Source: Chlorobiota bacterium
GTDB lineage: Bacteria; Bacteroidota; Bacteroidia; Bacteroidales; F082
Assembly: GCA_013151215.1 (NCBI GenBank)
Contig: JAADIS010000003.1
Coordinates: forward strand, 19,477-83,476
DNA length: 64,000 nt
Direction: 5' to 3'
The translations under genes and the position numbers were made by a program. The notes beneath the pieces are model-generated. The model searched no databases. It had not been told where the DNA came from and was given only the letters and a program-made list of their open reading frames with translations. This document shows positions 1 through 64,000 of the stretch, one piece after another; positions within the stretch are counted from its first letter, which is position 1, and every line of letters begins with the position of its first letter.

Positions 1-1
1 C

Positions 2-1048
2 ATGTCTGCCGACGATAATCCTAGCGATGACGGGAAACTTGATCAAATCCGCACGGTCCTGGGCAACAACAAGGTCCTGCTTGCCGAGGACAATGAGGTA
101 AATAGTGAGCTGATCAAGGAACTGCTCGAAAAAGTGGGCGTCCTTGTCGATTTGACGGATAATGGCGCAAATGCCGTCCGGAAAACCATGGATAATGATT
201 ACGATTTGATTCTCATGGACTTGCACATGCCTATAATGGATGGTTTTTATGCCTCTGTGCAAATAAGGAAGCATAACTCAAAAATCCCTATCATTGCCAT
301 ATCCGCCGATACTTTACAAACGATAAAAGCAAAATGCGAGGAATCGGGAATCAACGATATCGTCGCGAAACCTATCGACCCGGACTTGCTTTATGAAATA
401 TTGATGAAATGGGCCTCGCGAAAAAAGAAGACAAGCCGCGAGACAACAATATCAAAAACAAATCGGCCTTCAAGCCCCGGCTCATTGCCCATAAGCGGTT
501 TGGACGTGGAAACCGGGATTCGCAGGTTCGGGGGAAACGCTGCCCTTTATTATAAAACACTAAAGAAGTTTATGGTTGGGAACAAAAGCATTTGCGGCGA
601 AATAGAAGGTCTGATACAAAAACGGGACTTTGTGGATGCCCATTTAAAAATACATGGCTTGAAGGGCGAAAGTTCCAATATTGGGGCTGACGAGGTTTAT
701 CTTCAAACAATAGTCGTTGAGAATTTTATTTTAGAGGACAACTTGTTCGAGTCCGCAAAATCCATAAAAACCCTTAGCAGATACCTCGACGACTTGATTT
801 CCGGGCTGCAAGCTTACTTTGAGCATTCGGCCACTGAACAGCCCGGCGGTTCATTATCCCTGGACATCTTAGTGAAGGATTTGATTTTGAACTTGCAAAT
901 GAATGACCCCAAGGCCTTGGACCTGCTTGATGATTTGAACGAAAAGGATCTCCCCGCTCCGCAAATAGGACGCATTAACAAGGCGGTTAATGACGGAAAT
1001 AACGATGAGGCCTGTGCTTTGCTCAAGAGCTTATTGAAGAATATCTAA
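2..1048 (+). CDS. Hybrid sensor kinase C-terminal part (REC-Hpt), probably 5'-truncated
   Basis: Two signalling domains are visible. A receiver domain spans about residues 23-138, with acidic pocket LLAEDN, phospho-acceptor Asp73 in LILMDLHMP and Lys in AKPID. A histidine phosphotransfer domain spans about 170-275, with His218 in KIHGLKGE. The ATG at base 2 is only the first start inside the window. REC followed by Hpt is the usual C-terminal end of a hybrid histidine kinase, so the sensor and kinase part probably lies upstream of base 1. A stand-alone REC-Hpt phosphorelay protein is the alternative. The role inferred is to receive phosphate on Asp73 and pass it through His218 to another receiver. 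The partner is not identifiable here. Confidence 0.8.
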   Translation: MSADDNPSDDGKLDQIRTVLGNNKVLLAEDNEVNSELIKELLEKVGVLVDLTDNGANAVRKTMDNDYDLILMDLHMPIMDGFYASVQIRKHNSKIPIIAISADTLQTIKAKCEESGINDIVAKPIDPDLLYEILMKWASRKKKTSRETTISKTNRPSSPGSLPISGLDVETGIRRFGGNAALYYKTLKKFMVGNKSICGEIEGLIQKRDFVDAHLKIHGLKGESSNIGADEVYLQTIVVENFILEDNLFESAKSIKTLSRYLDDLISGLQAYFEHSATEQPGGSLSLDILVKDLILNLQMNDPKALDLLDDLNEKDLPAPQIGRINKAVNDGNNDEACALLKSLLKNI

Positions 1049-1115
1049 GGGGAATTTAAGTTTATTTTAACAAGCGGTAAGGGTAAAACAACATTTGTCT
1101 GTCTTATTATTTAGA

Positions 1116-1145
1116 AATCGCTTTTTTTTGTCGAAAAAAAAGATT
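1116..1145. terminator. A/T inverted repeat, weak terminator candidate
   Basis: The sequence aatc-g-ctttttttt-gtcg-aaaaaaaag-att folds into a stem of mostly A-T pairs with a 4-base loop. It lies 70 bases past the stop of the kinase gene. The stem has little GC, so termination is uncertain. The rest of the 204-base gap holds no gene that I can see. Confidence 0.3.
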
Positions 1146-1252
1146 CCTGCCAAACCGAGACTGAATTATAATTGTCGATATTGATTATATAGTCATGTCC
1201 TTCTTGGACTTATAGTTAAGGGTATCGACCGTGCGTTCATAATATATTACTG

Positions 1253-4200
1253 ATGAAAAAAACAAATATACAGATGATGTTGCTGCTTTTGTTATCGGCG
1301 ATTTTCATAAACATTTATGCTAATAACAATTTAAATTTGCTAGGGTCTGATTTGAGCAAACAATCCAAAGAATCAACCTTTTTAATAACTGGTGTTGTGA
1401 GCGGTAATATTACCGATTGCAATACCGGAATTGGGATTTCCAATGTTTTGGTCGAGGCTGACGATGGCACAAATCACTATGAGGTTGAGAGCGACCAGAA
1501 TGGCGATTACACTCTGACCGTGGAAGCATCTACTTATAGCCTTCAATTCAATTTGCTTGGTTATCAGGAAGTTATATATAGCAATATTGTTGTTAGCGGA
1601 GGACAAACAAATATCCGGGATGCCCAATTGTGCGAAAACGCCAACCCTGTGTCCAATGTTTATGCCAATCCTGACCTAAATTGCCCCGGGGTTACTGTTA
1701 GCTGGGATCTTCCGGCAGGGCCTTATGCGATAATTTATGATGATAACTCGGCCGAGGACTATTCCATCTGGAATCAGGCAGGAGGGGAGATTGCAGTTGA
1801 ATTTACACCCGGTTCTTATCCCGCTACAATTACGGGAGGAAAGATTTATGTTGGCGATGGTTCTTATCCCGCTGGTGGCAACTGGTTGGGAACCACAATG
1901 GAAATAGGTGTTTTGGATGATGATGGCCTTTACGGCCTGCCGGGAAGTGTTCTGGAAACCGATACAGTTACCGTCGATAATTATGGATGGGTTTTGTTTC
2001 AGGGTGTTTTTTCGTCGGAAATAAGCGAAGGGAGCTTTTATATTTATTATAAGCAGCTTCACGACTCGCCAAATGCCGCTCCCATCGGAATTGATGGTGA
2101 TTTGCCGATAGTGTATCAATCTTATGTAAAACAGGCTGGCGGCAGTTGGGTGTTTTCGCCTTATCAGGATTTTATGATTAGGGCTGAACTCTATGGCCCA
2201 ACAGGACAATTTTCTAATTTTGCGCCAACCCGCGCATATCTGGAGCCGGCCGAGCCTATTGCGAGGGACGATATTTATTTAGCGACTTCCCACAAAAGAA
2301 TTCAGGCCGGTTTTAGGAAATCGGGCAAAATAATTCCGCTGGGCGATAAAACCCGCTCGCTTTCTAAATATAATTTGTTCCTTGTCTCGGGTTTCGACCC
2401 CGACCAAGGGGAAGGCCCTGAATCAGGAACGCCGACCAGCATTGGGAGCCCCAGCACTATTTCATATTACGATAATTTCCTGAAACCACCAGGCTTCTAT
2501 GCCTATGCCGTTGAGGCAGAATACGATAGCGGTGATAAATCATCCTGGGCCTATTCAAATATTTTTAGTTGCGGATTAGATAATGTTGTTGATCTAAGGA
2601 CAAGTCTTTGCGATAGTAGTCAAGCCGATAATGTTGAATATCATGCAATCGGAACTAATTTTCCTTATCAGGATATCATATTGATGAGCGATGACAGCGG
2701 CCTTGTGGTTTTCGATAGCTTGATAAACGGAAACTATAATATCGAGGTTTTTAAGATCGGATATGAAAAAGTTAGCCTGAACGACCTTCTGATTAGTACC
2801 GATAGTAGTTTGTCGGTCGAGTTATATGAAAACACTTTTGTGCCGCGGAATTTATTTGTGGATTCCTTGACGGCAGTTGCGGAATGGCAACCAGCCTTGG
2901 TAACGGCCCTGGAAACTGAAGACTTCGAGGGTGTGCAATTCCCTCCAGAGGGATGGTACCAAACCATCGACCTTGGGGATTTGTCGTGGTGGACTCGAAC
3001 GAACACGGCCTACAATGTGCCTCCGCAGTTTGAGGACGGAACCTCTTCCTGGTTTGCGGCCGGCGAAAAAAGGGAAAGTCTTCATCCAGGAGATTCATAT
3101 CTTGTTACTCCTTATGTTGATTTAAGGCTAAGCGACAGTTTATATATAACTTTTGATAGATGTTTTGACGGTACTTATGGTGATGTCGCAAGGGTTCTTT
3201 ATTCCAATAATAATGGCCTCGATTGGGTGTTGCTGCAAGAACTGTATCTTGCTCAGGGATGGATAAACCAGTCGATTGATTTGTCATCTATCTCAGGTTT
3301 TGAAAATGGGAACGACAGTGTCGTGTTTGCCTTTTCCAACACTTCTGCCGGAGGATACCCTGCGGTTTTTTGTGTTGATAATGTAAGCGTCCACAACGGC
3401 CCGGCAGCCGTTACAGAGTATGACGTTTATCTGAATGACGGTTTTGCAGGGTCAACTGCGCCCGATACCTTAACTTATTCATTCAGCGGCTTGGAGTATG
3501 GAGTAGAATATACAGCAAAGGTAAGGGCAGTTTATTCATGCGGTATTTCCGACCCGATTAGCTTTACCTGGACATCCTCTTTTCTTTATCCGCCGCGAAA
3601 CCTGGATCATGATTATACTTATAATACCGATGAGGTTTTGTTGAGATGGAATCCTCCTCTGCAGCAGGGCAACTACTACTCAAACTATGTTACGGCAATT
3701 TCCGATACTGCGTTTATACCAAGTGGATTGATAGGTTTTAAGGTTTATAAAAATGATGAATTAATTGATATTCAGGATTATACAGGCCAAACCGAAGATC
3801 AGTTTGTTTATTATCTGGATAATAATGTCGATCCAGGAACTTTTCGGTATTCAACAAGCGCGATTTATGACCTGACACCATACGGGTTTGCAGGGGATAC
3901 TGCCGAATCAATGCTCTCCAACTTTGATACGGTCAAAGTAGTCTGGGGAAATAGCATGCCTTTCTATGAAGGCTGGGAAAAGGCTGATTTCGATTATCAG
4001 GGATGGGGGACAAGCCCGGGCAACTGGAGAATAAGTACGCAGACAGGCGATGATGTGCCTTCTGCCGAATTTTCCTGGGAACCTCAGCTTGACACTTCAT
4101 ATAAAAGGATACTTGTTTCGGCACCGATAAATGCCGATATGATCGGCATAGGTAATATCTTCCTGGATTTCGATATAAAACTCGACGATAGAAATGCCGG

Positions 4201-5617
4201 CAATACCGAGAAGATGATGATTCAGATTAAGCAAGCAGATGACTCAAATTGGCATGGCATAGATACTTTATATAATAACGGATCTTTCGATTTTGCTCGA
4301 AAGCATTACGATATTACTTCGAAATCGCGTGATAAAGTATTCAAGATCAGGTTTGTGGCCAGTGGCGAAAACTCCTTTAACATAATTTCCTGGTATATCG
4401 ATAATATTAATGTTTATCGCACTTGTGAATCGCCATCCGGCTTGTATGCCGATTATTTTTGGGATTCGGACGATGATTATGGTATCTCACTTTGTTGGGA
4501 AGCACCCCAATTGCCAATATATTACCTTCATTGGGACGATGGAGAGGTTTATAATGGCATTGGCCTTGATGCAGAAGGCGAATTCAGTACTGCAGCTCGT
4601 TGGGATGCGGATATGTTGACGGATTATGATGGCCTATATGCAACAAAAATAATGTTCCGCCTTGCAGATCCAGGGTTTCAGAAAGTAATTGTTAAAATCT
4701 GGGAAGGGCCGGATGCATCTAGCTTGCTTGCCGAAAAGTTGGTTGATTCACCAGTTGTGCTCGATCTGAACACTGTGGAACTTGATGTTCCGGTGCCAAT
4801 AGATGTGAGCAAGGAATTATGGGTAGGATATACTATTTATAGCGATTTCACTTCCTTTCCTGCCGCTGTTGATGCCGGGCCTGCCATTTCAGCTTATGGA
4901 GATAAAATCAGCCTCGACGGCATTTCCTGGGACAACCTCTCTGATTTTGGGTTGGATTATAATTGGAATATCGGAGTGCAGCTGGAAGAATTGGATCAGT
5001 CATATCCCCGGAATGCTATCAGCGAAGCTGCTTACGAAATCACCGGCAGCAAGGCGAAATTTGTTCTGGGGCCGATAGTAAAAAGGCCAAAAGCCGTATC
5101 GTCTTATCCTGAAAGGAGTTTCGACGGTTTTAATATTTATTCTAAAACTGGTCAGGATAGCGAATACGAATTTGTGGAATTCGTTCCTTATATCGAAGGG
5201 CAATTGGCCTATTGTTATAAATTCAAGGCCGAGGATGATGTGCAGTCCGGTAAATGCTATTTTTATCAGCTTACATCAGTAAATTCTTCTGCCGAAGACC
5301 AATGTGAATCGGCACCGGCCACTACAGCAGATGGTGAAGATTATGCTTACGCTTGTGTAACCGGAATAAACGAGGCTTATGTCCCGGTAATTAACATGTA
5401 TCCTAACCCTGCGTCAAATACTGTTAATATCAAATCTATGTCAAATATTAACAAGATTGTCATCACTAATTATTTCGGACAGATTATACAAAATATTAAA
5501 CCCGCGCAGAGAACATCATTAATCCTCAACACTACATCGTTCCCCAACGGTGTATATCTCGTTCATATTGATACCGATAATGGAGTGCAAACCAAAAAAC
5601 TAAGTATCGCCAGGTAA
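1253..5617 (+). CDS. T9SS-exported multidomain surface protein
   Basis: A 1454-residue protein with an N-terminal signal peptide (MKKTNIQMMLLLLLSAIF). A carboxypeptidase-regulatory-like beta domain lies at about 45-125 (ITGVVSGNITDCNTGIGISN, then GDYTLTVEA). Fibronectin III-like stretches follow. Two cleaved-adhesin or MAM-like jelly-roll domains begin at EDFEGVQFPPEGW (about 557) and FYEGWEKADFDYQGWG (about 904). The last ~80 residues form a type A T9SS sorting domain: MYPNPASNTVNIKS, then FPNGVYLVHIDTDNG and a basic end. It is therefore expected to cross the outer membrane by T9SS and be anchored or released. No catalytic motif was found, so adhesion or matrix function is inferred only. It stands alone between a kinase gene and lon. 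Confidence 0.85.
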   Translation: MKKTNIQMMLLLLLSAIFINIYANNNLNLLGSDLSKQSKESTFLITGVVSGNITDCNTGIGISNVLVEADDGTNHYEVESDQNGDYTLTVEASTYSLQFNLLGYQEVIYSNIVVSGGQTNIRDAQLCENANPVSNVYANPDLNCPGVTVSWDLPAGPYAIIYDDNSAEDYSIWNQAGGEIAVEFTPGSYPATITGGKIYVGDGSYPAGGNWLGTTMEIGVLDDDGLYGLPGSVLETDTVTVDNYGWVLFQGVFSSEISEGSFYIYYKQLHDSPNAAPIGIDGDLPIVYQSYVKQAGGSWVFSPYQDFMIRAELYGPTGQFSNFAPTRAYLEPAEPIARDDIYLATSHKRIQAGFRKSGKIIPLGDKTRSLSKYNLFLVSGFDPDQGEGPESGTPTSIGSPSTISYYDNFLKPPGFYAYAVEAEYDSGDKSSWAYSNIFSCGLDNVVDLRTSLCDSSQADNVEYHAIGTNFPYQDIILMSDDSGLVVFDSLINGNYNIEVFKIGYEKVSLNDLLISTDSSLSVELYENTFVPRNLFVDSLTAVAEWQPALVTALETEDFEGVQFPPEGWYQTIDLGDLSWWTRTNTAYNVPPQFEDGTSSWFAAGEKRESLHPGDSYLVTPYVDLRLSDSLYITFDRCFDGTYGDVARVLYSNNNGLDWVLLQELYLAQGWINQSIDLSSISGFENGNDSVVFAFSNTSAGGYPAVFCVDNVSVHNGPAAVTEYDVYLNDGFAGSTAPDTLTYSFSGLEYGVEYTAKVRAVYSCGISDPISFTWTSSFLYPPRNLDHDYTYNTDEVLLRWNPPLQQGNYYSNYVTAISDTAFIPSGLIGFKVYKNDELIDIQDYTGQTEDQFVYYLDNNVDPGTFRYSTSAIYDLTPYGFAGDTAESMLSNFDTVKVVWGNSMPFYEGWEKADFDYQGWGTSPGNWRISTQTGDDVPSAEFSWEPQLDTSYKRILVSAPINADMIGIGNIFLDFDIKLDDRNAGNTEKMMIQIKQADDSNWHGIDTLYNNGSFDFARKHYDITSKSRDKVFKIRFVASGENSFNIISWYIDNINVYRTCESPSGLYADYFWDSDDDYGISLCWEAPQLPIYYLHWDDGEVYNGIGLDAEGEFSTAARWDADMLTDYDGLYATKIMFRLADPGFQKVIVKIWEGPDASSLLAEKLVDSPVVLDLNTVELDVPVPIDVSKELWVGYTIYSDFTSFPAAVDAGPAISAYGDKISLDGISWDNLSDFGLDYNWNIGVQLEELDQSYPRNAISEAAYEITGSKAKFVLGPIVKRPKAVSSYPERSFDGFNIYSKTGQDSEYEFVEFVPYIEGQLAYCYKFKAEDDVQSGKCYFYQLTSVNSSAEDQCESAPATTADGEDYAYACVTGINEAYVPVINMYPNPASNTVNIKSMSNINKIVITNYFGQIIQNIKPAQRTSLILNTTSFPNGVYLVHIDTDNGVQTKKLSIAR

Positions 5618-5640
5618 AATAGTTTGTTATTTGTATCAGT

Positions 5641-5679
5641 AAAAAAGGTTGCCCGTAATTTACCGGCAACCTTTTTTTT
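5641..5679 (+). terminator. Rho-independent terminator after the T9SS protein
   Basis: The hairpin aaaaaaggttgcc ... ggcaacctttttt ends in a T-run and begins 24 bases after the stop codon. The inner bases gtaa/ttac can extend the stem. It is A-flanked on the other side, so it could work in both directions. Confidence 0.8.
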
Positions 5680-5849
5680 AAGATTTGTTGTCAATTCAAT
5701 GCCGGCGCATAAAAAAACGGCATTAAAGTTGTTTCATACAACGACCTTATTTTCACAACAGTACAAATCGGATGGTTGTTTAGGTAATTGTGTGTAAATG
5801 AGGTTAATACAAATGAAAATAAAATGCCATTTATAAGAATGATGACATA

Positions 5850-8312
5850 ATGGCGCAAACATCGGATATATTTATGGATACAAAGTTTAATCTGACAGAA
5901 ATACTAGATGCAGACACTGAATTTTTCCCTTTGCTTTCTTCGGAAGACGAAGAGATGATGAACTCGGAGGATGTTCCCGGCGATTTGCCGATATTGCCAC
6001 TTAGAAATACCGTTTTGTTTCCCGGAGTAGTTATACCCATTACCGTAGGGCGCGACAAATCGATAAACCTGATCAGGGATGCATATAAAGGAACTAAAGT
6101 GATAGGTGTTGTTGCCCAAAAAGATGCCGGGATCGAAGATCCAGTCGCCGAGGACTTAAACAAGGTGGGGACGGTCGCGCGCCTAATTAAAACGCTTCAA
6201 ATGCCCGACGGGAACACCACAGCCATCATTCAAGGGAAAAAGAGGTTTGAAATAAGCGAGATAACCCAACAAGATCCATATTTCAAAGCCAAGGTCCAGA
6301 ATTTTGAATCTGACAATGTTGTTCCTGAGACTAAGGAGTTTCAGGCTCTTATATCGTCAGTAAAGGATATGGCGATCCAAATTATCGAAAAGTCGCCCAA
6401 TATTCCCACTGAGGCCGTATTTGCCTTAAACAACATTGAGACCCCTGCGTTCCTGGTCAACTTTGTTTGCTCAAACCTGAATGCCGATAATACCACAAAA
6501 CAAAAGTTGATCGAGATTTCTGATATCGAAGTGCGCGCCAACAAAGTCCTGGCAATCCTTACCAAGGAATTGCAGATGGTGAACCTTAAGACCGATATCC
6601 AGAAAAAGGTAAAGACCGATCTTGATAAGCAGCAGCGCGATTATATGCTGAACCAGCAACTCAAGACCATACAGCAAGAACTGGGCGGCGGCCCGCACGA
6701 TAGCGAAATAAAAGAGCTGGAACAAAAGGCAAAGAAGAAAAAATGGAGCAGGGATGTCGGCGATACTTTTAAGTCGGAACTGCATAAGCTGCAGAGGATG
6801 AACCCCTCGGCGGCAGAATACTCCATACAGCTCAACTATTTGGATGTCTTTGTGGAACTGCCCTGGGATGAGTTTACAAAAGACAACCTGGATTTAAGGC
6901 GCGCCGATAAAATATTGAATGAGGATCATTACGGACTCGACAAAATAAAGGAGCGGATAATTGAGTATCTGGCTGTTCTAAAGCTAAAAAACAATATGAA
7001 GGCCCCGATCCTCTGTTTTGTAGGCCCTCCCGGAGTTGGAAAGACTTCGCTCGGGAAGTCGATAGCCCGTGCCCTCGACAGAAAGTATATCCGCATGTCG
7101 CTTGGCGGCGTTCGCGACGAGGCTGAGCTGCGCGGCCACCGCAAGACTTATATAGGCGCCATGCCCGGCAGGATTATACAAAACCTTAAAAAGGTAAAAG
7201 CCTCCAATCCTGTTTTTATGCTCGACGAAATAGATAAGGTAAGTGGCAATACTTATAGCGGCGATCCGCAGGCTGCTTTATTGGAAATACTTGACCCTGA
7301 GCAAAACAACCACTTTTATGATAATTTCTTGGAGCTGGAGTACGACCTTTCCAGGATAATGTTCATCGCAACGGCGAATACCTTATCGACTGTTCACCCG
7401 GCATTGCGCGACAGGATGGAGATAATCGATTTAAGTGGTTATTTGCTGGAGGAAAAACTGGAGATCGCAAAAAGGCACCTTGTCCCTAAACAACTTGAGG
7501 AACATGGTGTGAAATCATCTCAGCTTAAGTTTAACAAGGCTGTTTTGGAGGCAATAGTCGAAGATCACACCCGTGAGGCAGGAGTGAGGTTGCTTGAAAA
7601 ACAAATCGCCAAAATTATACGGAACAGGGCAAAGTTCATTGCCATGGACGAAGAGTTCGATGCTAAAATAAGCAAGGAGGACCTGAACAAGATTCTTGGG
7701 CCGCCGCGATTCCAGAAAGATAGAAATATCAAAAATGACATAGCAGGAGTAGTAACCGGACTGGCCTGGACAGCCGTGGGCGGCGAAATATTGTTTATCG
7801 AGGTTAGCCTGAGCAAAGGCAAGGGGCTGCTGAAGCTGACCGGTAACCTGGGCGACGTGATGAAAGAATCTGCAAGCCTGGCTTATGAGTATTTAAAAGC
7901 TCATTCCATGCTTTGGGACATAAACCCCGATGCGTTCGACAAATGGAACGTACATATCCATATCCCTGAAGGAGCAACGCCGAAAGACGGCCCGTCGGCG
8001 GGCGTAACCATGTTGACGGCACTGGCATCGGCGTTTACCCAGCGAAAAGTAAGGGCCAGGATGGCAATGACAGGTGAAATTACCCTGCGCGGAAAAGTAA
8101 CACCGGTAGGAGGTGTGAAAGAAAAAATACTTGCGGCTAAACGTGCTAAGATCAAAGATATTCTTCTTTCCAAAGAAAACGAGAAGGATATATTGGAGAT
8201 AGATGAGAGCTTCATTAAAGGTGTTGACTTCCATTATGTTGAAAATATGACCGAAGTCTTGGACTTTGCCCTGCTAAACGAAAAAGTGAGAAACCCGATC
8301 AAGATTTCATAA
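5850..8312 (+). CDS. lon: ATP-dependent protease Lon
   Basis: Lon is a cytoplasmic AAA+ serine protease that degrades misfolded and regulatory proteins. The LonN substrate-binding domain starts near residue 48 (LPILPLRNTVLFPGVV). The AAA+ module has Walker A GPPGVGKT at about 391-398 and Walker B VFMLDEIDK. The C-terminal protease domain has the catalytic Ser in PKDGPSAGVTM (Ser716) and the Lys of the dyad in GGVKEKIL (Lys759). The 820-residue length is usual for Bacteroidota Lon, which has a slightly longer N-terminus than the E. coli enzyme. It appears monocistronic, with about 230 bases upstream and 288 downstream without a gene. All key residues are intact. Confidence 0.98.
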   Translation: MAQTSDIFMDTKFNLTEILDADTEFFPLLSSEDEEMMNSEDVPGDLPILPLRNTVLFPGVVIPITVGRDKSINLIRDAYKGTKVIGVVAQKDAGIEDPVAEDLNKVGTVARLIKTLQMPDGNTTAIIQGKKRFEISEITQQDPYFKAKVQNFESDNVVPETKEFQALISSVKDMAIQIIEKSPNIPTEAVFALNNIETPAFLVNFVCSNLNADNTTKQKLIEISDIEVRANKVLAILTKELQMVNLKTDIQKKVKTDLDKQQRDYMLNQQLKTIQQELGGGPHDSEIKELEQKAKKKKWSRDVGDTFKSELHKLQRMNPSAAEYSIQLNYLDVFVELPWDEFTKDNLDLRRADKILNEDHYGLDKIKERIIEYLAVLKLKNNMKAPILCFVGPPGVGKTSLGKSIARALDRKYIRMSLGGVRDEAELRGHRKTYIGAMPGRIIQNLKKVKASNPVFMLDEIDKVSGNTYSGDPQAALLEILDPEQNNHFYDNFLELEYDLSRIMFIATANTLSTVHPALRDRMEIIDLSGYLLEEKLEIAKRHLVPKQLEEHGVKSSQLKFNKAVLEAIVEDHTREAGVRLLEKQIAKIIRNRAKFIAMDEEFDAKISKEDLNKILGPPRFQKDRNIKNDIAGVVTGLAWTAVGGEILFIEVSLSKGKGLLKLTGNLGDVMKESASLAYEYLKAHSMLWDINPDAFDKWNVHIHIPEGATPKDGPSAGVTMLTALASAFTQRKVRARMAMTGEITLRGKVTPVGGVKEKILAAKRAKIKDILLSKENEKDILEIDESFIKGVDFHYVENMTEVLDFALLNEKVRNPIKIS

Positions 8313-8542
8313 TGTTGCTACTGGGGCTTAAACCTGATTAATTCATAAAAAATGACAATTAACAAATCAAAAAAAAAATACTATTGTTTGGGGCGGCAAA
8401 AAACCATTTATGTTAAGCATTGTTTATACTGAGTTCCCGGATAAGACCGGAAGTGTTTCAGGATTTGTTTGTTGTGAATTTAGTGGTGCGATTTTCGCAT
8501 TTGACACTTGAGCCTACGCCTGGGCATTTCGATCGTAATTAG

Positions 8543-8572
8543 TTGTAGATGTGCAAAAAATTAGTACTTTTG
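8543..8572 (+). promoter_or_regulatory. Bacteroidota-type promoter of the thrS operon
   Basis: A -33 TTG (8543-8545) and a -7 TACTTTTG (8565-8572) are separated by 19 bases. This matches the known Bacteroidota consensus TTG-N(~19-21)-TAnnTTTG. It lies 28 bases before the thrS start codon. The remainder of the 288-base gap after lon shows no gene and no recognisable riboswitch. Confidence 0.8.
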
Positions 8573-8600
8573 CAGCCAATTTTTTCAGCGAAAACAGAAG

Positions 8601-10544
8601 ATGATAACTATTACATTACCGGATAAATCGAAACGCGAGTATGCCGATGGGGTCAATGCCCTTGAGGTTGCTAAAGACATCAGCGAGGGCCTTGCCCGCA
8701 ATGTATTGGCGGCAAAGGTAAACGGAGAAGTATGGGATGCTAATCGACCCATTGTTCAGGACGCTGATGTTCAGTTGCTTACGTGGAAGGATGATGAAGG
8801 TAAAGCCGCAATGTGGCATTCTTCGGCCCACCTGATGGCGGAGGCAATCGAATTGCTGTTCCCGGGTGTCAAGTTCGGCATCGGCCCCAATATCGAGAAC
8901 GGCTTTTATTACGATGTTGATTTTGGGGAATATGAGGTCTCGGAAAACGAGCTTGTTAAAATCGAGGGGAAAATGCTGGAGCTTGCCCGCGAAAAGCAGG
9001 TTTTTGTGAGAAAGGACATTTCAAAGGCTGACGCCCTAAAGTATTTTACGGATAAGGGAGATGAATATAAGACAGAGTTGATCAACGATCTCAACGATGG
9101 CGAAATCACTCTTTATCAAAGCGGGTATTTCACCGACTTATGCCGCGGCCCCCATATACCTAGCACTGCTTTTATCAAGGCTATAAAACTAACGAGCATA
9201 GCCGGCGCTTATTGGCGGGGCGACGAAAACAGGAAACAGCTTACGCGCATTTATGGAATTACTTTTCCAAAGAAAAAGGAGCTCGACGAGTATTTGTTGA
9301 TGCTTGAAGAAGCCAAGAAGCGTGATCATCGCTTATTGGGCAAAGAACTTGAGCTGTTCACTTTTTCGCGGAAAGTGGGACAGGGATTGCCGCTTTGGTT
9401 GCCGAAAGGCGCCGAGCTTAGGGAGAAGCTCGAACAATTCCTGAAGAAAGTCCAGAAGGAAGCAGGATATAAACCGGTTATCACACCCCATATCGGCAAT
9501 GTCGATCTGTATAAGACCTCGGGCCACTTTCAAAAGTACGGCGCCGAGTCGTTTCAGCCCATCAAAACCCCTGCCGAGGGCGAGGAGTTCTTTTTAAAGC
9601 CGATGAACTGCCCTCATCATTGCGAGATATATAATAGTAAACCTCATTCATACAAAGAATTGCCTATTCGCTATGCCGAGTTCGGTACGGTATATCGTTA
9701 TGAGCAAAGTGGCGAGCTGCACGGGCTTACAAGGGTCAGGGGGTTTACTCAGGACGATGCTCATATCTTCTGTACTCCCGACCAGATCAAGGACGAGTTT
9801 AAGGCTGTCATCGATATCATTGAGATAATTTTCAAGGCCCTAGACTTCAACGACGTAATGGTTCAGATATCGCTCCGCGACCCTGAGAACAAGCAAAAGT
9901 ATATCGGTAGCGACGAAAACTGGGAAAAAGCCGAGGCTGCCATCAAGGAAGTTGCGGAGGAAAGAGGCCTGGACGCCAAGACCGAGTATGGCGAAGCGGC
10001 GTTTTACGGGCCTAAGATGGACTTCATGGTAAAAGATGCCCTCGGCCGCAAGTGGCAGCTTGGCACAATCCAGGTTGATTATAACTTGCCCGAGCGTTTC
10101 GATCTAACTTATATAGGATCCGATAACGAGAAGCATCGCCCTGTAATGATTCACAGGGCGCCCTTTGGCTCCTTGGAGCGTTTTGTCGCTGTTTTGATCG
10201 AGCATTGCGCCGGTAAGTTCCCTTTGTGGTTAGCGCCCGAACAATATATTCTCTTGCCAATAAGCGAAAAATATCAAGCATATTCCGAAAAAGTCTTAAA
10301 TTTGCTGAATAAACAGAATATCAGGGGTATAATTGACGACCGCAGCGAGAAAACCGGAAGGAAGATCCGCGATGCCGAATTGAAGAAGATACCGTTTATG
10401 CTGATAGTGGGCGAAAGAGAGGAATTGGAGGGAAGCGTGTCGGTAAGAAGGCACGGTCAAGGAGATTTAGGAACATTTAGTATTGAGGATTTTGCGGTGA
10501 TGATAAATGAGGAAGTTGATGATTTAACCGCTCAGGATAATTAA
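8601..10544 (+). CDS. thrS: Threonine--tRNA ligase
   Basis: Class II aminoacyl-tRNA synthetase that charges tRNA-Thr. The N-terminal TGS domain ([17 protein letters not shown]) is followed by the editing domain, with [10 protein letters not shown] at about residue 74. The catalytic core has the zinc-binding Cys and downstream His ([12 protein letters not shown]) and motif 2 ([20 protein letters not shown]). The C-terminal anticodon-binding domain includes [17 protein letters not shown]. The 647-residue length is normal. It is the first gene of thrS-infC-rpmI-rplT, a common bacterial arrangement, and is preceded by a clear TAnnTTTG promoter. Confidence 0.98.
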
Positions 10545-10563
10545 ATAAAGTATTAATAAATAT

Positions 10564-10569
10564 AGGAGG
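10564..10569 (+). promoter_or_regulatory. Strong Shine-Dalgarno that fixes the ATA start of infC
   Basis: AGGAGG sits 8 bases before the ATA at 10578. Most genes in this window lack a recognisable Shine-Dalgarno, as is common in Bacteroidota. A perfect one here marks the otherwise cryptic start of infC. Confidence 0.8.
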
Positions 10570-10577
10570 ACACGACA

Positions 10578-11132
10578 ATAGCACAATTTAGAGGTAAAAG
10601 AAGGCCTAGGAAGCCTTTTAGGAAAGCAGAGGATCCGCACCGGATTAATCATAAGATTACATCTCCTGTGGTAAGGCTCGTAGGCGATAATGTCGAAACG
10701 AACATTTATCAGTTGCGGGATGCTTTGGATATAGCCGACAGACAAGAATTGGACTTGGTTGAGATATCGCCATCTGCCAATCCGCCAGTTTGTAAAATAA
10801 TGGATTATAAGAAGTTTCTTTATCAGCAAAAAAAGAAACAAAAAGAAATTAAGGCTAAAACGGCAAAAGTAGTAATCAAGGAAATAAGGCTTGGGCCCAA
10901 TACCGATGATCACGACTTTAATTTTAAGTTATCCCATGCCAAGAAATTCCTTGAAGAAGGTGCGAAGGTTAAAGTTGACGTGTTTTTTAAAGGAAGATCC
11001 ATCATTTATAAAGACAAAGGGGAATATATCCTTTTGCGGTTTGCCCAGGAACTTGAGGATTTCGGAAAGGTTGAAAGCCTGCCGAAACTTGAGGGAAAGC
11101 GCATGATAATGATAGTAACCCCCAAGAAATAG
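10578..11132 (+). CDS. infC: Translation initiation factor IF-3, ATA start codon
   Basis: IF-3 binds the 30S subunit, blocks premature subunit joining and checks start codons. The ORF track begins at an internal GTG (10668) and loses the first 30 residues. The same frame is open back to ATA at 10578, giving (M)[18 protein letters not shown] and then [18 protein letters not shown], which is the conserved IF-3 N-terminal domain. The full protein is 184 residues, the normal length. There is no ATG, GTG or TTG in frame between the AGGAGG and the conserved N-terminal motif. Rare start codons (AUU in E. coli) are the known basis of infC autoregulation, because IF-3 rejects them. The same control is inferred here. 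Confidence 0.93.
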
Positions 11133-11176
11133 GAATTTTTAATAAATATATTTTAATCAATAAATTCATTTGTGCA

Positions 11177-11371
11177 ATGCCAAAAATGAAATCTAAATCC
11201 AGTGCCAAGAAGAGGTTTACCTTTACAGGCACCGGTAAAATTAAAAGGAAGCACGCTTATAAAAGCCACATCCTGACAAAAAAATCGAAAAAGCGTAAGC
11301 GTAATTTAACTTACTCGACCATTATCGATAAGTCGGATGAAAAAAGGATAAGAACCTTGCTTCGTAATTAA
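11177..11371 (+). CDS. rpmI: 50S ribosomal protein L35
   Basis: A 64-residue, very basic protein beginning [20 protein letters not shown], with [11 protein letters not shown] following, which is the L35 signature. It lies between infC and rplT as in most bacteria, 44 bases after infC. No Shine-Dalgarno is evident. It assembles into the large ribosomal subunit. Confidence 0.97.
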
Positions 11372-11389
11372 TAAGTTGTTTAACGTTTG

Positions 11390-11424
11390 TTATAGCAAAA
11401 AAGATCCTGAGAAGGGCGCTATAA
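11390..11424 (+). promoter_or_regulatory. Hairpin just upstream of rplT, possible L20 control element
   Basis: The 7-bp stem TTATAGC/GCTATAA encloses a purine-rich loop and ends 19 bases before the rplT ATG, filling half of the 72-base rpmI-rplT gap. L20 represses its own operon through leader RNA structures in other bacteria. That this hairpin does the same is inference; it does not match a leader family I can name. Confidence 0.35.
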
Positions 11425-11443
11425 TGAAGAAAAATTTAAAAAA

Positions 11444-11788
11444 ATGCCAAGATCTGTTAATTCAGTAGCTTCAAAAGCAAGGAAGAAAAAGCTTATGAAG
11501 CAGACCAAAGGACAATTTGGTCGAAGAAAAAATGTCTGGACGGTTGCCAAAAATGCGTACGAGAAAGGAATGCTGTACGCATACCGCGACAGAAGAGTTA
11601 AAAAACGTAGTTTCAGGGCTTTGTGGATTCAGAGAATCAACGCTGCCGCCCGTCTGCATGGAATGTCCTACTCGGTTTTCATGGGTAAGCTTCATGCCAA
11701 GGATATCGAGATTAGCAGGAAGGTCCTAGCCGACCTTGCCATGAACAATCCTGAAGCATTCAAGGCAATTGTAAAAGCCGTGAAATAA
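11444..11788 (+). CDS. rplT: 50S ribosomal protein L20
   Basis: A 114-residue basic protein starting [20 protein letters not shown], with [21 protein letters not shown] and [21 protein letters not shown], all L20 hallmarks. It is needed early in 50S assembly. It is the last gene of the thrS-infC-rpmI-rplT operon and is followed 12 bases later by a perfect terminator hairpin. Confidence 0.98.
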
Positions 11789-11800
11789 ATGCTTTCGAAG

Positions 11801-11841
11801 AAACAAAAGCCGTCCCGCCTTAGGCGGGACGGCTTTTGTTT
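11801..11841 (+). terminator. Rho-independent terminator of the thrS-rplT operon
   Basis: A perfect 19-bp stem (aaacaaaagccgtcccgcc paired with its complement) with a 3-base loop tta, ending in gctttttgttt-type T-rich sequence, lies immediately after rplT. The symmetry allows it also to stop transcription arriving from the minus-strand regulator gene on the right. The 121 bases beyond it hold no gene. Confidence 0.92.
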
Positions 11842-11962
11842 TGAGGAATTCCCAAGGGCTTTCTTTACAGGCTGTCTTTGCCGTTTTTAGCCAAAACACA
11901 TTTGTATAGCTGATATTTTCCTGCTCTCTCATCAACAGCCCGTCTGCGGTCCCGGATGGGTT

Positions 11963-13345
11963 TTATTCGATACCCAGTTTTTTTATCCTTCTGTCAAGGG
12001 CCTGCCAGGTGATGTTCAATAATTCGGCAGCCTTCGATTTATTATTGTTGCACTTATCTAATGCCCTAATTATCAGTGATTTAATGTTTTCGTCCAAGTC
12101 AAAGCTCCCGTTATAGGGTAAAGCCGCCGACTCGTTGGCAGTATTTGTGCCTTCACTGGTGAACAGCCTGAAATGCTTGCTCGTCAATACTTCGCCATCG
12201 CATAATATCACTGCTCTTTCGAGCATGTTCTTGAGTTCACGTATATTCCCGGGGAAATTATAATTGCTTAAGTCCTCAATTACCGATTTATCGATCGACT
12301 TCACTTTGTTCCCCATTTGCTTTGCATAAAACCTCATATAATAATCCAGCAGTATAGGAATATCCTCCCTTCTTTCCCTCAAGGGGGGGATCTCGATTAC
12401 GAATATGCTCAGGCGGTGGAACAAGTCCAACCGGAATTTATTCTCCAAAGCCATGCTCTCCAGGTTTTTGTTCGACGCAGCAATAACCCTGACATCAACC
12501 GAGCGGCTGACGCGCGAGCCAACTTTATTTACCTTTCGCTCTTCGAGGACCCTTAGTAGCTTGGCTTGTTGCATAAGTGGCATATCACTTATCTCATCGA
12601 GGAAGAGGCTGCCTTTGTCGGCAATCTCGAACCAGCCGTCCTTATCTTCCGTGGCACCGGTAAAAGCACCTTTTTTATGCCCGAAAAACTCACTTTCGAA
12701 TAAGCTCTCAGGTACTGCTGAGCAGTTTACCGAATAAAACGTTTGTTTGTTCCTTTTGCTTAAATAATGTATGCCATGGGCCACTAGCTCTTTGCCCGTG
12801 CCGCTTTCACCAAGTACCAGGACGGATGTGTTCTCGGTTTTCGCTACCTTTGTCATCATCGAGATCAGGTTGTTTACGGCAGCACTGTTGCCCAGGATTT
12901 GCACCCCGATGTTCTGCATAAGCTTTTTCGAGAGTATGCTCACATCTTCCCTGCTGTCCTTCAACTCGCGGTTCAGGAATATAAACCTCTTGGTGCGCAA
13001 GATAGCATTGTTGATGTCCAACAGGCGGAATGGCTTTTGGAAATAGTCGGTTGCGCCACAGCGCATGGCTTCGATAACAGTTGACATGTCGCCATGGCCG
13101 GAAACCATGATCACCTCGGCATCAGGCTGTTCTTTCTTGATTATTTTCAGGACCTCGATCCCGCTCATCTCGGGTAGTTTTATGTCGAGGATTACAATGT
13201 CTATCTTTTTGTCTTCAATTACCCTGAGAGCAATAGAGGGCTTAGTAGCCTTGTAAACAGTGAAATTCTTGTTCCCAAGGAATTCGTTGAGCTCTTCGAG
13301 CAATCTTTCCTCGTCGTCAACTATCAATATATTAAGTTTCTTCAT
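11963..13345 (-). CDS. Sigma-54-dependent response regulator (NtrC family)
   Basis: A 460-residue regulator that turns on sigma-54 promoters when phosphorylated. The receiver domain has acidic IVDDE and phospho-acceptor Asp54 in VILDIKLPEMSG. The AAA+ domain has Walker A GESGTGKE and an intact GAFTGA loop for sigma-54 contact. The C-terminal Fis-type HTH reads NNNKSKAAELLNITWQALDR. It starts directly after the stop of the upstream histidine kinase (13346), so the pair is almost certainly co-translated and cognate. Its targets are unknown. I did not find a convincing -24/-12 element next to the operon. Confidence 0.95.
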   Translation of the reverse strand: MKKLNILIVDDEERLLEELNEFLGNKNFTVYKATKPSIALRVIEDKKIDIVILDIKLPEMSGIEVLKIIKKEQPDAEVIMVSGHGDMSTVIEAMRCGATDYFQKPFRLLDINNAILRTKRFIFLNRELKDSREDVSILSKKLMQNIGVQILGNSAAVNNLISMMTKVAKTENTSVLVLGESGTGKELVAHGIHYLSKRNKQTFYSVNCSAVPESLFESEFFGHKKGAFTGATEDKDGWFEIADKGSLFLDEISDMPLMQQAKLLRVLEERKVNKVGSRVSRSVDVRVIAASNKNLESMALENKFRLDLFHRLSIFVIEIPPLRERREDIPILLDYYMRFYAKQMGNKVKSIDKSVIEDLSNYNFPGNIRELKNMLERAVILCDGEVLTSKHFRLFTSEGTNTANESAALPYNGSFDLDENIKSLIIRALDKCNNNKSKAAELLNITWQALDRRIKKLGIE

Positions 13346-15034
13346 TTATCCTTTTATTAATGGTAGTTCTATTGTTAGCTTGGTGCACTCTTGAGGAGAG
13401 CTTTCCACTCTTATTAACCCGTTCATCTCCTTTATGATGCCGTATGAGATGGACAAGCCGAGGCCGGTTCCGCTTTCTTCATCTTTAGTTGTAAAAAACG
13501 GGTCGAATATCTTGTCGAATATCTTGTCGCTGATGCCAATTCCGTTATCGCTAATATATATTAAGATAAAGTCGTCTTCAGTTTCAACCTCAATCTTTAT
13601 TTTCTTGTTAAAATCATGGTTTTTTGCTTGGGCCGCCCTTTTGTCAACTGCCGATTTAGAGTTCGAGAGCATGTTCAATATCACTTGCTCAAGCTTAAAT
13701 GCGTTGCCTGATGTTGTATATATGCCTTCCGGATAAGTAAACTGCAGGTCAACCGAGTGGTTGAGATATTGCCTGTTTATGAGGGAGATGGACTTGCTGA
13801 TGACTTCTATGACATTGATGATGGAATGATCTGCTCTTTGTTGGTCGCGGGAAAATATCCTGACGTGCTCGATAATGTTCTTTATCCTGTCGATATCCTG
13901 AAACAAGACATTTATCTTGGATTTTATATAGTTGGTGTTCAGGTCGCCCTCTGCGATTTTGTATATAATGTTCTCGAGTCCCATCGAGATGCCTCCCAAA
14001 GGTTGATTTATTTCGTGGGCAAGCCCGGCACTCAGCTCTCCCAGGGATTCCAGTTTCGACTTTTGGATAAGCAGCTGCTGTTGGCTTTTTACCTTCTCAA
14101 CTTCGCTCTCGACTCGTTTTTCGAGGTTCTTGTTAAGCTTAGTCAAATTTAATTGTGCTAGTTTTCTCAGTGTGATGTTGGAGGCGAAAACAAGGTAGCC
14201 CGCCTCGTTGTCCCAGTCGATAATATTTATTTTCAGCTCAAGCCATTTTTGTTTTTCTCTTTTGGTGGAGATCATCACCTCGAAAGACTTCTCTGTTTCC
14301 AGAGGCTGTTCGTCCAAGAAATATTCTTTGATCTCGTCTGCGTTTTTGCTTTTTATGAATTTGTATAGAGGTTTCCCGATAAGGTTGCGGGGGATGTCCT
14401 GCATAAGGTTGACCATTGTCGGGTTCAGAAGGATGATTATACCGTTTTGGACAAGAAGTATGCCGTCGCTGGCATTTTCATAGATAAGCCGGTATTTTTC
14501 CTCGCTTTCCCTCAAAAGCAACTGGGCATTGGTTCGTTCGGCTATTTCAAGTTCAAGTTCTTTTGTCCTTTCCCTTACCCTTTTCTCAAGGGTGATGTTC
14601 ATGTTTATCAGTTCTTTTTCTGCTTCTATGCGCCTTTTTTCCGCTTCGGCTAAATTCCTTTCGAGTAAGATGTCGTTTGCCTGTTCAGTGACTATTTTGA
14701 TAAGATGCTCGTTTTTGACCGGTTTGATAAGGAAACCCTTCACGCCGGTTTCAATAGCATTTAAAAAGTATCTCGACTCTCCGTAAGCCGACATTATGAT
14801 GATTCTTACATTGGCGTTCCTGTCGCGGATTTCGCGGATCATATCAAGCCCGTTCATAATCGGCATTTTAATATCAGAGAGTATCAGATCGGGTTTGATG
14901 TCGAAATACTTTTGCAGGCCTTCCTCCCCGTTCGACGCTAAATGCATCTCATTAACTGTTTTCTCTAAAACCCTATAATATATATTTCTAATTATGGGGT
15001 CGTCCTCTACTATTAAAAGCTTAATGTCGAACAT
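13346..15034 (-). CDS. Receiver-PAS-histidine kinase
   Basis: A 562-residue soluble sensor kinase with no membrane segment. The N-terminal receiver domain (Asp54 in LILSDIKMPIMNG, Lys in FLIKPV) leads into a long coiled coil and a PAS domain at about 185-300 (YRLIYENASDGILLVQNGII). A second coiled coil is followed by HisKA with intact His (GLAHEINQPLGGI) and a HATPase domain with DNGIGIS and GTGLGLSISYG. An N-terminal receiver means it can itself be regulated by another kinase. It sits between a DUF218-DUF1684 membrane protein (3-base gap) and the sigma-54 regulator, its likely partner. Confidence 0.93.
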   Translation of the reverse strand: MFDIKLLIVEDDPIIRNIYYRVLEKTVNEMHLASNGEEGLQKYFDIKPDLILSDIKMPIMNGLDMIREIRDRNANVRIIIMSAYGESRYFLNAIETGVKGFLIKPVKNEHLIKIVTEQANDILLERNLAEAEKRRIEAEKELINMNITLEKRVRERTKELELEIAERTNAQLLLRESEEKYRLIYENASDGILLVQNGIIILLNPTMVNLMQDIPRNLIGKPLYKFIKSKNADEIKEYFLDEQPLETEKSFEVMISTKREKQKWLELKINIIDWDNEAGYLVFASNITLRKLAQLNLTKLNKNLEKRVESEVEKVKSQQQLLIQKSKLESLGELSAGLAHEINQPLGGISMGLENIIYKIAEGDLNTNYIKSKINVLFQDIDRIKNIIEHVRIFSRDQQRADHSIINVIEVISKSISLINRQYLNHSVDLQFTYPEGIYTTSGNAFKLEQVILNMLSNSKSAVDKRAAQAKNHDFNKKIKIEVETEDDFILIYISDNGIGISDKIFDKIFDPFFTTKDEESGTGLGLSISYGIIKEMNGLIRVESSPQECTKLTIELPLIKG

Positions 15035-15037
15035 GTC

Positions 15038-16267
15038 TTATCTTGATTGTTTGTATTTTTTTTCGCCTGCCTTGATCTTGATATTCAAATGGTTGCCAAA
15101 AGGGACCAAGGGGCACGACCACCTTTCGGAATATGCGCAATAAGGATTGTACGCACTGTTGAAATCCAGTTCTATGCTATCGGTTTCCGGAATTCGGATA
15201 TCGAGATAGCGGCCTCCGCCATAAGTCGTGTTTCCATTTGTTAAATCGGTAAAGGGGACAAATAACGAGCTGCCGTAAACCGGGTGGCTTATAAACTCCA
15301 TGTTTTGATATGCCGTCAAGTTGAGCATGGTGTCGTTGATGCTGAAATCAAGATGCCCATAGACTCTATAAAGCGGCTTCCTGGATGTGGTTGTCGGCAT
15401 CTCGAAAACAGCATCTGATGTGTCTAGGCTGAATTTGGCCTTGGCAACATAGCGGGGGCTTATATCAAAATAATTAAATTTTATGTGGTGTGAGATCTCC
15501 TCTTTGTTAAAGGGGGATGTAAGCGTATCCGTAAACTCAAATTGTTTTTTATTCCTTTCATTTCTGTGCTTGTCAAAGAACTTGCCCCTATCAATTTTTC
15601 TCAAATAATCGTTTTCGTCTGGATAAAAAAACAAGCTGGCGTAAAAATAAGCTAGCATCTCGTTGGTGACCGTGCGGAAACCAACGCTGCTGGTCCACCA
15701 TTTGTTACCTATATATGTTCTTACGGAATGAGAGATAACCCCGATTTTATAATCGTCGCCGAACGCTTTTTTAAACAATAACAAACTGCGCCTCGAATGA
15801 ACCCCCATGGAATAAACGTTAAATGACTTTGCCCATCCGGGGTGTGCCTCAAATATTTCCTTTGCGGTTAAAGCAGTGCTATAGGTACGGTCTTGGTATA
15901 TGCTTGTGGGTATCGAGGCCTCGTAAACCGTATCGTTGAACCCGAAGTGATTTAATGCCTTGATGGTGGCTTGCGAGGTATAATTAAAATCGGATGCATA
16001 TTCGTATTGAGTCATCGGGATGCCGGTAACGATAAGCTGCTTGTAATTGCGTGCCTCATAGTATTTGATAAGGTCGGGTAGGGCGTACGATGAAACCCAG
16101 CCTTCAAGTATCATGGTTTTTGAATCAATGGGCTTGTCGAGTGATAAAAACGAGTGTATAGCAGGCATCGACACCCTCAATAAGCTTAATATCGCAGCAA
16201 GCACGATGATTGCTCCAAGCAAGGTGGGTCGGTAACAGTATTTTTTTTTGAACAAACTGATTTTCAT
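15038..16267 (-). CDS. Membrane protein with DUF218 (YdcF-like) and DUF1684 domains
   Basis: A 409-residue protein with one N-terminal membrane helix (about 14-36). A YdcF/SanA-like DUF218 stretch follows at about 45-220, recognisable from MILEGWVSSYALPDLIKYY, LIVTGIPM and VYSMGVHSRRSLLLFKKAFG. The C-terminus carries the DUF1684 signature NPYCAYSERWSCPL with GNHLNIKIKAGEKKY. Both are domains of unknown biochemical function; DUF218 proteins are linked to envelope stress and vancomycin sensitivity. I believe the fusion is unusual. It is the first gene of an operon with a histidine kinase and a sigma-54 regulator, which suggests that envelope state is signalled or controlled here (inference). 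Confidence 0.75.
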   Translation of the reverse strand: MKISLFKKKYCYRPTLLGAIIVLAAILSLLRVSMPAIHSFLSLDKPIDSKTMILEGWVSSYALPDLIKYYEARNYKQLIVTGIPMTQYEYASDFNYTSQATIKALNHFGFNDTVYEASIPTSIYQDRTYSTALTAKEIFEAHPGWAKSFNVYSMGVHSRRSLLLFKKAFGDDYKIGVISHSVRTYIGNKWWTSSVGFRTVTNEMLAYFYASLFFYPDENDYLRKIDRGKFFDKHRNERNKKQFEFTDTLTSPFNKEEISHHIKFNYFDISPRYVAKAKFSLDTSDAVFEMPTTTSRKPLYRVYGHLDFSINDTMLNLTAYQNMEFISHPVYGSSLFVPFTDLTNGNTTYGGGRYLDIRIPETDSIELDFNSAYNPYCAYSERWSCPLVPFGNHLNIKIKAGEKKYKQSR

Positions 16268-16293
16268 CTTGCTAAAAACTCATTAGTTTAGCT

Positions 16294-16301
16294 CAAAAGT
16301 A
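16294..16301 (-). promoter_or_regulatory. -7 element upstream of the DUF218-DUF1684 operon
   Basis: On the minus strand this reads TACTTTTG (TAnnTTTG), 27 bases before the start codon of the first gene. No good TTG is seen at -33, so the promoter may be weak or activator-dependent. Confidence 0.5.
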
Positions 16302-16375
16302 CACAAAAAGCTTATTGTTATAACTGTTGTGGTATATGTTTTTTTATTTTTATCAACATCGGATTTCAAGTGGCT

Positions 16376-16573
16376 TCAGGCCATTTCGTTCAGTTCTTTT
16401 ACAAAGCCCTCGATATCCTCGTCAGAAAACGACTTTTCTTTTGCGGCTTCTTCCAGCGTCCCCCATATCGGCTCGCCGCACATGACGCACTTGATTCCTT
16501 TTTCCATCAGGTATCTCACCGAGAACGGATAATCGTTCACCAGATTCTCTATAAAGATGTTCTTGCTGATCAT
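16376..16573 (-). CDS. DUF1858 domain protein
   Basis: A 65-residue protein consisting of one DUF1858 domain. An N-terminal ISKNIFIENLVNDYP segment is followed by the paired cysteines of CVMCGEPIWGTLEEAAKEK. The family is described as a hybrid-cluster-protein-associated redox disulfide domain, so a redox or metal-linked role is plausible, but the function is unproven. It lies downstream of the aromatic amino acid hydroxylase on the same strand (95-base gap) and has its own TAAATTTG -7 candidate at 16601-16608, so it may be expressed separately. Confidence 0.85.
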   Translation of the reverse strand: MISKNIFIENLVNDYPFSVRYLMEKGIKCVMCGEPIWGTLEEAAKEKSFSDEDIEGFVKELNEMA

Positions 16574-16600
16574 TTTTTTTTTTGTTTAATCCAGAAAGGC

Positions 16601-16608
16601 AAATTTAC
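16601..16608 (-). promoter_or_regulatory. -7 element upstream of the DUF1858 gene
   Basis: The minus strand reads TAAATTTG (TAnnTTTG), 28 bases before the start codon. No -33 TTG is visible. Confidence 0.4.
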
Positions 16609-16668
16609 TTCTTCTAGTTTAGAATGGCTTATAAATTGTTATTATCGCTTTAGCGCCCTGCAAAGAGC

Positions 16669-18396
16669 TTAATCATTGATATCGAATTCGATAAGGTTCT
16701 TCAGGCCGGGGTTTAGTGATAGGTTTGCTTGTAGCTCGCCGGTAATTTTCTTTATTAAAGCCGGATGTTCATCACTAAGCTTGGCGGCTGCGAGCAGTTC
16801 TGTTAGAAATAACCAGTCATCAACTTTGATTCTCTTGTATTCCGCAAATAATTTGTCAGGGCGATTTTGCCCGCCTTGGTTTCCATCAACAAACTCCTTG
16901 GTTTTTTTATATAGCTCATGAAGCTTTATTGTCTTGTCGTCATAGCTTATCTTTAATGTTTTTTCTTGCGGGACTTGTCTTGACAATTCAAAAGCGTCGG
17001 CATCGGCAGCCCCCGAAAAGGCTGAAACGATACTTTCGCCAACGGCCATGTCATAATGGCCCCATGATGGGTCGAATAGTATTTTCCTGTTATGCCTTAT
17101 AGTGCAATCATAAAAAGTAATAAGAAGTATTTTACCGTCTTTCCTGACCACCCTGCCGAGCACGCCCTCTACTTTTACGCCCGATTCAAACTCAAAACTA
17201 CAGTGCTTGCCTTTTATTATACCATATTCCGCGAGTTCTGTATCGCTTAAGAACCGGGTAGGCTTGAGCGCTCCTTTTATTTTGCCTATGGGCGAGCCAA
17301 AACCTTCGGCATGATTTTCCTTTCCTTGCCCGTCCATCAGCTTGTTCTTGTAATTAAGCGTAGTAGGGCCGTTGGTGTTTATATAAACCGGGCGTCCGCC
17401 AGAAATTAAAACGTCGTTGAAGGTGCCTGACACCTGCAGCCCCGATGAATATTCAAGCGTTGCGGTATTGCCGGAACCAATCGCTTTCATTATACCGTCA
17501 AGGCCACCGGTAGTAAATGCCATTTGCTTTGCAAACTCCTCCAGAACACTTGTAAGGTGCTTGAAGTCAGGTGTTACAAATAATTGTGGTTGTGGCTTTG
17601 TTATATCAAAACCATAATCCATTGCATCTAGGCTGTATAGTATTTTCTTGACGTCGTATTTTAAGGCGTTCTCGCTCTCGCTTATGCTTGAGAGAAGGCC
17701 TGCACCGTATATTTTAGGTTTAATAAGGCTCCCTATCAGGCCGTATTCCACCGTCCACCAATGCAAATTCCTTATCAGCGTCATTTCCGAGGGCATGCCC
17801 GATTTAGTGCCCAGCACTTCGATCTTTTTCACGGCCATATTGATTTCCCCCTTCTTGGAGTATGGGCTGGCCTTTAAAATCGATAAATGCCGGATCGCCT
17901 CGTAAATTTTATAATCGTTCTTAGATGAGAAAGCTTTAGAGCCCAGCTCGCCGAAATATCGTAAATATTCAGCATATTCAGGGTCGGCGATAATGGGCGC
18001 ATGACCGGCTGCCTCATGGATGATATCAGGGGCAGGAGTATATTCTATTTGATCGAAAGGCCTTATGTCGGCGGCTATCACCAAGACTTTGTGCTTTTGG
18101 AATTCCATAAATGCCGAGGGCGGTATAAAGCCGTCAACGCAAACCGCGGCCCATCCGATCTTGCCCAGGCTGTTGTTCATTTCTTCAACCGATGGAATAT
18201 GATCCGTTGATATACCGGTGCTTTCCAGCCCTTTCACGTATGAGCCATCTGCATGCTTGCTCAGGAATTCCATGTTTCTTTTCATGACATATCTCCAGAC
18301 TGCTTGGTCGCGCGCTGTATATTTATCGTAATTTTGCTCTATTATAAAAGTGTGCAAATGTTTTGGCAGTAGTTGTATTATTGGATTGTCGTACAT
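16669..18396 (-). CDS. Aromatic amino acid hydroxylase (phenylalanine 4-monooxygenase type)
   Basis: Iron- and pterin-dependent hydroxylase expected to convert phenylalanine to tyrosine. The iron ligands are visible as PDIIHEAAGHAPI (two His) and the Glu of WWTVEYGL. The track start at 18429 overlaps a -7 promoter element, so I chose the next ATG (18396, MYDNPIIQLLPKHLH), giving 575 residues. That is about twice the length of the short proteobacterial enzyme. The C-terminal ~250 residues form an extra region of unknown role (SGLQVSGTFNDVLISGG onward). Long versions are, as I recall, usual in Bacteroidota. Substrate choice among Phe, Tyr and Trp cannot be settled from sequence. No pterin recycling gene is adjacent. 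Confidence 0.9.
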   Translation of the reverse strand: MYDNPIIQLLPKHLHTFIIEQNYDKYTARDQAVWRYVMKRNMEFLSKHADGSYVKGLESTGISTDHIPSVEEMNNSLGKIGWAAVCVDGFIPPSAFMEFQKHKVLVIAADIRPFDQIEYTPAPDIIHEAAGHAPIIADPEYAEYLRYFGELGSKAFSSKNDYKIYEAIRHLSILKASPYSKKGEINMAVKKIEVLGTKSGMPSEMTLIRNLHWWTVEYGLIGSLIKPKIYGAGLLSSISESENALKYDVKKILYSLDAMDYGFDITKPQPQLFVTPDFKHLTSVLEEFAKQMAFTTGGLDGIMKAIGSGNTATLEYSSGLQVSGTFNDVLISGGRPVYINTNGPTTLNYKNKLMDGQGKENHAEGFGSPIGKIKGALKPTRFLSDTELAEYGIIKGKHCSFEFESGVKVEGVLGRVVRKDGKILLITFYDCTIRHNRKILFDPSWGHYDMAVGESIVSAFSGAADADAFELSRQVPQEKTLKISYDDKTIKLHELYKKTKEFVDGNQGGQNRPDKLFAEYKRIKVDDWLFLTELLAAAKLSDEHPALIKKITGELQANLSLNPGLKNLIEFDIND

Positions 18397-18426
18397 ATTG
18401 TTATTTAGAAGTATTTTAAATAAGTC

Positions 18427-18434
18427 CAAAAATA
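18427..18434 (-). promoter_or_regulatory. -7 element upstream of the hydroxylase gene
   Basis: The minus strand reads TATTTTTG (TAnnTTTG), 30 bases before the ATG at 18396. It excludes the upstream start (18429) offered by the ORF track, because that codon lies inside the element. Confidence 0.5.
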
Positions 18435-18482
18435 CTTATTTTTTTTACTTCTTGCGGAATCCGAGGTTTTTTACAAATTTTT

Positions 18483-19694
18483 ATGATTTACTTGGCGCTT
18501 CCCATATTGAACGAGTCGGCAAACCTGCCGGCTTTGATTAATTGTCTGTCGTTTCAGGAAACGGACGGTTTTGAGCTATTTGCCTGTGTGAACAATTATG
18601 ACCAGTGGTGGGCTGACGAGGATAAGCTAAGCCAATGCATGGATAATCAGGAGAGCATAAGGATTTTATGCTCCGTTACAGGGTTTAAGGTAAATGTCAT
18701 AGATAAGAGCTCAACAGGGAAAGCCTGGCGCAAAAAGAAAGGTGGGGTAGGGCATGCCAGGAGAGTGTTGATGGATGCTATCAGCAATGCCGCTGCCCCC
18801 AACGATCTAATAGTGAGCATTGATGCCGATACGTATTATCCCCCGGATTACTTGCGGGAAATTGCCAAAGTACTTGATGGGACAGGCGTAATAGGGCTTT
18901 CGTTGCCTTATTATCATAGGTTAAACGGGATAAACGACCGATTGATATTGCGATATGAGATTTATATGCGCTATTATTTGTCGAATATGTTAAGGATAAA
19001 AAACCCTTATGCTTTTACTGCCATCGGCTCGGCAATGGCATTTCCGGTCCGGGCTTACCGCAAAGTGGGCGGAATAACACCTGTCAGCAGCGGAGAGGAT
19101 TTTTACTTTTTGCAAAAGCTGTCGAAAAGCGGTTTCGTCTGCAATTGGGCAAACACAACTGCCTATCCGTCGGGGCGCTTTTCCGACAGGGTTGGCTTTG
19201 GCACCGGCCCGGCACTGATAAAAGGAGGCAAGGGAGATTGGGGCTCATATCCGTTTTATCCACCCGGTTTGTTCGATGTCGTTAAAAGCACTTATGATAA
19301 ATTCCCGCTATTGTATGAGCGCAACATAAAGTGCGATATGGACGAGTATTTGAGCAAACAGTTTAAGACCAACAAGATATGGGATGCCTTAAGGGATAAT
19401 TATAAGGACAGGGAAAACTTCGTTAAAGCTTGTGTCAACAAAGTCGATGCCTTGAGGATATTGCAGTTTCTAAAATCAGAGAATATAAAATCCCCCGTAA
19501 ATGATTCATCCGTCCTCAAGCGGTATTTAAAAAAATATCATTCGGATGATTTAAGCCCGGAGCTTTTCGGCCTTGTTGAAGGGCTGGATTTCAATAAGTC
19601 CTCGATACATGAACTGGATTTGCTGAGGAATTGGATGTTCGAGAGTGAAAATAGGCTAAGGGAAGCACAGACAGACAAGATGTTTGATGAATGA
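18483..19694 (+). CDS. Glycosyltransferase family 2-like protein
   Basis: A 403-residue protein with a GT-A-like fold. The nucleotide-binding opening is MIYLALPILNESANLPALIN, and the acidic metal motif is IVSIDADTYYPPDYL. Further conserved blocks are IGSAMAFPVRAYRKVGG and SSGEDFYFLQKL. The length and lack of membrane segments suggest a soluble transferase. Donor and acceptor are unknown. It precedes miaA on the same strand with a 58-base gap that holds a possible promoter, so the two may not be cotranscribed. The C-terminal ~100 residues are unassigned. Confidence 0.75.
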   Translation: MIYLALPILNESANLPALINCLSFQETDGFELFACVNNYDQWWADEDKLSQCMDNQESIRILCSVTGFKVNVIDKSSTGKAWRKKKGGVGHARRVLMDAISNAAAPNDLIVSIDADTYYPPDYLREIAKVLDGTGVIGLSLPYYHRLNGINDRLILRYEIYMRYYLSNMLRIKNPYAFTAIGSAMAFPVRAYRKVGGITPVSSGEDFYFLQKLSKSGFVCNWANTTAYPSGRFSDRVGFGTGPALIKGGKGDWGSYPFYPPGLFDVVKSTYDKFPLLYERNIKCDMDEYLSKQFKTNKIWDALRDNYKDRENFVKACVNKVDALRILQFLKSENIKSPVNDSSVLKRYLKKYHSDDLSPELFGLVEGLDFNKSSIHELDLLRNWMFESENRLREAQTDKMFDE

Positions 19695-19752
19695 GTCCTG
19701 TGATAAATTAATTTATTTTCATTCTTAAAATACTTTCTAGTATCTTGCACAC

Positions 19753-20670
19753 ATGAACCGATTGATATGCATTCTTGGGCCAACGGCGACCGGGAAGACC
19801 TCGCTGGCCTCACATCTGGCCGCCTTGATAGGGGCTGAGATAATTAGTGCCGACTCTAGGCAGGTTTATGCCGGGATGGATATAGGCACTGGGAAAGACA
19901 TTGGGGATTATACCGTTGGCGGCGTAGAAGTCCCGTATCACCTGATAGATATTAAAGAGCCGGGATACGAATACAATGTTTTTGAGTATCAAAACGATTT
20001 TGTTAAGGCATATAAAAAAATTATCGCCAACGAAAAGATTCCCATCCTTTGCGGGGGCAGCGGCATGTACCTCGACAGCATACTGCGTGCCTATGAAATG
20101 AACAAGGTTCCCGAAAACAAAGCACTGCGCACTGAATTGCAGCAAATGCCCGACAAACAGTTGTCGGACATGCTAAATGGCTTGCAAAACCTACATAACA
20201 CAAGCGATACGACAAGTCGGGCACGGATGATCAGGGCCATAGAGGTGGCAAAGGCAAATAAAGCCAACTTGGATACCATGAATTTGCTCAAGTCTTTGCG
20301 CAGCATTAATTTCGGTATTCTTTTCGATAGGCAAACAATAAGGGAGAGGATCACCGAACGCCTTGTGCAAAGGCTTGAGAATGGTATGCTTGATGAGATC
20401 GGGCACCTTCTCGAAAAGGGCGTTTCCAAGGACGAACTTCTTTTTTATGGTTTGGAATATAAGTTCCTGACCCGATATGTTTCGGGCGATATTTCGTACG
20501 ATGAAATGTTCGACGGGCTTAATACAGCGATTCACCAGTTTGCCAAAAGGCAGATGACCTGGTTTAGGAGAATGCAGAAACAAGGCGTTAGATTAAATTG
20601 GATTGATGGAAACTTAAGCATGGAGGAGAAGATTTCGCTAATTTTGAATGTGGTTTCAAAAGTAAGTTGA
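19753..20670 (+). CDS. miaA: tRNA dimethylallyltransferase
   Basis: MiaA adds a dimethylallyl group to A37 of tRNAs reading UNN codons. The P-loop GPTATGKTS (residues 8-16), the ISADSRQVYAGMDIGTGK block and the IPILCGGSGMYLDSIL block are diagnostic. The C-terminal FAKRQMTWFRRM is also characteristic. At 305 residues the length is normal. Its TGA overlaps by one base the ATG of the following sensor gene (TGATG), which suggests translational coupling to a two-component system. That is an unexpected partner for a tRNA modification gene. Confidence 0.97.
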   Translation: MNRLICILGPTATGKTSLASHLAALIGAEIISADSRQVYAGMDIGTGKDIGDYTVGGVEVPYHLIDIKEPGYEYNVFEYQNDFVKAYKKIIANEKIPILCGGSGMYLDSILRAYEMNKVPENKALRTELQQMPDKQLSDMLNGLQNLHNTSDTTSRARMIRAIEVAKANKANLDTMNLLKSLRSINFGILFDRQTIRERITERLVQRLENGMLDEIGHLLEKGVSKDELLFYGLEYKFLTRYVSGDISYDEMFDGLNTAIHQFAKRQMTWFRRMQKQGVRLNWIDGNLSMEEKISLILNVVSKVS

Positions 20671-23600
20671 TGGTTGGGAAGATGCGCATATTGCTTGTTT
20701 TTTGCCCGTTGATCATAGCGGCGGGGGCAATGGGGCAGCGTAAGCTGCTTTTTAAGGAAACCGCAATAAAGGATATCCAAACAAAATTTATTAACCTTAA
20801 CACTTCTGACGGCCTAAGCAATGATGCTGTTACCGATATACTCCAGGATGAGAAAGGCTTGATGTGGATATGCACGCTTGATGGCATTAATTCATACGAC
20901 GGCTCTGTTTTTACCAACTACTATCATGTTGAAGGTGACAGCCTTAGCCCGCAGTCGAACGAAGTTTACTGTGTTGAGGAGGATGAAAGCGGGAATCTGT
21001 TTTTCGGGACGGAGAAGGGCTTGTGCAAATATTCGCCCTATTCCGATAATTTTGTTCAAATCGACTTGAAGGGCAGTTCCTATTCGAATAAGTCGGCTTA
21101 TATCAGGCAGTTGAGGAGCAACGGAAAGGGCGGTTTGTGGATTGAGGTCCTGGAAGGTGCTTTGTTGCTGTATAATATCGAAAACGACTCTGTCGAAAAA
21201 GTGTTCAGCCATAATGCGACCCAGCAGCCTTATTATCATTATCACACTATTTATTACGATAGTGATTCAACCTTATGGGTAGGGGGAAGGGGCTTGGATC
21301 CGCTATTTCTGAAAAAAGGCAGCAACTTGCTGGAGACAATCAGAAATGATGAACTTGACCCGGACAAAAAAAGGGAAAATGACGTTGCTTGTTTTTATGA
21401 GGACAGCAGGGGCGATTTTTGGGTGAGCGCCCTCGACGGGGTTTATCTGCTGAACAGGGAATCCCTGGTATATACGAAATTTATGAGAACCTCGACCTGG
21501 GATATTGTTGAGGATAACGAGAGTAATATCTGGTTCGCAGGCGGTAGCGGCATCTTTAAGTATATGCCGAGCGCTAATCAAATGGTTTGGTTCGCAAAAG
21601 ATAAGGACAATCCAGCCTCGCTTGCCTCCAACAGCGTCTTAAAAATTTATGAGGATTACCACAATAATTTGTGGTTTGCGACAAATAATGGTATAAGTAT
21701 ATATAGTCCAAGCGCTTACCCTTTTGGTACTTACTCGCACATACCCGGTATCGCACAAAGTCCGCAAGGGGTTGTGGTAACTGCTGTCGCCGAAGATAAA
21801 AAGGGTAATTTATGGATTGGATATGAGGAAAATGGCCTGGATTATTTTATGCTTCGCGACAGGCAGTTCGATCACTATCAAAAAACCAGGGATGGCCTGT
21901 CGGCCAATGAGGTATCAAGCCTTTATGTTGATAAGTACGATATGCTTTGGATTGCCTTGTGGCGGGGTGTGGGCTTCAATTCGTTGAACCTTGCCAATGG
22001 AAAGTTCACCTTGTACACTTACGACAAGACTAGTTCCAAATTTGATTGGTATAACGATTTTATAGAAGATGATTCAGGCAATTTTTATCTTGGGTTTTGG
22101 GGTAGTGAGGGATTAACGCTTTTTGATAGAAAAAAGGGAAGGTTCATAAAAACCCTTAAGCATAAATTCCCTCGCCTGCAGCAATCAAGGTTGATAACTC
22201 GATTGTTAAAGGATAATAAGGGAAATATCTGGTTTGGGACTTCAAAGGGAGGCTTATATGTTTACGATCCTATCAGCGATACTTCAAGGGCGTATTTTGC
22301 TGATATTGATGATAATAGAGGCCTGTTGTCGAATTCTGTCAACGATTTGTGCATGGATAACGACGACGAAATCTGGTTAATAGGAAATAGTTTGCAAAGG
22401 TATATTCCCGAAAATGATTCATTTGTGTCGTATGGAGCGGGTTATGGGCTTGGTAGCACCAAGCTAGTTTCCTTGCTGCCCGATAATTTGGGCAATATCT
22501 GGGTCGCTTCGGCTGATAAAGGTTTGTTTAAGTTTAATAAACACGATGAGAGCTTTATGAGGTTTACCGAAGATGCAGGTCTGCAGTCGAACAAGTTCTC
22601 AAAAGCAAGGTTGAAGCTGTCAACAGGTGATTTGTTTTTCGGAGGTTCGAAGGGGTTTAATTTGTTTAGCCCGGGATTCATCATTAGCAGGTCGATTATA
22701 CCAAAGCCGTTTTTCGGGAACCTTTATGTTAACTATAATAAGACCTTTCCTAGTTTGAATGACCGAGGCAGCCTGGTGTTTTCCTCCGATGTTAATAATA
22801 TCAAGATAGAATTAAGATCTACCGATGCGGTTAAGCCCGAACGCTACTATTATCAATGCATGCTTGTGGGCTACGATGCCGATTGGGTGGACGTTGACCG
22901 TAAATATCGGGAAGTCAGTTATTCATTTATTCCGGCAGGCCGTTACACTTTTAAGTATAGGATGGGCGACGGCAGCAGCTGGTCGGACAGGGTTGCCGAG
23001 TGCAGCCTTGTGTTTAGAGAGCCTTTTTATAAGTCGTGGTGGTTCGGCCTCTTGGTGGCTTTAGCCCTGGCGGCAATACTTTTTGCTGTTGTTAAACAGC
23101 GTCTGTTCGACTTAAACCAAAAGCACAATAATCTGGAGCTGGAACAACGTTTGTTCCGTTTGCAGATGAACCCGCACTTCATTTTCAACGCCTTGTTGGC
23201 AATACAGAATTTTGTTTTTAAAAAGGACGTGAAGGAAGCCGGCTTGTACATATCTGATTTCGCCAAGCTATATAGGCTGATACTCGACAACAGCCGCAGC
23301 GAGTTTGTGCTTTTCGAAAAAGAAGTGGAAACTTTGAACCTGTACCTGAGGCTTCAATCGCTGCGCTATGAAAATAAATTCGATTTTATAATAGATGTCG
23401 ATGAAAACATCGAAAGCGATATGTTTATGATTCCGCCAATGCTCGCCCAACCGATTATCGAAAATGCCGTGGAGCATGGTATTTTTAAGAAACAAAGCAA
23501 GGGCTATATCAATATCAAATATATATTGTCGGATAAGGTGATTTATTTTGAAGTCGTCGATGACGGGATTGGGCTGACTGCTTCAAAAGATTCCGTAAAA

Positions 23601-23774
23601 TATACTGAGCATAAATCCTCGGCCCTAGATATCACGCAGCGCAGATTAAGGGTCCTGGCAAAGAAATACTCCTTCAGCCCAAATTTTGTATTGGAGGAAC
23701 TAATTGAGGATAAAGTTGTTAATGGTACAAAGGTAAGTTTTAACCTGCCTTATAAATACTTGTATGCAACATAA
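20670..23774 (+). CDS. LytS-type sensor histidine kinase with two-component-regulator propeller
   Basis: A ~1034-residue membrane sensor. The track start is a TTG at 20667; the ATG at 20670, which overlaps the miaA stop, is preferred. A signal sequence (MRILLVFCPLIIAAGAMGQ) leads to a periplasmic beta-propeller of Reg_prop repeats (GLSNDAVTDILQDEKGLMWI and later copies such as KDNKGNIWFGTSKGGLYVYD). A Y_Y_Y domain and one membrane helix at about 790-812 follow. The cytoplasmic His_kinase domain has LQMNPHFIFNALLAI (His about 836). The C-terminal HATPase has EVVDDGIGL. It signals to the LytTR regulator encoded 14 bases downstream. The ligand is unknown. Confidence 0.93.
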   Translation: MVGKMRILLVFCPLIIAAGAMGQRKLLFKETAIKDIQTKFINLNTSDGLSNDAVTDILQDEKGLMWICTLDGINSYDGSVFTNYYHVEGDSLSPQSNEVYCVEEDESGNLFFGTEKGLCKYSPYSDNFVQIDLKGSSYSNKSAYIRQLRSNGKGGLWIEVLEGALLLYNIENDSVEKVFSHNATQQPYYHYHTIYYDSDSTLWVGGRGLDPLFLKKGSNLLETIRNDELDPDKKRENDVACFYEDSRGDFWVSALDGVYLLNRESLVYTKFMRTSTWDIVEDNESNIWFAGGSGIFKYMPSANQMVWFAKDKDNPASLASNSVLKIYEDYHNNLWFATNNGISIYSPSAYPFGTYSHIPGIAQSPQGVVVTAVAEDKKGNLWIGYEENGLDYFMLRDRQFDHYQKTRDGLSANEVSSLYVDKYDMLWIALWRGVGFNSLNLANGKFTLYTYDKTSSKFDWYNDFIEDDSGNFYLGFWGSEGLTLFDRKKGRFIKTLKHKFPRLQQSRLITRLLKDNKGNIWFGTSKGGLYVYDPISDTSRAYFADIDDNRGLLSNSVNDLCMDNDDEIWLIGNSLQRYIPENDSFVSYGAGYGLGSTKLVSLLPDNLGNIWVASADKGLFKFNKHDESFMRFTEDAGLQSNKFSKARLKLSTGDLFFGGSKGFNLFSPGFIISRSIIPKPFFGNLYVNYNKTFPSLNDRGSLVFSSDVNNIKIELRSTDAVKPERYYYQCMLVGYDADWVDVDRKYREVSYSFIPAGRYTFKYRMGDGSSWSDRVAECSLVFREPFYKSWWFGLLVALALAAILFAVVKQRLFDLNQKHNNLELEQRLFRLQMNPHFIFNALLAIQNFVFKKDVKEAGLYISDFAKLYRLILDNSRSEFVLFEKEVETLNLYLRLQSLRYENKFDFIIDVDENIESDMFMIPPMLAQPIIENAVEHGIFKKQSKGYINIKYILSDKVIYFEVVDDGIGLTASKDSVKYTEHKSSALDITQRRLRVLAKKYSFSPNFVLEELIEDKVVNGTKVSFNLPYKYLYAT

Positions 23775-23788
23775 TTTAATTATAAGAT

Positions 23789-24541
23789 ATGATTAGGACA
23801 GTTATTATCGATGATGAACCAAATGCGAGGCAGCTTATCGCAAACGTATTGGAATTGTATTGTGAAAACGTGGAACTTGTCGGTCAGGCAGAGAGTGTTG
23901 ACACCGGCTTGGGGCTAATCAATAAACTTAAGCCCGAATTGGTCCTGCTCGATATCCAGATGCCCGACGGCAGTGGTTTCGATTTATTAAGGAAAATAGA
24001 GAATATTGACTTTAAGTTTATTTTCATTACCGCTCATCAGCAATATGCGATTAAAGCGATAAAACTGAGCGCTTTGGACTATGTTCTAAAACCCATTAAC
24101 ACCAACGAGTTGATCGATGCGATTGAAAAGGCTGAGCTGAGTCATGAGAATGCTGATGAAATAAGGACAAAACTAGATAATTTCCAGAACAATATAAATA
24201 GCAACAATCCCGATAAGCGCATCAGCATCAATACAACTGATTCGGTTTATAGTATCCGCATAAACGATATATTATATTGCAAATCGGATAAGAACTATAC
24301 TGAGCTATTTCTTTTAAACAAAGGTAAATTATTGATATCCAAAACATTAAAAGAATTCGAGCATTTGCTTGCCGACTATGGTTTTTATAGGGCGCACCAA
24401 TCCTATTTAGTGAATATGAAATTCGTGAACCGGTTTGCGAAAATGGGACTGGGCGGTAAGGCTGTGCTCGACAATGATGTGAAAATACCTGTTTCCTCCC
24501 GCAAAAGGGAAGGATTCCTGAGGTATATGGAAAATATGTGA
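23789..24541 (+). CDS. LytTR-family response regulator
   Basis: A 250-residue DNA-binding regulator. The receiver domain has IIDDE, Asp55 in LVLLDIQMPDGSG, and Lys in YVLKPI. The C-terminal LytTR domain (about 145-250) contains ISINTTDSVYSIRINDILYC and YRAHQSYLVNMKFV. It is the partner of the LytS-type kinase just upstream. A candidate pair of LytTR half-sites lies 45 bases after its stop, before the next lipoprotein gene. Confidence 0.95.
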   Translation: MIRTVIIDDEPNARQLIANVLELYCENVELVGQAESVDTGLGLINKLKPELVLLDIQMPDGSGFDLLRKIENIDFKFIFITAHQQYAIKAIKLSALDYVLKPINTNELIDAIEKAELSHENADEIRTKLDNFQNNINSNNPDKRISINTTDSVYSIRINDILYCKSDKNYTELFLLNKGKLLISKTLKEFEHLLADYGFYRAHQSYLVNMKFVNRFAKMGLGGKAVLDNDVKIPVSSRKREGFLRYMENM

Positions 24542-24585
24542 TCCTAAACCGGCTTTCTCCTGCTATCGTATTTTAGTTTAACCTA

Positions 24586-24615
24586 AACGTTTGTTAAATA
24601 AACCCTAACGTATCT
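24586..24615 (+). promoter_or_regulatory. Candidate LytTR-binding direct repeats
   Basis: AACGTTTGT (24586-24594) fits the published LytTR half-site [TA][AC][CA]GTTN[AG][TG] at every position. A second, imperfect copy AACGTATCT starts 21 bases later (24607), about two helical turns, which is the usual spacing. It lies in the 160-base gap between the LytTR regulator and a lipoprotein gene. This is the likeliest local target, but it is prediction only. Confidence 0.4.
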
Positions 24616-24701
24616 ATATTAAATTCTGCCATCAAGCTTGTTTGTAAGTAATTTAGCTTGAAAATTATTACTAATCGGTTTGATTTGGCTCAAACACAAA
24701 A

Positions 24702-25121
24702 ATGAAAATTATGAGATTAAAAAGTATTTTTAAATTAATCGCGATTGCGCTGGTAAGCGTAACAATGATCTACGGGTCTTGTAATAAAACTGAAGATCCC
24801 GTTGCGCCGGCACCGTATTTGCCGGGATTCAACGCAACTTCCATATCCGGTAACGTTGGTGGAGTGGAGGTTATCGAGTTTGCAATTGTTTGTACAACAG
24901 ATGATGTAAACATCACAAAAATCGAAGTTCATGCGCCTGACGGAAGTACTTATACTTATACTGGTGGCTTGTTTGTAAGAAACCAGCAAATGTTAATCCC
25001 TGATACTTTTGTGAAGCTTTCCGGCAGCTGGACTTTTGCCATAACAGGATCGGTATCGGGTGGCACACATAATGCAGAAGGTTTTAATGCGTCGGCCACG
25101 GTAAGCGTTTCGGCAAAATAA
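24702..25121 (+). CDS. Small secreted lipoprotein of unknown function
   Basis: A 139-residue protein with a lipoprotein signal ending in a lipobox-like VTMIYGSC and then NKTEDP. The mature part reads as an Ig-like beta-sandwich (ATSISGNVGGVEVIEFAI, IEVHAPDGSTYTY, GSWTFAITGSVSGGTH). I do not recognise the family. Start may be 24702 or the ATG at 24711. It follows possible LytTR sites and so could be a target of the upstream two-component system (inference). A terminator follows 70 bases downstream. Confidence 0.7.
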   Translation: MKIMRLKSIFKLIAIALVSVTMIYGSCNKTEDPVAPAPYLPGFNATSISGNVGGVEVIEFAIVCTTDDVNITKIEVHAPDGSTYTYTGGLFVRNQQMLIPDTFVKLSGSWTFAITGSVSGGTHNAEGFNASATVSVSAK

Positions 25122-25190
25122 ATTTCCCCCGGGGAAACTGATTAATTGATTCTTCATATTTTTATATTGGACCTGATAAGTTATTCAGGG

Positions 25191-25220
25191 AAAAAGCCAC
25201 TTTGATATGGTGGCTTTTTT
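25191..25220 (+). terminator. Rho-independent terminator after the lipoprotein gene
   Basis: aaaaagccac pairs with gtggcttttt across a 9-base loop and runs into a T-tract. It is placed 70 bases past the lipoprotein stop. Confidence 0.8.
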
Positions 25221-25540
25221 TATGCCACGTCTTTCCGTTCTTGGGTCTTTGATTTTGCACCTTGCTTTTTTTGAATTGTTCCAATGGACATGTTGGGGGA
25301 TCCGCTCAGCAGTTTGGTGATCGCATCCGGGCAAGCATTCTTGGCTTATGCGTCCTTTCACCTTTTAAGGGTAGGAGGGCGCATATTGTCTTTGTCGAAT
25401 AGAGGGGATATGAATTCATGAAAGGCGATACCTGTCTAATAGACAGTCCCCTTCTTCTAAGCATAATTTGTCGTTGCTTTATTTTCATTCCCCATTGTTT
25501 CACAATAATGTTAATATTCAAGGAATAAATTACCGACTTG

Positions 25541-25554
25541 TGTACAAATGTAAC
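25541..25554 (+). repeat. Operator-like motif, copy 1
   Basis: TGTACAAATGTAAC. It shares ACAAATGTAAC exactly (11 bases) with the minus strand at 25842-25852 and the core ACAAATGTA with both arms of the palindrome at 25623-25652. Confidence 0.5.
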
Positions 25555-25622
25555 CCAACCAAAGTATATGTCTGAGCATCAAACTCATAGCAATAGAACC
25601 GTTTTGATATCGGATATCAGGA

Positions 25623-25652
25623 TGTTTACAAATGTATATACATTTGTAAACA
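25623..25652. promoter_or_regulatory. Perfect 30-bp palindrome, likely regulator binding site
   Basis: The left arm TGTTTACAAATGTAT is followed immediately by its exact reverse complement. Each arm contains ACAAATGTA. It lies 277 bases upstream of the XRE regulator. Perfect symmetry with no loop fits a dimeric repressor site better than a terminator. Confidence 0.55.
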
Positions 25653-25840
25653 ATGAAGAATTTGGTAAATACTTGATATAATAATCACATAACCAGACTT
25701 ATAATTATCAATATATCAAATACACTTTAAAATATCGGCATAAATGCTATAAAAATTTGATGAATATAATTTGCGATAGAAGTATATGAATATCAATGTA
25801 ATATGATAATAAATCAGAATTATAGTTTAAATAATTGCAT

Positions 25841-25857
25841 TGTTACATTTGTAATCA
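25841..25857 (-). repeat. Operator-like motif, copy 4 (inverted)
   Basis: The plus strand reads TGTTACATTTGTAATCA, so the minus strand carries ACAAATGTAAC. It is 72 bases before the XRE gene start. Confidence 0.5.
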
Positions 25858-25872
25858 CCATATTTTTTTCAT

Positions 25873-25909
25873 TGGTGTTTACACCTGAATACTATTTTGT
25901 TTAATTTTG
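25873..25909 (+). promoter_or_regulatory. Promoter region of the XRE regulator with inverted repeat
   Basis: A -7 TAATTTTG (TAnnTTTG) at 25902-25909 lies 19 bases before the ATG. Just upstream is the inverted repeat GGTGT-TT-ACACC (about 25874-25885), which also contains TGTTTACA, shared with the 30-bp palindrome. A repressor bound there would cover the -33 region. Confidence 0.5.
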
Positions 25910-25928
25910 TATATCAAACATAGCTGTT

Positions 25929-26396
25929 ATGATACAGAGAATAAAAAGTTTTATCGAGAACCAAAACCTGAGCTCCTCGGGATTTGCGAACGAGATCGGT
26001 GTTCAGCGTTCTTCTGTTTCACATATCTTATCGGGCAGGAATAAACCTAGCCTGGATTTTATTTTAAAGTTTAAGGAGCATTATCCCGACTTAAATTTCG
26101 AGTGGTTGTTGACGGGCAAGGGGGGCATGTTCGTCCAGAAAGAAAAAGTTGCCGGGACCGATAAGCCTGGAGGCAAGCGAAAAGCTGCTGTCAAAGAAAC
26201 CGGGGAAAATGAATTATCCTTGTTTGCCGATGAGCAAAGACCGTTCAGTGAAACAAAACAGACTTCCCCTGACATGCCTGGCGTGGTAAAAGACGAGGAA
26301 ATGGCTTATTATGGGAAAACAAATGTATCGAAGAAGATTAAAAAGATTATTTTACTTTATCAGGACAATAGCTTTGAGGAATTCAAGCCTGAATAA
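25929..26396 (+). CDS. XRE-family (lambda-repressor-like HTH) transcriptional regulator
   Basis: A 155-residue protein. The N-terminal HTH (about 1-65) reads MIQRIKSFIENQNLSSSGFA, then GVQRSSVSHILSGRNKPSLD, and ends with FEWLLTGKGGMF, typical of Bacteroidota XRE regulators. The rest is charged and probably flexible, with a short C-terminal segment KKIKKIILLYQDNSFEEF shared, as I recall, by this group. No S24 peptidase or toxin partner is present. Repeated palindromic motifs upstream suggest autoregulation. Confidence 0.88.
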   Translation: MIQRIKSFIENQNLSSSGFANEIGVQRSSVSHILSGRNKPSLDFILKFKEHYPDLNFEWLLTGKGGMFVQKEKVAGTDKPGGKRKAAVKETGENELSLFADEQRPFSETKQTSPDMPGVVKDEEMAYYGKTNVSKKIKKIILLYQDNSFEEFKPE

Positions 26397-26402
26397 TGCA
26401 AT

Positions 26403-26438
26403 AAAAAAGGCTGCCTTTCGAAAAAGGCAGCCTTTTTT
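26403..26438. terminator. Bidirectional terminator between the XRE gene and ndk
   Basis: A perfect 16-bp stem (aaaaaaggctgccttt with its complement) with loop cgaa and an A/T run on both sides sits between the two converging genes. Confidence 0.92.
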
Positions 26439-26455
26439 GATTTTTAACGGCCGGA

Positions 26456-26875
26456 TTAGAACATCTCCCTTTGTGAGAAGAAGAAATTTGCTTCGATTCT
26501 TGCGTTGTCATCGCTGTCGGATCCATGAACTGCATTGGCTTCTATTGAAGTAGCATATAGTTTGCGGATGGTTCCCTCTGCCGCGTCGGCAGGATTGGTC
26601 GAGCCTATATATTCCCTATAGGCTTCAACAGCATTTTCTTTTTCAAGCACGGCAGCGACAATCGGCCCCGACGACATAAAGGACACTAAGTCGTTGTAAA
26701 AGGGGCGTTCTTTGTGAACCGCATAAAATTTTCTCGCATCACTTTTTGTTAAGCGTGTGAATTTAAGGGCTTTAACCAAAAAGCCGCCCTCGATAATCTT
26801 GGCGATTATGTTTCCCATATTGCCGTCAGCAACAGCCTTGGGCTTAATCATCGTAAAAGTTATGTTTCCTGACAT
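26456..26875 (-). CDS. ndk: Nucleoside diphosphate kinase
   Basis: Transfers gamma-phosphate between nucleoside tri- and diphosphates through a phospho-His. FTMIKPKAV near the N-terminus and the active-site His117 in NAVHGSDS are present, with the [17 protein letters not shown] substrate loop. The 139-residue length is normal. It is divergent from the DHH phosphoesterase gene and converges on the XRE regulator. Confidence 0.97.
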
Positions 26876-26899
26876 AGTTAATGTTAATTAAAATTTTCG

Positions 26900-26926
26900 C
26901 AAAAATACATGTTATTTTTATCTTTG
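26900..26926. promoter_or_regulatory. Overlapping divergent -7 elements for ndk and the DHH gene
   Basis: The minus strand carries TATTTTTG at 26900-26907 for ndk; the plus strand carries TATCTTTG at 26919-26926 for the DHH gene. Both fit TAnnTTTG. The plus element begins after the track start at 26909, so the DHH protein must start later, at 26951. Confidence 0.55.
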
Positions 26927-26950
26927 CCACTTCTAATTTTACAAAATGCA

Positions 26951-27994
26951 ATGTTGACGAAACAACAACTTGACGAAATCAACGGTTTTATCAGTGATGG
27001 GAATAAGATCGTTATAACAACTCATACAAACCCTGATGGCGATGCTGTTGGGTCTTCACTGGCCGTTTACCATTATTTAATGGAAAAAGGTGCTGAGGTA
27101 ACTTCAATAGTGCCTAATAAGTTTCCGGGTTTTTATAACTGGTTATCGGCGAGTAACGAGATAATCGTTTTTGAGACCGAGGCGAAAAAAGCGAAAAAGG
27201 CCCTGTTGGGGGCTGATCTGATCTTCTGTTTGGATTATAATGCCGTCCACAGGCTTGGGGCCATGGCTGATTTGCTCAGGACGGCCAAAGGAAAAAAAAT
27301 CCTTATCGACCATCATGTTTCCCCTGAGCTTGAAAGCTTCGATTACGTTTTGTCGGATATTAACACCTCTTCGACAGGTGAGCTGGTGTATGATTTTATT
27401 GTTGCCTTGGGGGATGAGGAATTGATCGACTCGAAGGTCGCGGAATGTCTTTACACCTGTATTATAACGGATACCGGCTCTTTTAGCCATTCGTGCAACA
27501 ACCCTAAAACTTATGAGGTGATGGCAAAGCTTGTGCGCAAAGGCATCGATGCGCGAAGGCTGCATGGTCTTATATATGACACATTTTCTGAAAACCGCCT
27601 GCGCTTGTTGGGTTTTGCCATAAACGACAGAATGCTGGTCTGGGAGGAGCTTAAAACGGCACTTATTTACCTCACTAAAGATGATTTAAAAAAATATAAC
27701 TATCAAGTTGGTGATACTGAGGGAGTTGTTAACTTTGCCCTATCGATGGAAAAAGTAAATTTGGCAGTGTTGGTTACCGAAAAAGATAAAAAAATACGAT
27801 TAAGCTTCCGCTCGAAGGGGGATTTTTCCGTGAACGACCTTGCCCGTGAGCATTTCAACGGAGGAGGGCACCGCAATGCCGCCGGTGGTAACCTGAACCT
27901 GCCCATCATGGATGTTATCGACAAGATAAGGTCGGTCTTGGGCAATTACCGAACAGAGCTGAACTCTAATAACGTAAGCACTGATGCGGTTTAG
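26951..27994 (+). CDS. DHH-family phosphoesterase (NrnA-like nanoRNase/pAp phosphatase)
   Basis: A 347-residue enzyme from ATG 26951 (MLTKQQLDEINGF). The first 14 residues in the track lie in the promoter. The DHH domain shows TTHTNPDGDAVGS, LDYNAVHRLG and LIDHHVSPE, and the DHHA1 domain ends with the GGGHRNAAGG motif. Relatives hydrolyse short oligoribonucleotides and 3'-phosphoadenosine 5'-phosphate with Mn2+. It overlaps by 11 bases the first of three FKBP lipoprotein genes, so it heads an operon linking RNA turnover with envelope folding factors by position only. Confidence 0.93.
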   Translation: MLTKQQLDEINGFISDGNKIVITTHTNPDGDAVGSSLAVYHYLMEKGAEVTSIVPNKFPGFYNWLSASNEIIVFETEAKKAKKALLGADLIFCLDYNAVHRLGAMADLLRTAKGKKILIDHHVSPELESFDYVLSDINTSSTGELVYDFIVALGDEELIDSKVAECLYTCIITDTGSFSHSCNNPKTYEVMAKLVRKGIDARRLHGLIYDTFSENRLRLLGFAINDRMLVWEELKTALIYLTKDDLKKYNYQVGDTEGVVNFALSMEKVNLAVLVTEKDKKIRLSFRSKGDFSVNDLAREHFNGGGHRNAAGGNLNLPIMDVIDKIRSVLGNYRTELNSNNVSTDAV

Positions 27995-28517
27995 TTTTAG
28001 AATGCTAATATTGGTTTTATCGATGGGTTTCATTTTTTCCTGTATAAATGAGGACGATAAGGGCGATGTTATTTATAAGCCAAGTGCCCGCGACAAGGAG
28101 CTGGCATTGTTGAAGGCCAATAAATATTTGTTGAAGCTTGAGAGCCAGGATATTGACAACTATGTGCGCAGGCATTCGTGGAATATGGTTTCGACTGGTT
28201 CCGGGCTCAGGCTCGGGATTGTGGAAAAGGGAAGTGGCAAGGCCATAAAAAAGGGCGAGCTGGTGAGGATGGACTATGAAACCCGATTGATAGACGGCAG
28301 CCTTGTTTATTCTTCGGAAAACGACGGAACGAAATCGTTTATTGTCGGGCATGGTGGCATCGAGTCAGGTTTGGAAGAAGCAGTGCTGTTGATGCACTAT
28401 GGCGATGAGGCAAATATCATTATTCCCTCTCACCTGGCTTTTGGTTTGTTAGGTGACCAAAAAAGTATACCTTCGCACGCAACTTTGATTTATAAGGTTA
28501 AAATATTGAACAATTAA
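27984..28517 (+). CDS. FKBP-type peptidyl-prolyl isomerase lipoprotein, one FKBP module
   Basis: A 177-residue lipoprotein (signal MLILVLSMGFIFSC, Cys followed by INEDD). After a ~60-residue linker, a single FKBP domain spans about 85-177: GSGKAIKKGELVRMDYETRL, SFIVGHGGIESGLEEAVLLM, IIIPSHLAFG. Several aromatic residues of the classical active site are replaced, so isomerase activity may be weak. It resembles GldI-type periplasmic isomerases of Bacteroidota, but I do not assign gldI. It overlaps the DHH gene. Confidence 0.85.
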   Translation: MRFSFRMLILVLSMGFIFSCINEDDKGDVIYKPSARDKELALLKANKYLLKLESQDIDNYVRRHSWNMVSTGSGLRLGIVEKGSGKAIKKGELVRMDYETRLIDGSLVYSSENDGTKSFIVGHGGIESGLEEAVLLMHYGDEANIIIPSHLAFGLLGDQKSIPSHATLIYKVKILNN

Positions 28518-28591
28518 AATAATAATAGTAGTTTGGGTTGTAAGGCTTTGTAAACCAGCATATTGCAATTCAACAATTAAAATTTAAGGTA

Positions 28592-29464
28592 ATGAAAAAA
28601 ATAGTTTTAGGATTAATGGTAATGGGAGTTATTGCTATTTTAATCTCTTCATGTGGGGATAATGGCGAATCAAAAACTACCAAGAGTGGGCTTAAGTACA
28701 AATTTTATGAGACAAACAATGATGGGCGCATCCCGGTTAAAGGCGATATCATTGAGGTCAATATGAGTTATCAAACTCCCGATACTGTCTTGTTTGACAG
28801 TAAAACAATGCCGAAGCCCTTAGTTATGCGTTTGGACGAATCTGTTTTCAAAGGTGATTTATACGAAGGAATTTATTTGATGCACGAAGGCGACAGCGCT
28901 TCTTTTTCTTGTAATACCGACTCTGTTTTCATGAAGCTTTTCCGTCAGAAAGTAACGCCACCTCAATTCGATTCGGTTGATTATATAACATTCAACATCA
29001 AGCTGTTGAGCGTTAAGTCGCAGGATGAGCTTAAGAAAGAGCAAGAAGCCGGGAACAAGGCCGCACAGGAGAGCGAGAAGGCGGGTCTGGATAAATATCT
29101 GGCCGATAACAATATAACTGCCACACCTACCGAAACGGGCTTGATCTTTATCGAAACTCAAAAGGGGAACGGCGAGAAGCCCCAAAAAGGAGATAAGGTA
29201 AAAGTTCATTATACAGGTTATTTATTGGACGGAACAAAATTCGATAGTTCGCTGGACCGCGGCAAGCCTTTTGAATTCGAGCTAGGTGCCGGCCAAGTTA
29301 TCAAAGGCTGGGACGAAGGTCTTGCCCTTATGGACGTAGGCAGCAAGGCCACACTTATCATTCCATCAGCAATTGCCTATGGGCCAAGAGGCGCCGGCGG
29401 CATGATACCTCCTTATTCAACTCTTAAATTCGATGTCGAGCTTTTAGGCATCGACAAGAAATAA
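28592..29464 (+). CDS. FKBP-type peptidyl-prolyl isomerase lipoprotein, two FKBP modules
   Basis: A 290-residue lipoprotein with lipobox LISSC. The N-terminal FKBP-like module (about 30-145) is degenerate ([20 protein letters not shown], no AYG motif). The C-terminal module (about 180-290) is canonical: [50 protein letters not shown] and [14 protein letters not shown]. It should accelerate Xaa-Pro isomerisation in the periplasm. The two modules are joined by a charged, probably helical linker ([18 protein letters not shown]). It is the second of three FKBP genes in a row. Confidence 0.92.
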
Positions 29465-29570
29465 TCGGTTCTTAATGAATGAGTCGTTGGTTATGTTAAT
29501 GATGATCAGCGGCTTTTTCATGTTTTGGTTTCTTGTTGTGTTTTAATGGCACTAGCAATCTTTTAATCTT

Positions 29571-30902
29571 ATGAAGAAGTATTTTGCAATATCAAGTGTG
29601 ATTATCGTCTTTTTCAGTTTATTTAACGGATGCTCGAATTCTAAATATCCGGGTTATGAACTGTCCGATAATGGGGTTAACTATAAGTTTATTACTCGCT
29701 CAGCCGATACTGCAAAGGCAGAAGTATCGGATTATGTGGTAGTTAATATGACCTATGGCCTGGCCGACACCTTGTTGTTCGATAGCAAGACATTGGACGA
29801 CGAGCTGGTGTTCCCTTATATTGAGCATACATTTGAAGGCGACCTATATGATGCTTTAGGCCTTATGTCGGTCGGCGATTCGATGGCGTTCGTTATAGTA
29901 GCCGATTCGTTTTATCTTAAAACTGCCAATATGAGCAAGCTGCCAAGTTATGTAAAGGCAGGGGAACCAATGTATTACCAACTGAAACTGCTGAGGGTCG
30001 AGACAAGAAAACAATATCAGCAGGCAATATTAGGTGCCCAGATGGAGAAGAGAAAAAAGGAAATCAGCACCTTGCTCGATTATGTGCGCAACAACAAGAT
30101 CAGCAACCCACCAACAGCTAGCGGCTTATATTTTATAGAAACGAAAAAGGGCTGGGGGCACAAGCCGGGAAAAGGCGATATCTGCAACATAAGACTTATG
30201 GTTAAAACCTTGAACGGGACTCAGTTATATTCAAATCTTAAAAAAGATATACCTGTCCTGAAAGTAGAGTATGGAAAAGAGTTCGACACCAAAGGATTTA
30301 TGGAAGGCCTTGGTATGATGAAAGAAGGGGGGGAAGCCAAGCTTATTGTTCCTTCCAACATAGGTGTCGGGGCTTATGGAATGCAAGGCGTTGACGGATT
30401 TACTACCTTGGAATATAAGCTTGTACTTGAGTCAATAACACCGTTTGCTGCTGCGGAAAAACAAAGACTGGAGGAGGAGAAGATCAGAAATGCCGAGCGC
30501 GATAAAATAAAAGGCACGGAAAAGGCCAAGCTGGAAAGTTATATCAGGAAAAACAAAATTAAGGTCAGCCCTCAGCCCTCCGGGTTTTATTATATTGAAC
30601 GCCGGGCCGGCAGTGGTAAGCAAGCCGTACATGGAAGCACCGTCGAGCTTAATTACAAGCTATTCTCCATAGACGGGGACCTTATCAGCTCTTCCTATGA
30701 AAAAGGACAGCCGCTTAAATTCGTGCTTGGCACGGGAGCGGTGATCGAAGGGTGGGAGAAAGGCATAAAGCTTATGAGCGAAGGTTCTGAGGCTACTTTG
30801 GTCATTCCGTCGAATTTGGCTTATGGGAGCCAGGGAAAAGGCAAGAAGATCCCTCCATATTCAACTTTGGTGTTCGATGTCGAGCTAGTTTCTGTTAAGT
30901 AA
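29571..30902 (+). CDS. FKBP-type peptidyl-prolyl isomerase lipoprotein, three FKBP modules
   Basis: A 443-residue lipoprotein (signal VIIVFFSLFNGC). Module 1 (about 30-145) and module 2 (about 180-285, with GDICNIRLMVKTLNGTQLYS) are degenerate. Module 3 (about 335-443) is close to canonical: LKFVLGTGAVIEGWEKGIKL, LVIPSNLAYGSQGKG, IPPYSTLVFDVEL. Charged helical linkers separate the modules (EKQRLEEEKIRNAERDKIKG). The first module resembles module 1 of the upstream gene (DTLLFDSKTLDDELVF and [16 protein letters not shown]), so the genes look like products of module addition. Likely periplasmic chaperone-isomerase. Confidence 0.9.
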   Translation: MKKYFAISSVIIVFFSLFNGCSNSKYPGYELSDNGVNYKFITRSADTAKAEVSDYVVVNMTYGLADTLLFDSKTLDDELVFPYIEHTFEGDLYDALGLMSVGDSMAFVIVADSFYLKTANMSKLPSYVKAGEPMYYQLKLLRVETRKQYQQAILGAQMEKRKKEISTLLDYVRNNKISNPPTASGLYFIETKKGWGHKPGKGDICNIRLMVKTLNGTQLYSNLKKDIPVLKVEYGKEFDTKGFMEGLGMMKEGGEAKLIVPSNIGVGAYGMQGVDGFTTLEYKLVLESITPFAAAEKQRLEEEKIRNAERDKIKGTEKAKLESYIRKNKIKVSPQPSGFYYIERRAGSGKQAVHGSTVELNYKLFSIDGDLISSSYEKGQPLKFVLGTGAVIEGWEKGIKLMSEGSEATLVIPSNLAYGSQGKGKKIPPYSTLVFDVELVSVK

Positions 30903-31316
30903 TGTTTGATTGGCACTCAACTCTTTATTGTTGTTAAAGTATTTCTCGATCAGGTCTGTCAATTCCTCTACTAAAAACGGTTTTGCCAGGAAATTGTCCA
31001 TTCCCGCATCGAAACAGCTTTGCCTGTCTGTTTCCATGGCGTAAGCCGTAACGGCAATAATCTTAACCGGCGGCAAATTGTTTGCGGCTTCGTATTCCCT
31101 TATTTGAATCGTGGCATCCAGTCCGTTCATTTCGGGCATTTCCAAATCCATAAGTATTAAATCATATTTGTTCTTTTTGTAAAAACCTATGCCTAACTGG
31201 CCGTTTACGGCAATATCTGTTTTATGGCCTAATCTGTCAAGAACAATCTTCACAAACTTTATATTCATTTCGTCGTTTTCGACTAGCAGTATTCTCAGTC
31301 CTCTTACTTTTTCCAT
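30885..31316 (-). CDS. Single-domain response regulator
   Basis: A 143-residue stand-alone receiver: acidic LLVENDE, Asp57 in LILMDLEMPEMNG, Thr in AVTAYAM, Lys in FLAKPF. There is no output domain, so it probably acts by protein contact or in a phosphorelay. Its end overlaps the convergent FKBP gene by 18 bases. The hybrid kinase gene lies upstream on the same strand, across a 196-base gap with no visible gene. Confidence 0.92.
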   Translation of the reverse strand: MEKVRGLRILLVENDEMNIKFVKIVLDRLGHKTDIAVNGQLGIGFYKKNKYDLILMDLEMPEMNGLDATIQIREYEAANNLPPVKIIAVTAYAMETDRQSCFDAGMDNFLAKPFLVEELTDLIEKYFNNNKELSANQTLLNRN

Positions 31317-31512
31317 ATTAGTATTTCTTTGTTGTTGATAGTACTTAATTATTGTAAATCAAGATATATGCCATTTTTAAATTTATTGATATAATACTGG
31401 TTTTGTGATTATTAAATTATCACAGACGATAAGGTCGAGTTTCAAATCGGGACATTTTTTTTGATAATAAGACAAATAACGATCAATGTGGTTCTTAATA
31501 GAAAAATTTCCG

Positions 31513-32910
31513 CTACAAATTTAATACTTTTTCGATTACGGAAATCAATTCTGTCTTTTTTATTGGCTTCGACAAATATTCGTCGAAACCTTCATTTAAG
31601 AGTTTTTCCTTTTCATTCGACATGGCATAGGCCGTTTGGGCTATAAAAGGCGTGCTTACCATTACGGGCCAGTCTTTTTTAATCCGGTGCATAAGCGTTA
31701 TTCCGTCAAATTCACCGGGCAGGTTAATATCCATTAGCACAAAATCAATTATAAATTGGTCGAGTGCCAGCTTGGTTAGCTCATCCAGGGTCTCTTCCCC
31801 GGAACCGCAGACGACAAGTTTATTACAACCAAATAACAATTTCGTAAATAATATTTGGTTGATCTTGTCATCTTCCACAAGCAAGATATTTTTGTTTTCC
31901 CATGGAGCCTTATCGCTTATTTGCTTTTTCCTGACCTTGGGCTCTTTTTGTGCCTGGGCTACTCTTGCAAGTTGCAAACTGATGAAAGCCTCTGTCCCGC
32001 TGCCTTTTTCAGATTCGATAACAATATTGCCGTTCATCAGATGGAGGGCTTTTTTCGCAAGTGGCAAACTTAAGCCTGCTCCTTGGTATTTCGTTGAATA
32101 CCCTAAGGTTTCCTGCCTGTAAGGCTCAAACACAAGCGGGATATAAGATGGGTCGATCCCGATGCCGGTATCTTTAATGCTGATGGTAACTATATCACCT
32201 TCGCTTCTTGCGCCAACTTTAATATACCCTTTGTCGGTAAACCTAACCGAATTGTCCAAAACCGAATCGATAATCCTCCTCAGGGCATCTCTGTCTGACA
32301 AACAATTGTGGTCCAGGTCTTTATCTACTATAATCTGTAAGCCTTTCTCGTCGGCTATTTTCCTGAAGTTTGCGATCGATTCGTTGAGTATCGATTTTAA
32401 ATCGCAAGCCACCAGGTCGAAACTAATATCGTTTACCTCTATTCTGCTTATATCGATAATATCGTTTAACAGCTTGAGCAAATTCTCCCCGCTTTCGGAG
32501 ATGCTGTTCCCATACTCATATAGATCGTCCCTGTTAAGGTGGGCCATCTCGGTTTTGAGCAGGTTGGCGAAACCCAAAATCCCGTTCAGCGGATTCCTTA
32601 TTTCGTTACTGACATTTGTCAAGAAAACATTTTTCATATAATTGGCCTTTTCTTCCTTTTCTATGGAGGCTTTCAAGGACTTGTTCCTGATCTTGATGTC
32701 TTGTATGTCAATCTTTAGTGCCTGTGATTCGGATCTGTAACGGGACTCGAAACTGTTATTGGGGTTATTAAGCTCGTTTAAGTTCAGCCTGATGTCATTT
32801 TGCTTGTCGCTTATGGTTTTGGCCCAAACCGATTTTTTTCTGTAAAAAATAAATGCCGTGCTTATGGATAGCAAAACAAGTGCGATACTTAAAACATAAA
32901 ATAAGCTCAT
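31513..32910 (-). CDS. Hybrid histidine kinase-receiver with His replaced by Asn in the H-box
   Basis: A 465-residue protein: one N-terminal membrane helix (about 3-23), a coiled coil (about 30-95), HisKA, HATPase and a C-terminal receiver. The H-box reads FLTNVSNEIRNPLNGILGF where the family has SHEIRTP. Residue 102 is Asn (codon AAC, plus bases 32605-32607 gtt), so the usual phosphate acceptor is absent. The ATP-binding motifs look intact (DTGIGID, GAGLSLPLAKKAL) and the receiver has LVEDD, Asp in VLMDINLP and Lys in LSKPI. It may be a phosphatase or a pseudokinase that regulates others. It lies at the distal end of the polysaccharide locus, 6 bases after a methyltransferase gene. Confidence 0.88.
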   Translation of the reverse strand: MSLFYVLSIALVLLSISTAFIFYRKKSVWAKTISDKQNDIRLNLNELNNPNNSFESRYRSESQALKIDIQDIKIRNKSLKASIEKEEKANYMKNVFLTNVSNEIRNPLNGILGFANLLKTEMAHLNRDDLYEYGNSISESGENLLKLLNDIIDISRIEVNDISFDLVACDLKSILNESIANFRKIADEKGLQIIVDKDLDHNCLSDRDALRRIIDSVLDNSVRFTDKGYIKVGARSEGDIVTISIKDTGIGIDPSYIPLVFEPYRQETLGYSTKYQGAGLSLPLAKKALHLMNGNIVIESEKGSGTEAFISLQLARVAQAQKEPKVRKKQISDKAPWENKNILLVEDDKINQILFTKLLFGCNKLVVCGSGEETLDELTKLALDQFIIDFVLMDINLPGEFDGITLMHRIKKDWPVMVSTPFIAQTAYAMSNEKEKLLNEGFDEYLSKPIKKTELISVIEKVLNL

Positions 32911-32916
32911 GATAAT

Positions 32917-33723
32917 TTATTTGGTTTTTTCAGCAGTAAACAGGATTTCCTTCGGGAACAGCTTTAATCTTTCGACTTTCGCAGGGTCAAAATCGCCCTG
33001 TCTTATCAATTTTACCATAAAGCCTACCGATTCCAGAAGTTTGGGATAGTCTTTTCCGTACAATCTAACATGATCGAATTGCCCATAATTATCTTCTCTT
33101 TCCTTAACCGTCCTCAAATCAGTGTTCTCAAAGGTTGAATCCGTATTATTTGAATAAGGGATCTGTAATATGGCGATACCACCTTTTCTCAATGTCCTGT
33201 GCATCTCGCTAAGCGCCAGCTTGTCGTTGGGGATATGTTCCAAAACATGATTGGCAATGATTATATCAAACTCGGAATCGGAATAATGCATGTCCGTTAA
33301 GTCCACCAAAGTCATTTCGGCAGGATAGTATATTCCTTCATGGTATTTAGCGGCAGGTATATAATCAGCATTTTCAAAGGACGATAAGAACCTATATAAG
33401 CCGGGCTCCGGAGCAATATGAAGTATTTTTATCTTATCATCGAGCAAGTCGGGGCGACTATCGAAAAACAATTTCACGAACCTGTCGCGGTCGGTGCTCT
33501 GGCAATTGGGGCAGATATGGTTTCTTGTCCCTGCCCCGATAATTTCCTTTTCCCCGATAATGGGCAAATTAAAACCTCCCGGCAGCATCTTCCTGAATTT
33601 CCTGTTGCAGATGTTGCAATCACAAGAATTACCGGCATAATAAATACCCCTTAAATACAGAAATATTTTTTTTAGACCTCTGGCATAAGAATTCGGCAGC
33701 TTCTTTTTTAAATCGGAAATCAT
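32917..33723 (-). CDS. SAM-dependent methyltransferase with N-terminal zinc ribbon
   Basis: A 268-residue protein. Cysteines CDCNIC and CPNC (about 33-75) form a likely zinc ribbon. The class I methyltransferase core follows, with ILHIAPEPGLYRFL as motif I, FDIIIANHVLEHIP and HRTLRKGGIAILQIPY. Similar proteins occur in surface polysaccharide clusters, where they modify sugars or lipids. The substrate is not deducible. It is placed directly after the beta-helix gene. Confidence 0.8.
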   Translation of the reverse strand: MISDLKKKLPNSYARGLKKIFLYLRGIYYAGNSCDCNICNRKFRKMLPGGFNLPIIGEKEIIGAGTRNHICPNCQSTDRDRFVKLFFDSRPDLLDDKIKILHIAPEPGLYRFLSSFENADYIPAAKYHEGIYYPAEMTLVDLTDMHYSDSEFDIIIANHVLEHIPNDKLALSEMHRTLRKGGIAILQIPYSNNTDSTFENTDLRTVKEREDNYGQFDHVRLYGKDYPKLLESVGFMVKLIRQGDFDPAKVERLKLFPKEILFTAEKTK

Positions 33724-33729
33724 AGGCTC

Positions 33730-35391
33730 TTATTGAATTATCAACTTATGGTTTACTGAATAAGTCCCGGTATTAACCGTTAAGATACATAATTGGGGGG
33801 ACAAGCCTTTTAAATCAATTTCTATTTTATTATTTATTCCACCCTGGCAGTAGGAATCAAGCTCAAATAATTGCTTACCGTCAATCGACCGAATCGTAAA
33901 AGTGCAAACCCCGCTTTTTAAAGGCCTAATGTTTATACTAGTATAATTTTTGGCGGGGTTCGGGAAAACCTGGCCAACAAAAGCACTCTCTTTCCCGGCT
34001 TCGCCGATGGCGTCGGGGCCCTGATATTCATAGGCGCCAACATCGTAAAAAGTATTATATGGACGGTTATGGTTCAGCAGATCGAATGTTACGCCCTCGC
34101 TACTGAGATTTTTCCCGAAGTCGATGGCGATAGAGCCGTTTTTGAGGCTATAATCGTCGGACGAGGGATTTGTAAACCCAATGTCCGAAATCGAGGGCGA
34201 AAAAATATTATTGCTCAGAGTTAAATTTGCCGAAGAGGTGAGGTTGTTGACATAAGCTGATTCCCCCTCGTCAATTTTACCCGGATCCGCTATTATATTA
34301 TTGATTATGACCCCTTGATTGGCAACGGGGTTGTTATAGGTAATCCCATAGGACTTAGGGCTGACGATAGTGTTATTATAGAATTTGAAGTCGAGATTTG
34401 CGAGAGTTACAACATCGCCTACATAAATACCGTGCTTGGCAGAATTTGGGTTGCCGGGCTCAAAGCTTCTGCCGGCCCTGACTATCAAGTTGTTGTAAAC
34501 CATAAACCCTCCAAGGCCGAGGACATCGATACCATCGCCCTTGCCGTCGTAGATTTCATTGTTATAGCAATCGCAGCGGGAGCCGCCACCGATTAATATC
34601 CCCGACATCTGATAAAGCGTTTCCTTGTCCGAGTCGTAGCGGATAATATTATTATAAATACTGCAGTCCTCGTCGGATGACGATACCTGTATGCCGTCCC
34701 AACCACAATGCTCCAGAATGTTGTTGTATATCTTTACGTCTTTAATCAGGTGCGGGAAAATAGTAGTGTCGCAGGCATCCAAATAAACACCTTGTTCATA
34801 TTTCGAATGACCGATATACATGCCCTCGTCGCCGATATCGTGAAAATAACAATCGTGGATATGCAGTGAATACATAGTGAAATTATCCCTGCTGGAAGCA
34901 AAAGTGCAATCCGGGTCGGTTTTGGCGTAAAGCCCTGCTATTAATGTATTGCTGATTTCGATGTTCGAAACTTCAATATTGGTGCTCAGTTCGTCAATCG
35001 ACATGCCCGAACCATTGGCGACCCTTTTTATTTTAAATCCGTAATCGATACCTTCATAACCATTGCCAAGAAATTTTATAAATGAACAATTCGCGATCTT
35101 AATACCGTAAAAGTTGTCGGTATCGAATAAAACCTGACCATTGCTGTTGATAAAAGTTATGGGCTGGTTCTCAGTACCGTGCACGTTCTTGATAAGCAAA
35201 TAATCCTTTTGCGACGATTCGATACAAACTGTGCTTCCGGCCGGTATGCTTGTTGTTTCGCCATCAATAATAAACTCGTTGGCTGCTATTGTCATGTCGC
35301 AATCTTGCGCCGATAAGCTAAAGGTTAGTAAAGAGCAGAATAAGACAATATTTATTAGTTTTATCATGACCCTCGTTTTGCCCTTTCCCAA
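33730..35391 (-). CDS. T9SS-exported right-handed beta-helix protein
   Basis: A 553-residue secreted protein. A signal sequence (IKLINIVLFCSLLTFSLSAQ) precedes a parallel beta-helix with many short repeats rich in NN and G (YNNILEHCGWDGIQVSSSDE, IYNNIIRYDSDKE, CYNNEIYDGKGDGIDVLGLG). The type A sorting domain at the end starts VGQVFPNPAKNYTSINI. Beta-helix proteins of this kind are often polysaccharide lyases or hydrolases, but no catalytic residues could be assigned. Its position inside the polysaccharide locus suggests it binds, trims or anchors the polymer (inference). The start codon may be internal, at MIKLINIVL. Confidence 0.85.
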   Translation of the reverse strand: MGKGKTRVMIKLINIVLFCSLLTFSLSAQDCDMTIAANEFIIDGETTSIPAGSTVCIESSQKDYLLIKNVHGTENQPITFINSNGQVLFDTDNFYGIKIANCSFIKFLGNGYEGIDYGFKIKRVANGSGMSIDELSTNIEVSNIEISNTLIAGLYAKTDPDCTFASSRDNFTMYSLHIHDCYFHDIGDEGMYIGHSKYEQGVYLDACDTTIFPHLIKDVKIYNNILEHCGWDGIQVSSSDEDCSIYNNIIRYDSDKETLYQMSGILIGGGSRCDCYNNEIYDGKGDGIDVLGLGGFMVYNNLIVRAGRSFEPGNPNSAKHGIYVGDVVTLANLDFKFYNNTIVSPKSYGITYNNPVANQGVIINNIIADPGKIDEGESAYVNNLTSSANLTLSNNIFSPSISDIGFTNPSSDDYSLKNGSIAIDFGKNLSSEGVTFDLLNHNRPYNTFYDVGAYEYQGPDAIGEAGKESAFVGQVFPNPAKNYTSINIRPLKSGVCTFTIRSIDGKQLFELDSYCQGGINNKIEIDLKGLSPQLCILTVNTGTYSVNHKLIIQ

Positions 35392-36557
35392 TTTACGGAT
35401 TGCTGCCCTTTTAAAAACCGTTGAAACCCGAGGTAAACGGCATAGTTCATAACGAAAAAGTAGTACGGTACGAACAATATCTTTATGCTGATCTTTTTGT
35501 TTTCGAGAAACCAGCCCAACATTGCGAAAACGTAGAACAATACCTGGGCATAAAAAAGCAAGGTGTAAATATTTGAAAAAGAAGTTATTCCGGCATTTAA
35601 GGCCAGGAAAAAATTAAAGATAAATATAAAAGGCAATGCAAGAGGGGCAAGCGTCCAGCGCAAAACCCTGTGTGAAATGTATTGAAAGCTAAGGGTTTTA
35701 TATTTAAAGATATTAAGCAAAGGACTTAACCTAATTATTGATTGAATACCCCCGGCAGCAATCCTTATCTTACGTTTGAGTTCTTCCTGTACGTTAGCCG
35801 AAGAGCTTTCTATCGCATAGGCTTCAGGATCATATTGAATAGTGTAACCTTCCATGGCAACTCTTAATGAAATAATGAAGTCGTCGAGAAGTGTATCTTT
35901 TTCAACTTCGCGGAATAATTCTGTTCTAATTGCGAAAAGTTCCCCCGCTGCACCCACAACGGAATAAAGTTCGGCATCCCATTTTTTTAGTTTGGATTCA
36001 TATTTCCAATAAATCCCTTCACTACCCACGGCTGAGTCGGAATCCTTCTTGAAAATCCGTTTTTCGCCTGATACACAGCCTACTTTGGGGTCTTTGAACA
36101 TATTTACTATCCGTTGGATCGATTCTTCACCTAGCATGGTGTTTCCATCGGAGAATATCACAATGGGCGACTTGACAAATTTCATGCCCCTGTTCATGGC
36201 ACCTATTTTTCCGCCTCTGGCATCTTCATGATAAACTTCCACGCCCCGGTCTGAATATTTCTTCAAAATATCAGGCGTTCCGTCGTCCGATCCATCGGTT
36301 ACCCAAACTTGTCTTACTTTGTCCTTATTATATTTAAGACTGAACGAGTTTTCGACCTTGGCATCAACATAATCTTTTTCGTTATATGCTGCAACGAACA
36401 ATGTAACTTCTGGTTCATAGTCTTCATCGATATTCTTTTTTGAACTGCCGAATATCCTTTTAAGTTTAACCAAGAAAAACAATAGAATTCCATAACCCAA
36501 ATAGGCATAGAAAACAATGAAAAGCAAAAGCCAGAATATAAATTCCAATGTGTTCAT
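35364..36557 (-). CDS. Membrane glycosyltransferase family 2 (processive-type)
   Basis: A 397-residue protein with an N-terminal membrane helix, then a GT2 domain (PEVTLFVAAYNEKDYVDAKV, QVWVTDGSDDGTPDI, IVIFSDGNTML, DDFIISLRVAMEGY) and three or more C-terminal membrane helices. A RRxR-like substrate gate is only partly present (LKRKIRIAAGGIQS). It is expected to act at the inner membrane in polymer assembly. Its end overlaps the beta-helix gene start by 28 bases. Confidence 0.88.
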   Translation of the reverse strand: MNTLEFIFWLLLFIVFYAYLGYGILLFFLVKLKRIFGSSKKNIDEDYEPEVTLFVAAYNEKDYVDAKVENSFSLKYNKDKVRQVWVTDGSDDGTPDILKKYSDRGVEVYHEDARGGKIGAMNRGMKFVKSPIVIFSDGNTMLGEESIQRIVNMFKDPKVGCVSGEKRIFKKDSDSAVGSEGIYWKYESKLKKWDAELYSVVGAAGELFAIRTELFREVEKDTLLDDFIISLRVAMEGYTIQYDPEAYAIESSSANVQEELKRKIRIAAGGIQSIIRLSPLLNIFKYKTLSFQYISHRVLRWTLAPLALPFIFIFNFFLALNAGITSFSNIYTLLFYAQVLFYVFAMLGWFLENKKISIKILFVPYYFFVMNYAVYLGFQRFLKGQQSVNWERAKRGS

Positions 36558-36569
36558 AAGGTCGATATA

Positions 36570-37208
36570 TTATTTTTTAATTTTATCTTGATTGATAACA
36601 CGTTCCCACTTGCCCGATTCTTTGTTGTATTGCTTGAGCAGTTTAGCAGGGTTACCTCCAACGATTGAATAGGGGGGGACATCTTTGGTTACAACGCTAC
36701 CGCCGGCAACAACTGAATGTTTACCAACTGTAACACCGGCAGTAATAACAGCATTAGCCCCGATCCAGACTTCGTCTTCAATAGTTATTAGACTTGTTCT
36801 TACATGTTGGTCGGCAATGGGAACATTAATATCCTCATAAACATGGTTCAGTCCGGAACATACAATATTTTGGGCAAACATGATATCATTACCAATCTTA
36901 ATCGGGCCGATTATCACATTGGCCATCCCGAGCCTTGTACGGTCACCAATTTCTACATGACCAACTCCATTGTTTATTGTGGAGAAGTCCTCGATTGTTG
37001 AATTACTCCCAAGTTTAAAGTCGTTATAAGGAAAAACATCCATTCTGACCCTACGTCGGATTACGGAGTTTTTCCCTCTTTTGTTCAATATCGGGTTAAC
37101 GAACATTCTAACCCATAATCGCGGACGTGCCTGATTCTTAGGCATTAACATCCAAAGCGCAAAGTTCTTGAGTTTTTCGTTCGATTTTATTTTACCAGCT
37201 ATACCCAT
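36570..37208 (-). CDS. Hexapeptide-repeat acyltransferase
   Basis: A 212-residue left-handed beta-helix O-acyltransferase. Hexapeptide repeats are visible in VEIGDRTRLGMANVIIGPIK and in the C-terminal WIGANAVITAGVTVGKHSVV, with the catalytic His probably in CSGLNHVYED. It probably acetylates a sugar of the exopolysaccharide using acetyl-CoA. It is 1 base away from the neighbouring glycosyltransferase gene, in a tight cluster. Confidence 0.87.
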   Translation of the reverse strand: MGIAGKIKSNEKLKNFALWMLMPKNQARPRLWVRMFVNPILNKRGKNSVIRRRVRMDVFPYNDFKLGSNSTIEDFSTINNGVGHVEIGDRTRLGMANVIIGPIKIGNDIMFAQNIVCSGLNHVYEDINVPIADQHVRTSLITIEDEVWIGANAVITAGVTVGKHSVVAGGSVVTKDVPPYSIVGGNPAKLLKQYNKESGKWERVINQDKIKK

Positions 37209-37209
37209 A

Positions 37210-38415
37210 TTATTTATTATTTTCGTTTTCCACTAACTCTATATATTTAAATATTTCTTTCGCATTGGCCTCCCAAGTATGTCCGCGGGCCAGTTTTTCG
37301 CGTTTTACTTCCAGGTCAGCATTATTATCATCAAGTGCTTTTTGTACTAGTTTGAGATAATCTTCCTTGTTTTCGGCAAGGTAGGTATAATCGGCAAAAA
37401 CCGACATGCCTTCGGTCTTGGTGGCTACGGTAGGCTTGCCCATTGCCAGGTATTCATCTATCTTGCGCGGGTAATTCCCGATGGTAACCTCATTTAACAG
37501 CTGTGGGTTTAGGGCAACGTCGAATGAGTTAAGGTAGGCCGGCAGTTCCTCCATTTTTTTGCTTCCCAGAAAATGGACGTTCTCTAGATCGTGAAGCTCA
37601 CTGGACGCAAAAGCGTCATCCTCGGGTCCAACCAGTACTATGCTCCAGTCGGGGCGGTTTTTTGCCAGATGGACTAAAACCTCAATATCAAGGCGCAGGT
37701 TGAAAAGCACCCCTATATAACCGATTATGGGTCCTTTTATATCCTTAATGTCGTGCGGGGCTTCATTAATAAGTTTTTTGTCGAACAAGCTTACATCGCA
37801 GCCCTGGCCTACATAATAGGAGTGAGGGTTGAATTGCCGTGCCTTGTCGGCAAGATAAGTGGAGTTTGCTACAACTACATCTGCTTTAGCCATCAACTTG
37901 GCCTCGTTGCGGATTCCCTGAGCCTTCCAAAAATCGACGGCAACCATATTGTCGCGTGTGTAATAACAGAATGTTTTGGCCTTTATCATTTCTTTCAGAT
38001 AAAAACTACGGAACATATCGGTATCGTTGAATATTATAATATCCTTAAAACCAAGTGATTCTATTGCTTCGTTAACTTCCCTGGCCTGACGTTTGTTATT
38101 GATTTTGTTTAAAATATCAAAAAGCCAATCAACTTTCAGCTGACTGATTGATTCAAGTACGGTATTGGGATAAAGATTCCAGAAATTATCCGTTACTTCA
38201 ACTAATTTTGGCTTTTTACCTTTCATTATTTCCCTTCGTTTGATAACTAAGGGGTCTTTTCTTTCGCGCCAAAGCGTAAACCTGTCGAGGGGATAATTTA
38301 CATAAAGTACCCTATTGTGTTTGGCAAATTCGTAAGAAAGATTTATGACATTGCTTCCGATACGGCTATCCATTGCAGCCAAACCCACAACTACTATATC
38401 CCTGCCTTTAATCAT
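37210..38415 (-). CDS. Glycosyltransferase (GT4/GT-B type)
   Basis: A 401-residue soluble GT-B enzyme. The N-terminal Rossmann part is IVVVGLAAMDSRIGSNVINL. The C-terminal donor domain has GPIIGYIGVLFNLRLDIEVL, WSIVLVGPEDDA, VHFLGSKKMEELPAYLNSFD and KIDEYLAMGKPTVAT. An EX7E-like signature is not obvious, which fits this divergent group. Sugar specificity is unknown. It lies between a GT4 gene and the acyltransferase gene. Confidence 0.85.
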   Translation of the reverse strand: MIKGRDIVVVGLAAMDSRIGSNVINLSYEFAKHNRVLYVNYPLDRFTLWRERKDPLVIKRREIMKGKKPKLVEVTDNFWNLYPNTVLESISQLKVDWLFDILNKINNKRQAREVNEAIESLGFKDIIIFNDTDMFRSFYLKEMIKAKTFCYYTRDNMVAVDFWKAQGIRNEAKLMAKADVVVANSTYLADKARQFNPHSYYVGQGCDVSLFDKKLINEAPHDIKDIKGPIIGYIGVLFNLRLDIEVLVHLAKNRPDWSIVLVGPEDDAFASSELHDLENVHFLGSKKMEELPAYLNSFDVALNPQLLNEVTIGNYPRKIDEYLAMGKPTVATKTEGMSVFADYTYLAENKEDYLKLVQKALDDNNADLEVKREKLARGHTWEANAKEIFKYIELVENENNK

Positions 38416-38420
38416 AATAA

Positions 38421-39575
38421 TTATTTTTTGTTATTATTATAAACTGTTTTGTAAAGTTCCAATACTTCGAGAGCCATATTTTTCCAAGAGAATTTTGCGG
38501 CTTGTTTCAGTCCTTTTTCTACCAGTTGCCTGCGAAGTTTCTCATCGTTCCCGATTTTGATCATCGCATCTGTAATTTCTTCCGGTTTGTAGGGATCTAC
38601 GATAAATGCCGCATCGCCGCTAACCTCCGGCATCGATGAAGTATTTGAGGTAATTACCGGTGAGCCGCAGCCCATGGCTTCCAGCATTGGAATTCCAAAA
38701 CTCTCGCGTAGCGAAGGATAAAGGAATATCTCGCATTGCTGATAAATAGAAGGTAAATCGGTATTGATAACATAACCCGTTAGGATAATTCGTTTTATTA
38801 GATCAGGATCTCCTATGCTGTTCAGAATCTTGGCAAGTTCTTGTTGTTCATAGTCGAGCATAACAAGATAAACGTCCTCAACTGTTTTTTTCAGATAATC
38901 GCTAAAGGCCTTTAATGTCCCAGGAGTGTTTTTCTTGGGATCGGTATTTCCCAAGAAGAAAAAATATCTGTCGGGAAGTTTATATTTATCTTTAACACGT
39001 TTTAGTTCATCTTTGTCGGTAACAGGCCTAAAGTGCTCACTAACACCATTATAAACTGCAACCAGCCTGTCGTCTGATTCAGGGAAGCCGAAAAATTCCT
39101 TAATTCGGTTTCTTTCGAACTTAGAAACAGTAATAATCTTGTCGCTTTTTTTAACAACGGCAGGTACTACATATCTACGGTACATATTACCGAATTTCTG
39201 ATACCAGGTACCACCTTTTTTGAAGATGCTTATGCCTTCGAGGTAAATTATATCGTGCAGTGTAACAACTAAAGGCATGCCCGGGTTTATTGGAGCCGTA
39301 TTACTGGTGCAATGGAGTATGTCGCAACCCTCTTTTTTTGCTGCTTTCGGTAGGGCAAACTGCTCCCATGTGGGGTAAGGGCCTCCGGGCAGTTCGACTA
39401 CCTTAAAGTTTTTTGTTTTTTTTAATGTATCCTTGTCAACATCAGGTTTCACAAAAACAACATATTCGTTCTCATGATCCAGTTTCTGTAATTCGTTTAT
39501 CAGCTCTAGGGCAACCATATCCATACCATGTTTCTTGGTACGGAAAAGCCTTTGTCCTTCAATTGCAATTTTCAT
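38421..39575 (-). CDS. Glycosyltransferase family 4
   Basis: A 384-residue GT-B enzyme: MKIAIEGQRLFRTKKHGMDM at the N-terminus, YFFFLGNTDPKKNTPGTLKA, and the family 4 block YPSLRESFGIPMLEAMGCGS with E...PMLEAMG. It is similar in layout to mannosyl- and rhamnosyltransferases of capsule clusters. It is expected to add one sugar to the lipid-linked repeat unit in the cytoplasm. Confidence 0.93.
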   Translation of the reverse strand: MKIAIEGQRLFRTKKHGMDMVALELINELQKLDHENEYVVFVKPDVDKDTLKKTKNFKVVELPGGPYPTWEQFALPKAAKKEGCDILHCTSNTAPINPGMPLVVTLHDIIYLEGISIFKKGGTWYQKFGNMYRRYVVPAVVKKSDKIITVSKFERNRIKEFFGFPESDDRLVAVYNGVSEHFRPVTDKDELKRVKDKYKLPDRYFFFLGNTDPKKNTPGTLKAFSDYLKKTVEDVYLVMLDYEQQELAKILNSIGDPDLIKRIILTGYVINTDLPSIYQQCEIFLYPSLRESFGIPMLEAMGCGSPVITSNTSSMPEVSGDAAFIVDPYKPEEITDAMIKIGNDEKLRRQLVEKGLKQAAKFSWKNMALEVLELYKTVYNNNKK

Positions 39576-39590
39576 TTTGTTGGCGTTTAT

Positions 39591-40352
39591 TTATATTTTC
39601 TCCATCACGAACAAATAATCCCTGTTCAGGTAAAAATTCGATGAGTCGTATTCGGAGTGTTTTATTATTCTATATCCGGCTCTTTTGGCCAGTATTTCTA
39701 TTGTTTGGGGGTTTATGAAATAAAATCCTCCCGGCCAATACCTGTCCTGTACTTTAAATCTGTCCCAACCGCCCTGAGTGCTAAGGTTTGCTGTATGAAG
39801 AAAAACCTTTCCGTCATCTTTGAGCACTTTCTTTATTTCTTTGAAATAAGCCCAAATGTTATGCAGGTCGAGATGGACGAACACGTCGAAACTAAAAATC
39901 ATGTCAAAACTTTTATCGAGTTTGTCATCAAATTTTGAACTAGTCAGGTGGACATATTCAATATTTTTATGTTCTTCCAGGGATTTCGCTGCTTTTTTCA
40001 GCATTTCCTTTGCAACATCGAAGCCATAGAGTTTCTTTACTTTTGGAGCCACGATATCAGCAATCCTGCCGCCTCCGATACCAATTTCGCCAACGATGCT
40101 ATCCTTATCCACATATCTGAGAAGGTAGTCCTCGATCAATGCGTTGGCATCCTGAAGATTGCCCCATTCGTTACCAATGAATTTAAGGTAGTCCTTACGT
40201 TTCTCCGAGTCGATATCCTTATTTTCGACATCTATTGTTTTAAGGTCCCAGTTTTTTGCATAATCATCCCAAATTTTGACATTGTATTCTACGTTGTCGT
40301 TAGGAGTTACGTTTAGGATGTTTTTTATTTTTGCTTTTATTTTTGAAATCAT
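39591..40352 (-). CDS. Class I SAM-dependent methyltransferase
   Basis: A 253-residue protein with SAM motif I VGEIGIGGGRIADI, then KLYGFDVAKEMLKKA, FDMIFSFDVFVHLDLHNIW and a KKVLKDDGKVFLHTA strand. There is no membrane segment. Its position among glycosyltransferases suggests methylation of a sugar or end-capping of the polymer. Neither is shown. Confidence 0.85.
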   Translation of the reverse strand: MISKIKAKIKNILNVTPNDNVEYNVKIWDDYAKNWDLKTIDVENKDIDSEKRKDYLKFIGNEWGNLQDANALIEDYLLRYVDKDSIVGEIGIGGGRIADIVAPKVKKLYGFDVAKEMLKKAAKSLEEHKNIEYVHLTSSKFDDKLDKSFDMIFSFDVFVHLDLHNIWAYFKEIKKVLKDDGKVFLHTANLSTQGGWDRFKVQDRYWPGGFYFINPQTIEILAKRAGYRIIKHSEYDSSNFYLNRDYLFVMEKI

Positions 40353-40419
40353 TTAATCTAATTTAAAAAGTTCACTAATATACAATTTTAGGGTTAAATA
40401 TACAATCCTTTAATTAAAA

Positions 40420-41541
40420 TTATTTTTTAGTCATAACGAAAAGTGGGTATTGGCCATACTTTCCAGCTGTTTCGGGATGCTTGTCCTCCCAATTGTAGAT
40501 TGACTGCAGAATCTTTTTCCCGCCCAAAAACGGGTGGATATATATTTTGCTAAAAGGAACCGAAATGCTGCGCCAGACAAATATATCGAGATTGAAATCC
40601 CAATCGGTGTTTTTAAAATGCCCATAGGGAAAAGCGTGGAAATACAATACGGGATCTGCACTGCTGTCGGTTTTTACCGGTATAAGCCTGAGTTTTTTAA
40701 GTATCGACAAAAATATACGTCCAATTTTTTGGAAAGCCATCCAAACTTTTAAATAGATGAGAGCAATATTCATGAATAGAGAATATTTATCGCCCCAGGT
40801 ATAGACAATGGCCGCCGTCCGCCCAGGTTTTAAGGCGCGGTTTATTTCGTTCAGTGCTTTCGACTGCTCGTCCATGGGGATGTGGTAAATGGCGTTCAGT
40901 GCAATGGCGGCATCAAGTACGTTGTCTTTAAGCGGGAGGTTTGTTATATCGCCCATTATGCATATTCCCTTGTCGCCTAGCTTGCTTTTGGCTTGTTTAA
41001 GGCTTTCGATCGATAAATCCACGCAAATCCTGTAATCGTAGTCCTCGGAATAAACTAGGTAGCCGTCATACTGTATAGGACCGCTGCCCGCGTCCAAGAT
41101 AAATTTACCTTTGGGCTGAATATATCTTTTCACCCTGTTGTTGCAGCTAGTAAAATAATCCAAGGCCACCGGGCGGAGATCCTCGAAAATCTTGGCATCC
41201 GCAAAATGCTCGTCATCGATCTGTTTCCAGCCTATATTGTCGTAAAAGTTTTCGACGTCCCTCTTCTCGCTCCTCAGGTCTATATGTTCGGATTTGCGGG
41301 CAAGAATCATTGCCTTGTCTTTTCTTAATACAATAACATCTTGAATAATAGGATAGTAGCTGTCGGCCTCCTTTGAGAAAAGTGCCGATTTTATTTCTTC
41401 GAGCATTTTGTCGCCACCTGTAAACTCTAATTCCCCGTTTTCAACTTTTTTGTTAAGTAAATCAAGGTCGTGTTTATTTGCAAGTACCAAATCGCCTCCG
41501 CTTATGGGGCATTTTAATATCTTGATAATCTCTTCTTTCAT
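40420..41541 (-). CDS. Methyltransferase with N-terminal Trm112-like domain
   Basis: A 373-residue protein. Residues 1-75 resemble a Trm112-type zinc-ribbon-like domain (EIIKILKCPISGGDLVL, SYYPIIQDVIVLRKDK), but it lacks a full set of Cys. The methyltransferase core has FILDAGSGPIQYDGYL, VCVDLSIESLKQAK-like sequence, DAAIALNAIYHIPMDEQ and RALKPGRTAAIVYTWG. The C-terminal ~120 residues are unassigned. The start overlaps the preceding glycosyltransferase stop by one base, indicating coupling. Confidence 0.82.
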   Translation of the reverse strand: MKEEIIKILKCPISGGDLVLANKHDLDLLNKKVENGELEFTGGDKMLEEIKSALFSKEADSYYPIIQDVIVLRKDKAMILARKSEHIDLRSEKRDVENFYDNIGWKQIDDEHFADAKIFEDLRPVALDYFTSCNNRVKRYIQPKGKFILDAGSGPIQYDGYLVYSEDYDYRICVDLSIESLKQAKSKLGDKGICIMGDITNLPLKDNVLDAAIALNAIYHIPMDEQSKALNEINRALKPGRTAAIVYTWGDKYSLFMNIALIYLKVWMAFQKIGRIFLSILKKLRLIPVKTDSSADPVLYFHAFPYGHFKNTDWDFNLDIFVWRSISVPFSKIYIHPFLGGKKILQSIYNWEDKHPETAGKYGQYPLFVMTKK

Positions 41542-42746
41542 TATAACTTACTTTTTTTAGTTTTCTTTTGAAAAGCGTTGTATGAATGTTTTGTATGAAT
41601 AAATTCCTTATTGGCGCCTTTTATTTTCAGTAAAGATAACAACATATAATAAAAGCCTGACGGGATTTTCATCAATGCCTTAAGTGTTCTCATATTATAA
41701 AGATAGAGAGGTGTTGAAATGGCAAATGTCAGTATGCAAAGCAAGAACAGTATTCCCCATTCGACAAACAGCTCAAAGGGAGCAAAAGCAAGGTAAACCA
41801 CATTTATAAATATCAACAGGCCCAATAAAAGTATCCTGGGGATTAAGATAAACTGAACCGCCTTGTCGAACAGGTCGATATTGCCCTGGGCGAGAAGTGC
41901 TTTTGTAGCAGGGATAAAGCTTTTCCCGAAGAAATGCAGTTGTGCCGACAGCCACCTCCTGCGCTGGTCTGAGAACACCTTTGCATCAGGAACTTTCTCG
42001 TCATAAACATAAGCGTCGGGGAGATATTCGATCTTGATTTTTTTTGCAAGCGTCAATACTTCGATTTCCTTGTCGAAGCCCCCGACAACTTCAACTTTCT
42101 CCATCATCTCGCAAAAATATGAATATTCGAAAGCCATGGCTGAACCTATCAATGCCGATGAAAGACCTATCACGCGATGACCCTTCCTGAAGATATGGTT
42201 GTTGATTTCCTCACTGGCGGCATCGAGGATAGAGTAGGAAGTATCCATGTTCTTAGCAACCCGATGTGCTTGTACTACCGTATTGCCTGCCGAGAAGGCA
42301 GTGTTTACTTTTTCCAGGAAATCTTTTTCCATCAAATTGTCGGCATCGAGAACTATTGCCACGTCATAGTCTTTTTCCAGCGCGCGGAGGGCGGCGTTAA
42401 TTGCCCTCGACTTGGTGCTGAACTCCAATTCAACAACAATTAGCCTGATGTCCAGTACGTTAAGTCGGTCAAGGGTTGATTGCCTAAAACCGTCGGCTAC
42501 TATGATGACATCGAATAGCTCAGGGGGGTAATTTTGTTTCAAAGCCTCGTTAGCCACTTCTACCACAACGGTATCTTCTTTGTAGCCCGGTATTAATATG
42601 GCAAAGCGCCTCTGTTTGTCGTCCAAAGGTTTTTTTTGCTTGAAGCTGAACAGTCCGGCTATTGAGAAGAAAAAAATATAAATGGTCGAGAAGCCGACGA
42701 TCACAAAAAACAAATAGTTCAATATATACAGATAGTTCATAGTCAA
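41541..42746 (-). CDS. Membrane glycosyltransferase family 2, second copy of type A
   Basis: A 401-residue GT2 protein with an N-terminal membrane helix, a catalytic domain (FAILIPGYKEDTVVVEVANE, VAIVLDADNLMEKDFLEKVN) and the conserved block EEINNHIFRKGHRVIGLSSA. The processive-type motif QRRRWLSAQL follows, then 2-3 C-terminal helices. It is clearly paralogous to the gene at 43698-44921 over the full length, including the identical block NNHIFRKGHRV. Together with the 42753 gene it forms the second unit of a duplicated pair. Confidence 0.92.
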   Translation of the reverse strand: MTMNYLYILNYLFFVIVGFSTIYIFFFSIAGLFSFKQKKPLDDKQRRFAILIPGYKEDTVVVEVANEALKQNYPPELFDVIIVADGFRQSTLDRLNVLDIRLIVVELEFSTKSRAINAALRALEKDYDVAIVLDADNLMEKDFLEKVNTAFSAGNTVVQAHRVAKNMDTSYSILDAASEEINNHIFRKGHRVIGLSSALIGSAMAFEYSYFCEMMEKVEVVGGFDKEIEVLTLAKKIKIEYLPDAYVYDEKVPDAKVFSDQRRRWLSAQLHFFGKSFIPATKALLAQGNIDLFDKAVQFILIPRILLLGLLIFINVVYLAFAPFELFVEWGILFLLCILTFAISTPLYLYNMRTLKALMKIPSGFYYMLLSLLKIKGANKEFIHTKHSYNAFQKKTKKSKL

Positions 42747-42752
42747 ATCTTT

Positions 42753-43679
42753 TTACAACATCGGGTTTTCGTGGATCTCCTTCGAGAAAATATTCCTTAT
42801 GTTCCAGCCAATGGCCCGGTAATAGGCAAAAAACAACTTATACTTGCCTTTCAACAGGAATTTAAAGGCGTTTTTCGGGATGGCAACGAACAGTTGATAA
42901 AACAAGCCCAAATAAAACTCGCGCCCTTCGATGTTACGACGCATAAAAACGATGCGGTTTCTATTTTGATAATATATTTTCAAGGCACTCAGCCGCCCTG
43001 TAGAAACTGATTCCTTGTGATATACGAATGTGCTGCCTATAAAATAGTTTTTATAACCGGCCTTCTTAATCCTGGCACACCAATCAGCCTCTTCGTAATA
43101 CAGGAAAAATATATACGACATCAGGCCTATTTTCTTAATGACCCTCATGGGGACTATCATTGCCGCCCCGTGAGCATAGGCAGTTTCCTTGTCCTCTTTA
43201 TATTGGCCCTTGTCCTTTTCCCAGTAACCTATCGAGGCATTGCGCATCGTTATAGGGTTTATGGGAGTGTAACCTGCATATTGTATGGTGTCGGGCTGAT
43301 AATAAAATTTAATCAAGGGGCTTGCTGCCCCGATATGATGGTTCTTCTCAAGCTTGTTTACCAAAGGTTCCAAAAAACCCGCAGGAACCTCCACATCGTT
43401 GTTCAATAACATAACGTATTCGCCCCTGGCACGCATCAGCCCGAAATTGTTGCCGGCCGCAAAGCCGTAGTTTATCGGGTTTTCAATGTATATTATATTC
43501 GGGTATTTTTCTTTTATTATGGATGGGTCGTCTTCTGTGGAATGATTATCGATTATTATTACCTCTATATTGGGGTAGGTGATCTTGTTCAATGATTCGA
43601 GCAAGGCACAAGTAACATCAGCCTGATTGTAATTAACCGATACAATGGATACTAATGGATATTTATTCCTGACAGGCAC
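42753..43679 (-). CDS. Glycosyltransferase family 2 (WcaA/rhamnosyltransferase-like), second copy of type B
   Basis: A 308-residue GT2 enzyme: PLVSIVSVNYNQADVTCALL, IIDNHSTEDD, GFAAGNNFGLMRARGEYVML, LNNDVEVPAGFLEPLV with the DXD-like acidic motif, and EEADWCARIKKAGY. It probably transfers rhamnose or another deoxy-sugar (family resemblance only). It is paralogous to the gene at 44923-45858. It lies 6 bases upstream of its type A partner. Confidence 0.92.
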   Translation of the reverse strand: MPVRNKYPLVSIVSVNYNQADVTCALLESLNKITYPNIEVIIIDNHSTEDDPSIIKEKYPNIIYIENPINYGFAAGNNFGLMRARGEYVMLLNNDVEVPAGFLEPLVNKLEKNHHIGAASPLIKFYYQPDTIQYAGYTPINPITMRNASIGYWEKDKGQYKEDKETAYAHGAAMIVPMRVIKKIGLMSYIFFLYYEEADWCARIKKAGYKNYFIGSTFVYHKESVSTGRLSALKIYYQNRNRIVFMRRNIEGREFYLGLFYQLFVAIPKNAFKFLLKGKYKLFFAYYRAIGWNIRNIFSKEIHENPML

Positions 43680-43697
43680 GTTTTTCCCCTTCCTTAA

Positions 43698-44921
43698 TTA
43701 ATTGTGCTTTGTTTCCTCCACATGATCGTGGGTAGTATGCAGAAACTTTTTGCTAGCACCTTTTATTTTAAACAGGCTTATAAGCATCAACAAGAAGCCA
43801 TGTGGTATTTTAAGCAAAGCGAGAAATGTTTTAAAATTATAAAAACTAACAGGGATTGAAATAACCAAGCCAATGGCAGTCAATGCGAATATGTATAGCC
43901 ATATAGTGTAAGATGTTATAAATAAACTACTTATAAAGTCAATTGATAGAAATGAAAATAATGCGGACACAATTACGCTTATGAACAGCACACCGGCAAG
44001 AATAATACGGGGCGGCATTATCATTTGTATGACTTTATCGAAATAATCGACATTGGCTTTGGTGAGAAGCTGACCCAGGCCGTCGAGGAAATGACTACGG
44101 AAATAATCGAGCTGTGCAGCGATCCACCTTCTGCGCTGATTAACGAAGACATCTGATTTAGAAGTCTTCTCGTCATAAATAAGGGCATCGTGTATATATT
44201 CGATCTTGTGCTTGTCGCGAATTATTTTTAGCTCGACCTCCTTGTCCTCGCCTACCGAATCGACAGTTGCCATGGTGGATTTGAACAAACGGTACTCCAG
44301 GGCCATGCCGGAACCTATAAGTGCCGACGAAAGACCAAGCACGCGGTGTCCTTTCCTGAAGATATGATTATTGATCTCTTCGCTCAAGGCATCGAGGATG
44401 GCAAAGTTGGCGTTCAGGTTCTTGGCGGTGCGATGCCCTTGGACGGCAGTAAAGCCTCTTTCAAAAGCCATGTTCATTTTTGCTAGGACGCCAGGCCCCA
44501 TAACATTATCGGCATCCAAGATCATTGCCACGTCATAATCGTCGCCTATGCGCTCCATGCACAAATTAAGAGCCTTCGACTTTTTGCTTACCTCAAACTC
44601 GACCACTTCAACCCTAATGGGAAGTTTTCTTAATTTTTCCAAGGTTGAACCGGAGAACGAGTCGGCAATTACGATAACATCATATTTTTCATCAGGATAA
44701 TCTTGTTTTGTTGCTTGTTCGGCAACGCTGACTATAACAGCATCTTCTTTATAACCAGGAATCAAAACGGCAAATCTCCTATGCTCGGAAACGGAAACTG
44801 TTTTTCGGTTTTTATAAAACAAGCCTGCAAGGGCGAATATAAAAACATAAAGTGAAGCCAGGCCCAAATAAACGTAAAATACTATTTCGATGCTGTTAAT
44901 CAGTAATTTAAGTACGCCCAT
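43698..44921 (-). CDS. Membrane glycosyltransferase family 2, first copy of type A
   Basis: A 407-residue GT2 protein with an N-terminal helix, FAVLIPGYKEDAVIVSVAEQ, VAMILDADNVMGPGVLAKMN, EEINNHIFRKGHRVLGLSSA, QRRRWIAAQLDYF and C-terminal membrane helices. It matches the 41541 gene along the whole length. The pair order type B then type A is the same in both units, which indicates a two-gene tandem duplication. The gap to the type B partner upstream is one base. Confidence 0.92.
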   Translation of the reverse strand: MGVLKLLINSIEIVFYVYLGLASLYVFIFALAGLFYKNRKTVSVSEHRRFAVLIPGYKEDAVIVSVAEQATKQDYPDEKYDVIVIADSFSGSTLEKLRKLPIRVEVVEFEVSKKSKALNLCMERIGDDYDVAMILDADNVMGPGVLAKMNMAFERGFTAVQGHRTAKNLNANFAILDALSEEINNHIFRKGHRVLGLSSALIGSGMALEYRLFKSTMATVDSVGEDKEVELKIIRDKHKIEYIHDALIYDEKTSKSDVFVNQRRRWIAAQLDYFRSHFLDGLGQLLTKANVDYFDKVIQMIMPPRIILAGVLFISVIVSALFSFLSIDFISSLFITSYTIWLYIFALTAIGLVISIPVSFYNFKTFLALLKIPHGFLLMLISLFKIKGASKKFLHTTHDHVEETKHN

Positions 44922-44922
44922 G

Positions 44923-45858
44923 TCAATTTCTTTTTAATTTTGGTATTCCAAAAACTATATCTTTACGGTGGGTGATGTTCCACCATACAGCTTTCCAGTA
45001 AGCAGCAAACAAGTCGAAGCGTTTACGCATGATGAACCCCAAACTAATCCGCGGCCCTGAAATAAAGTATAAATATAATAAAGTTATCAATCTTTTAAGT
45101 CCTTTTGTATTTCTTCTTGCAAACAATATTCTCCCCCTGTTGATATAATAAATCTGAAAAGGGCTGTCTTTAACGGTGGAAATGGATTCTTTGTGCAAAA
45201 CAAGCGATTTGCCCTGGTAATATATCTTATAGCCGGCCTTTTCAATGTGTGCGGCCCAGTCATGTTCTTCGTAGTACAGGAAGAATACTTCCGTCATCAT
45301 GCCAACTTTCTCGATTACGTCCATAGATACCAACATGGCGGCGCCGAATATAGAGCCGGTTTGGCAGCAGATATCATATTGCCCTTTGTCGATCTCGCCG
45401 AAACCAATGGCAAAGTTTCTGATGGTTACCATGTTAAATTTTGTAAAGCCCGCAAACTGCAGGGTGTTTTTGGTATGGAAGTATTGTATTTTAGGGCTAA
45501 CCATCGCAATGCTTGTGTCGTTTTCCAGCACATCCACGAGAGGTTCCAGAAATCCAGGGTCAACTTCTGTGTCATTATTGATAAAAAGGACGTGTTTTCC
45601 CTTGCAGTATGGCAGGGCGAGGTTATTGCCGCCAGCGAAACCAAGGTTCTTGTCGCTTTTTATTAATCTGATATATGGGAAGTCAAGCTTAAGCCTGTCC
45701 GAATCATCGATGGGGGAAGCATTGTCCACAACGAAGACCTCCGTCCTGGGATATGAGATTTTTTCCATTGAACGGAGAAATTCTGCCGTTACCTCAGTTT
45801 GATTATAATTTACAGTTACTACCGAAACTAAAGGTAATCGTATGGCTTTTTTCTCCAT
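44923..45858 (-). CDS. Glycosyltransferase family 2, first copy of type B
   Basis: A 311-residue GT2 enzyme: PLVSVVTVNYNQTEVTAEFL, VVDNASPIDD, GFAGGNNLALPYCKGKHVLF, INNDTEVDPGFLEPLV and EEHDWAAHIEKAGYKIYYQG. It is a paralogue of the 42753 gene but differs enough that donor or acceptor choice may differ. It lies next to the polymerase gene, with a 10-base gap. Confidence 0.92.
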   Translation of the reverse strand: MEKKAIRLPLVSVVTVNYNQTEVTAEFLRSMEKISYPRTEVFVVDNASPIDDSDRLKLDFPYIRLIKSDKNLGFAGGNNLALPYCKGKHVLFINNDTEVDPGFLEPLVDVLENDTSIAMVSPKIQYFHTKNTLQFAGFTKFNMVTIRNFAIGFGEIDKGQYDICCQTGSIFGAAMLVSMDVIEKVGMMTEVFFLYYEEHDWAAHIEKAGYKIYYQGKSLVLHKESISTVKDSPFQIYYINRGRILFARRNTKGLKRLITLLYLYFISGPRISLGFIMRKRFDLFAAYWKAVWWNITHRKDIVFGIPKLKRN

Positions 45859-45868
45859 GATATAAGAT

Positions 45869-47362
45869 TTATGTTTTTGTAAATACTGATGTTGGTGTTA
45901 TGCCCTTACTTTTTAAATAGTCCCATTCCCTGTCGAACTGCTGGGACATGAAAACAAATGCCCAGCTCAGGTAGATAAGCGGGCCGGTTGGGATCTGGCC
46001 CAGTACGCCATTGCCGTAGCTGGCGCCGACTATACCCGCAAACCCGGCATGGACCGCCCCTAGAATACCTGCCAGCTCAGGGTTTCTTACCTTGAACAGT
46101 ATGAGGTAAAAGCCTTTTATCATTATGTACGACAGTATAAATACATGGATAAACAGCCCGACGATCCCTGTTTCGGCCCATATTTGAACATACCAGCTAT
46201 CGGTTGCTATTTGAGCAAGGTAGCCTTGTGGCGAAAAACGCTGGCCCCAGTTACCCGCACTGCCGACACCTCCTCCGAAAGGCTTATCCGACAAATATTC
46301 TTTTAGTATGGCCCTGTTTTCCAAACGGACCTGATAAGACGCATCCTCCGTGGGCCTGAAGGCGGTGCGCATCCTGGCAATTTGATAGTTGCTGTCGCCA
46401 ATATAAGTATAGGCAAAGAAAAGATAGACTGCGGTCATCATGAGCCCACCTATTATAATAACCCTAAGGTTTTTACGCAGAATAATATATACTACTCCTC
46501 CTATCATGGGCACTATCATCGCACCCCTGGTTCCTGAGAGAAACATTCCCCAAAGTCCTAGAAACCCCATTGTCAGAAAGAAGATCCTATTCCTCATCCC
46601 TTTTATGGTTGACGCCACCAACAGACCCACTACGCCTGCCGCAGCCTGTGCCGCACCAAATTGCCCGGCGTCGGAAAAGAATGAGAAGATACGTAATTTG
46701 CCGAGTATTATGTGTGTTACCGCCCCAACGGTGTCAAGCCAATATTGTTCGGCGGAATCCAAGCCTATGTATTCTTGTTTTAAGCCAACCAAGGTTGCGA
46801 GTATGGTAAACACCCCCCATAAATACAGGAAGCCCATCATATACCTTATTCTGTTAAAGGTAAATAGGGCAATAGGAATTAGTAGCATCGAATATAGCGC
46901 GACGCCCCTCATGGCATAAAACCATGCGGTGCGGCTAAGAGCCTGTGGGTTGCCCAACTGCATTAAAATATATAAAAACCAAAAAAACAAAAGATATACT
47001 ATATCCCTGTTAATTTGCTGGAAATCAATTCGCACATGGAAATATTTAAAGAAAAACCCAAGAATTGTCACTACCATAAACCCATCGATACTAAGCCCCA
47101 GGGGCACTCCTTGAATATAACGGGTAAGGCCAATGGCTAAAAATGCAAATATCAATAAGGTATATATTCCTATCGGCGGATTGTTGAACACCCTGTTCAG
47201 GAAGAATAAAACAGGTAACATCGCCACAAGCATTACTGCGGTTTTAACACCTCCTTTTGCCATTATTACACCGGCAATTACGGCAATCATCACCAATATG
47301 GCAATAACCAAAGGATGTTCAAGTTTTCGCGCGCCGCGCTTTTGCTTTAATGATTCCAACAT
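45869..47362 (-). CDS. O-antigen ligase/polymerase-family membrane protein (Wzy-like)
   Basis: A 497-residue integral membrane protein with about 11-12 predicted helices and a long external loop (about 330-400), where GGGVGSAGNWGQRFSPQGYL and DSWYVQIWAETGIVG form the usual O-antigen_lig signature. Between the flippase and the glycosyltransferase genes, it most likely polymerises repeat units at the outer face of the inner membrane. A ligase role cannot be excluded by sequence. Confidence 0.88.
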   Translation of the reverse strand: MLESLKQKRGARKLEHPLVIAILVMIAVIAGVIMAKGGVKTAVMLVAMLPVLFFLNRVFNNPPIGIYTLLIFAFLAIGLTRYIQGVPLGLSIDGFMVVTILGFFFKYFHVRIDFQQINRDIVYLLFFWFLYILMQLGNPQALSRTAWFYAMRGVALYSMLLIPIALFTFNRIRYMMGFLYLWGVFTILATLVGLKQEYIGLDSAEQYWLDTVGAVTHIILGKLRIFSFFSDAGQFGAAQAAAGVVGLLVASTIKGMRNRIFFLTMGFLGLWGMFLSGTRGAMIVPMIGGVVYIILRKNLRVIIIGGLMMTAVYLFFAYTYIGDSNYQIARMRTAFRPTEDASYQVRLENRAILKEYLSDKPFGGGVGSAGNWGQRFSPQGYLAQIATDSWYVQIWAETGIVGLFIHVFILSYIMIKGFYLILFKVRNPELAGILGAVHAGFAGIVGASYGNGVLGQIPTGPLIYLSWAFVFMSQQFDREWDYLKSKGITPTSVFTKT

Positions 47363-47404
47363 TCTATAATGATTTGTGCCTTAAAATTAATAAAATTCCT
47401 TTAT

Positions 47405-48838
47405 TTATTTTTTTAATAACGACTTCCTGATAAAAACACTGAAAAATGAGATACCGCCTGAAAATATATTCCTGAACCGCAAATCCAATTCTTTATCTAA
47501 ATAACTGAAACCCACAAATATACCTATCATTGAGAACAGTAATGTGACCACGGCCACTAATTCGAGAACGGTCAGTTTGGTAAAACCCGACAGTACGCTT
47601 ATAAAGGTGTCGATACTTTCGACCTGGGTGAATAAAAGCGTAAAACCGGTAATGAACAATACAAAATAATATATTCCGAACACCATTATCCCATCACCTA
47701 TGATATTGGCAAGTGTCATATAAACTACCTTGATGAAATTTTGCTTGGGCATATTTACGCTGTCCAGGGCAACTCCCGTAAGCCTATCGATTGGAAGCAA
47801 AAGACCATAGAAGCAAAAGATCCTGAAAATAGTCGCGGTTTGCGCATAATTGCTTCCTCCCAAGACGGTAACAAATTCCTCGGCGAAAATAAAACAGAAT
47901 AGCATCACGGGAATGAGCATATAAAGAAGTCCTCCGGCATTTTGATAGTATAAGCGCTTTACCTCTTCTTTGTTTCCTTCGATACTTGCCTTCGACATGC
48001 CGGGGAAGGCAGTCATAGCATAGCTTCTCACGGGAATCTCAATTATCTCGGTAAGCTTTAGCGGTATGCTGTATAAAGCAACTGCCGTGGTTCCTAAAAA
48101 TGGGCTCAAGCCGATGATAAAAGTATCGGCGCTTTTAAGCAAGTTGCTTCCTATCAAGGTGCCGGTCGTATATTTCCCGAAATCCAATATCACCTTTATC
48201 TTAGCCTTGTTAGTGTGAAATATATAACGGATCCCGTCCCAGTTGAACAGCATTGTCAACAATGACGTAAGCAAGGTTGTGGAAAGGTAAACTATCATTA
48301 TTTCCAACAACCCATAATTCAGGAAGAAATAGTTGACAACCAAGAACAACATAAATATCCCTACGTTGACTATTCTGACCAAAAGGATAAGGTCGAAGCG
48401 CAAACGAGCCTGCAATACCGATAGTGAATTGTTGAACGGCAGGCTTAAGACGGCATAAATCGGAAACCATTGGAAAAACAGCGAGAAACCCGAGCTGGAA
48501 ACCGTGTCGCGGAAATAATAATTTATCAGTAAAGTAATTACGATTAGGGAAATTGATGAAATAATATTTATAGTGTAGTTGGAGCCTATAAGCTGCCTGG
48601 CCTCATTTTTTCTTGCCCCCGACAAAAACCTGACCATTGCTGTTCTGGTAATGCCGAACCTGAGCATATCCAGAAAGTTTGCCGTTGTCAGGAACAAGAC
48701 CCATTTGCCGAAATCATCGGTAGGAAGGCTGCGAACCAATACCATAAAGCTGAAAAATGCCAAAACGGCGACCAATCCATTATTTGCTAAAGAAAGGAAG
48801 TTGTTGTTCTTTAGTATTTTAGTTAACAGATTTCCCAA
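47405..48838 (-). CDS. Polysaccharide flippase (Wzx/MVF-type)
   Basis: A 477-residue membrane protein with about 12 to 14 helices. N-terminal FMVLVRSLPTDDFGKWVLFL and the charged segment ITRTAMVRFLSGARKNEARQ are typical of the polysaccharide_synt family. It is expected to flip the undecaprenyl-linked repeat unit to the periplasm. It lies 3 bases downstream of the co-polymerase gene in the same operon. Confidence 0.92.
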   Translation of the reverse strand: MGNLLTKILKNNNFLSLANNGLVAVLAFFSFMVLVRSLPTDDFGKWVLFLTTANFLDMLRFGITRTAMVRFLSGARKNEARQLIGSNYTINIISSISLIVITLLINYYFRDTVSSSGFSLFFQWFPIYAVLSLPFNNSLSVLQARLRFDLILLVRIVNVGIFMLFLVVNYFFLNYGLLEIMIVYLSTTLLTSLLTMLFNWDGIRYIFHTNKAKIKVILDFGKYTTGTLIGSNLLKSADTFIIGLSPFLGTTAVALYSIPLKLTEIIEIPVRSYAMTAFPGMSKASIEGNKEEVKRLYYQNAGGLLYMLIPVMLFCFIFAEEFVTVLGGSNYAQTATIFRIFCFYGLLLPIDRLTGVALDSVNMPKQNFIKVVYMTLANIIGDGIMVFGIYYFVLFITGFTLLFTQVESIDTFISVLSGFTKLTVLELVAVVTLLFSMIGIFVGFSYLDKELDLRFRNIFSGGISFFSVFIRKSLLKK

Positions 48839-48841
48839 CGC

Positions 48842-51781
48842 TTATTCCTCCTTTCTGATATTAATCTTGTATTTTAAAGGATAGGAGAGTACATTTTTAA
48901 TCTTTTTTATCAATGCTTGTCTCTTGCTCTTAGGTAAGGATGTCAGTAATTCCTCAAGGTTATAAAGTTCAACTTCGTTGAGGATTACCATAGGATCAAT
49001 ATTAATGGAACCCTTAAATATATCAAGAGCGTTTTTATCGGCTTTTTGCAAGCTGCTGTTTGCTGATACTACCAGTAAAACACTATCTGCCAAATTGATG
49101 AGCTTTATCGGGTAATTATTGTAAACTATTGAAGGCAACTCGATAAACATATAATCATATTCATAGTTTTCCTTCCTGATATTTTTTGCGTTCAACAAAT
49201 CGGGTATCGAATCCAAGTCGATGAAATCGTTACCAATCTTATAGGTGAACGAATAATTATAATCTTCTTCAAACTCGTTTTCGTTATCCTTGCTATAGTT
49301 GGCGTATAGTATTGTATGTCCCATGTCGCGCAGTCGGTTAACGATTTTCTGGCCCAATAAAGTCTTGCCCATTTTGTCCTGGGTGGAAACCATAAGGACA
49401 ATTTTCGGTTTTTTATCCTCATCCTGGGATCTTGCAAGCTTGACTTTGATATTTTGGATGATCATGTCAACCAACCTTCCGGTAATACGGGCTAATTCCC
49501 TGGCCTGGGCTGCCGAGCCGATTCGCGGGTAGGCACCTGCAAGCTCCAGTTTGGTTTCGTATTTAACCCTGTTTGGGCTCTTGACTGAAGAGTCGAAGTA
49601 TTCAAGGATAAGTATTACGAATGCCACCATGATAAGGCCGAACATAAATGCTGCCGCAATAAGTATTTTTGTTTTTGACGCTTTTGGCGAAATAGGGAAG
49701 AAGGCAGGGTCAACAACCTTTATGTTGGTTGACATATCAAGTCGCTGCTGCTTCATCTTCGCAGCGTTCAGGCTTCGTAAAAGCTCGAGGTAGGATTGTT
49801 CGGCAACCTTTATTTCGCGCTCTATTCGTTTAAGCATAGCACCGAGCGGCGCAAACTTTTGGTATGTCCTCACAAAATCCATCTTGCGCCTTGCCAAAAC
49901 AATAAGTGCGGCTTTTGCCTCCTCATAGCTTAGGGTGTTCGTCAACCAGCTTTCCAGCAATGTTTTTATCGGCATCCCCTGGGTTGAATGGCTATAAAGG
50001 AAAAGTTGGTCCACATACAGCTTTATATGGTCCTGTAAGTCTTTTTGCCTCAGGCGAAGCATGTTTAGCTTGTTCTTCGTCCTTTCGTCATAACTTTCCG
50101 ATAACTCGTTAAGCACTATTGCCTCAGTAATATCCGAGAGTTCTTTTTTCATTTGGTTTATCTCGTCGCTTTTCAGGTAAATACTGTCCCTGGCCGTTAA
50201 GTTAGTCTCAAGTTCCCTGAGCGACGAAGCCGACGAAGCCATCCTTACCTGTTCGTTTTGATAATATAGGTCGAGGTCTTCTTTCTGGCTTGCTATATAT
50301 TTACTCTGCTCATAGTAGTTGATGATATTGTTCTTCATATTGAACTTCAACAAGCGGTCTTCCGCTTCCTGGAGCTTTTTGTCTGCCAGGGCAACCTGTT
50401 CCTCAAAATAGTTAATAACAAGGTTTGTCTCGTTTTCGCGGAGCATCTTATAATTTTTCATAAAAACCTTTGATAAAATCTTAAGTGTCTGCTGGCATAT
50501 CCCGGGATCATCGGCTGAATAGATGATCTTTACCATATCGCTGTTCTTCTCCCTAAAGACCTGAAGTTGAGAGATTTTGGCAATACTATAATGGGGGTGC
50601 TGGCCATAATGCAATAGTCCGTAGATAAAGTTGCTGTCGTTGGCGCTATAGAAGGCCATCAAATTATTAAAAGTTTTCTGGAAGTCCTCCGGATTAATTC
50701 CTGATGGAGTTATGGGGTCTTTTTTTGATGCATCGGTACTACTGCTGATAGTAGTACTTATCTTAGTTGTAATGCCATCATAATTATCGTTGTTTGAGGA
50801 AACCGGGCTCGATTGAACAACAATCCCGGGTGAGACCTGTTTTACGGCATAGTCATAAGAAGAGCCCTGGTTTGACAAAGAATTATAACCTTGTTCGATT
50901 ATTATTTTCTGTCCGGGACTTAATGCCCTGTTATTCAAGTTATTGTTTTCGCGAAGCTTGCTTATGTTGATACCGTAGCGCTTAGCAATCGAATAGAGGG
51001 TCTCGCCACGCTTTACCGTATGGTATTTGGAAGTCATGCCCGAGGGAGTGCTTTTTTTGATAATAATTGATTGTCCTCCGGATAAATCGCCGGTGGTAAG
51101 GTTGTTCAGGTCCATCAGCTGCCCTCTGGATACTCCGTACCTACTGGCAATTTCCGATAATGATTCGCCTTGCTGGACCTCATGGAAAACATAATTGTTG
51201 TTATCGACAGCTGCCCTGTCCTTCCCGACGCCGGCAGAAGACCTGAATGCGGGGTCAACATATCCGTCTTGACGAATTTTGTTCTGGGCGGCTTTATTCT
51301 TCTTTTTGGTAATTTCTCTTTCAAGGGAGGTGATTTCTTTTTCGAGGTTTTTGATCTGTTCCTCCTTCTCGCGCTCTATTCCCGATTTATTGTATTTTAC
51401 AACTAAGTCCTTAACCCTTTTTGGTATAAACTCCTGGAGTTTCTTATAATGTTCTTTCGAGATGTACTGATTATTGTAGCTTTCGAGGGAAAGATCTTGT
51501 GCCAATAGCCAAAGTGAGGTGGAGACAATGGTTTGGCGCGAGCTTAACATAGCAATTATATTGTCGAACTGAGCGCTGGTTGTAAAAAAGTTTGAGCTTT
51601 GCTGCGTATTGGACTCAATGGAATAACCTGTTGTAATACCCGTATAGATCAACACTTCCGATTCATACTCCAAAGTTTGGTTCCTGGTTAAGAAATAGAC
51701 CACAAAGGCCAAGATTAGCGGAATGGCTATTAGTATTACCAAGTTACGTTTAAAAAGCTTTAAAAACTGACCAATATCCAT
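48842..51781 (-). CDS. Wzz/Wzc-like polysaccharide co-polymerase carrying two LysM domains and a degenerate kinase domain
   Basis: A 979-residue inner-membrane protein. N-terminal Wzz domain with a membrane helix at 11-31. Two LysM domains are inserted in the periplasmic part, about 199-242 (HEVQQGESLSEIASRYGVSR, LSGGQSIII) and 253-296 (YHTVKRGETLYSIAKRYGIN, LSPGQKIII). A long coiled-coil GNVR-type region follows, then a second helix at about 705-730. The C-terminal domain resembles a BY-kinase but has a poor P-loop (VSTQDKMGKTLLG), a Walker B-like MFIELPSIV without the usual Asp, and no Tyr cluster at the end. LysM binds peptidoglycan, so the chain-length regulator may be tied to the wall. 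It is probably not an active tyrosine kinase. Confidence 0.9.
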   Translation of the reverse strand: MDIGQFLKLFKRNLVILIAIPLILAFVVYFLTRNQTLEYESEVLIYTGITTGYSIESNTQQSSNFFTTSAQFDNIIAMLSSRQTIVSTSLWLLAQDLSLESYNNQYISKEHYKKLQEFIPKRVKDLVVKYNKSGIEREKEEQIKNLEKEITSLEREITKKKNKAAQNKIRQDGYVDPAFRSSAGVGKDRAAVDNNNYVFHEVQQGESLSEIASRYGVSRGQLMDLNNLTTGDLSGGQSIIIKKSTPSGMTSKYHTVKRGETLYSIAKRYGINISKLRENNNLNNRALSPGQKIIIEQGYNSLSNQGSSYDYAVKQVSPGIVVQSSPVSSNNDNYDGITTKISTTISSSTDASKKDPITPSGINPEDFQKTFNNLMAFYSANDSNFIYGLLHYGQHPHYSIAKISQLQVFREKNSDMVKIIYSADDPGICQQTLKILSKVFMKNYKMLRENETNLVINYFEEQVALADKKLQEAEDRLLKFNMKNNIINYYEQSKYIASQKEDLDLYYQNEQVRMASSASSLRELETNLTARDSIYLKSDEINQMKKELSDITEAIVLNELSESYDERTKNKLNMLRLRQKDLQDHIKLYVDQLFLYSHSTQGMPIKTLLESWLTNTLSYEEAKAALIVLARRKMDFVRTYQKFAPLGAMLKRIEREIKVAEQSYLELLRSLNAAKMKQQRLDMSTNIKVVDPAFFPISPKASKTKILIAAAFMFGLIMVAFVILILEYFDSSVKSPNRVKYETKLELAGAYPRIGSAAQARELARITGRLVDMIIQNIKVKLARSQDEDKKPKIVLMVSTQDKMGKTLLGQKIVNRLRDMGHTILYANYSKDNENEFEEDYNYSFTYKIGNDFIDLDSIPDLLNAKNIRKENYEYDYMFIELPSIVYNNYPIKLINLADSVLLVVSANSSLQKADKNALDIFKGSINIDPMVILNEVELYNLEELLTSLPKSKRQALIKKIKNVLSYPLKYKINIRKEE

Positions 51782-51788
51782 GTTAAAA

Positions 51789-52586
51789 TTATCTAATTAT
51801 AGTTATTAAGTTAAAGTGCATACCTGTAATAACCTCAAGAGCATCGTAATTTTTCTGAAATTCGGTAATAACTTTAATATAGTCGATTGCACCCCTGGTC
51901 TGAATCTCTTTGAGCCTGGCATATTCAGCAGTTGTTATCTCACCGTTCAAGAATTCATTTTGGGCCATTTGCATCTGTGTCAATGTAAAGGCCTGATAAT
52001 CATTATATATTTTAATCTGGCTCTGAAAGTTGACCAGGTCGTTATAAATGTTGATGACCCTGTCGGCCAGAAACCTCCTGTTAATTTCTTTTTGCGTTAA
52101 GGATAGCTCTATCCATTTTTTTTGCTTGTTGATCCTGTTTCTTCTGTCGATAAGGGTGACCAATGGCATGCGGATATAAAACCCCACTGCGTAATTTCCT
52201 CTCCACGATTGCGAATTGTAGAATTTGTTGGGGTTGTTCGGGTCGCTGATCTGAAGCTCCTGCCAGTCCCAATAATCCCATTTCCCGAAGTTGAGGTCAA
52301 CGCTCCAACGAAGCATGTCGAGCCATTCCCGCGCTGCCGACAGTTGTTCGTACCTGTAATAGTCAGCTTTCAGGTCTTCATAAAGCATATCGGGAGAATT
52401 GAACGCGGCAGAGTCGATAAGCACGCTCAAGGCAGGTAGCCTTTCGGTTATGTCATCAGTTAATGGGTTGAACTCCTGCTCTTTACCCTTGTTTGAATTC
52501 TGCGCAGACACATTTAGGCTAAAAATTGTGAGCAATAGGAACAACCACAAATCATTAAATATATTTCCCGATGTTGATTTTATCAT
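51789..52586 (-). CDS. Short TolC-like outer membrane protein
   Basis: A 265-residue exported protein (signal FLLLTIFSLNVSAQ) with a TolC/OEP-like helical region: MPLVTLIDRRNRINKQKKWI, INIYNDLVNFQSQIKIYNDY, MQMAQNEFLNGEITTAEYAR. Usual TolC proteins have two such repeats and 420-480 residues; only one is seen here, so a trimer could not form a standard 12-strand barrel. It lies between the initiating transferase and the co-polymerase genes, where a Wza-type export protein is usual. A role in export is inferred. Confidence 0.7.
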   Translation of the reverse strand: MIKSTSGNIFNDLWLFLLLTIFSLNVSAQNSNKGKEQEFNPLTDDITERLPALSVLIDSAAFNSPDMLYEDLKADYYRYEQLSAAREWLDMLRWSVDLNFGKWDYWDWQELQISDPNNPNKFYNSQSWRGNYAVGFYIRMPLVTLIDRRNRINKQKKWIELSLTQKEINRRFLADRVINIYNDLVNFQSQIKIYNDYQAFTLTQMQMAQNEFLNGEITTAEYARLKEIQTRGAIDYIKVITEFQKNYDALEVITGMHFNLITIIR

Positions 52587-52692
52587 TTTTTTGGTCTCTC
52601 TATTCTAGAAATTTTGTCCAAACTACTAATATATGGCATACATTAAATTGTAGTTTTCATTTATTTATTAATAATTTCTCAACATATAATCG

Positions 52693-53919
52693 TCAAACAT
52701 TATCCTTCTGCAGCAATGCAGGAATCGTCCTTAAAATAAGTTTTATGTCCCCCCAAAATGAATAATTGTTAGCATACTGATTATCAAGCATTTTGCGCTC
52801 TTCTTCGCTCATCACGCCCTTTTTCCCCCTTAATTCCACCTGCCACAGACCTGTTATTCCGGCGGGTCCCATGAACCGCAGGCTCCAATCGTCGGATGTT
52901 AATAACTCTGCCTCGTACAAAGGCAGGGGGCGGTTGCCCACAATTGACATATCCCCTTTTAGAACGTTAAATAGCTGGGGTAGTTCGTCAATACTGGTGT
53001 TCCTGATAAAATTACCAACTTTGGTGATCCTGGGGTCATTGGATATTTTTATGAACGTGGAGTCTGTTAGTTCCTTTTTTTGTTTTATATACCAGTTCTC
53101 ACATATCTTGTGACCTTTGATATACAGGATAGGGGAACAATGCTCGCCTTCGGGAAGTTTTGCGCATTCGGGGCAGTTGAAATCCAGTTCGTAGTCCTTC
53201 TCGGCTTTTTTTTCTTTTCCCCCGTTCTTGCCGTCGGAGTATTGATTCAAATGTTTTAGCTCGGCAAGCTTGGCATCGGCGCCGGTGTACATTGACCTGA
53301 ATTTCAGGAAATCGAATATTTTATATCCCGTGCCGACCCTTTTGCTCTTATAAACTATGGGGCCTTTCGACTCAAGCCGTATGGCAAGGGAAACTATAAG
53401 AAGTATGGGTGAGATCATGAGGAGCACGCTGGCAGATACCAGTATGTCGAAGCCTCTTTTCATCAATGGTATCTTATACTCGTATTTTTTCTTCTTTTTG
53501 ACTTTTTGGTCAAGTATTTCGGAATAGTACTGTTGAAGCGACCTAATGCGGTTATAGATATCTATCGGTTTTACCGGATAAAAATAAAGATCGTCGATTA
53601 TGCCCTTTGCTGCAAAGGATTTTTTTAATAAATCGTCGTCTTTTTCAAACGCGAGCAGAATAATCGGCGTTTTCAATAACCTTTTGTTCCCTCTTAAAAT
53701 CCCTGCATACTCTATACCGTTCATTCCGTACATGAAAGCCTCGCAAACGATAGCATCTATGTCCTCGTCCGATTTAATATAACTATTGGCCTTTAGTCCA
53801 TTATCGAACTGTGTAAGCGCAAATAACTCAGTGTTCGCCCTTAAGTCCGCAATAAAGTTTTCGTTGCTTCCAACATAAAGAACTTGCAATGGTGAGCGAG
53901 TGGGATTTTCCATAATCAA
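52693..53919 (-). CDS. Initiating sugar-1-phosphate transferase with pseudo-receiver and four-Cys insertion
   Basis: A 408-residue protein. Residues 11-130 form a receiver-like fold in which the phosphate-accepting Asp is Glu60 (DAIVCEAFMYGMNG) and the acidic pair is absent; Lys117 (YPVKPID) remains. One membrane helix follows at about 158-180. The bacterial sugar transferase domain has RVGTGYKIFDFLKFRSM, DPRITKVGNFIRNTSIDELP and GDMSIVGNRPLPLY. Between these, residues 225-290 insert a Cys-rich segment (C249, C252, C261, C273). It should move a sugar phosphate to undecaprenyl phosphate and start each repeat unit. It follows a receiver gene by 13 bases. Confidence 0.92.
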   Translation of the reverse strand: MIMENPTRSPLQVLYVGSNENFIADLRANTELFALTQFDNGLKANSYIKSDEDIDAIVCEAFMYGMNGIEYAGILRGNKRLLKTPIILLAFEKDDDLLKKSFAAKGIIDDLYFYPVKPIDIYNRIRSLQQYYSEILDQKVKKKKKYEYKIPLMKRGFDILVSASVLLMISPILLIVSLAIRLESKGPIVYKSKRVGTGYKIFDFLKFRSMYTGADAKLAELKHLNQYSDGKNGGKEKKAEKDYELDFNCPECAKLPEGEHCSPILYIKGHKICENWYIKQKKELTDSTFIKISNDPRITKVGNFIRNTSIDELPQLFNVLKGDMSIVGNRPLPLYEAELLTSDDWSLRFMGPAGITGLWQVELRGKKGVMSEEERKMLDNQYANNYSFWGDIKLILRTIPALLQKDNV

Positions 53920-53932
53920 AAAATTTCGGAAA

Positions 53933-54298
53933 CTAGATTAGTAGGTTTTCAATCCTAATCGCCAATTCTTCCGGGTTAAAGGGTTTGACTATATAATCGT
54001 TTGCGCCCAGCTTTAGGCATTTAACCCTTTCAACACTACTTTCAATGCCCGAAAGCATTATTATGGGTATGTGTTTGAAGAAACCGCTCTCTTTTATTTT
54101 TTGCAATAATTCGTATCCGTCCATGTTCGGCATTTGTATATCAGCAACAATTAGGTCGGGCATATTACCTTCCTCTAGCGATTTCAATGCTTCGATACCG
54201 TCGTTGGAGGTGGTGACATTATAGCTTTTTCCCAAAAAATTCTCGAGTAACATTCTGATACTTAATTCATCGTCTATAATGAGTATTGTTTTCTTCAT
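53933..54298 (-). CDS. Single-domain response regulator heading the polysaccharide locus
   Basis: A 121-residue receiver: IIDDELS, Asp53 in LIVADIQMPNMDG, Ser in IMLSGIE and Lys in YIVKPFNPEEL. It has no output domain. It is the first gene of the cluster and directly precedes the initiating transferase, which bears a pseudo-receiver, so dimerisation or competition between the two is an attractive inference. Confidence 0.93.
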   Translation of the reverse strand: MKKTILIIDDELSIRMLLENFLGKSYNVTTSNDGIEALKSLEEGNMPDLIVADIQMPNMDGYELLQKIKESGFFKHIPIIMLSGIESSVERVKCLKLGANDYIVKPFNPEELAIRIENLLI

Positions 54299-54329
54299 AA
54301 AAAAAAGTTTATTTCAATTAATATTGTAA

Positions 54330-54337
54330 CAAATATA
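54330..54337 (-). promoter_or_regulatory. -7 element of the polysaccharide locus
   Basis: The minus strand reads TATATTTG (TAnnTTTG), 31 bases before the first gene's ATG. No -33 TTG is visible. The 161-base gap otherwise holds nothing recognised. Confidence 0.5.
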
Positions 54338-54459
54338 TAAAATATCACCCATATCCTGACATTTAATATGTATTTTATTTACATGGAAAAGTTAATAACT
54401 GGCTAATATTTAACGAAATTCTTTTTTTGATCGCTCAATTTGATCGAAATTAAGAGCGT

Positions 54460-54948
54460 TTAGTTGTATTTTCCGCTATCAGGACGGTAGATGGTCCATC
54501 TTTTGTTAAACGCCAATTCCTGTGATTTATAGCGTTTGCCTGCATCGTTTTCAACTATGATCCTAAAAGTGCTAAATTTAAATTCACTGGAATTGAGCAG
54601 TTTATAAAACTCGTCGAAATCTAGCCCGGTAATCGTTTCTATTTGTCCATCCTCCCTTGCCCTTTCTTGTTTTTCCTTTTCGGCAAGATCTATAATCAGT
54701 CTTTCGCGCTTGCTGTTTATCAGTTCCGCCTTGGGCGGGTGCAAGCTCAGGTTTTTGTTGCGCATGGTTTTAATTATAACTGATTTATGTTTCCCGTCCT
54801 TCTTCTCTATTAAAACCCACATCTGCATTTCAGGGAATAGCTGGTGCGAAAGCCAGTAAGGGCGCGGCTTGGCATATCTTATTTGCCAAACTGCCACACC
54901 CCCGATTATCAACCCGAAGACTATAACGTAAGTAAGTATATCTTCCAT
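54460..54948 (-). CDS. Membrane-anchored protein of unknown function
   Basis: A 162-residue protein with one N-terminal helix (LTYVIVFGLIIGGVAVW) and a charged cytoplasmic or periplasmic domain. No motif is recognised. It is the last gene of the run MscS - permease - this gene, with a 3-base gap to the permease. A role in the envelope is suggested only by position. Confidence 0.7.
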   Translation of the reverse strand: MEDILTYVIVFGLIIGGVAVWQIRYAKPRPYWLSHQLFPEMQMWVLIEKKDGKHKSVIIKTMRNKNLSLHPPKAELINSKRERLIIDLAEKEKQERAREDGQIETITGLDFDEFYKLLNSSEFKFSTFRIIVENDAGKRYKSQELAFNKRWTIYRPDSGKYN

Positions 54949-54951
54949 TGC

Positions 54952-55998
54952 TTAGTACTTGTTTATTAATGAAGCTTCGTCGCCCAGGAGAATGCCGATT
55001 ATCTTGGTTTGTTCCCTGCTGTCGAAAATTATTTTAAGTATCATTGTCAAAGGTGCCGCAATGAGCATTCCCACAGGCCCAAGGATGTATCCCCAAAACA
55101 ACAACGATATAAACACGATCAGGGGGGAAAGCCCTAAATTCCTGCCCATCAACGGCGGTTCGATAATTGATCCGATCAGTGAATTCACGACTAAATAGAC
55201 AATAGCAGTGATAACCCCCTCAAAAAAACCCAGCTGTATAAATGCAAGTATCACCGCCGGGATAGCGGCAATAATAGATCCGATGCTCGGGATGAAGTTC
55301 AGGATGAACGCCAATAATCCCCATAAAAGGGCAAAGTCAACGCCAATAATCGATAAAGCCACGTAAACGATTAGGCCCGTTGCAAAGCTTGTAATGGTCT
55401 TAATGCCAAAATATATCCTGATATTCTTTATTATCTTATCGAAACCTTTCATGGAATCCGACGAGATAATCCTCATTTTCTTGCCGAAGCTCTTCACCTC
55501 CAGCATCATGAAGATGAATATGAAAAACACGAGGAAAGGATCGCCGACTATGCTAGGAAGGCTGGCAACAAATGATTTTGAGGAGCCAATTATATCAGCA
55601 GACTGGAGAATATTCCTGATATTAAATTTATCGTCGATAAGGCCATTGCGGAACAAGAAGGAATATAGGCCATCCCAATAAGTTAATAACTTCTCCTCAT
55701 AAAAGGGCAGCTTGCCTGTAAAGCCATCCAGTGACTTCGTCAATAAGAAACCAAATAAATAGAGTATTACGAATATTATTGTTATCACGATTATAATTGC
55801 CAATATGCCCGGAATGTTTTTCTTGCGGAGCCATAAAAACGGCGAGAGCGATATTGATGTCAAAAACAAGGCTACCAACACTATGGTTACCAGGTTCGAC
55901 GCGGTTTTCAAGCCGGCCACCACAATTACCACGCATGCGGCAATTACCCAAAACCTCAGTCCTTTATAACTGCTCCATAATTTTTCGTCGAACTCCAT
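54952..55998 (-). CDS. AI-2E/PerM-family permease
   Basis: A 348-residue integral membrane protein with about 8 helices. The family signatures are visible: GLLAFILNFIPSIGSIIAAI and NSLIGSIIEPPLMGRNLGLS, with GYILGPVGMLIAAPLT near the end. Members export AI-2-like molecules or act as Na+/H+ antiporters; the substrate is not deducible. It lies 17 bases after the MscS gene. Confidence 0.92.
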   Translation of the reverse strand: MEFDEKLWSSYKGLRFWVIAACVVIVVAGLKTASNLVTIVLVALFLTSISLSPFLWLRKKNIPGILAIIIVITIIFVILYLFGFLLTKSLDGFTGKLPFYEEKLLTYWDGLYSFLFRNGLIDDKFNIRNILQSADIIGSSKSFVASLPSIVGDPFLVFFIFIFMMLEVKSFGKKMRIISSDSMKGFDKIIKNIRIYFGIKTITSFATGLIVYVALSIIGVDFALLWGLLAFILNFIPSIGSIIAAIPAVILAFIQLGFFEGVITAIVYLVVNSLIGSIIEPPLMGRNLGLSPLIVFISLLFWGYILGPVGMLIAAPLTMILKIIFDSREQTKIIGILLGDEASLINKY

Positions 55999-56015
55999 AG
56001 TATATTTATTAGATA

Positions 56016-58514
56016 TTATTCAGTTTTCGGTTTTGCTTTGTCAAGCGTGTTCTTTGCCTTTTTTTGCAATATGATGTTTTCGACCTCAGGTTCAACGGAC
56101 CTCAGGTGCAGGTCCGTTTGAGGGAACGGGATATTTATCCCGGCTTGGTTCAGGCCATCGTATATTGCAATAGTTACTTCGCTTTTTGTTGTCAGGCCAA
56201 CGTCCATGGCAGTCCATATCCGTAGCCTGAAATTCAGCGAGCTGTCGCCGAAACCGTCGAACAACACCCATGGCTCGGGGTTTTGCAATACGTTTATGTT
56301 GCCGTTGGCAGCGGTTTTAAGAATTTCCATAACCTTGTGGGGATCGCTACCGTATTCAACCCCGACATGAATGTCGCGACGTTTTCTCCTGTCGGTCAAG
56401 GTCCAGTTTATTACGTCGTTTGAAATCAAGTTGCCGTTTGGCACTATAACTTCGGATCCCTCGAAAGTCCTTATGGTGCTCGACCGCACCCCTATGGACT
56501 TCACCCTGCCGATAACCGTGTTAACCTCCACGGTATCACCAACTTGTATAGGCCGTTCAAAGGCAAGGATCAAACCTGCGATAAAATTGAAAACCACGTT
56601 TTGCAGGCCAAAGCCAATACCTATGCCCAGTGCCCCTGCCATCAAGCTGAATTGAGATATATCCACGCCCAGCGCCATAATGGAAACAACAATTCCCCAT
56701 GCAACTATGAAGTATCTCACGACCATCGAAATGGCGCCCGGGATGCCGCGCGGCAAACTGATGCGGCTAAAAACCTCTTCTTCGAGGATTATTTTTATGA
56801 ACTTGGAAATAAGGGTAGTGATCAATATTACGAGCAGGAAGCTCAAAACCGCCCCAAGCTCAATCTTGATATCGCCAAACTCCCAGCTCAACATGAAAAA
56901 ACCGCCTAACCATTTCATTAGCAGATCATAGCTCGACATCAGGTTTAATACGAACTGAACCCAAAGCAAGATGCCGAAGGCGTTTAGAAGCACCAAGATG
57001 TATTTTTCTATTATTTCCCTGTGCAGGGCTATCACATTCGATTTCAATAAATATTTCGATTTAAGGAGGATGTTGAAGGTGGCATTCAGGATAAGAAGTG
57101 CCGAAAAGATGGCTATCGAGTTGAATATAGTGTTGATAATTATATTATTGACAAAAGTAGTAAGCCCTATATAACCAAAAATATTCGCTATTAACGGAAT
57201 TAGTATAGCAACATAAAACAACTTCACAGTACCTATTGCAAGACCCAGCCATTTTGCAGGCACGCTGGAGTATAAGGGTCCCTGTTTTTTGAGCATCACC
57301 CTAAGGATCATGAAGCTTAAAACGAGCTCGCCGATAATTATCAGGCGGGTTATAGGGGCATAGGGCGGCGACAAAAGCTGCATCTGGTTTAGTAAATGCA
57401 AGCCTATCGCATAATATATCACCTTTCGGTAATCGTGGTGAATAATTTTGGGAAGCAGGAATAAGGAAAGCACCAGGCTTATTAACTGGAAGGCGTCGTC
57501 AACGATTAACTGGCGTATCGGATATAACCAGATGACAACAAAGCTTGTTAGATAAACAGCATTCAGGATGTTGTTGTCCAGTACTTTAATAGATCTTTGC
57601 AGTTTGTGGCCACCTGGCTCCAAAGCTGAATTGTTTTTCTTGAGGACGTAAAAAAAGGCAAGAAACGCCAAAAGAAGAATAAAATGCAGATAAACTTGAT
57701 TTCTGTTCGCATCATAAAAAACGTAAAATGTTTTTCCGGTTATGCTTAGCGATTGTTCGTAACTATCGATATTGGCCGAGTAAAGGAAGCTGGACTTGAA
57801 AATATTCCAAATCGCCGCGCCATCCTTGTTCAAATAATTTTTAGTCAGTTTTGTTCTTGTGTCTTTCAGCTCGTTTATCGTTGAATCGATGAACAGGGAA
57901 ATTTCCGTGATCTGGCTTTGTTTTTTGTAAATGGAAATAAGCTCTGTGTCCAATTGATTTCTCAAATGATTCAGTTGAGTCAGTATTTCCCTGATGCTCA
58001 GTAATATTTCCTTTGGCGGCTTTTGGTTTTTTGCATCCTTGAGCGTCAGGCTCCATATAATTGCCCTCTTCTCTATCAGCAATTTGGTCTCATTTAAGAG
58101 AGTGGTTCGCTTACTGATGATGTCCTGCCATTCGCCAAGCTTCGACTTATAGTTTTTCCATTGCTGGATCGCGTCCTCCAAAACCCTTGTGTTCGGTTCC
58201 ATGTCGCTGTCGAATATCTTCTTTTTTTCGGCGGTCAGCCTTTCGGTGGCCAGCTGGTAAACGGAATCGGTATGTAGAAGGTCTTCGTCAGGCTCGATGT
58301 CGTCCAGTGTCTGTTTAAGCAGCTGGATAGTGCCTTCAAGGCTGGAATTAACTTCCGGCAACCTAATGCCCCTTAGGACAGTGGTGTCGCCATCGTTTAT
58401 GAAGGTTTTGCTGCTGATTTCCTGCTGGGCAAAGCCGCCAATCGATAAAACGAGCAGCAATTCCAGGACAATAATAATTCTTGCCGATCTAATATTTAAA
58501 TATCCAGGCATCAT
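56016..58514 (-). CDS. Large MscS-family mechanosensitive channel
   Basis: An 832-residue channel. A signal sequence (IIIVLELLLVLSIGGFAQ) leads to a periplasmic coiled-coil domain (about 30-240), then many helices and the conserved MscS core: GALGIGIGFGLQNVVFNFIA pore helix, FERPIQVGDTVEV, IRTFEGSEVIVPNGNLISND and a C-terminal cytoplasmic domain. It resembles E. coli MscK/YbiO in size and should release solutes on hypo-osmotic shock. Its start overlaps the upstream CAP-SPOR gene by 26 bases. Confidence 0.95.
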   Translation of the reverse strand: MMPGYLNIRSARIIIVLELLLVLSIGGFAQQEISSKTFINDGDTTVLRGIRLPEVNSSLEGTIQLLKQTLDDIEPDEDLLHTDSVYQLATERLTAEKKKIFDSDMEPNTRVLEDAIQQWKNYKSKLGEWQDIISKRTTLLNETKLLIEKRAIIWSLTLKDAKNQKPPKEILLSIREILTQLNHLRNQLDTELISIYKKQSQITEISLFIDSTINELKDTRTKLTKNYLNKDGAAIWNIFKSSFLYSANIDSYEQSLSITGKTFYVFYDANRNQVYLHFILLLAFLAFFYVLKKNNSALEPGGHKLQRSIKVLDNNILNAVYLTSFVVIWLYPIRQLIVDDAFQLISLVLSLFLLPKIIHHDYRKVIYYAIGLHLLNQMQLLSPPYAPITRLIIIGELVLSFMILRVMLKKQGPLYSSVPAKWLGLAIGTVKLFYVAILIPLIANIFGYIGLTTFVNNIIINTIFNSIAIFSALLILNATFNILLKSKYLLKSNVIALHREIIEKYILVLLNAFGILLWVQFVLNLMSSYDLLMKWLGGFFMLSWEFGDIKIELGAVLSFLLVILITTLISKFIKIILEEEVFSRISLPRGIPGAISMVVRYFIVAWGIVVSIMALGVDISQFSLMAGALGIGIGFGLQNVVFNFIAGLILAFERPIQVGDTVEVNTVIGRVKSIGVRSSTIRTFEGSEVIVPNGNLISNDVINWTLTDRRKRRDIHVGVEYGSDPHKVMEILKTAANGNINVLQNPEPWVLFDGFGDSSLNFRLRIWTAMDVGLTTKSEVTIAIYDGLNQAGINIPFPQTDLHLRSVEPEVENIILQKKAKNTLDKAKPKTE

Positions 58515-59334
58515 TATAAGTATATGGTAAATTTTGTTTAACGTACATCGCCTCTTTCAAGCTGTCCAGCTTTTTTATGTATAACCTGAGGTTGTTCCCC
58601 GTCTTCAATATGCCGGCTTCGTCAAAGCCATTGTGCTTTAAGCGCTTCAAGCCTTCCTTGGCATCTTTAGCCGATTGAAAACTTGAGACTATAATATAAA
58701 AACTTGAAGTTTTTTCATTCTTTTCTATAGGTGTAAGCTGTTCGTTACTAGAACAAATGCTTGCTTCCCCGGCTTTGTCTGCCTTTTGGGCGAACCAAAT
58801 TGAAATATAGTTTCGGCTCATCGACGCGCCCATGCTTATCCATTTCTTTTGTTTGTATCTGCCATTGGCAAGTAGCATGTCGCGCGCGGGTTTCGACGAG
58901 ATAATAAACTGAATTACAGTATCAACATTAAAAGAATCCTCGAAATACAGGGCTAGCTCATATCCTCTGTAAGTAAATGACGTGAGCTCCTTTGGCTTGT
59001 CCCATATACAGTCGGGCTCAGGTACGTATTTGTTGTAGCAGCACGATGTCCAGCTGCCGTTGTCGGACCAGCTTGATAAATTGCAAATGCTCGTGTCCGG
59101 GTGGTTTTCCTGTAAGTCGTTGGCGTGCAGGCTTGCCACATAGTTTAGCGATATGGAGTTGCTGATTGTCTTTTCCCCGTTCTCGGCCCTGAACAAATTA
59201 ATTCTCCCCATCAGTCGTTCCTCCTGGCCGCTGATGCAAAAACCATCGGGAATACTGCTTTTTCGCTGCCCAAAAACGTTAACTTGAAGTAGTAGCACAA
59301 AAAATAGAAATGAGTATAGTTTATTATTTTTCAA
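58489..59334 (-). CDS. CAP/SCP-like protein with C-terminal SPOR domain
   Basis: A 281-residue exported protein (signal YSFLFFVLLLQVNVFGQ). Residues 35-190 resemble the CAP (SCP/PR1) fold: RINLFRAENGEKTI, YVASLHANDLQENHPD and the Cys pair in WTSCCYN, then YISIWFAQ. A SPOR domain at about 210-281 (SFYIIVSSFQSAKDAKEGLK, YVKQNLPYTYNDAWIFKY) would bind denuded septal glycan. The combination suggests a secreted protein acting at the cell wall. The CAP catalytic role is unclear. Confidence 0.78.
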   Translation of the reverse strand: MKNNKLYSFLFFVLLLQVNVFGQRKSSIPDGFCISGQEERLMGRINLFRAENGEKTISNSISLNYVASLHANDLQENHPDTSICNLSSWSDNGSWTSCCYNKYVPEPDCIWDKPKELTSFTYRGYELALYFEDSFNVDTVIQFIISSKPARDMLLANGRYKQKKWISMGASMSRNYISIWFAQKADKAGEASICSSNEQLTPIEKNEKTSSFYIIVSSFQSAKDAKEGLKRLKHNGFDEAGILKTGNNLRLYIKKLDSLKEAMYVKQNLPYTYNDAWIFKY

Positions 59335-59353
59335 TGTTTTTTTTGTAAAATTA

Positions 59354-60184
59354 CTAATTCCATTTAAAACCTCTTAAATCGTTATCCATTATAGATTGGA
59401 ACTTATCAAGAATCTTCAAAAATAATTTATTATTTGGAACGAAATCAAAAGGGCCGATTCTGTTTATCGGCAGTATTTTTATCGATGTCCCGCTTAAAAA
59501 GGCAGCATCGAATTTATTTATTTCTTTTAAGTGTATTTCCTTTTTGATTAGCTTTATTCCTTCGGCTTCGCAGATGCCCATAATTTTTTGCCTGCTTACG
59601 CCTTCCAGCACATCAGCGTCAAAACTTGTATAAATAGTATTTCCCCCAATAAAAAACAAGTTGCTGCGACTGCCCTCTAAGAGTTTTTCATCTTCGTCCA
59701 TCAAGATAATCTCGTAGGCCCCCAGTTTATTTAACTGTGCCTGAACGCGCTTGCGAAGAACGCTATCGGAGTTTTTGGAATTGGGGTTTTCTCTTTTGCC
59801 GAGAACAAGGTCGCAGGCGATACCATTTTCCCTGTCTTGTTCCGATGGATACAAATAAGGCGATGCCCACATATAAAAATCTTGCTCATTATCAAGGCCC
59901 CAAGTCAAAACCCATTTGACGTTTCCGTTTTTAAGACCATTTAGGTCGATAAGGACTTTAAGGTTTTTGATAATCCGTGACTTGCTGATGTTATGGTTTA
60001 AGTTACAGATATATAGGGAGTTGAAAAACCTGTTTATATGCTCGTCGAGAAACAGCGGGATGCCGTCGATTACCCGTATCACTTCGTAAATACTTTTTCG
60101 GTCGGGCAATTCAACAATCGAAAAGTCGCAACAGTCCTTAATGTCGTTGTTCCTGATGAAATAGGATAATAAACAGGATTCCAT
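59354..60184 (-). CDS. Class IV aminotransferase (PLP-dependent)
   Basis: A 276-residue fold type IV enzyme (branched-chain aminotransferase, D-amino acid aminotransferase or aminodeoxychorismate lyase). The PLP lysine is probably Lys137 in NPNSKNSDS, followed by YEIILMDEDEKLLEGSRSN with the EGSxSN motif, and GVSRQKIMGICEAEGI. I cannot choose between reactions. It overlaps the DUF2007 stop by one base (TAATG) and precedes the CAP-SPOR gene by 19 bases. Confidence 0.9.
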   Translation of the reverse strand: MESCLLSYFIRNNDIKDCCDFSIVELPDRKSIYEVIRVIDGIPLFLDEHINRFFNSLYICNLNHNISKSRIIKNLKVLIDLNGLKNGNVKWVLTWGLDNEQDFYMWASPYLYPSEQDRENGIACDLVLGKRENPNSKNSDSVLRKRVQAQLNKLGAYEIILMDEDEKLLEGSRSNLFFIGGNTIYTSFDADVLEGVSRQKIMGICEAEGIKLIKKEIHLKEINKFDAAFLSGTSIKILPINRIGPFDFVPNNKLFLKILDKFQSIMDNDLRGFKWN

Positions 60185-60429
60185 TAGCTGCTTTTTTCGT
60201 CCCTTTGGCTGAAATATTCTTTTAGCAATGCGCTGGCTGCATCAAAAAATTCCTCCTCCACGGAAACCTGCATGCTATCTCCCGGCAGCCCGTCGGCCCA
60301 GCCGGCCTGTACGCTCGATTGAAAAGCATCTTTGGCAATGCATCCTATATTGTTTTCCTTTAATAGTTCTTTGATAAACAGACCTTCGACCTTCGAGCCC
60401 GTAAACACTAGCTTAATTCCATCAGCCAT
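60184..60429 (-). CDS. DUF2007 family protein
   Basis: An 81-residue protein with the DUF2007 fold: LVFTGSKVEGLFIKELLKEN and VSVEEEFFDAASALLKEY. The family is annotated as putative signal-transducing protein, without proven function. It probably heads the operon that continues into the class IV aminotransferase and envelope genes. Confidence 0.82.
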   Translation of the reverse strand: MADGIKLVFTGSKVEGLFIKELLKENNIGCIAKDAFQSSVQAGWADGLPGDSMQVSVEEEFFDAASALLKEYFSQRDEKSS

Positions 60430-60481
60430 AATAATCGAGTATTAAATTTTGTATAAAGATAACGAAATTGCCGTAACAAAG

Positions 60482-61393
60482 TTAAAGTTTTTTGGCATTT
60501 AACCTGATTAGCGCAAAAACCATTACTGCGGCACTAATTAATTGTGTGTACGACAGAATGCTGTCGTTAATGAAGTAGTCGAAAATAATCGCTGAGATAG
60601 GGAACAGCAGTTCGCTCATGGTGGCAACTATCGCCTTGACCCTCCTAAGTCCGTAGTAATAAATGAATATGGCCCCCGAGCCCGTGCTTATGCCGATAAT
60701 TGCAAAAAACGCCCAGTTTGTGGGCGATGTTTTATAAAACTCTGAATAGTAGCCGCCAATTACTATGAACATCAACATGAAGATGGTCGTGAACATATAT
60801 CTGAAGAAAGTGGCAGTTACAAAATTGTGGTTGAGCAGGATTTTTTTCGAAAACACCGTGGAGCTACCGAATGAAAATGCGGCAAGCAATGCATAAAGTG
60901 CTGCCTCAATGGTTCTTGAGCCTGAGTCCAGCTTGGGTAAACTTAGACCGAAAGTCAGGAAATAACTTGCGACGATTGCAACTCCTGCCCATAAACCGAA
61001 TCCTTTCCTGATCTTTTCCTTTAAAAGTATCCGTGCGAGGATAATGGCGAAGATAGGCTGGAGCTTCTGTAGTAAAACAACAACCGACAATTGCTGGAAA
61101 TTAACCAGGAACAAGGCTTTTACGATAGCCATAGTGCCTATGCCGCCACCGAACAGCGCCACCATGGCAAAAGTTAAATAATCCTGTCGCACAAAGGTTT
61201 TCATCTGCTTGTATTGCTTGAACAAGAATAAGTTCATCACCAGGAAGGGTAGGAGGTGAAGCATAAAAACAACATACGAGACGTTCAGGTTGAACAGGCG
61301 CGGTGTCAACACTACCCCGTCGAAGCCCCATAATATGGCCGAGATGCTTATGGCAACAGTGCCTTTTATAATTTGACTTTGCTTAATACCCAT
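60482..61393 (-). CDS. EamA/DMT-family transporter
   Basis: A 303-residue inner-membrane protein with two EamA repeats and about 10 helices: AISISAILWGFDGVVL at the start and FGSSTVFSKKILLNHNFVTA in the second half. DMT transporters export metabolites such as amino acids; the substrate is unknown. It has its own TACTTTTG promoter. Confidence 0.93.
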   Translation of the reverse strand: MGIKQSQIIKGTVAISISAILWGFDGVVLTPRLFNLNVSYVVFMLHLLPFLVMNLFLFKQYKQMKTFVRQDYLTFAMVALFGGGIGTMAIVKALFLVNFQQLSVVVLLQKLQPIFAIILARILLKEKIRKGFGLWAGVAIVASYFLTFGLSLPKLDSGSRTIEAALYALLAAFSFGSSTVFSKKILLNHNFVTATFFRYMFTTIFMLMFIVIGGYYSEFYKTSPTNWAFFAIIGISTGSGAIFIYYYGLRRVKAIVATMSELLFPISAIIFDYFINDSILSYTQLISAAVMVFALIRLNAKKL

Positions 61394-61409
61394 CTTTGAA
61401 AATTGGCTG

Positions 61410-61417
61410 CAAAAGTA
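61410..61417 (-). promoter_or_regulatory. -7 element of the EamA transporter gene
   Basis: The minus strand reads TACTTTTG and continues GCAGCCAATTTT, identical over 20 bases to the sequence at the thrS promoter. The start codon lies 16 bases after the element. Confidence 0.65.
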
Positions 61418-61556
61418 GGGATTTTTATGGCATAGGCTGTAAATTTAATTTGCTATAACAGGGCAAGCTTACACTTTGTTGCCTAATAGTTTTGAACAAT
61501 TCCTGTGATTAGTTATTATTATTGAAAGTAGTTACTGTTTCAACAGGAATTAAACT

Positions 61557-61564
61557 TATTTTTG
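61557..61564 (+). promoter_or_regulatory. -7 element of the SDR gene
   Basis: TATTTTTG fits TAnnTTTG and lies 18 bases before the ATG at 61583. It rules out the TTG start at 61562 given in the track. No TTG is seen at -33. Confidence 0.45.
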
Positions 61565-61582
61565 GTTTTTAAAATATTTGTC

Positions 61583-62359
61583 ATGAATTTAAAAATAGAA
61601 GATAAGCTATTTGTGGTCGGCGGGGCAGGAGCCGGTTTCGGAAGGGCGATTGCCACGGCTTTGGCACAAGAAGGAGCTAAGGTTATAGCCGTTAGCAGGA
61701 CTGGGGGTAAACTTCAGTCCTTACGATCTGAAAAGCCTGATAGCATACTGGCTTTGACAGGCGATATTACAAAGGTAGAAGTTCAGGGCCGCATCTTGGA
61801 ATTGATAGGCAACGATAAATTATCGGGCGTATTGGTGAATGCCGGAGGCCCGCCGGCAGGCGGTTTTTTCGACCTGGATATGGACGACTGGGAAAATGCC
61901 TGGAAAACTGTCGTTAGGTGGAAAATCTCTTTTGTGAAAAAGCTGCTCCCCTTGTTTTTAAAGAACAATTACGGTAGAATCGTCTTTGTTGAGAGCGTTT
62001 CGGTAAAGCAGCAGGTGCCTAACCTAATACTGAGCAACGCCCTTCGCCCGGCAATAGTCGGGATGGCAAAAACCCTCTCCCGCGAAGTGGCGGGCAAGGG
62101 AATAAACATAAATGTGCTTGCTCCCGGCTATCACGAAACATCTGCCATGAAAAGGCTTTATAAAAATACCGCAAAAAACATGAATATCAGCGAGGAAGAA
62201 GCTAAACTCATCTTTGAGAAGAATTTGCCCGTCAAACCGATGGGAAGGCCTGAAGAAATGGCGAGCCTTGCTCTTTGGCTGCTGTCGCCGCTTTCGCGTT
62301 ATGTTACCGGGCAAACAATTTCGCATGATGGCGGACTTGTTGAAGGATTATTTGGCTGA
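61583..62359 (+). CDS. Short-chain dehydrogenase/reductase, non-canonical active site
   Basis: A 258-residue Rossmann protein from ATG 61583 (MNLKIEDKLFVVGGAG). The nucleotide-binding loop is GGAGAGFGRA rather than TGxxxGIG. NAGGPPAGGF fills the NAG position. The catalytic Tyr-x-x-x-Lys is not found; the aligned segment reads ILSNALRPAIVGMAKTL (Ser and Arg in those places). The C-terminal GQTISHDGG is normal. It matches a known SDR subgroup that lacks the standard tetrad, so it may be a reductase with another mechanism or a binding protein. Confidence 0.85.
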   Translation: MNLKIEDKLFVVGGAGAGFGRAIATALAQEGAKVIAVSRTGGKLQSLRSEKPDSILALTGDITKVEVQGRILELIGNDKLSGVLVNAGGPPAGGFFDLDMDDWENAWKTVVRWKISFVKKLLPLFLKNNYGRIVFVESVSVKQQVPNLILSNALRPAIVGMAKTLSREVAGKGININVLAPGYHETSAMKRLYKNTAKNMNISEEEAKLIFEKNLPVKPMGRPEEMASLALWLLSPLSRYVTGQTISHDGGLVEGLFG

Positions 62360-62368
62360 TTTCCTTTA

Positions 62369-62423
62369 TTTTGCTTTTTTTGAACACCGAACACCGGTCA
62401 ACGATTTGAGATTTTGGAAGTTT
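62369..62423 (+). repeat. 55-bp direct repeat, copy 1
   Basis: ttttgctttttttgaacacc and on to ggaagttt. It differs from the copy at 62500-62554 at one base. The end contains a 16-bp unit tttgagattttggaag that is repeated in tandem (62405-62436). Confidence 0.85.
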
Positions 62424-62456
62424 GAGATTTTGGAAGTGGTTTTCATATCCCATGTA

Positions 62457-62498
62457 AATTTCATAATTCATAATTCATAATTCGTAATTCATCATTCG
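62457..62498 (+). repeat. Short tandem repeats of an 8-9-base unit
   Basis: About five imperfect copies of cataattca/cgtaattca/catcattcg lie between the two 55-bp repeats. This type of low-complexity intergenic sequence is common in Bacteroidota genomes. Confidence 0.65.
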
Positions 62499-62499
62499 A

Positions 62500-62554
62500 T
62501 TTTGCTTTTTTTGAACACCGAACACCGATCAACGATTTGAGATTTTGGAAGTTT
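62500..62554 (+). repeat. 55-bp direct repeat, copy 2
   Basis: Same unit as 62369-62423, one mismatch (gaacaccgatcaac for gaacaccggtcaac). It lies immediately before a broken HTH gene. Confidence 0.85.
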
Positions 62555-62577
62555 TGTTCTTTGTCCTATATAGACTT

Positions 62578-62712
62578 CTCGCCCCGATTGATTATATTAA
62601 TCGAAAAGTATACCAGTATTTCATTTCAAAAGTCCCCTATTATTAGGTTAGGGGCAGGATATTCTTCAAAAAGCAGGAAATTGATGAGTGGGTTGAAAAA
62701 ACAAGACATTAG
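62578..62712 (+). pseudogene. Remnant of an excisionase-family HTH gene with an in-frame stop
   Basis: Reading from 62578 gives LAPIDYINRKVYQYFISKVP, then YY, TAG at 62644-62646, then VRGRIFFKKQEIDEWVEKTR and H before TAG at 62710. The second part is the typical C-terminal wing of MerR/excisionase-type HTH_17 proteins (RIFFKKxEIDEWV). The first part is the preceding recognition helix. The internal stop replaces an expected Lys (PYYK). No start codon was found. It is a leftover of a mobile or prophage-like element. Confidence 0.65.
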
Positions 62713-62753
62713 TCGGGAAGCGAATATTTGAACGAATACTTAAAACTAAAGCG

Positions 62754-62897
62754 ATGGAGGAAAAAGTACTAAAGGAGTTTAAGCAGAATCGACAATTGCT
62801 CTCTGAAATGCTTGGGACATCAGATATGCCAACCAAAGAGAAATTCTCAAAGATGGCAATAGCGAAACCGGCCAAAGAGTACCATAAAATGCCTTAA
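62754..62897 (+). CDS. Small ORF of unknown function, possibly part of the same remnant
   Basis: A 47-residue frame from ATG 62754: MEEKVLKEFKQNRQLLSEML, ending AKEYHKMP. It is too short for the track. The frame is open upstream, and a further open stretch in another frame (PKLKKYCKDWSFKFNYTND, about 62900-63045) follows. It may be a frameshifted fragment of a larger gene. I do not recognise it. Confidence 0.35.
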   Translation: MEEKVLKEFKQNRQLLSEMLGTSDMPTKEKFSKMAIAKPAKEYHKMP

Positions 62898-63192
62898 TCC
62901 TAAGTTAAAGAAGTATTGTAAAGATTGGAGTTTTAAGTTTAATTATACGAATGATGCTTTGAAGAAGGTTAAGGATATAAAGCAAGGGACAACAGGCAGT
63001 ATCAAATTTGTAATCATTTACTTTTACCCAATAACTAAGCGTTAATTTACTTCCCGTAAATAGATATATTCCCATAATAGGATATATGCGAACGTCTAGT
63101 TGTTACATATTGACCATGTATTCAGCATGTTAGGCGTTTGGCATTCGTTTTGAAATGTGTTGTACAAATCATTAATTATGTACTACAACACT

Positions 63193-63570
63193 ATGCATAA
63201 AAGACAATTTAAACCATTATTTGGGCTTTCCATATTATTATTCGCTTTTATTATCTCACTTGCATCCTGTCGAAAGGAAAGAGTTAATAATTTACCTATT
63301 GTTGAGCCTTTAAGTATAGATGAGGTTTTGTATGATCCCGATTTCAATTGGAGTTCAACAAAAGTTGTTGACCTTAAGATTAATGGAATTGAACGGGAGG
63401 TTGTTAATATAACGTCTCTTGATGGGCAGCGAAGATATCATAGAGGCTTATTTTTAGGAGATGGCAATGATTATAATGTTAAAATAAGTTTGCCTAATAC
63501 TGTTAAACAGTTAATGATAAATCAAGATACAGTGTCTGTAAGTTCTCCAATAATTCATACTATTTCCTAA
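63193..63570 (+). CDS. Small lipoprotein of unknown function
   Basis: The track starts at 63157, but the ATG at 63193 (MHKRQFKPLFGLSILLFAFI) places a signal sequence with lipobox IISLASC correctly. The mature part is about 100 residues (EPLSIDEVLYDPDFNWSSTK). It is AT-rich compared with the housekeeping genes. It lies 19 bases before the LRR gene and is probably cotranscribed with it. No family is recognised. Confidence 0.65.
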   Translation: MHKRQFKPLFGLSILLFAFIISLASCRKERVNNLPIVEPLSIDEVLYDPDFNWSSTKVVDLKINGIEREVVNITSLDGQRRYHRGLFLGDGNDYNVKISLPNTVKQLMINQDTVSVSSPIIHTIS

Positions 63571-63589
63571 TTACCAAAAATAACTAGTG

Positions 63590-64000
63590 ATGAAAAAACT
63601 ACTCATATTAACTTTAGCGATGTTTACAGTATTTGTAACTAATGCACAAACAACTTACGTACCCGATGATAATTTTGAACAAGCCCTGATTGATCTGGGT
63701 TATGATAATGTATTGGACAATTACGTGTTAACAGCCAATATTGACCAAATTGAATCATTATTTTTAATGAATCTTCCAATAAGTGATTTAACAGGGATTC
63801 AATCATTCACCGCTTTAACTCTTTTATCGGTTATAATAACCAATCTAACAAGTTTGGATATTTCTAATAACACTGCGCTAACAAATTTAACTTGTTCTTA
63901 TAATCACCTCACGAGTTTAGATGTTTCCAATAACCTTGCATTAGAAATTTTAAATTGTGATAATAATAATCTCACAAATATTGATGTGTCAAATAATTCA
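63590..64000 (+). CDS. Secreted leucine-rich-repeat protein, 3'-truncated by the window
   Basis: Not in the ORF track because it runs off the edge. ATG 63590 begins MKKLLILTLAMFTVFVTNAQ, a signal peptide, then TTYVPDDNFEQALIDLGYDN, the N-terminal cap common in Bacteroidota LRR proteins. LRR units of about 21 residues follow: LTSLDISNNTALTNLTCSYN and LTSLDVSNNLALEILNCDNN. At least 137 codons are present. The full protein would be expected to end in a T9SS sorting domain (inference). Confidence 0.88.
   Translation, partial: MKKLLILTLAMFTVFVTNAQTTYVPDDNFEQALIDLGYDNVLDNYVLTANIDQIESLFLMNLPISDLTGIQSFTALTLLSVIITNLTSLDISNNTALTNLTCSYNHLTSLDVSNNLALEILNCDNNNLTNIDVSNNS

Follow-up and report, generated by a model that had tools for sequence, protein, structure and literature searches.

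A putative hybrid pseudo-histidine kinase and recurrent histidine loss at a Bacteroidales polysaccharide locus

The window analysed here is a 64,000-nucleotide stretch of contig JAADIS010000003.1 (assembly GCA_013151215.1, Chlorobiota bacterium, order Bacteroidales), in which an exopolysaccharide operon ends with a hybrid kinase gene, HK1. The H-box of its product reads SNEIRNPLNG (translation of the minus frame 32910-31513), with asparagine at the position of the phospho-accepting histidine. This raises the question of whether the asparagine is an error, a mark of decay or a residue held by selection, and of what such a protein could do at a polysaccharide locus. The gene and its parts are as follows.

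31513..32910, minus strand: hybrid pseudo-histidine kinase (HK1), 465 aa, with a TM helix, a coiled coil, HisKA with Asn102, HATPase_c and a receiver
32605..32607, minus strand: codon AAC, Asn102 at the phospho-acceptor His position (plus strand reads gtt)
32593..32595, minus strand: codon AAT, Asn106 (H+4), giving ExxN together with Glu103
31966..32295, minus strand: HATPase_c (CA) domain, N, G1, F and G2 boxes intact
31534..31887, minus strand: receiver domain of HK1 itself, five of five active-site residues present

HK1 matches the Pfam families HisKA (residues 93-158), HATPase_c (206-315) and Response_reg (342-459), all above the gathering cut-offs, and thus possesses the three domains and the CA boxes of a HisKA hybrid kinase but not the phospho-acceptor histidine. 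Asn102 aligns exactly to the histidine column of the orthologues and its AAC codon was confirmed in the nucleotides, as the first-pass annotation of this DNA had read it. To that annotation the ATP-binding motifs and the receiver appeared intact, and all the listed residues are indeed present: N-box Asn220, G1 Asp247, Gly249 and Gly251, and G2 Gly277 and Gly279 in the CA domain, and Glu346/Asp347, Asp394, Thr426 and Lys448 in the receiver. The N-terminus consists of a hydrophobic helix that leads into a long helical, coiled-coil-like stretch, with no sensory region. In the predicted structure the DHp, CA and receiver folds are normal (mean pLDDT 80.6), but the pTM of 0.44 makes the placement of the domains uncertain. 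HK1 is the sole exception among the 45 HisKA matches of this genome, the other 44 having the histidine. A second histidine that takes over, which had been named as a possible refutation, was not found as a conserved residue in HK1, given that His124 in the DHp domain is Gln in one member of the genus. With its histidine replaced and no conserved substitute, HK1 would be unable to perform normal His-to-Asp donation, as first proposed. A scan of positions 30850-33000 for sigma-70 promoters and terminators gave terminators no better than the shuffled background and promoters only slightly above it.

The neighbouring genes that place HK1 in other genomes are the following.

30885..31316, minus strand: lone receiver, 143 aa, matching by synteny the receiver of HK2, a second hybrid kinase found in other families; Asp14 changed to Asn (VEND)
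32917..33723, minus strand: methyltransferase directly upstream of HK1, synteny anchor
33730..35391, minus strand: 553-aa protein flanked by the glycosyltransferase and the methyltransferase, likewise a synteny anchor, with the look of a secreted right-handed beta-helix by eye
35364..36557, minus strand: glycosyltransferase, anchor for the locus search in other genomes

HK1 is present in four of the five genomes of the genus, where it follows the methyltransferase and precedes the lone receiver wherever the contig permits, and all four copies carry Asn102. The other three copies exhibit 91%, 63% and 56% protein identity to that of the window; one relative is a Bacteroidetes metagenome bin (JAJRQZ010000103.1), and the fourth copy in the genus (G004) appears divided between two contigs. 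Genus member G001 lacks both the anchor glycosyltransferase and the receiver and is uninformative on the histidine. Across the four members the codons are AAC, AAC, AAT and AAT for Asn102, and AAT, AAC, AAC and AAT for Asn106. A check in related genomes had been advised, and the asparagine proves not to be confined to one assembly; since four genomes encode it with differing synonymous codons, assembly or sequencing error was ruled out as its source.

The dN/dS of HK1 against the 91% relative is 0.158, with neighbouring genes at 0.015 to 0.239. Between the more distant members of the genus synonymous sites have reached saturation, and yet both asparagines are kept, suggesting that Asn102 and Asn106 are held by selection. 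The CA and receiver domains of the window's genus lie at 0.85-1.09 times the distance of intact-His orthologues to outgroups, and the DHp domain has diverged more than that of one reference (G019) but less than those of three others. It is very improbable that HK1 is the decaying remnant of a two-component system that has been lost: the joint loss of the sensory region and the histidine, and the repeated degeneration of the gene and its neighbour elsewhere, would fit a relic, but the frame is open under the constraint given above, the catalytic residues of the CA and receiver domains are conserved at 56-63% identity, and Asn102 has undergone synonymous turnover. HK1 therefore lacks the histidine while being retained in the genus under purifying selection, and the comparisons identify it, at the level of sequence, as a genuine, genus-fixed hybrid pseudo-histidine kinase whose ancestor was an active sensor kinase at this polysaccharide locus.

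The orthologues in most other genera of the family are 760-919 aa long; an additional region of approximately 350 aa extends their N-terminus, and their SHEIRTPLNG is intact. Within the order, hybrid kinases with SHEIRTP are orthologues of HK1, given their shared locus and neighbours and an identity of about 35-45%, but unlike HK1 they are mostly of this greater length, with a sensory N-terminus and the histidine. Synteny with these proteins shows that the ancestral kinase had approximately 800 aa, a sensory N-terminus and SHEIRTP. The window's genus is without both the sensory region and the histidine; its HK1 start codon lies 6 bases past the stop codon of the methyltransferase, leaving no room for a sensory region. 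Nine of the 69 columns conserved in 34 intact orthologues are changed in the genus, and His102 is the only catalytic one among them, whereas Glu103, Arg105, Pro107, Asn220, Asp247, Gly249, Gly251, Gly277, Glu346, Asp394 and Lys448 are kept. At H+4, Thr has become Asn in the window's genus, while all other orthologues compared have Thr or Ser. The first-pass annotation overlooked this ancestral histidine and sensory region of approximately 350 aa, as well as the repeated loss of the histidine in other genera and families.

The locus was located across the family and the order by means of the glycosyltransferase at 35364, and reading the genes downstream of this synteny anchor yielded 69 orthologues. 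The histidine is absent in 15 of these 69 orthologues, where it is replaced by Asn in genera g1 (n=4) and g3 (n=2), Tyr in g3 (n=2), Gln and Ser in g3 (n=1 each), Phe in g11 (n=3), Arg in one genome of family f100 and Ser in one of family f101. On a maximum-likelihood tree from which the histidine column was excluded, parsimony requires at least six losses and eight residue changes; support for the deep nodes of the tree is weak (27-74). Cases without the histidine occur in five genera, each among relatives that have it, which makes five losses safe unless the histidine was regained, and the gene at this locus has thus undergone at least five or six independent losses. By comparison, 722 of 76,471 HisKA domains in general (0.9%) lack the histidine (PMC12632262). 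An earlier set selected by E-value had shown the histidine intact in 34 of 34 orthologues outside the genus, but that set was biased, as degenerate orthologues fell under the cut-off and the losses were hidden; the idea of a one-off event was dropped once the synteny-based set replaced it.

Among the 69 orthologues, loss of the histidine tracks loss of the sensory region, being seen in 12 of 20 short proteins versus 3 of 49 long ones (naive Fisher 4e-6, kinship ignored). The CA motifs checked are kept in 12 of the 15 His-less orthologues, one of these 12 having Gly279 changed to Ala in the G2 box, which argues that ATP binding still matters. Sister genus g3 has lost both the histidine and the Glu but kept the CA domain, and the His-less proteins of genus g11 have lost the CA domain too. 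A search of 393 genomes of the order with the DNA pattern SNE[..]xPLN recovered two other genomes only, with other kinase-like proteins of a different make-up; the pattern missed the further His-less lineages because they use other residues or a different H-box. SNEI[RS]TPLN is found in a receiver-kinase protein of genome G043 (L106 3442-4545) and in a longer hybrid kinase of G494 with an N-terminal repeat-like region (L107 1-2160), and genus g3 has a paralogous hybrid kinase of approximately 600 aa at another locus with GFDVRTP, Phe standing for His (L042 4578-6440, L051 6303-8096).

The degeneration extends to the genes that follow HK1. In other families the first kinase is followed by HK2 (403-463 aa), whose histidine is intact in some families but replaced by Gln, Tyr or Asn in 7 of 18 proteins, several of them with degraded ATP-binding boxes as well. 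The HK2 receiver is intact in all 18, and in the window's family only the lone receiver remains of HK2. A mirror image of the window case is seen in genus g15 (L068, L069, L105), where the first kinase keeps SHEVRSP but its own receiver lacks the acid pair (EP/DP) and carries further active-site changes that differ between members. The degradation of HK2 and the receiver degeneration of g15 thus show that different lineages discard different parts.

Pseudo-histidine kinases are already known, and what is new is their recurrence at one conserved locus together with the co-degeneration of a partner. The recurrence of the loss at one locus, together with the altered partner, is of more interest than the single substitution. 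Few pseudo-histidine kinases have been studied. A literature search found no published account of such a Bacteroidales locus. The lineages differ in what remains to them (Glu and Thr/Asn, ATP site, receiver, sensory region), and a single syntenic gene with repeated losses and differing leftovers offers natural replicates in which to ask which of the remaining activities is under selection. A broader proposal, which is doubtful at present, is that the polysaccharide-locus module of the order repeatedly sheds His-Asp phosphotransfer, its tandem kinases losing the histidine, the sensory part or kinase halves while the CA domain and selected receivers stay, and that the window's pseudo-kinase and altered receiver form a coupled non-canonical pair. 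If true, the essential job of the module would be independent of His autophosphorylation, and ATP-gated or partner-phosphorylating pseudo-kinases would be a stable end state.

The altered receiver is the product of 30885, in which the motif VEND is present in four of four genus members and corresponds to VEDN or VDDN in orthologues. The changed residue is the second of the two Mg2+-binding acids (Asp14 to Asn), and the active site is complete, with five of five residues, in all 55 other lone or second-kinase receivers at the locus. In a wider sample of 168 readable receiver sequences from the fetched loci, some rows of which are repeats, this position is Asp in 160 and Pro in three (the g15 hybrid receivers), with Asn only in the window's genus. 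Seven of 31 conserved positions are changed in 30885, five of them at or near the active site in sequence (Asp14, Asn15, Ile58, Gln59 and Lys115). The protein fits the definition of a pseudo-receiver by Bourret et al., which is without one or more of DD, D, T and K (PMC12632262), but differs from the pseudo-receivers described there in 2025 in that the change affects the second acid alone, which is followed by Asp (EDN to END). This Asp-Asn to Asn-Asp swap may shift the acid pair, and 30885 has likely, though not provably, lost the ability to be phosphorylated. The first-pass annotation suggested that HK1 might sense the receivers 30885 and 53933; the latter is intact, whereas 30885, with its acid changed in this genus alone, is a poor candidate for a sensed phospho-receiver.

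HK1 and 30885 could also be constitutively paired, as a structural or allosteric complex that serves polysaccharide assembly independently of phosphorylation. The His-less kinase and the changed acid pair coincide in the same four genomes, the receiver change is absent from all the others of 59 receivers at the locus, and the clustering of five of the seven changes around active-site residues points the same way. Such a pair is nevertheless quite improbable, as the receiver of HK1 itself retains five of five active-site residues and other His-less lineages retain an intact receiver; moreover, the kinase and receiver changes map to one branch, so that their co-occurrence is a single event and the link between them is suggestive only. 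The receiver gene (minus strand) converges with a gene of an FKBP-like series at 29571-30902 (plus strand), with an 18-base overlap; three FKBP-like genes (by eye) stand in a row at 27984, 28592 and 29571, and they lie beside the locus in most relatives.

A close parallel to HK1 is RetS, a Pseudomonas hybrid sensor kinase that regulates exopolysaccharide and type III secretion. RetS does not autophosphorylate, as is predicted for HK1, and like HK1 it has HisKA phosphatase residues and a receiver. HK1 matches RetS (PDB 6dk8) with an E-value of 3e-21, which reflects sequence similarity only and is no claim of orthology. RetS keeps its histidine and has a degenerate ATP-binding domain, whereas in HK1 the reverse is seen, the histidine being lost and the CA motifs intact. 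Although unable to autophosphorylate, RetS acts by transmitter phosphatase activity, transfer of phosphate onto its own receiver and inhibition of a partner (PMC5992135). Phosphatase residues of the RetS type (E, and T/N at H+4) are kept in HK1 as Glu103 and Asn106, and NtrB and CrdS likewise have Asn at H+4. CrdS depends on this Asn for its phosphatase activity, and changing its histidine (H-to-A) reduces that activity without abolishing it (PMC3510030). A phosphatase role, which the first-pass annotation had raised, is thus plausible with Glu103 kept and Asn at H+4. HK1 is quite possibly, though still tentatively, a RetS-like pseudo-kinase that does not autophosphorylate and serves as a phosphatase or phosphate sink and as a partner-binding regulator of a polysaccharide signal; its activity, its partner kinase and its effect on polysaccharide are inferred. 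HK1 would be a membrane-anchored dimer and, having lost its histidine, would no longer phosphorylate itself. Its DHp domain (Glu103, Asn106) would dephosphorylate receivers, its intact receiver would take phosphate from another kinase, and the retained CA domain would set its conformation or pair it with another kinase. As a result, the signal controlling polysaccharide production would be held down or buffered. The altered adjacent receiver counts against the RetS-like phosphatase reading, as does the finding that the DHp domain alone suffices for phosphatase activity in NtrB and EnvZ, where the CA domain only raises it (PMC3510030). Frequencies of histidine loss in HisKA versus HisKA_3 lend no support to phosphatase as a general role of pseudo-kinases (PMC12632262), and since g3 has lost the Glu and kept the CA domain, phosphatase cannot be the function common to all His-less lineages.

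Retention of the CA domain might instead mean that HK1 acts as a CA donor in a heterodimer, its ATP-binding domain phosphorylating the histidine of a partner kinase in trans. His-less kinase mutants phosphorylate a partner in trans in complementation tests. The CA conservation in His-less orthologues described above, including the g3 proteins that lack both His and Glu, and a CA divergence in the window's genus no greater than in intact orthologues are consistent with a donor, but no obvious partner is found among the 44 other HisKA domains of the genome and g11 has lost the CA domain as well, which makes it unlikely.

Two further genes of the window bear receiver or receiver-like domains.

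53933..54298, minus strand: single-domain receiver, intact, at the opposite end of the polysaccharide operon from HK1
52693..53919, minus strand: initiating sugar transferase, N-terminal receiver-like domain without phospho-Asp and acid pair, family-wide

The intact receiver would suit a sensor of the DivL type, in which the DHp domain binds a phosphorylated receiver, leaves it unchanged and relays the information. In DivL, a Caulobacter pseudo-histidine kinase, the phospho-acceptor His is replaced in a natural, conserved protein, as in HK1, but by Tyr (or Ala) and not Asn, and DivL, as described, contains PAS domains but no receiver and is a weak ATP binder devoid of phosphatase activity (PMC4211667). 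HK1 has Asn102 in place of the Tyr of the DivL family, and conserved CA motifs and ExxN besides, and efficient phosphorylation of 30885 is unlikely without its metal-binding acid in the genus; such a sensor is therefore an improbable account of HK1. The precedents of CrdS and RetS, together with the kept ExxN and the receiver of HK1, favour a RetS-like regulator over both a CA donor and a DivL-like sensor.

In the sugar transferase, the receiver-like domain has lost the acid pair and its phospho-Asp is changed to Glu in almost every one of the 18 genomes compared, and the domain is, by its residues, a predicted family-wide pseudo-receiver fused to an enzyme. The 979-aa product of the gene at 48842-51781 (minus strand) combines LysM domains with a GNVR domain and may be a Wzc-like chain-length protein whose LysM repeats are unusual.
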